A DNA stretch of 13,590 nucleotides from contig JAQUDY010000014.1 in the NCBI GenBank assembly GCA_028685445.1, forward strand, positions 1 through 13,590, read 5' to 3'. The translations under genes were made by a program, and so were the position numbers. Numbering within the stretch: position 1 is the first letter of the stretch; each line of letters starts with the position of its first letter. The notes below the pieces were generated by a model. The model did not search any database, was not told where the DNA came from, and saw nothing but the letters and a program-made list of their open reading frames with translations. Shown in pieces: positions 1-13,590 of the stretch. The DNA comes from Bacilli bacterium (GTDB lineage Bacteria; Bacillota_I; Bacilli_A; RF39; UBA660).

Positions 1-90
1 AAAACTTTAACTAAACTTGAAATTATTACATTAAAAATTAATCCTCCTACCTTAGAAGAAATATTTATGCGTCACTATGAGGGTTTATAA
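1..90 (+). CDS. ABC transporter ATP-binding protein, C-terminal end (partial)
   Basis: Only the last 29 codons are inside the window, in frame from base 1 to the TAA at 88-90. The residues LEEIFMRHYEG at the end are typical of the C-terminus of ATPases that energise ABC-2/tetronasin-type exporters. The stop overlaps the start of the permease gene by one base (TAATG), so the two are translationally coupled and almost certainly form one transporter. No Walker or signature motif is visible because those lie upstream. Family assignment rests on this short tail plus the neighbour. Confidence 0.75.
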   Translation, partial: KTLTKLEIITLKINPPTLEEIFMRHYEGL

Positions 91-1697
91 TGAAAGAAAG
101 ATTTACTCGTTTTGAAGTATTACTTCTTCAATATTTTAAACGTGATTATAAAAAAATAATTATATGGATTATTGGTATAGGATTATTTTCTGCTGGATTT
201 GTTCCTTTTTTTGTTGAAATTGCAAAAGAGCAAGGATTAATTGGAATGTATGAAACAATGAAAAATCCAGCAATGGTATCAATGGTTGGAAATACTCCTA
301 TAATAGATTCATCATCTTATACAGTAGGAGCAATGTACTCTCATATGATGTTATTATTTTGTAGTATCTTTGCAATGATTGTTTCAATTTTACATGTGAT
401 TAGTCATACTAGGAAAGAAGAAGACTCTGGACTTACTGAATTAATTAGATCATTTGAAGTAGGAAAAATATCTAATTCTCTTGCAGTTATTATAGAAACA
501 ATAATAATAAATATTATCCTAGGTCTTTTTATTAGTTTTATAATGCTTAGCTTTAATCATATTACAATCACTTTAGAAGGTTCAATTCTATTTGGTAGCA
601 CAATTGCTCTAGCTGGCATCTTAGGAGCCACTATCGCGCTTGTAGTAGCGCAGATTATGCCTTCATCATCTTCATCTACAGGTCTTTCACTCGCGTTAAT
701 AGGATTCTTATATATAATAAGAGGTATAACTGATATTACAAATGTAAAGCTCTCAATGATAAATCCAGTAGGCTGGACTTATTTAAGTTATCCTTTTACA
801 ACAAATAACTGGCTTCCTATATTATATATTTCAATATTTAGTCTGATCTTAATAATAAAAGCTTTTATCTTAGAAGAGAATCGTGATATGGGGTCAGGTT
901 ACTTATCTGAAAAACAGGGAAGGGCAAGTGCAAAAAAATCATTGCTATCAGTTAGGGGTTTACTATTAAAGTTAAATAAAGGCATGATACTAGCATGGCT
1001 AACTTCTTTTATTGTATTAGCTGCTGCTTACGGTTCTATTTATGGAGATATGCACAGCTTTATTGAAAGTAATGATTTAATAAAACAGATGTTTAGTCAT
1101 TCTGGTTTTACACTTGAAGAGTCTTTTACATCAATAATAACTATGGTTATTTCATCCCTTGCAGCAATACTTCCAATCGCAATAATTAATAAACTTTATA
1201 ATGAAGAAAAAAGTTTAAGATTAAATATAGTTATATCTACTAAAGTAAGTAGAGCAAAGTTTTATTTTACTACTATTATAATCGCAATCTTTTCATCTGT
1301 TCTTGCATTGATATTATCATCACTTGCTCTAGGTCTTGCGGCTATTTATTCAGGTGACCCAAGTTTAATATCTCTTGATACATTTATATATTCAGGTCTT
1401 AACTTTATGCCATCATTATTATTTTATATAGGTTTATCATCTATGATTTTAGGTTTTATTCCAAGACAAGCAAAGCTAGTTTATGTATATCTTGGTTATT
1501 CATTTGTACTTAATTACTTTACTGGCATTATAAACCTTCCAAACTGGCTCTTAAATACAACGATAATTAACTGGATACCAAGAATGCCTATTGAAAGTTT
1601 TAATATTAGTTCATTTATATCTATAACAGTAATAAGTATAATCTTAATAATAACTGGCTTTATTGGTTATAAGAAAAGAGACTTTGATGAGTTATAG
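90..1697 (+). CDS. ABC transporter permease, tetronasin-resistance (TetB/COG3559) type
   Basis: A 535-residue polytopic membrane protein whose size and layout fit the 'exporter of polyketide antibiotics' permeases: two homologous halves (about residues 1-270 and 290-535), each with about six hydrophobic helices. The motif HTRKEEDSGLTELIRS near residue 107 (cytoplasmic loop after the second helix) and the matching loop NKLYNEEKSLRLNIVISTKVSR in the second half are characteristic of this family. The ATG at 90 overlaps the stop of the upstream ATPase and has GAGGG at 79-83 in front of it. Known members export hydrophobic antibiotics such as tetronasin; the actual substrate here cannot be read from the sequence. 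The gene runs 11 bases into the next one, so the transporter and the glycosylase-like gene are probably co-transcribed. Confidence 0.85.
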   Translation: MKERFTRFEVLLLQYFKRDYKKIIIWIIGIGLFSAGFVPFFVEIAKEQGLIGMYETMKNPAMVSMVGNTPIIDSSSYTVGAMYSHMMLLFCSIFAMIVSILHVISHTRKEEDSGLTELIRSFEVGKISNSLAVIIETIIINIILGLFISFIMLSFNHITITLEGSILFGSTIALAGILGATIALVVAQIMPSSSSSTGLSLALIGFLYIIRGITDITNVKLSMINPVGWTYLSYPFTTNNWLPILYISIFSLILIIKAFILEENRDMGSGYLSEKQGRASAKKSLLSVRGLLLKLNKGMILAWLTSFIVLAAAYGSIYGDMHSFIESNDLIKQMFSHSGFTLEESFTSIITMVISSLAAILPIAIINKLYNEEKSLRLNIVISTKVSRAKFYFTTIIIAIFSSVLALILSSLALGLAAIYSGDPSLISLDTFIYSGLNFMPSLLFYIGLSSMILGFIPRQAKLVYVYLGYSFVLNYFTGIINLPNWLLNTTIINWIPRMPIESFNISSFISITVISIILIITGFIGYKKRDFDEL

Positions 1698-2280
1698 TTG
1701 TATTAAAGAATGTAAAAACTGTGGCTTGTATTTAAATCAAACTCCACTTATAGAAACAAAGCATCAGTGTGATATTTTCTTTGTGGGTTTATCTGCAAAA
1801 AGAATAAAATCGAAAAAAGAAGTACCTTTATCTAGCTCTACTAACTCTGGTAAAATAATTGAAAACATAGAAAATAAAATAAACCTTACTACTTATAAAA
1901 CTAATTTAGTAAAATGCCTTCCACTAGATGAAAAAAATAACTTAAGATATCCTAATTTAAGTGAAAAGAATGCTTGCTTTGATAATTTACAATTAGAGAT
2001 TAAAACATTAAAACCTAAAATTATATTTCTTTTAGGTAGTGAAGTAGCATCTTTTATTGCAAAAAAAATTAATATTCATTTAACTAAACCTGAAGGATAT
2101 AATTTTGGGTTTATAAAACATAGTGGTATTTATTATGTTCATATATATCATCCATCTTATATTTATGTTTATAAAAGAAAGGAACTAGATTTTTATATAA
2201 ATGGCGTAATTGATGTAATAAATGCCACTTGCAACCAAAAAGCAACACAAAACAACTTAAATTTGGTAGAATGCAACTAG
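1687..2280 (+). CDS. Divergent uracil-DNA glycosylase superfamily protein with probable Fe-S cysteines
   Basis: A 197-residue protein from the ATG at 1687, which is preferred over a TTG at 1663 because family-like sequence begins only here. It resembles family-4 uracil-DNA glycosylases. Cys9-x2-Cys12 near the N-terminus and Cys77 and Cys97 (TNLVKC...AC) correspond to the four 4Fe-4S ligands; GSE at 117-119 and HPS at 155-157 match the superfamily's helix and motif B. The usual first motif GEAPG-x-E is replaced by GLSAKRIKSKKEVP (34-47), so residues normally needed to activate water or hold the base are absent. Uracil excision is therefore doubtful; it may act on another lesion or only bind DNA. 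The start lies inside the permease gene (11-base overlap), pointing to translational coupling. Extra cysteines occur at 5, 28 and the C-terminus. Confidence 0.65.
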   Translation: MSYSCIKECKNCGLYLNQTPLIETKHQCDIFFVGLSAKRIKSKKEVPLSSSTNSGKIIENIENKINLTTYKTNLVKCLPLDEKNNLRYPNLSEKNACFDNLQLEIKTLKPKIIFLLGSEVASFIAKKINIHLTKPEGYNFGFIKHSGIYYVHIYHPSYIYVYKRKELDFYINGVIDVINATCNQKATQNNLNLVECN

Positions 2281-2317
2281 GTTACGTAGTATTATTTATC
2301 CAGAAAGAAGTGATTAT

Positions 2318-3856
2318 ATGAGTTTTAGTGAAAAATTACAAAACTTAAGAAAAGAGAAAAAATATTCTCAAGAACAACTAGCTGATATGCTAGATGTAAC
2401 AAGACAATCAGTATCAAAATGGGAAAGTGGTCAAACATATCCAGAAATGGATAAGTTATTATCAATATGTAAAATATTTAACTGCACCCTTGATGAACTA
2501 ACAAATGATCAAATAACAGAAATATCAACAGAAAAGAAAGGTAATTTTAATTCTATTATCGACAGTGTTTTAGATTTAGTTACCAAAACATATAAAATGA
2601 TAACTAGTATGAGTTTTAAAGAATTCTTTAGATGCTTTGCATTAATGTTTATTGTAGGGTTAATTTTATCTTTATTTAGTATTCCCTTAAGTAGGTTTCA
2701 ATATGAAATATATAAAGTATTAATGGTCTTTAGTGATACAAAAGGAACTAATATAATATCATCATTAATAGACTTTCTTTTAAATACTACATATGTAATT
2801 GTATGTATCTTACTATTTATTCACATATTTAAAATAGGATTTTTAGATAAGTATGAATTTGTTTCAAAACATGAAAAAACAAATGATAAAAAAGATAAAG
2901 AAGAAGTAATTGTTAAAGAAGAAACTATTTTAAAAATAAGTAAAGAACCAAATTTTGCTTTTATCGATACTTTAGGTAAATTAATAATTATATTTATTAA
3001 AGCGATGCTTTTATTATTTATAATTCCGTTCATATTTACTTTCATTGGTTTATTTTGCTTACTAGTAATAAATATATATTTCTTATTTACTGGTATTACA
3101 TATTTTAGTATTCCAATATTAATTATATTTAGTATCTTAATAAATTTTTTAGTCCTAGAATTTATATTTAATATTATATTTAATAAAAAACATAATTTTA
3201 AAAGAATATTAATATTATTTATTGCATCTATTGCTGGGATAGGAATCGGCTCAGGAATTATGGTTTTAGATGTTCATAAAACTGAGATAATTAATGATGT
3301 ACCAGTTGCTTTAAAAAAAGTAAATAACGTATATGAGTATACTTACCAAGATGACTTGTTCTTTGAATATCCTGGAGAGATAGAATATATTAGAGATGAG
3401 AATTTAAAAGATAAAATAAAAATTACTATCGATACTTATGAAGGACTTAATCATATAAGATTTAATCGAAATGAGAGTGGTTATTATATATATAACTCTG
3501 ATGTAGACCCAGAATTTGTAATGGATTTTATTGATGTTATATTAGATGGTTTAAGAGATAGAAAAATATATAACTTTAATTCAGAAGATAACATTAAAAT
3601 AACAATTACAAGTAGTGATAAAACTATTAATAATTTAGATAATAATTTAAATAAATATAATGAAGAACAAAATTTAAGATATTCAAGAAATGCTAGTTTA
3701 GAAGAACAAATCAATGATCTATATATTAGAATTAATGAACTAGAGGATAATAATAATTTACTTGAAGATGAAAAAGATATTCTAATTTATGAAAAAGAAG
3801 AATTAGAAAGAGAACTAGAAGAATATAAAGATAGAAAAAAAGCTATAATAGATTAA
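2318..3856 (+). CDS. Membrane-anchored XRE-family HTH regulator with C-terminal coiled coil
   Basis: 512 residues. Residues 1-65 are a classic XRE/Cro-type helix-turn-helix domain (LRKEKKYSQEQLADMLDVTR then QSVSKWESGQTYPEMDKL). Hydrophobic helices follow at about 105-125 and 148-172, a charged cytoplasmic-looking loop (about 180-205, many Lys/Glu), then about four more helices at 220-318. The remaining 190 residues are soluble and charged; the last 60 (from about 450) are a Glu/Lys/Leu-rich coiled coil. Short XRE regulators fused to a few membrane helices are common near transporters in Bacillota; this size with a long C-terminal domain is not one I recognise by name. It probably senses something at the membrane or outside and controls nearby genes. 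The start at 2318 has a modest AGAAAGAAG ribosome site. A terminator spans its stop codon. Confidence 0.7.
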   Translation: MSFSEKLQNLRKEKKYSQEQLADMLDVTRQSVSKWESGQTYPEMDKLLSICKIFNCTLDELTNDQITEISTEKKGNFNSIIDSVLDLVTKTYKMITSMSFKEFFRCFALMFIVGLILSLFSIPLSRFQYEIYKVLMVFSDTKGTNIISSLIDFLLNTTYVIVCILLFIHIFKIGFLDKYEFVSKHEKTNDKKDKEEVIVKEETILKISKEPNFAFIDTLGKLIIIFIKAMLLLFIIPFIFTFIGLFCLLVINIYFLFTGITYFSIPILIIFSILINFLVLEFIFNIIFNKKHNFKRILILFIASIAGIGIGSGIMVLDVHKTEIINDVPVALKKVNNVYEYTYQDDLFFEYPGEIEYIRDENLKDKIKITIDTYEGLNHIRFNRNESGYYIYNSDVDPEFVMDFIDVILDGLRDRKIYNFNSEDNIKITITSSDKTINNLDNNLNKYNEEQNLRYSRNASLEEQINDLYIRINELEDNNNLLEDEKDILIYEKEELERELEEYKDRKKAIID

Positions 3857-3875
3857 TTTTCAAATTAATCTTTTT
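3851..3875 (+). terminator. Intrinsic terminator overlapping the regulator's stop codon
   Basis: GATTAATTT (3851-3859) pairs perfectly with AAATTAATC (3862-3870) across a two-base gap, followed by five T (3871-3875). The TAA stop of the HTH gene is part of the left arm. The stem is AT-rich, so strength is uncertain, but position and T-run fit a rho-independent terminator ending the left-hand operon before the ZIP gene. Confidence 0.7.
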
Positions 3876-3921
3876 CTAACAAATTAAAATATTTAACATA
3901 CCATAGAATGAAAGGAGATTT

Positions 3922-4695
3922 ATGATTAATTTTTTTAGCCAGCTTAGTCCTTTAATCCAGACACTAATAGCTAGCTCTGGAACATTACTATTAACCGCAC
4001 TAGGGGCATCAATGGTATTCTTATTTAAGGATATAAATAAAGATAAAATGGATAGACTGCTATCACTATCGGCAGGCATAATGCTTGCATCAACTATTTT
4101 TTCTTTAATTAATCCAGCAATTAGTTATTCAGAGAATCTTAATTTAACCCCTTGGATAATATGTGGTATTGGAATACTTACTGGGGGACTTCTTTTATTT
4201 GTTGGTGATAAACTATATCAAAGAAGTAAAAAAAGTAGCAGAATGAATATGGTAATCTTTTCTATTACAATGCATAATTTTCCAGAAGGGATGGCAGTAG
4301 GAGTAGCGCTTGGGTCAGTTGTTCATGGTATGCCAGGAGCCACATTAATTGGAGCTTTAACTCTTGCTTTAGGAATTGGTCTTCAAAATTTTCCTGAAGG
4401 AAGCGCTATTAGTTTTCCTTTATATAGAGAAGGATATTCAAAATGGAGAGCTTTTTTAATTGGTACAGCAACAGCGGCAGTAGAGCCAGTTGGTGCATTA
4501 ATAGGTCTTTTTTTAGCAATAAAACTACCGTTTTTGTTACCATTATTATTAGCTTTTGCTGCAGGAGCGATGTTATATGTAATAGTAGTTGAGCTTATTC
4601 CTGAATCGATGACAAATGAAAAAAAAGACCTAATGGCCTTATTTTTAATAATTGGTTTTATCATTATGATGATATTAGATATCTCTTTTGGATGA
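3922..4695 (+). CDS. ZIP-family divalent metal transporter (GufA/ZupT type)
   Basis: 257 residues with about eight membrane helices, the usual size of bacterial ZIP proteins. The two metal-binding helices are clear: HNFPEGMAVG (from residue 118) and QNFPEGSAIS (from residue 155), which form the binuclear metal centre of the family; a third acidic site VVELIPES lies near 222-229. Family members import Zn2+ and often Fe2+ or Mn2+ across the inner membrane. A good AAAGGAG ribosome site (3911-3917) lies just before the ATG. It stands alone between a terminator upstream and one at its own end, so it is probably monocistronic. No clear Zur or Fur operator was seen in the 65 bases before it. The metal specificity cannot be read from the sequence. 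Confidence 0.9.
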   Translation: MINFFSQLSPLIQTLIASSGTLLLTALGASMVFLFKDINKDKMDRLLSLSAGIMLASTIFSLINPAISYSENLNLTPWIICGIGILTGGLLLFVGDKLYQRSKKSSRMNMVIFSITMHNFPEGMAVGVALGSVVHGMPGATLIGALTLALGIGLQNFPEGSAISFPLYREGYSKWRAFLIGTATAAVEPVGALIGLFLAIKLPFLLPLLLAFAAGAMLYVIVVELIPESMTNEKKDLMALFLIIGFIIMMILDISFG

Positions 4696-4704
4696 TATCT
4701 TTTT
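4677..4704 (+). terminator. Intrinsic terminator at the end of the ZIP gene
   Basis: AGATATC (4677-4683) pairs with GATATCT (4694-4700) around a ten-base loop, followed by TTTT. The TGA stop (4693-4695) lies at the loop edge, so the terminator is built from the last codons. There is no T-run on the other strand, so it would not work equally well for the converging RNase J gene. Confidence 0.55.
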
Positions 4705-6367
4705 ATTTAGCTTCCATAATAACAGGCATAATAATTGGTCTTCTTCCAGTCAAATTATTTATAAATGGATTTAACTCTAAAATAACTTGATTTTTCAAAT
4801 CTAAATAGTTATAAGAAGTTTTAATTGTATTGTTGACAATCTCTGAAACTTTAGATTCAAGTTGATTAATTAATTTAACATTTTCATTAATTAAGACAAA
4901 ACCTCTAGTTGTGATATTAGGTTTAATTAATAGCTCTCTAGTTTTAGGATTTATATTAATAATTGCAACTAAAATTCCATCCTTACTCATTAATTTTCTG
5001 TCTTTAACAACTACTGATCCAATATCACCAATTCGTGATCCATCTACATAAACATCTCCAGCTTGAATTCTTTTACCTAATCGAGCGCCTTGTTTTGTAA
5101 GTTCTACTGAATCGCCATTTTTACAGATGAAAATATTTTCTTTAGGAATATCACAAACACTTGCAAGATCTCCATGAGCTTTTAACATTCTATATTCACC
5201 ATGAACAGGCATAAAATATTCAGGTTTAATTAATCTTAACATCCATTTTAACTCTTCTTGGTTTGCATGTCCAGAAGTATGAATGTCTGATAATTCTGTA
5301 TTAGTAAAGACTCTAACTCCTTTTAAATATAGCTTATTAATAATTCGATTAATGCTTGCTTTATTACCAGGAATTGGACTTGAAGAGAACACGACGATGT
5401 CGTCGGGTAATAATTCAATTTGTCTATGATTTCCATTAGCGATTCTAGATAATGCAGCTAAGGGTTCACCTTGAGAACCGGTACATAAAATACATATTTC
5501 ATGCTTTTTATATTTTTTGGCTTCATTTGGCTCTATGAAAATTGTTTTATCAGTTATCAGATTGTTTTTTAAAGCTATTTCTTTTGCTGTTTCCATACTT
5601 CGACCAAAGGTTATAATTTTTCTATTATTTTTACGACATGTTTCAATAATATGTTTAATTCTATAAATATTAGATGCAAATGTAGCAAGAATAATTCTAG
5701 AATTACTTCTTGCAAAAACTTCACCTAAAGCTTCATCTACATTACTTTCACTTTGTGAAGAACCCGGTGTTAAAGCATTGGTACTATCTGATAATAATAA
5801 TTTGACTCCATCTTCACCTAATTTAGCTAGTTTATGTAAATTTGCCATAGGCCCAATAGGGGTTAAATCAAATTTAAAATCTCCAGTATTAAATATAATT
5901 CCGTTTGGAGTTCTAACTACAACACCATAACTATCTGGAATAGAGTGAGTTGTTGCCACAAAATCCACCGTCATATATTTAAATTTAAAAATACTTTCTC
6001 CATTGTACATTTCAATGTTCTTATAACCAACATTACGATCCTTTAGTTTGTTTTTAATTAAATCAACAGCAATTCCAGGCGCGTAAATAATTGGAATATG
6101 AATATGTTGTAATAAAAACGATATTCCTCCAATGTGGTCCTCATGACCATGGGTTATAAATAAAGCTTTAATATTTCGCTCATTATTTTTTAGATATGTC
6201 ACATCTTGAATCACATAATCGATCCCTAAAAGATCTGACTCTGGGAGTAACATCCCAGCATCCATTATGATAATCTCGTTATCATGCTCAACGACGTACA
6301 TGTTTTTGCCGACTTCTCCTAAGCCACCAAGTGCATAAACAGTAGTCACTTTTTCATTATTTTTCAT
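4703..6367 (-). CDS. rnj: Ribonuclease J
   Basis: 554 residues, the normal length for bacterial RNase J, a 5'-3' exonuclease and endonuclease central to mRNA decay and rRNA maturation in Bacillota. The metallo-beta-lactamase zinc motif HGHEDHIGG lies at residues 73-81; the beta-CASP domain follows with SDSTNA, LATFASN and the conserved SGHANQEEL and PVHGEYRML segments in the middle third; a C-terminal domain ends in PIIMPVI. The ATG at 6367 has a perfect AGGAGG (6371-6376) at the right distance. The gene converges on the ZIP gene with 7 bases between stop codons. It is transcribed away from spoIIAA, sharing the intergenic region. Only one copy is seen here; whether it is J1 or J2 cannot be decided. 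Confidence 0.95.
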   Translation of the reverse strand: MKNNEKVTTVYALGGLGEVGKNMYVVEHDNEIIIMDAGMLLPESDLLGIDYVIQDVTYLKNNERNIKALFITHGHEDHIGGISFLLQHIHIPIIYAPGIAVDLIKNKLKDRNVGYKNIEMYNGESIFKFKYMTVDFVATTHSIPDSYGVVVRTPNGIIFNTGDFKFDLTPIGPMANLHKLAKLGEDGVKLLLSDSTNALTPGSSQSESNVDEALGEVFARSNSRIILATFASNIYRIKHIIETCRKNNRKIITFGRSMETAKEIALKNNLITDKTIFIEPNEAKKYKKHEICILCTGSQGEPLAALSRIANGNHRQIELLPDDIVVFSSSPIPGNKASINRIINKLYLKGVRVFTNTELSDIHTSGHANQEELKWMLRLIKPEYFMPVHGEYRMLKAHGDLASVCDIPKENIFICKNGDSVELTKQGARLGKRIQAGDVYVDGSRIGDIGSVVVKDRKLMSKDGILVAIININPKTRELLIKPNITTRGFVLINENVKLINQLESKVSEIVNNTIKTSYNYLDLKNQVILELNPFINNLTGRRPIIMPVIMEAK

Positions 6368-6377
6368 TTTTCCTCCT

Positions 6378-6398
6378 AAAAAGACGTTAAGTCTTTTT
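6378..6398 (-). promoter_or_regulatory. Leader hairpin directly before the RNase J ribosome site
   Basis: On the minus strand AAAAAGAC pairs with GTCTTTTT around the loop TTAAC, ending one base before the AGGAGG of rnj. It could protect the transcript, control ribosome access or serve as a feedback target for RNase J. On the plus strand the same sequence would resemble a weak terminator, but no plus-strand transcript is expected here. Confidence 0.45.
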
Positions 6399-6517
6399 TT
6401 AATTCCTTTAACTTTAATTTAAAAAATATATTTTAACGCAAAATAATTTATAATAAATAATTTAATTTATAAGTATTTTCATAAAAAAATAAAATTTAAA
6501 GTTTTCTTGGTATTTGT

Positions 6518-6546
6518 ATTATATTATATTTTACTAAATTTGTCTA
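6518..6546 (-). promoter_or_regulatory. Sigma-A-type promoter for RNase J
   Basis: Read on the minus strand: TAGACA (6546-6541) as -35, 17 bases, then a perfect TATAAT (6523-6518) as -10. This predicts a transcript start near 6511 and a leader of about 145 bases. A second TATAAT overlaps at 6528-6523 but is badly spaced. Confidence 0.65.
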
Positions 6547-6658
6547 GTATCTCTAAAGTTCGATTGTCTAAAAAGGAATTTATAAACAAATAAGTAACTA
6601 ATAATTATGAGAAGTTTATCATAGTTGACACTTATAGATTAACAAAGAAAAAGATGTT

Positions 6659-6666
6659 TTGTCGAA
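6659..6666 (+). promoter_or_regulatory. Candidate Spo0A box upstream of spoIIAA
   Basis: TTGTCGAA contains the exact Spo0A core TGTCGAA. In Bacillus subtilis phosphorylated Spo0A activates the spoIIA promoter together with sigma-H, so the site is where it would be expected, 52 bases before the start codon. Weaker versions, TTGTCTAA (6564-6571) and TTGTCTAG (6540-6547), lie upstream in the same orientation. A 7-base match can occur by chance, but less readily in DNA this poor in G and C. Confidence 0.5.
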
Positions 6667-6718
6667 TGTGTTTAAAATAGAATGGCAGTACCCTATATTA
6701 AAAGAAAGGCGGGGAAAT

Positions 6719-7036
6719 ATGCTTAAAATCAATTTAGAGTTTAGAAAAGGAGTCTTATTTATAAGACTTAAAGGTGAGCTAACAAAAAGCACAGTTAATA
6801 GCTTAAATAAATATTTAATACCGGTCATAATAAAACATGGGATAAAATATATAGTATATAATTTGGGGGCGATTAAAGTTATTGATGATTTTGGAAAAAA
6901 ATCACTACAAAAAGGAATTGAGGCTGCCAGATTAAATCATGGAGAAGGTCTAATATGTAATACAAGTTTAGTTATTAATAATAATATCCAAACAGTTGAA
7001 AATGAACTAATAGCATTATCATTAATCGAAATTTAG
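6719..7036 (+). CDS. spoIIAA: Anti-sigma-F factor antagonist-like STAS protein, phospho-Ser replaced by Asp
   Basis: 105 residues from the ATG at 6719, which has AAAGGCGGGG before it and begins where family similarity begins. It is a single STAS domain: EFRKGVLFIRLKGEL (7-21) and YIVYNLGAIKVIDDFG (44-59) line up with SpoIIAA. In the family the latter reads D-S-S-G, and the first Ser (Ser58 in Bacillus subtilis) is phosphorylated by SpoIIAB and dephosphorylated by SpoIIE. Here it is D56-D57-F58-G59, so Asp57 sits at the phosphorylation site and the next Ser is Phe. The protein cannot be switched in the usual way and may mimic the phosphorylated form. The sigma factor gene follows at once with no spoIIAB between. 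SpoIIAA identity rests on fold plus context; sequence identity is modest. Confidence 0.75.
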   Translation: MLKINLEFRKGVLFIRLKGELTKSTVNSLNKYLIPVIIKHGIKYIVYNLGAIKVIDDFGKKSLQKGIEAARLNHGEGLICNTSLVINNNIQTVENELIALSLIEI

Positions 7037-7045
7037 GTGAGAAAC

Positions 7046-7696
7046 ATGAAAGAAGAAGAATTAATAAATAAATATGAAATGTTTATTTATAAAATGGCTA
7101 AAAAGTTTTATAATGTTGAGCTAGCAGATTTATATCAAGCTGGCTGTATTGGTTTAATAAAAGCTAGTCGTAAATTTGATGAAACCCTTGGTGTAAATTT
7201 TATGACATTTGCTTATAAATATGTTTTTGGAGAAATGTATGAACTTACAAATAAAAGTAGAGATATTAAAATTAATAAATACTATTTAAAAATCTTAAAA
7301 GAAATAGAAATAACAAAGAATGAACTAATTCAAAAGTTAAATAAAATACCTTCCTTAACAGAAATTTGTTTATATGCTGAGTTAGATGAGACTTTGGTAA
7401 GTGAAGTAATGTTGTTAACAGGTTCAATGTTAAGTTTAGATGATGAATACCAAACATTAAATGGAGATGTAAAAATTGCTGACTTAATTGGAACTAATCA
7501 GAATATAGATGATCAAATATTAATTAATGATTCTTTAGAAACTTTAGAACCATTAGAACAATCTATTATGGATTATAGATACTTTAAAGATTTAAGCCAA
7601 ATGGAAACTGCAAATATTTTAGGAATAAGCCAAGTTAAAGTTTCACGTTTAGAATCAAAAAGCAAAAAAAAATTAAAAGAGTATATTAGAGCTTAA
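7046..7696 (+). CDS. sigF: Sporulation sigma factor, sigma-F type
   Basis: 216 residues from the ATG at 7046, chosen over a GTG at 7037 because AGGTGA (7035-7040) is well placed for it. Region 2.2 is clear (DLYQAGCIGLIKASRKFD, from residue 29), followed by FMTFAYKYVFGEM (region 2.3), KNELIQKLNKIPSLTEI (region 3) and a strong region 4.2 with LSQMETANILGISQVKVSRLE, nearly the sigma-F sequence. Compared with Bacillus subtilis sigma-F (255 residues) about 33 N-terminal residues are missing, and region 2.3-2.4 is altered (TNKSRDIKINKYY where RDDGTVKVSRS is usual). Sigma-G is the main alternative, but the position between spoIIAA and spoVA genes supports sigma-F. In other spore formers it drives early forespore genes and is held inactive by SpoIIAB, which is not encoded in this operon. 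Confidence 0.85.
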   Translation: MKEEELINKYEMFIYKMAKKFYNVELADLYQAGCIGLIKASRKFDETLGVNFMTFAYKYVFGEMYELTNKSRDIKINKYYLKILKEIEITKNELIQKLNKIPSLTEICLYAELDETLVSEVMLLTGSMLSLDDEYQTLNGDVKIADLIGTNQNIDDQILINDSLETLEPLEQSIMDYRYFKDLSQMETANILGISQVKVSRLESKSKKKLKEYIRA

Positions 7697-7710
7697 AAGT
7701 GTTCATAATA
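7681..7710 (+). promoter_or_regulatory. Sigma-G/F-like promoter for spoVAC-AD-AE
   Basis: GTATA (7681-7685, inside the last codons of sigF) and CATAATA (7704-7710) are separated by 18 bases. Both match the sigma-G consensus (gHATr and CATnnTA) fully. spoVA is sigma-G-dependent in Bacillus subtilis. The predicted start falls only about 10 bases before the GTG of spoVAC, on the AGGTGA ribosome site, which makes the leader unusually short. Read-through from spoIIAA-sigF would also supply transcript. Confidence 0.55.
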
Positions 7711-7727
7711 AAACTAGGTGAATAGTA

Positions 7728-8165
7728 GTGAATAAAAAAGAATACTTAGAATTAGTTAAAAAATTGACTCCAAAAGAAGAAAAATTAAAAAACACCTTTT
7801 TGGCTTTTTTAATGGGAGGAACATTAGGTTTTATAGCAGAAGCTATAAAACTTTTATTAGTTTACAAAATATGTATTACGACAAAAGAAGCAACAACTTG
7901 GGTATTAATAATATTTATATTTTTAGCAAGTCTTTTTACTGGCTTAGGTTTTTTTGATAAATTAGTTATGAAATTTAAAGCAGGTTTAATAGTACCAATT
8001 ACAGGATTTGCTCATTCTGTAACTAGTAGTGCTCTTGATTATAAAGAAGATGGTTTAATTACTGGCTTAGGTGGGTATCTGTTTCGACTTGCTGGTTGTG
8101 TTTTGTTATATGGAATAATAGCAGCATTTTTTCTAGCTATTTTAAAGGTGATTATTTATGTTTGA
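7728..8165 (+). CDS. spoVAC: Stage V sporulation protein AC, DPA channel subunit
   Basis: 145 residues, the usual length, starting with GTG at 7728 behind AGGTGA (7716-7721); an in-frame TGA at 7719 excludes a longer start. Family sequence is clear: KKLTPKEEKLKN near the N-terminus, FLMGGTLGFIAEA as the first helix, TGLGFFDKL in the middle, and GFAHSVTSSALDYKEDGLITGLGG before the last helix. SpoVAC is a membrane protein of the spore inner membrane that behaves as a mechanosensitive channel and takes part in moving calcium-dipicolinic acid into the forespore and out during germination. It overlaps spoVAD by 8 bases, so the two are coupled. Confidence 0.95.
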   Translation: MNKKEYLELVKKLTPKEEKLKNTFLAFLMGGTLGFIAEAIKLLLVYKICITTKEATTWVLIIFIFLASLFTGLGFFDKLVMKFKAGLIVPITGFAHSVTSSALDYKEDGLITGLGGYLFRLAGCVLLYGIIAAFFLAILKVIIYV

Positions 8166-9105
8166 GTTTAAAGATATTTATTTAAATGAATATTTTACAA
8201 TTGCAGGACCTTTAGAAAAAGAGTATGGAGTTAAAAATTGTGATATATATTTAGATGATTACTATTTTGGAGAAAAAAGTACAGAAAATGCTGAGATAAA
8301 AATGCAAAGAACCGTGCTTAATAATTTAATAACAAGTAATACAGAATTAATAATAGGTGGGGATTTAACAAATCAACCCACTGCGTTTGGATCAGCATCT
8401 TTAGGAAGAAAAATACCTTCTATAGGATTATACTCAGCATGTGCTACAACAATATCATCTATTTTAACACTTTCATCATTTATAATAAATAAAACAATTA
8501 AAGAAGGTGTATTTGTTACGAGCTCACATAATTTAGCAGCAGAAAAGCAATTTAGATTCCCTGTTGAATACGGAGCACCAAAACCGATAAGAAGTACGTT
8601 TACTGCTACAGCAGCAGTAGGAATTAAAATATCAAATAAGCCATCAAACATTAAAATAAAAGGTGGAACATTAGGTAAAGTAGTTGATTCCTTCGTTAAA
8701 GATGCTCATAATATGGGAGCAGTAATGGCTAAAGGCGCTGCTGAAACTTTCATCGATTATTTATCACAAACTAATACGACTATTAAAGATTATGATTTAA
8801 TATTAACTGGAGATTTAGGAAAAGTTGGAGCAGATATATTTAAAGAAATTCTAAAAATAGAACATAACATCAAAGTAAATAATCATATCGATGCTGGTGC
8901 GGTTTTTTATAAAAATCTTGAATATTCTGGAGCGAGTGGAACTGCAGCTCAAGCTCTATTATTAGTAACAAAATTCATTCATATCAAAAAATATAAAAAA
9001 ATATTATGTTTAGGGACAGGATCTTTGCATAGTCCGCTTTTAGTAAATCAAAAAAATACCATTCCAACAGTAACTCATGCTTTATATTTGGAGGTGGAAA
9101 AATGA
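8158..9105 (+). CDS. spoVAD: Stage V sporulation protein AD, DPA-binding thiolase-fold protein
   Basis: 315 residues, about 20 shorter than usual, mainly at the N-terminus. The thiolase-like fold is recognisable: GGDLTNQ near residue 68, GLYSACATT with Cys95 at the ancestral catalytic position, and TSSHNLAAEKQFRFPVEYG, a signature of SpoVAD, followed by STFTATAAVG. The C-terminal GASGTAAQALLL and CLGTGSLHSPLLVNQ segments complete it. SpoVAD binds dipicolinic acid on the spore inner membrane and is needed for its uptake. The ATG at 8158 has AAAGGTGAT in front, inside spoVAC; the gene overlaps spoVAE by 4 bases (ATGA). Confidence 0.95.
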   Translation: MFEFKDIYLNEYFTIAGPLEKEYGVKNCDIYLDDYYFGEKSTENAEIKMQRTVLNNLITSNTELIIGGDLTNQPTAFGSASLGRKIPSIGLYSACATTISSILTLSSFIINKTIKEGVFVTSSHNLAAEKQFRFPVEYGAPKPIRSTFTATAAVGIKISNKPSNIKIKGGTLGKVVDSFVKDAHNMGAVMAKGAAETFIDYLSQTNTTIKDYDLILTGDLGKVGADIFKEILKIEHNIKVNNHIDAGAVFYKNLEYSGASGTAAQALLLVTKFIHIKKYKKILCLGTGSLHSPLLVNQKNTIPTVTHALYLEVEK

Positions 9106-9452
9106 CTTTAGTTTATTCATTTCTGTTTTGTGGATTAGTCTGTTTATTAGGACAAATACTTTTAGATAATACAACTTTAACCCCAGGACATATTACATCG
9201 ATTTTTGTAGTAATAGGAGCATTTTTAGGAGTTTTTAATCTTTATGATAAAATAGTTTACTTAATAGGAGCAGGAGCAAATATTCCAATAGTATCTTTTG
9301 GTAATTTATTACTTGAAGGAGCATATCAAGGATATATTCATCAAGGATTAATCGGATTATTTAGTGGTATGCTCCAAACAGTAAGTGCTGGTGTAGTCTC
9401 AACAATAGTGTTTTCGTTTATTGTTACATTATTCTTTAAAGCAAAAGATTAA
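9102..9452 (+). CDS. spoVAE: Stage V sporulation protein AE (AEB-type), DPA channel subunit
   Basis: 116 residues of small, very hydrophobic protein with about four membrane helices. The sequence LDNTTLTPGHITSIFVVIGAFLG and later GANIPIVSFGNLLLEGA is characteristic of SpoVAE/AEB. It works with SpoVAC and SpoVAD in the calcium-dipicolinate channel of the inner spore membrane. The ribosome site GGAGGTGG lies within the end of spoVAD and the start overlaps that gene's stop. It is the last gene of the operon: a terminator spans its stop and no spoVAEA or spoVAF follows on this strand. Confidence 0.95.
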   Translation: MTLVYSFLFCGLVCLLGQILLDNTTLTPGHITSIFVVIGAFLGVFNLYDKIVYLIGAGANIPIVSFGNLLLEGAYQGYIHQGLIGLFSGMLQTVSAGVVSTIVFSFIVTLFFKAKD

Positions 9453-9469
9453 ATTTTTAATCTTTTTTT
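9443..9469. terminator. Shared terminator between converging spoVAE and gerB
   Basis: AAAAGATTAAA (9443-9453) is perfectly complementary to TTTAATCTTTT (9456-9466); T residues continue to 9469. The TAA stop of spoVAE is in the left arm and the stop of the minus-strand gerB gene overlaps the right end. Because the arms begin and end in A and T runs, it can serve both strands, better on the plus strand. Confidence 0.75.
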
Positions 9470-10334
9470 AATATATTCCTACAAATAAAATATTGAATTT
9501 CGTGATAAAGATTGTATAAAGAATAAAAATTGTAAATAATAAAATTAAAAGAGTCTTTTTACTTAAATTATTGCTAGTAATTCCTAAAAGTATAAAACAT
9601 TCGAAAATCCAACTAATGAAAAGAAAATTTTGAACATTTTCAAAAATGTTTAAAATTGAGATCTTTTTAAAAATTATATATTCAGGATATTTATAAATAG
9701 ATGCTACAGGTATTCCTAAAATACCAACTATTAATGTAAATAATATTAGAGTATATATAGAAGAAAATAAATAAGCTTTATAATTATAGTTTTCTTTAAA
9801 ATTAGGAAGTGTTAAATAAGGAAGTGTTGATAATAAGGCAAAGTATACTGAAGAATTTATTATTTTGAGTACAGAAAATTTAGTAATAAGTTCAAAATTT
9901 TGATAATTTATCTGAGATAACAAAGAAAAAGTCATTATAAAGAATAAAGTGATATTGATAATAAAAAAGATATTAGCAATTTTAAAAATAGTATCTTTAT
10001 TTTTATTTCTCGAATAAATTACTACTAATAAAAGAGCAGCCAAAATTATAAACTTCGGAGTTTTATTTAAATATAATGTAGATATAGCGCTTGTTAAAGT
10101 ATAAAAGACATAAACTAAAAGAATTATACTAATTACAATTTTAAGAGCTTTGAATCTCGATAAAAACTTTGAACACTCATTTATTATTAAACCTAAAAAG
10201 ATTCCTAGAATGATGCTTATCCAAAAAAAAGATCCAATCTGATTTATTATTTGATAAATACCAAAACCTAAAAACAATGGTCTAGCTAATAAAAATAGAG
10301 TACTGTTATATTCATAATTATTAATTTTTTTCAT
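9468..10334 (-). CDS. gerKB: Spore germination receptor B subunit (GerAB/GerKB family permease)
   Basis: 288 residues with about nine hydrophobic helices, related to the GerAB branch of the APC amino-acid transporter superfamily. Known B subunits have about 365 residues and ten helices, so this one is distinctly short; loops and perhaps one helix are reduced, but the frame is intact. Segments like YPEYIIFKKISILNIFENVQNFLFISWIF (near residue 215) resemble the YP...RxI...ERIE...W pattern of the family. B subunits bind the germinant in the spore inner membrane. The ATG overlaps the gerC stop by one base (TAATG) with GGAGGT (10341-10346) ahead of it. Family call is by context, topology and the YP motif; the symbol follows the A-C-B gene order of gerK. 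Confidence 0.75.
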   Translation of the reverse strand: MKKINNYEYNSTLFLLARPLFLGFGIYQIINQIGSFFWISIILGIFLGLIINECSKFLSRFKALKIVISIILLVYVFYTLTSAISTLYLNKTPKFIILAALLLVVIYSRNKNKDTIFKIANIFFIINITLFFIMTFSLLSQINYQNFELITKFSVLKIINSSVYFALLSTLPYLTLPNFKENYNYKAYLFSSIYTLILFTLIVGILGIPVASIYKYPEYIIFKKISILNIFENVQNFLFISWIFECFILLGITSNNLSKKTLLILLFTIFILYTIFITKFNILFVGIY

Positions 10335-11359
10335 TATTTACCTCCAATAGATTTAAAGATTAAACTTTTGTTTTCTAAAACAATATTAGTACTAATTCGG
10401 TATTTTATTTTATGCAAACTTTTTTGTTTAATATATCTTTTTAAACCCAAAGGGTCACTTTCAATTTTAATTAAATTATCTATAAATGCTTCAACTTCAT
10501 TATTAAATTTAGCATTGATTTTTTCTGTTATTCGCTTTAGTTCTTTAGAGTTATTTAAATTTAGATTTTCAAACTCAATATAAGATCCAGTTAATGTTGG
10601 AATTATATATAAAGTGTTATTTTTAAAATTTGTTTTAGTATTATAATGAGTAGTTTTAAAAACTATATTATTATCAAGTTCTAAATGAATATAATAATCC
10701 ATCAAATTGTTACTTAAAATATTATAAATAGAAATTTCTTTTTCATTTAAGTGTTCTATAATTTCATTGTTTTTAAATATTACTGCTTCATCAATAATGA
10801 TTGTATTATCTTTTAAATTAATAATTGGAAGAATAATGTCGTAATAATGATTTAAATAGCTATTAAGTAGGTCATTTAATTTTATGTTAATGACATTATT
10901 ATCTGTATTTTTAAATAAAGTATTAATATATCGACCAAATATTTCTTCTTTTTTTAGGATGTTTTCTATTGCACCTTTGGAATCATCACATATAGCAATA
11001 TTAAAATCCAGAGCAAAATTATTGTCTCTTGTAACATAGTCTAAAATATTATTTAATTTTAAATTTGCTGCATTAGAGCTAATTAATAAAATGTCTAGGT
11101 TAATAAAATATAAATTTTTGTTAAATGATAATGAAGCATTTTGAATAGCGGCTTCAATAGTTTTGCCATACCCTTCAAGCAAATAAGAAGAAAATAAATT
11201 ATCTTTATTATTTTCTTTTATTTCTAAAATAATATTAAACTCATTATTATTAGTATAATCTATAGAAAAACTAGAAATAAAAGCAAGATCACTAACTTCT
11301 TTATAATTATAACAACCAGTTAAAAGAAGTATAATAGTAAGAATAATGATTTTTTTCAT
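10334..11359 (-). CDS. gerKC: Spore germination receptor C subunit, lipoprotein (Ger(x)C family)
   Basis: 341 residues. The N-terminus is a lipoprotein signal: MKK, a run of Ile/Leu, then the lipobox LTGC with Cys16. The first mature residues (CYNYKEVSDLAFISSFSIDY) match the family pattern GCWDxxEIxxLAxVxxxxID. Typical C subunits have 370-400 residues, so this one is slightly short. The C subunit is anchored on the outer face of the spore inner membrane and is required for receptor function. Its start lies one base past the gerA stop and its end overlaps gerB, so all three subunits are translated as a unit. The middle of the protein is Asn-, Ile- and Lys-rich and poorly conserved. Confidence 0.85.
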   Translation of the reverse strand: MKKIIILTIILLLTGCYNYKEVSDLAFISSFSIDYTNNNEFNIILEIKENNKDNLFSSYLLEGYGKTIEAAIQNASLSFNKNLYFINLDILLISSNAANLKLNNILDYVTRDNNFALDFNIAICDDSKGAIENILKKEEIFGRYINTLFKNTDNNVINIKLNDLLNSYLNHYYDIILPIINLKDNTIIIDEAVIFKNNEIIEHLNEKEISIYNILSNNLMDYYIHLELDNNIVFKTTHYNTKTNFKNNTLYIIPTLTGSYIEFENLNLNNSKELKRITEKINAKFNNEVEAFIDNLIKIESDPLGLKRYIKQKSLHKIKYRISTNIVLENKSLIFKSIGGK

Positions 11360-11360
11360 A

Positions 11361-12758
11361 TTAACTCTGCTTTCTAATATTGTCTGTTAAATATTTACTT
11401 CTAGTATTTAGTTTTTTTCGTTTAATTTTTATTAAAGTCTCTTTAAGATAAGAAAAGTCAAAAGGAGATATTGGAAACATATAATTTAATTTAAAGACTT
11501 TATATGAACATAAATTTAATAACATAATAATGATTGCTAAAGAAAAGCCATAAAGACCAAGTGTTGCTGCAAAAAATAAAAAGATATAACGCCATGATCT
11601 TACAGCACCATTGATTTCCACTTCATTAAATATTAAGCTAGTGATAAAAGTTAATGCTATAACTATTATCATAATAGGACTCACTATTCCTGATGCTACT
11701 GCAGATTCTCCTAATATTAAAGCTCCTAATATAGAAACAGCGCTGCCATAATTGTTAGGGAATCTGACGTCACTTTCTCTTAATAATTCGCAAACAAATA
11801 ACATAATAAGAGCTTCTACAATTGAAGGAAATGGAACACCAAATCTTTGGGTAGATATATTCATAAGAAGTAAACCAGGTATAGCCTCAGGATTATAAGT
11901 TGTAGTTGCTATATAAAAAGCTGGAGTAATAATTGTTAATATAAAACAGCACATTCTTAAAACTTTAAGATAATTTGTATTTAAGCTATTTGAATAATCA
12001 TCAACAGTAGGATTTATAAAATCAGCGAGCACAGAGGGAAGTACAATTGCAAAAGGAGAGTTATCTACTAAAATTATAACTTTACCTTCTAATAAAGATT
12101 TAACTATCGTATCTGGTCTTTCAGATAGTTTCATTGCCGGGAAAACATTTTTGTTTTCATTTGATAAAAATTGTTTTAATTCACCAGAAGTGTTTATTGA
12201 ATCAATATCAATATTATTTAACTTAGTAAGAATTTCAGATATTAATTCTTTTTTCGTAATATTATCAATATAAAGAACACTGACTACTGTTTTAGAATAT
12301 CTTCCTAGCAATTTATTTTCTGTTTTTAAATGCCCACTTTTTATTCTTTTTTTTATTAGCCCAATGTTTTTCTGTATATTTTCTACAAAAGAATCTTTTG
12401 GTCCATAAATAGCAGGTTCTACTTTTGCATCATCTATTCCTCTATCAAGATCAGCTTTTGTTTCAATTGCATATAATTTTTTACCATCTAATATAATTGC
12501 AAAACCACTGCATAAATACAACTCTATTTCTTTTATAGTAATTATTTTTAAATTAGGTCCTGCTAAAGACTTCTCAATTTTTTCTTTATAGTTACTTGGT
12601 AAAGTAAGAGGACTTATAATATAACTATTTACTCGATCTCCGCTTGCAACAGACTCTAGATAAACAACATAGATTGATTGATACTTTCTTTTTAAAGTTC
12701 TAATAACTAAATCGGGTGTATCATTAAATAAATTCTGAATAAATTTTAAATTTTTCAT
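11361..12758 (-). CDS. gerKA: Spore germination receptor A subunit (GerA/SpoVAF family)
   Basis: 465 residues, close to the family's 480-500. A soluble N-terminal half contains the signature EPAIYGPKDSFVENI (from about residue 113) and SERPD (near 212); the C-terminal half (about 240-430) has five hydrophobic helices with PFPSIVEALIMLFVCELLRESDVRFP, GLPxxxG-like VSILGALILGESAVASGIVSP. The A subunit is the large integral part of nutrient germinant receptors. SpoVAF, part of spoVA in Bacillus subtilis, is a paralogue of the same family, so it could be read as a displaced spoVAF, but the attached C and B genes make a true receptor more likely. Ribosome site AAGTGAT is modest. A sigma-G-like promoter lies just upstream. 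Confidence 0.9.
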   Translation of the reverse strand: MKNLKFIQNLFNDTPDLVIRTLKRKYQSIYVVYLESVASGDRVNSYIISPLTLPSNYKEKIEKSLAGPNLKIITIKEIELYLCSGFAIILDGKKLYAIETKADLDRGIDDAKVEPAIYGPKDSFVENIQKNIGLIKKRIKSGHLKTENKLLGRYSKTVVSVLYIDNITKKELISEILTKLNNIDIDSINTSGELKQFLSNENKNVFPAMKLSERPDTIVKSLLEGKVIILVDNSPFAIVLPSVLADFINPTVDDYSNSLNTNYLKVLRMCCFILTIITPAFYIATTTYNPEAIPGLLLMNISTQRFGVPFPSIVEALIMLFVCELLRESDVRFPNNYGSAVSILGALILGESAVASGIVSPIMIIVIALTFITSLIFNEVEINGAVRSWRYIFLFFAATLGLYGFSLAIIIMLLNLCSYKVFKLNYMFPISPFDFSYLKETLIKIKRKKLNTRSKYLTDNIRKQS

Positions 12759-12772
12759 AGCATCACTTATTT

Positions 12773-12801
12773 TATTATGTTCTTAAAATCGATATTTATA
12801 G
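12773..12801 (-). promoter_or_regulatory. Sigma-G-like promoter of the ger operon
   Basis: On the minus strand CTATA (12801-12797; four of five matches to gHATr), 17 bases, then CATAATA (12779-12773), a full match to CATnnTA. It lies 14 bases before the gerA start, so the leader would be very short, the same geometry as before spoVAC. Known ger operons are transcribed by sigma-G. Confidence 0.45.
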
Positions 12802-12867
12802 ATATATTATTATAATAGATAAATACAATATTAATATATAGGCTTAATGAAATATTATTTGTTGCGC

Positions 12868-12895
12868 TTGACAAATACTAGATAAGTGCTATAAT
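12868..12895 (+). promoter_or_regulatory. Strong vegetative promoter of the infC operon
   Basis: Perfect TTGACA (12868-12873), 16 bases, then perfect TATAAT (12890-12895) with TG two bases ahead (extended -10, 12887-12888). It predicts a start near 12902 and is the strongest promoter in the window, fitting a ribosomal/translation operon. The 109 bases between gerA and the -35 hold only the two promoters, which point away from each other. Confidence 0.9.
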
Positions 12896-12902
12896 AATTT
12901 TG

Positions 12903-13040
12903 TAATTTAAAGGAAAGCGGGTGTATCCACACTCCACCTGATCTATCAATATATAGATAGGTAAGAAGCCAAGTTAATAACTTAAGGTTTTATAGTGGAT
13001 GCATAGCATTCACTTTTTGATTATATGGAGGTGCTTTTAA
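12903..13040 (+). promoter_or_regulatory. infC leader with attenuator, L20-leader type
   Basis: About 140 untranslated bases. A first hairpin can form from GTGT (12921-12924) and ACAC (12929-12932); a second from ACCT-G-ATCTAT (12936-12946) with ATAGAT-AGGT (12953-12962); a third, small one is AAGTT/AACTT (12971-12983). The stretch ATCCAC (12925-12930) is complementary to GTGGAT (12995-13000), the left arm of the terminator, giving two exclusive states. In Bacillus subtilis the infC-rpmI-rplT operon is controlled by ribosomal protein L20 through just such a leader. The L20 assignment is inferred from gene context and layout. Confidence 0.7.
12994..13018 (+). terminator. Regulated terminator in the infC leader
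   Basis: AGTGGATGC (12994-13002) pairs with GCATTCACT (13006-13014) over a three-base loop, nine pairs with one G-U, followed by TTTT (13015-13018). It sits 23 bases before the start codon and its left arm can instead pair with 12925-12930. Confidence 0.8.
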
Positions 13041-13571
13041 ATAGCAAGAAATATCAAAAAAGATGAGTTACCAATTAATAAAGACATTAAAGTAAGTGAG
13101 TTAATGGTAATAGGACCTAATGGTGAGCAAATGGGAACGAAACAAACTGAAGACGCTTTAACATTAGCAAATTATGCTGGGTTAGATTTAGTTTTAATGA
13201 GTGGAAATAATCCCCATGCTGTTGGAAAAATAATGGATTATAATAAATATCGTTATGAAAAACAAAAGCGACAAAAAGAAGCGTTAAAAACTCAAAGGGC
13301 AAGTAATAAAGAAATCAAAGAATATCAATTTTCAGTTAAAATAGATATAGGAGATTTTAATACTCGTAAAAAGAATGCCTTTGAATATTTACAAAAAGGT
13401 CATAAAATTAAAGCTACTTTAAGGTTTAAAGGCCGAGAAATGGCTCACACAGAATTAGGTAAAGATGTTCTAGAAAGATTTGCAAATGAACTTGAAGATT
13501 CTGCAATCGTCGAATCATTTCCAAAACTTGAAGGAAGAACTATGACAATGATACTAGCACCAAAAAAATAA
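13041..13571 (+). CDS. infC: Translation initiation factor IF-3, AUA start codon
   Basis: 176 residues, normal for IF-3. An in-frame TAA at 13038-13040 precedes ATA at 13041, and GGAGGTG (13027-13033) is spaced correctly for it, so AUA is the start; the first ATG (13104) would delete the conserved N-terminal 21 residues (INKDIKVSEL). The family motif IMDYNKYRYEKQK and the C-terminal FKGREMAH and EGRTMTMILAPK are all present. IF-3 binds the 30S subunit, prevents premature joining of 50S and rejects non-standard start codons. Most bacteria start infC with AUU, allowing IF-3 to repress its own synthesis; AUA would act in the same way. Next comes rpmI after 12 bases. Confidence 0.95.
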   Translation: MARNIKKDELPINKDIKVSELMVIGPNGEQMGTKQTEDALTLANYAGLDLVLMSGNNPHAVGKIMDYNKYRYEKQKRQKEALKTQRASNKEIKEYQFSVKIDIGDFNTRKKNAFEYLQKGHKIKATLRFKGREMAHTELGKDVLERFANELEDSAIVESFPKLEGRTMTMILAPKK

Positions 13572-13583
13572 GGAGGAAATAAA

Positions 13584-13590
13584 ATGCCAA
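13584..13590 (+). CDS. rpmI: Ribosomal protein L35, first codons (partial)
   Basis: ATG CCA A at the edge of the window, behind a perfect AGGAGG (13571-13576). L35 proteins begin Met-Pro-Lys and rpmI normally follows infC. Only two full codons are visible, so the call rests on operon order. Confidence 0.7.

Follow-up and report, generated by a model that had tools for sequence, protein, structure and literature searches.

A retained SpoIIAA-like protein without phosphosite directly precedes sigF in a bacterial family in which neither SpoIIAB nor SpoIIE was found

How is sigma-F held in check where the spoIIA operon runs from spoIIAA straight into sigF? The switch formed by SpoIIAA, SpoIIAB and SpoIIE is the textbook case of telling two sister cells apart. 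The question is raised by a stretch of DNA of 13,590 nucleotides (the window). It is one of the 126 contigs, C16, in a draft genome of 917 kb with a completeness of 87.87%. A sequence-only reading of the window had claimed that spoIIAB is missing from the operon. This claim holds in the window: the spoIIAA stop and the sigF start are 9 bases apart, and no kinase gene lies in between (Table 1).

Table 1. Positions of the features discussed, in the window unless a locus is given.
Feature	Position	Strand	Basis or remark
TGTCGAA, presumed Spo0A box, within TTTTGTCGAA	6660..6666	+	59 bases ahead of the spoIIAA-like start
TATATT, putative -10-like element	6694..6699	+	conserved; starts 34 bases downstream of the box start
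spoIIAA-like gene, 105 aa, one STAS domain	6719..7036	+	ATG at 6719, stop TAG 7034-7036; STAS 35.6 bits (Pfam, over cut-off)
Codons 7-16 of spoIIAA-like, beta1-beta2 hairpin	6737..6766	+	family-fixed E7, K/R10, G11, I/V12, F14, R16
Codon 57 (Asp) of spoIIAA-like, equivalent of B. subtilis SpoIIAA Ser58	6887..6889	+	alignment
AGGTGAG, likely ribosome-binding site of sigF; overlaps the stop of spoIIAA	7035..7041	+	sequence reading
sigF, 216 aa	7046..7696	+	ATG at 7046; Sigma70 regions 2 and 4 over cut-off
Codon 116 (Thr) of sigF, most relaxed sigF position	7391..7393	+	family versus canonical counts
spoVAC	7728..8165	+	PF03862 91.4 bits; TIGR02838 137 bits
spoVAD	8158..9105	+	PF07451 256 bits
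spoVAE	9102..9452	+	PF03862 87.6 bits; TIGR02839 116 bits
Rsb-type modules in three family genomes	L359 680-2681; L360 991-2850; L361 1086-3280		away from sigF

The sigma factor is assigned to SigF because of its position and its best match. It lies behind spoIIAA and before spoVAC-spoVAD-spoVAE, and a separate sigG is present in the genome. Among the NCBIfam models the SigB/SigF/SigG subfamily ranks first (142 bits), and spore_sigF (TIGR02885) with 125 bits stands ahead of SigB (102), SigG (92 and 82) and SigE (42); all of these scores are below the curated cut-offs, which for TIGR02885 is 321.45, and Sigma70 region 3 is below the Pfam cut-off as well. The protein is far more diverged than the SigG of the same genome, which scores 327.5 bits against a cut-off of 372 (L094:4383-5210). 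The genome also has a SpoIIGA match over the Pfam cut-off (159.5 bits), a gene of SigE type that scores 308.8 bits against a cut-off of 339 and, at a contig edge, part of a SigK-type gene whose 263 bits exceed the 252 required for the subfamily. A NUDIX gene (L094 3672-4154) separates the SigE from the SigG gene; in L096 and L098 the two are neighbours. On the strand opposite to the spoVA genes the window carries gerC-like, weak gerB-like and gerA-like genes. The gerB-like permease (9468-10334, 288 aa), which lies between the other two, reaches 19.7 bits against a germination permease cut-off of 139.55 and has no Pfam match; it is shortened or strongly diverged.

Elsewhere in the window genome no SpoIIAB was found either: PF13581 gave no match, and TIGR01925 gave one of 20.5 bits in a frame of 617 aa. 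Since the genome is incomplete, absence from this genome alone is weak evidence. The further proposal of the sequence-only reading, that sigma-F may be without its classical inhibitor, is supported by the family as a whole. The SpoIIAB model exceeds its cut-off in none of 243 family genomes from 148 genera, 171 of which have a completeness of at least 90% and a contamination of at most 5%, and, as a positive control, the class sample of 296 yields 58 genomes over the cut-off. The sole family match to this model at E<=1e-12 (G116:C42:8438-8740, 49 bits) lies in a frame of 432 aa. Among 40 relatives searched separately, TIGR01925 is over cut-off in five, and in none of the 25 that belong to the family of the window; the weak family matches there do not exceed 45 bits, and their frames are 335 aa or longer in all but three cases, which have 153 aa (near a contig end), 195 aa and 217 aa. 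Gin/CsfB as a substitute inhibitor gave one weak match in 196 genomes, with a control search that gave none in 14 named genomes including B. subtilis.

SpoIIE, for which a search had been suggested together with that for SpoIIAB, was not found in the window genome and is over cut-off in none of the 243 family genomes (best 46.6 bits). Because the outgroups miss the SpoIIE cut-off too, the comparison was made by bits, and the five outgroup genomes having SpoIIAB score between 158 and 274. Matches at E<=1e-6 occur in four family genomes, none above the best score just given. Three of these candidates (G204, G120 and G143; the fourth is G148) were rejected as Rsb-type rather than SpoIIE, since they combine a PP2C domain (PF07228) with a HATPase_c_2 kinase (PF13581), none of them near sigF. 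The kinase of G204 is a neighbouring gene of 134 aa (RsbW 38 bits, spIIAB 26 bits); in G120 and G143 both parts are fused, and the G143 module lies beside a STAS gene. The family is thus not entirely free of serine-kinase modules. Outside the family, G030, which has no SpoIIAB, shows a SpoIIE match of 51.3 bits.

In the class sample of 296 genomes, none of the 58 that pass the SpoIIAB cut-off and none of the 63 with SpoIIE at E<=1e-15 belongs to the family. A SpoIIAA match (E<=1e-10) was obtained in 78 genomes. Of these, 29 belong to the family and show neither partner. The other 49 all carry SpoIIAB, which exceeds the cut-off in 48 and is truncated in G332 (88 bits); SpoIIE reaches E<=1e-15 in 47 of the 49, the exceptions being G314 and G503. 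Co-occurrence is imperfect. In a visual comparison of the two lists, 10 of 59 class genomes with a SpoIIAB match do not reach E<=1e-10 for SpoIIAA. Six genomes (G303, G426, G468, G474, G480 and G493) have a SpoIIE match without SpoIIAB. Judged without a species tree, this class-wide pattern fits a single event at the base of the family, in which, as we infer, SpoIIAB and SpoIIE were lost together.

An assembly error at position 7036 was a conceivable cause of the missing gene, and a comparison with related loci had been proposed with the original observation. A total of 228 loci was compared, comprising 8 outgroup loci with spoIIAB and 220 family loci, 182 of which are distinct by their SpoIIAA sequence. 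The suspicion of an error was not borne out, because the same junction recurs in 179 of the 182 distinct loci. Measured from the spoIIAA stop, the longest sigF frame begins there at -41 to +101 bases. The gap is between -41 and +16 bases in 172 of the 179, with a 4-base overlap in 26; spoIIAA-like is probably translationally coupled to sigF, as this spacing suggests. The spoIIAB profile matched none of the 220 family loci; the outgroup loci L019, L020 and L022 have the order spoIIAA-spoIIAB-sigF. Of the remaining three loci, L177 ends at a contig edge, and in L008 and L152 the gene behind spoIIAA is metK. L144 (6348-7827) contains the spoIIAA of L008 in a longer stretch, and there sigF lies behind metK. 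The metK gene, coding for S-adenosylmethionine synthetase, follows the spoIIAA-like gene also in L190. Named public MAG contigs are among the loci, with labels such as Bacilli, Mollicutes, Erysipelotrichaceae and Tenericutes. As to sampling, 80 loci were fetched by a pattern covering the hairpin described below, and 120 are the higher-scoring places of the SpoIIAA-like search in the 243 genomes. Conservation was recounted on the 112 of the 182 loci that were not fetched by pattern, for which a bias towards better-scoring proteins remains.

The SpoIIAA-like protein was found in 23 of the 40 relatives, directly before sigF in the family loci, and was detected in 177 of the 243 family genomes (117 of 148 genera), including 127 of the 171 good ones. 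Some of the 66 family genomes in which it was not detected have probably lost sporulation; one of them, G012, has only two sigma-70 region-2 matches in all. In G015 (L352 1711-2503), sigF-spoVAC-spoVAD-spoVAE occurs without spoIIAA, and the distance from the upstream frame to sigF is 129 bases.

The gene upstream of spoIIAA was considered as a new partner and rejected, since no neighbour is constant among 91 loci. A secreted-looking family supplies the upstream frame in 29 loci and an LCP-like one in 13, seven have RNase J, which is encoded on the other strand, and others fall into small groups and singletons; seven loci have no such frame. The names secreted-looking and LCP-like are our own reading of the sequences. 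The genes of the secreted-looking family have the same orientation as spoIIAA and precede it by 28-100 bases (e.g. L113-L118, L134, L135, L137, L138 and L140). The window has neither this nor the LCP-like protein at the corresponding place. In L100 (G008, 6005-7991), the second and third genes behind sigF encode two collagen-like Gly-X-Thr repeat proteins, which are possibly surface filaments of spores.

The 300 bases upstream of the operon contain the motif TGTCGAA, which we take to be the Spo0A box, on one strand or the other in 166 of 182 loci, compared with a mean of 3.9 and a maximum of 8 in 30 dinucleotide shuffles. It begins 57-61 bases ahead of the start codon in 121 of 161 aligned loci and is present in 102 of the 112 loci not fetched by pattern. 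Of the canonical relatives, 30 have upstream sequence of sufficient length, and 15 of these show the exact box; the stretch used for this count was slightly different. The -10-like element is conserved in the aligned loci as T (93%), A (93%), T (52%) or A (43%), A (88%), T (72%) and T (90%). The family operon thus carries the upstream box of a Spo0A-controlled spoIIA operon. Since this box is kept, sigma-F is probably made before septation, provided that Spo0A acts as in B. subtilis. At this stage sigma-F is held by SpoIIAB in the model system, according to a passage in PMC3416734.

Position 57 of the SpoIIAA-like protein corresponds to Ser58, named as the phosphosite of SpoIIAA in PMC11418112. 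It is Ser in 44 of 44 canonical SpoIIAA proteins from eight families of the class (44 of 49 class genomes, leaving out G290, G306, G320, G414 and G499) and in all listed database relatives of the SpoIIAA of L020 (120 of the 164 found), versus 19 of 182 in the family, where Glu (29), Ile (23) and Asn (20) are more frequent and Met, Leu, Asp, Lys and others occur as well. Ser or Thr is found in 23 of the 182, six of which also have Ser or Thr at position 58; a count over 100 loci gives 13 Ser and 1 Thr. In the window the motif D-D-F-G stands in place of D-S-S-G, so that the phosphorylatable Ser of SpoIIAA is missing. The neighbouring Asp56 (172 of 182) and Gly59 (163 of 182) are kept, and parsimony on a tree of 177 loci gives 90 changes at position 57. 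Two of the genomes with Rsb-type modules, G204 and G143, have Cys and Met, respectively.

The loss extends to the surface that contacts SpoIIAB and SpoIIE. Anti-sigma binding or phosphorylation is ascribed to the equivalents of SypA Asp20, Asp22, Phe53 and Ser57 in part of PMC10120452; the offset from SypA to SpoIIAA was derived from the phosphosites 56 and 58. Arg67 is described as important for SpoIIE, and Gln73 is discussed, in a section of PMC11418112. Residues of a helix close to the end, also mentioned in PMC10120452, were omitted because this helix is shorter here. The seven positions considered, 57, 54, 66, 20, 58, 22 and 72, correspond to Ser58, Phe55, Arg67, Glu21, Ser59, Asp23 and Gln73. 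At equal sample sizes the first five, in this order, are the most relaxed of all 105, position 22 is the ninth and position 72 the 28th; six of the seven are therefore among the nine most relaxed. With positions treated as independent, the seven differ from the rest with a Mann-Whitney p of 1.8e-7; the 112 loci obtained without the pattern give 8.4e-7. Of six contact residues, all are kept in 43 of 44 canonical proteins and five in the remaining one, whereas the 182 family proteins keep none (89), one (77), two (11), three (4) or four (1). The SpoIIAA equivalog TIGR02886 gives 24.5 bits in the window against a cut-off of 114.75, and neither the cognate kinase nor the phosphatase was found in the 87.87% complete genome. 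Judged by these residues, the SpoIIAA-like protein is no longer a partner-switch protein, since both the phosphosite and the SpoIIAB/SpoIIE face are lost.

The STAS fold is nevertheless retained. An AlphaFold model of the protein (pLDDT 92.6, pTM 0.85) finds its best PDB match in SpoIIAA (1thn_B, TMq 0.90), and it is nearest to SpoIIAA chains out of SpoIIAB complexes. The fold is shared with the SpoIIAA structures 1thn, 1th8 and 1auz, from which the family protein differs by the missing Ser58 and an identity of 25-26%. The gene is not decaying: among 24 close pairs, chosen by a SigF identity of 80% or more, 22 were usable and give a median dN/dS of 0.086 for spoIIAA-like and 0.101 for sigF. 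The pairs are not all independent, and individual ones go up to 0.5; the medians are those of a protein under purifying selection. In the 112 loci not fetched by pattern, one residue is kept in 88-99% at positions 7, 11, 14, 16, 48, 75 and 96, and at positions 7 and 11 this conservation is new to the family. For the hairpin the counts are Glu7 99, Gly11 110, Phe14 104 and Arg16 107 in these 112 loci, compared with 0, 2, 16 and 32 in the 44 canonical proteins. By this comparison the fixation of the beta1-beta2 hairpin (E7, G11, F14) is a new trait of the family. Its strands comprise residues 3-9 and 12-21 in the model, and the turn would point away from the old contact loop, as judged by strand topology rather than coordinates.

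In SigF itself, position 8, presumably the equivalent of sigma-F E39, is Asn in the window and variable in the family, and no inference was drawn from it. Position 116 is the most relaxed of the 216 (+2.43; next +1.65): Glu occurs in 31 of 35 canonical proteins (those of at least 160 aa among 38) versus 41 of 179 family proteins. By comparison with the B. subtilis sequences, this position is presumably at or next to the equivalent of sigma-G E156. Its relaxation agrees with the loss of SpoIIAB as a supporting observation. The change E156K makes sigma-G refractory to SpoIIAB, as stated in part of PMC3174212. A coevolution of SpoIIAA and SigF looked suggestive at first and was dropped, since the coupling in 177 pairs does not exceed seven tree simulations of independent evolution (maximum 1.92 versus 1.39-2.04; 23 pairs above 0.9 versus 46-70), in an analysis of low power whose signal within the proteins is near null as well.

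We propose that the switch was lost and that SpoIIAA was repurposed, perhaps as a direct partner of sigma-F, which on balance we consider the probable course of events. The ancestor of the family would have lost SpoIIAB and SpoIIE together and kept the Spo0A box and the other sporulation sigma factors. SpoIIAA would then have ceased to act as a phosphorylated anti-anti-sigma factor: as the sequences show, its phosphosite and its contacts to SpoIIAB and SpoIIE drifted, while the protein remained under purifying selection and the hairpin was fixed as a new face. The STAS protein may bind sigma-F or the holoenzyme directly and restrain or stabilise it without phosphorylation; of the functions considered, such a direct action is the most likely one, at a probability that still falls short of even. 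A role of the protein, through its hairpin, as a holding factor that allows cell-specific activation of sigma-F without kinase or septal phosphatase is more tentative. We infer that sigma-F needs other means of restriction, none of which was found. Restriction to the forespore might rely on something other than a septal phosphatase, e.g. unequal inheritance or turnover of a pair of SpoIIAA-like protein and sigma-F. Against the proposal as a whole count the Rsb-type modules in at least three of the 243 family genomes, the detection of the SpoIIAA-like protein in no more than 177 of them, the sigF of G015 without spoIIAA and the coupling result.

Another anti-sigma factor could hold sigma-F instead, and the STAS protein could antagonise it through the hairpin without phosphorylation at the old site. 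The newly conserved hairpin suggests a partner, spoIIAA-like stays with sigF, expression before septation falls into the period at which SpoIIAB normally holds sigma-F (PMC3416734, in the passage cited), and a few genomes of the family encode RsbW-like kinases. We regard this explanation as rather unlikely, since the upstream frames vary among the 91 loci, the Rsb-type modules, with weak SpoIIE-profile matches, were met in three of 243 genomes, the window genome has no PF13581 match, and the module carriers G204 and G143 have no Ser at position 57. It is unlikely to a somewhat higher degree that the role of the STAS protein is separate from sigma-F, which would then be controlled only by the timing of transcription, by turnover or by competition for polymerase. 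STAS domains of many functions share this fold, and G015 has sigF without spoIIAA; the constant position directly before sigF in 179 of 182 distinct loci, often with overlapping frames, speaks against a separate role.

That SpoIIAA is a remnant, kept for the sigF promoter and for ribosome loading, would agree with the loss of most canonical contact residues, with the 66 of 243 genomes in which the protein was not detected and with the intact sigF of G015 without spoIIAA beside it. We consider it improbable in view of a median dN/dS that is not above that of sigF and of the seven positions conserved at 88-99%, two of them new to the family. An artefact, either a misassembly at 7036 or incomplete genomes that hide SpoIIAB, would be conceivable for a single genome of this completeness in 126 contigs. 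Its probability is next to negligible, because the junction is present in 179 of 182 distinct loci, including named public MAG contigs, and SpoIIAB is over cut-off in none of 243 genomes.

Compared with known systems, the family operon agrees with the spoIIA operon of B. subtilis and of L019, L020 and L022 in having spoIIAA before sigF, spoVA behind and a Spo0A box upstream. It differs in that spoIIAB and SpoIIE were not found and that the phosphosite and the contact face are lost. Rsb-type modules (RsbU phosphatase, RsbW kinase, RsbV STAS) likewise combine a STAS protein with a sigma factor of the SigB/F/G kind; however, they are unlinked to the family sigF, and the window STAS protein has no phosphosite. 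Candidatus Arthromitus, a minimal spore-former with a similarly reduced genome and sporulation sigma factors, keeps SpoIIAA, SpoIIAB and SpoIIE, unlike the family; the 2012 comparison that reports this lists the three for each of the spore-forming bacilli and clostridia it included (PMC3533761, in the part available). The small genomes, the presence of spoIIGA and the missing spoIIAB and spoIIE resemble the order RF39, to which the family presumably belongs. For this order, Field et al. 2024 (PMC10868615) report in one sentence that spoIIAB and spoIIE are reduced or absent. If the family is part of RF39, their bare absence is therefore already in print. Gene presence was assessed there by KEGG orthologues, and the available portion of the paper does not mention the altered SpoIIAA, the junction or the promoter. 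In the literature searched, this was the only statement of the absence in the portions available, and no paper there names both SpoIIAA and RF39. New is the SpoIIAA kept beside sigF, altered and, by its substitution rates, under selection.

These results have consequences for the prediction of sporulation. According to the available part of PMC12536801, spoIIAB is present in all 63 MAGs called spore-formers, on which the present finding bears, and RF39 MAGs from cattle are given 0%, which counts against our preferred explanation of a lost switch and a repurposed SpoIIAA. Among the 148 genera sampled, in which neither SpoIIAB nor SpoIIE was found, 117 keep the changed SpoIIAA. With sporulation read here from genes alone, this kept and altered SpoIIAA points to an unfamiliar way of confining sigma-F: either sigma-F is confined by simpler means in this family, or a new control exists.
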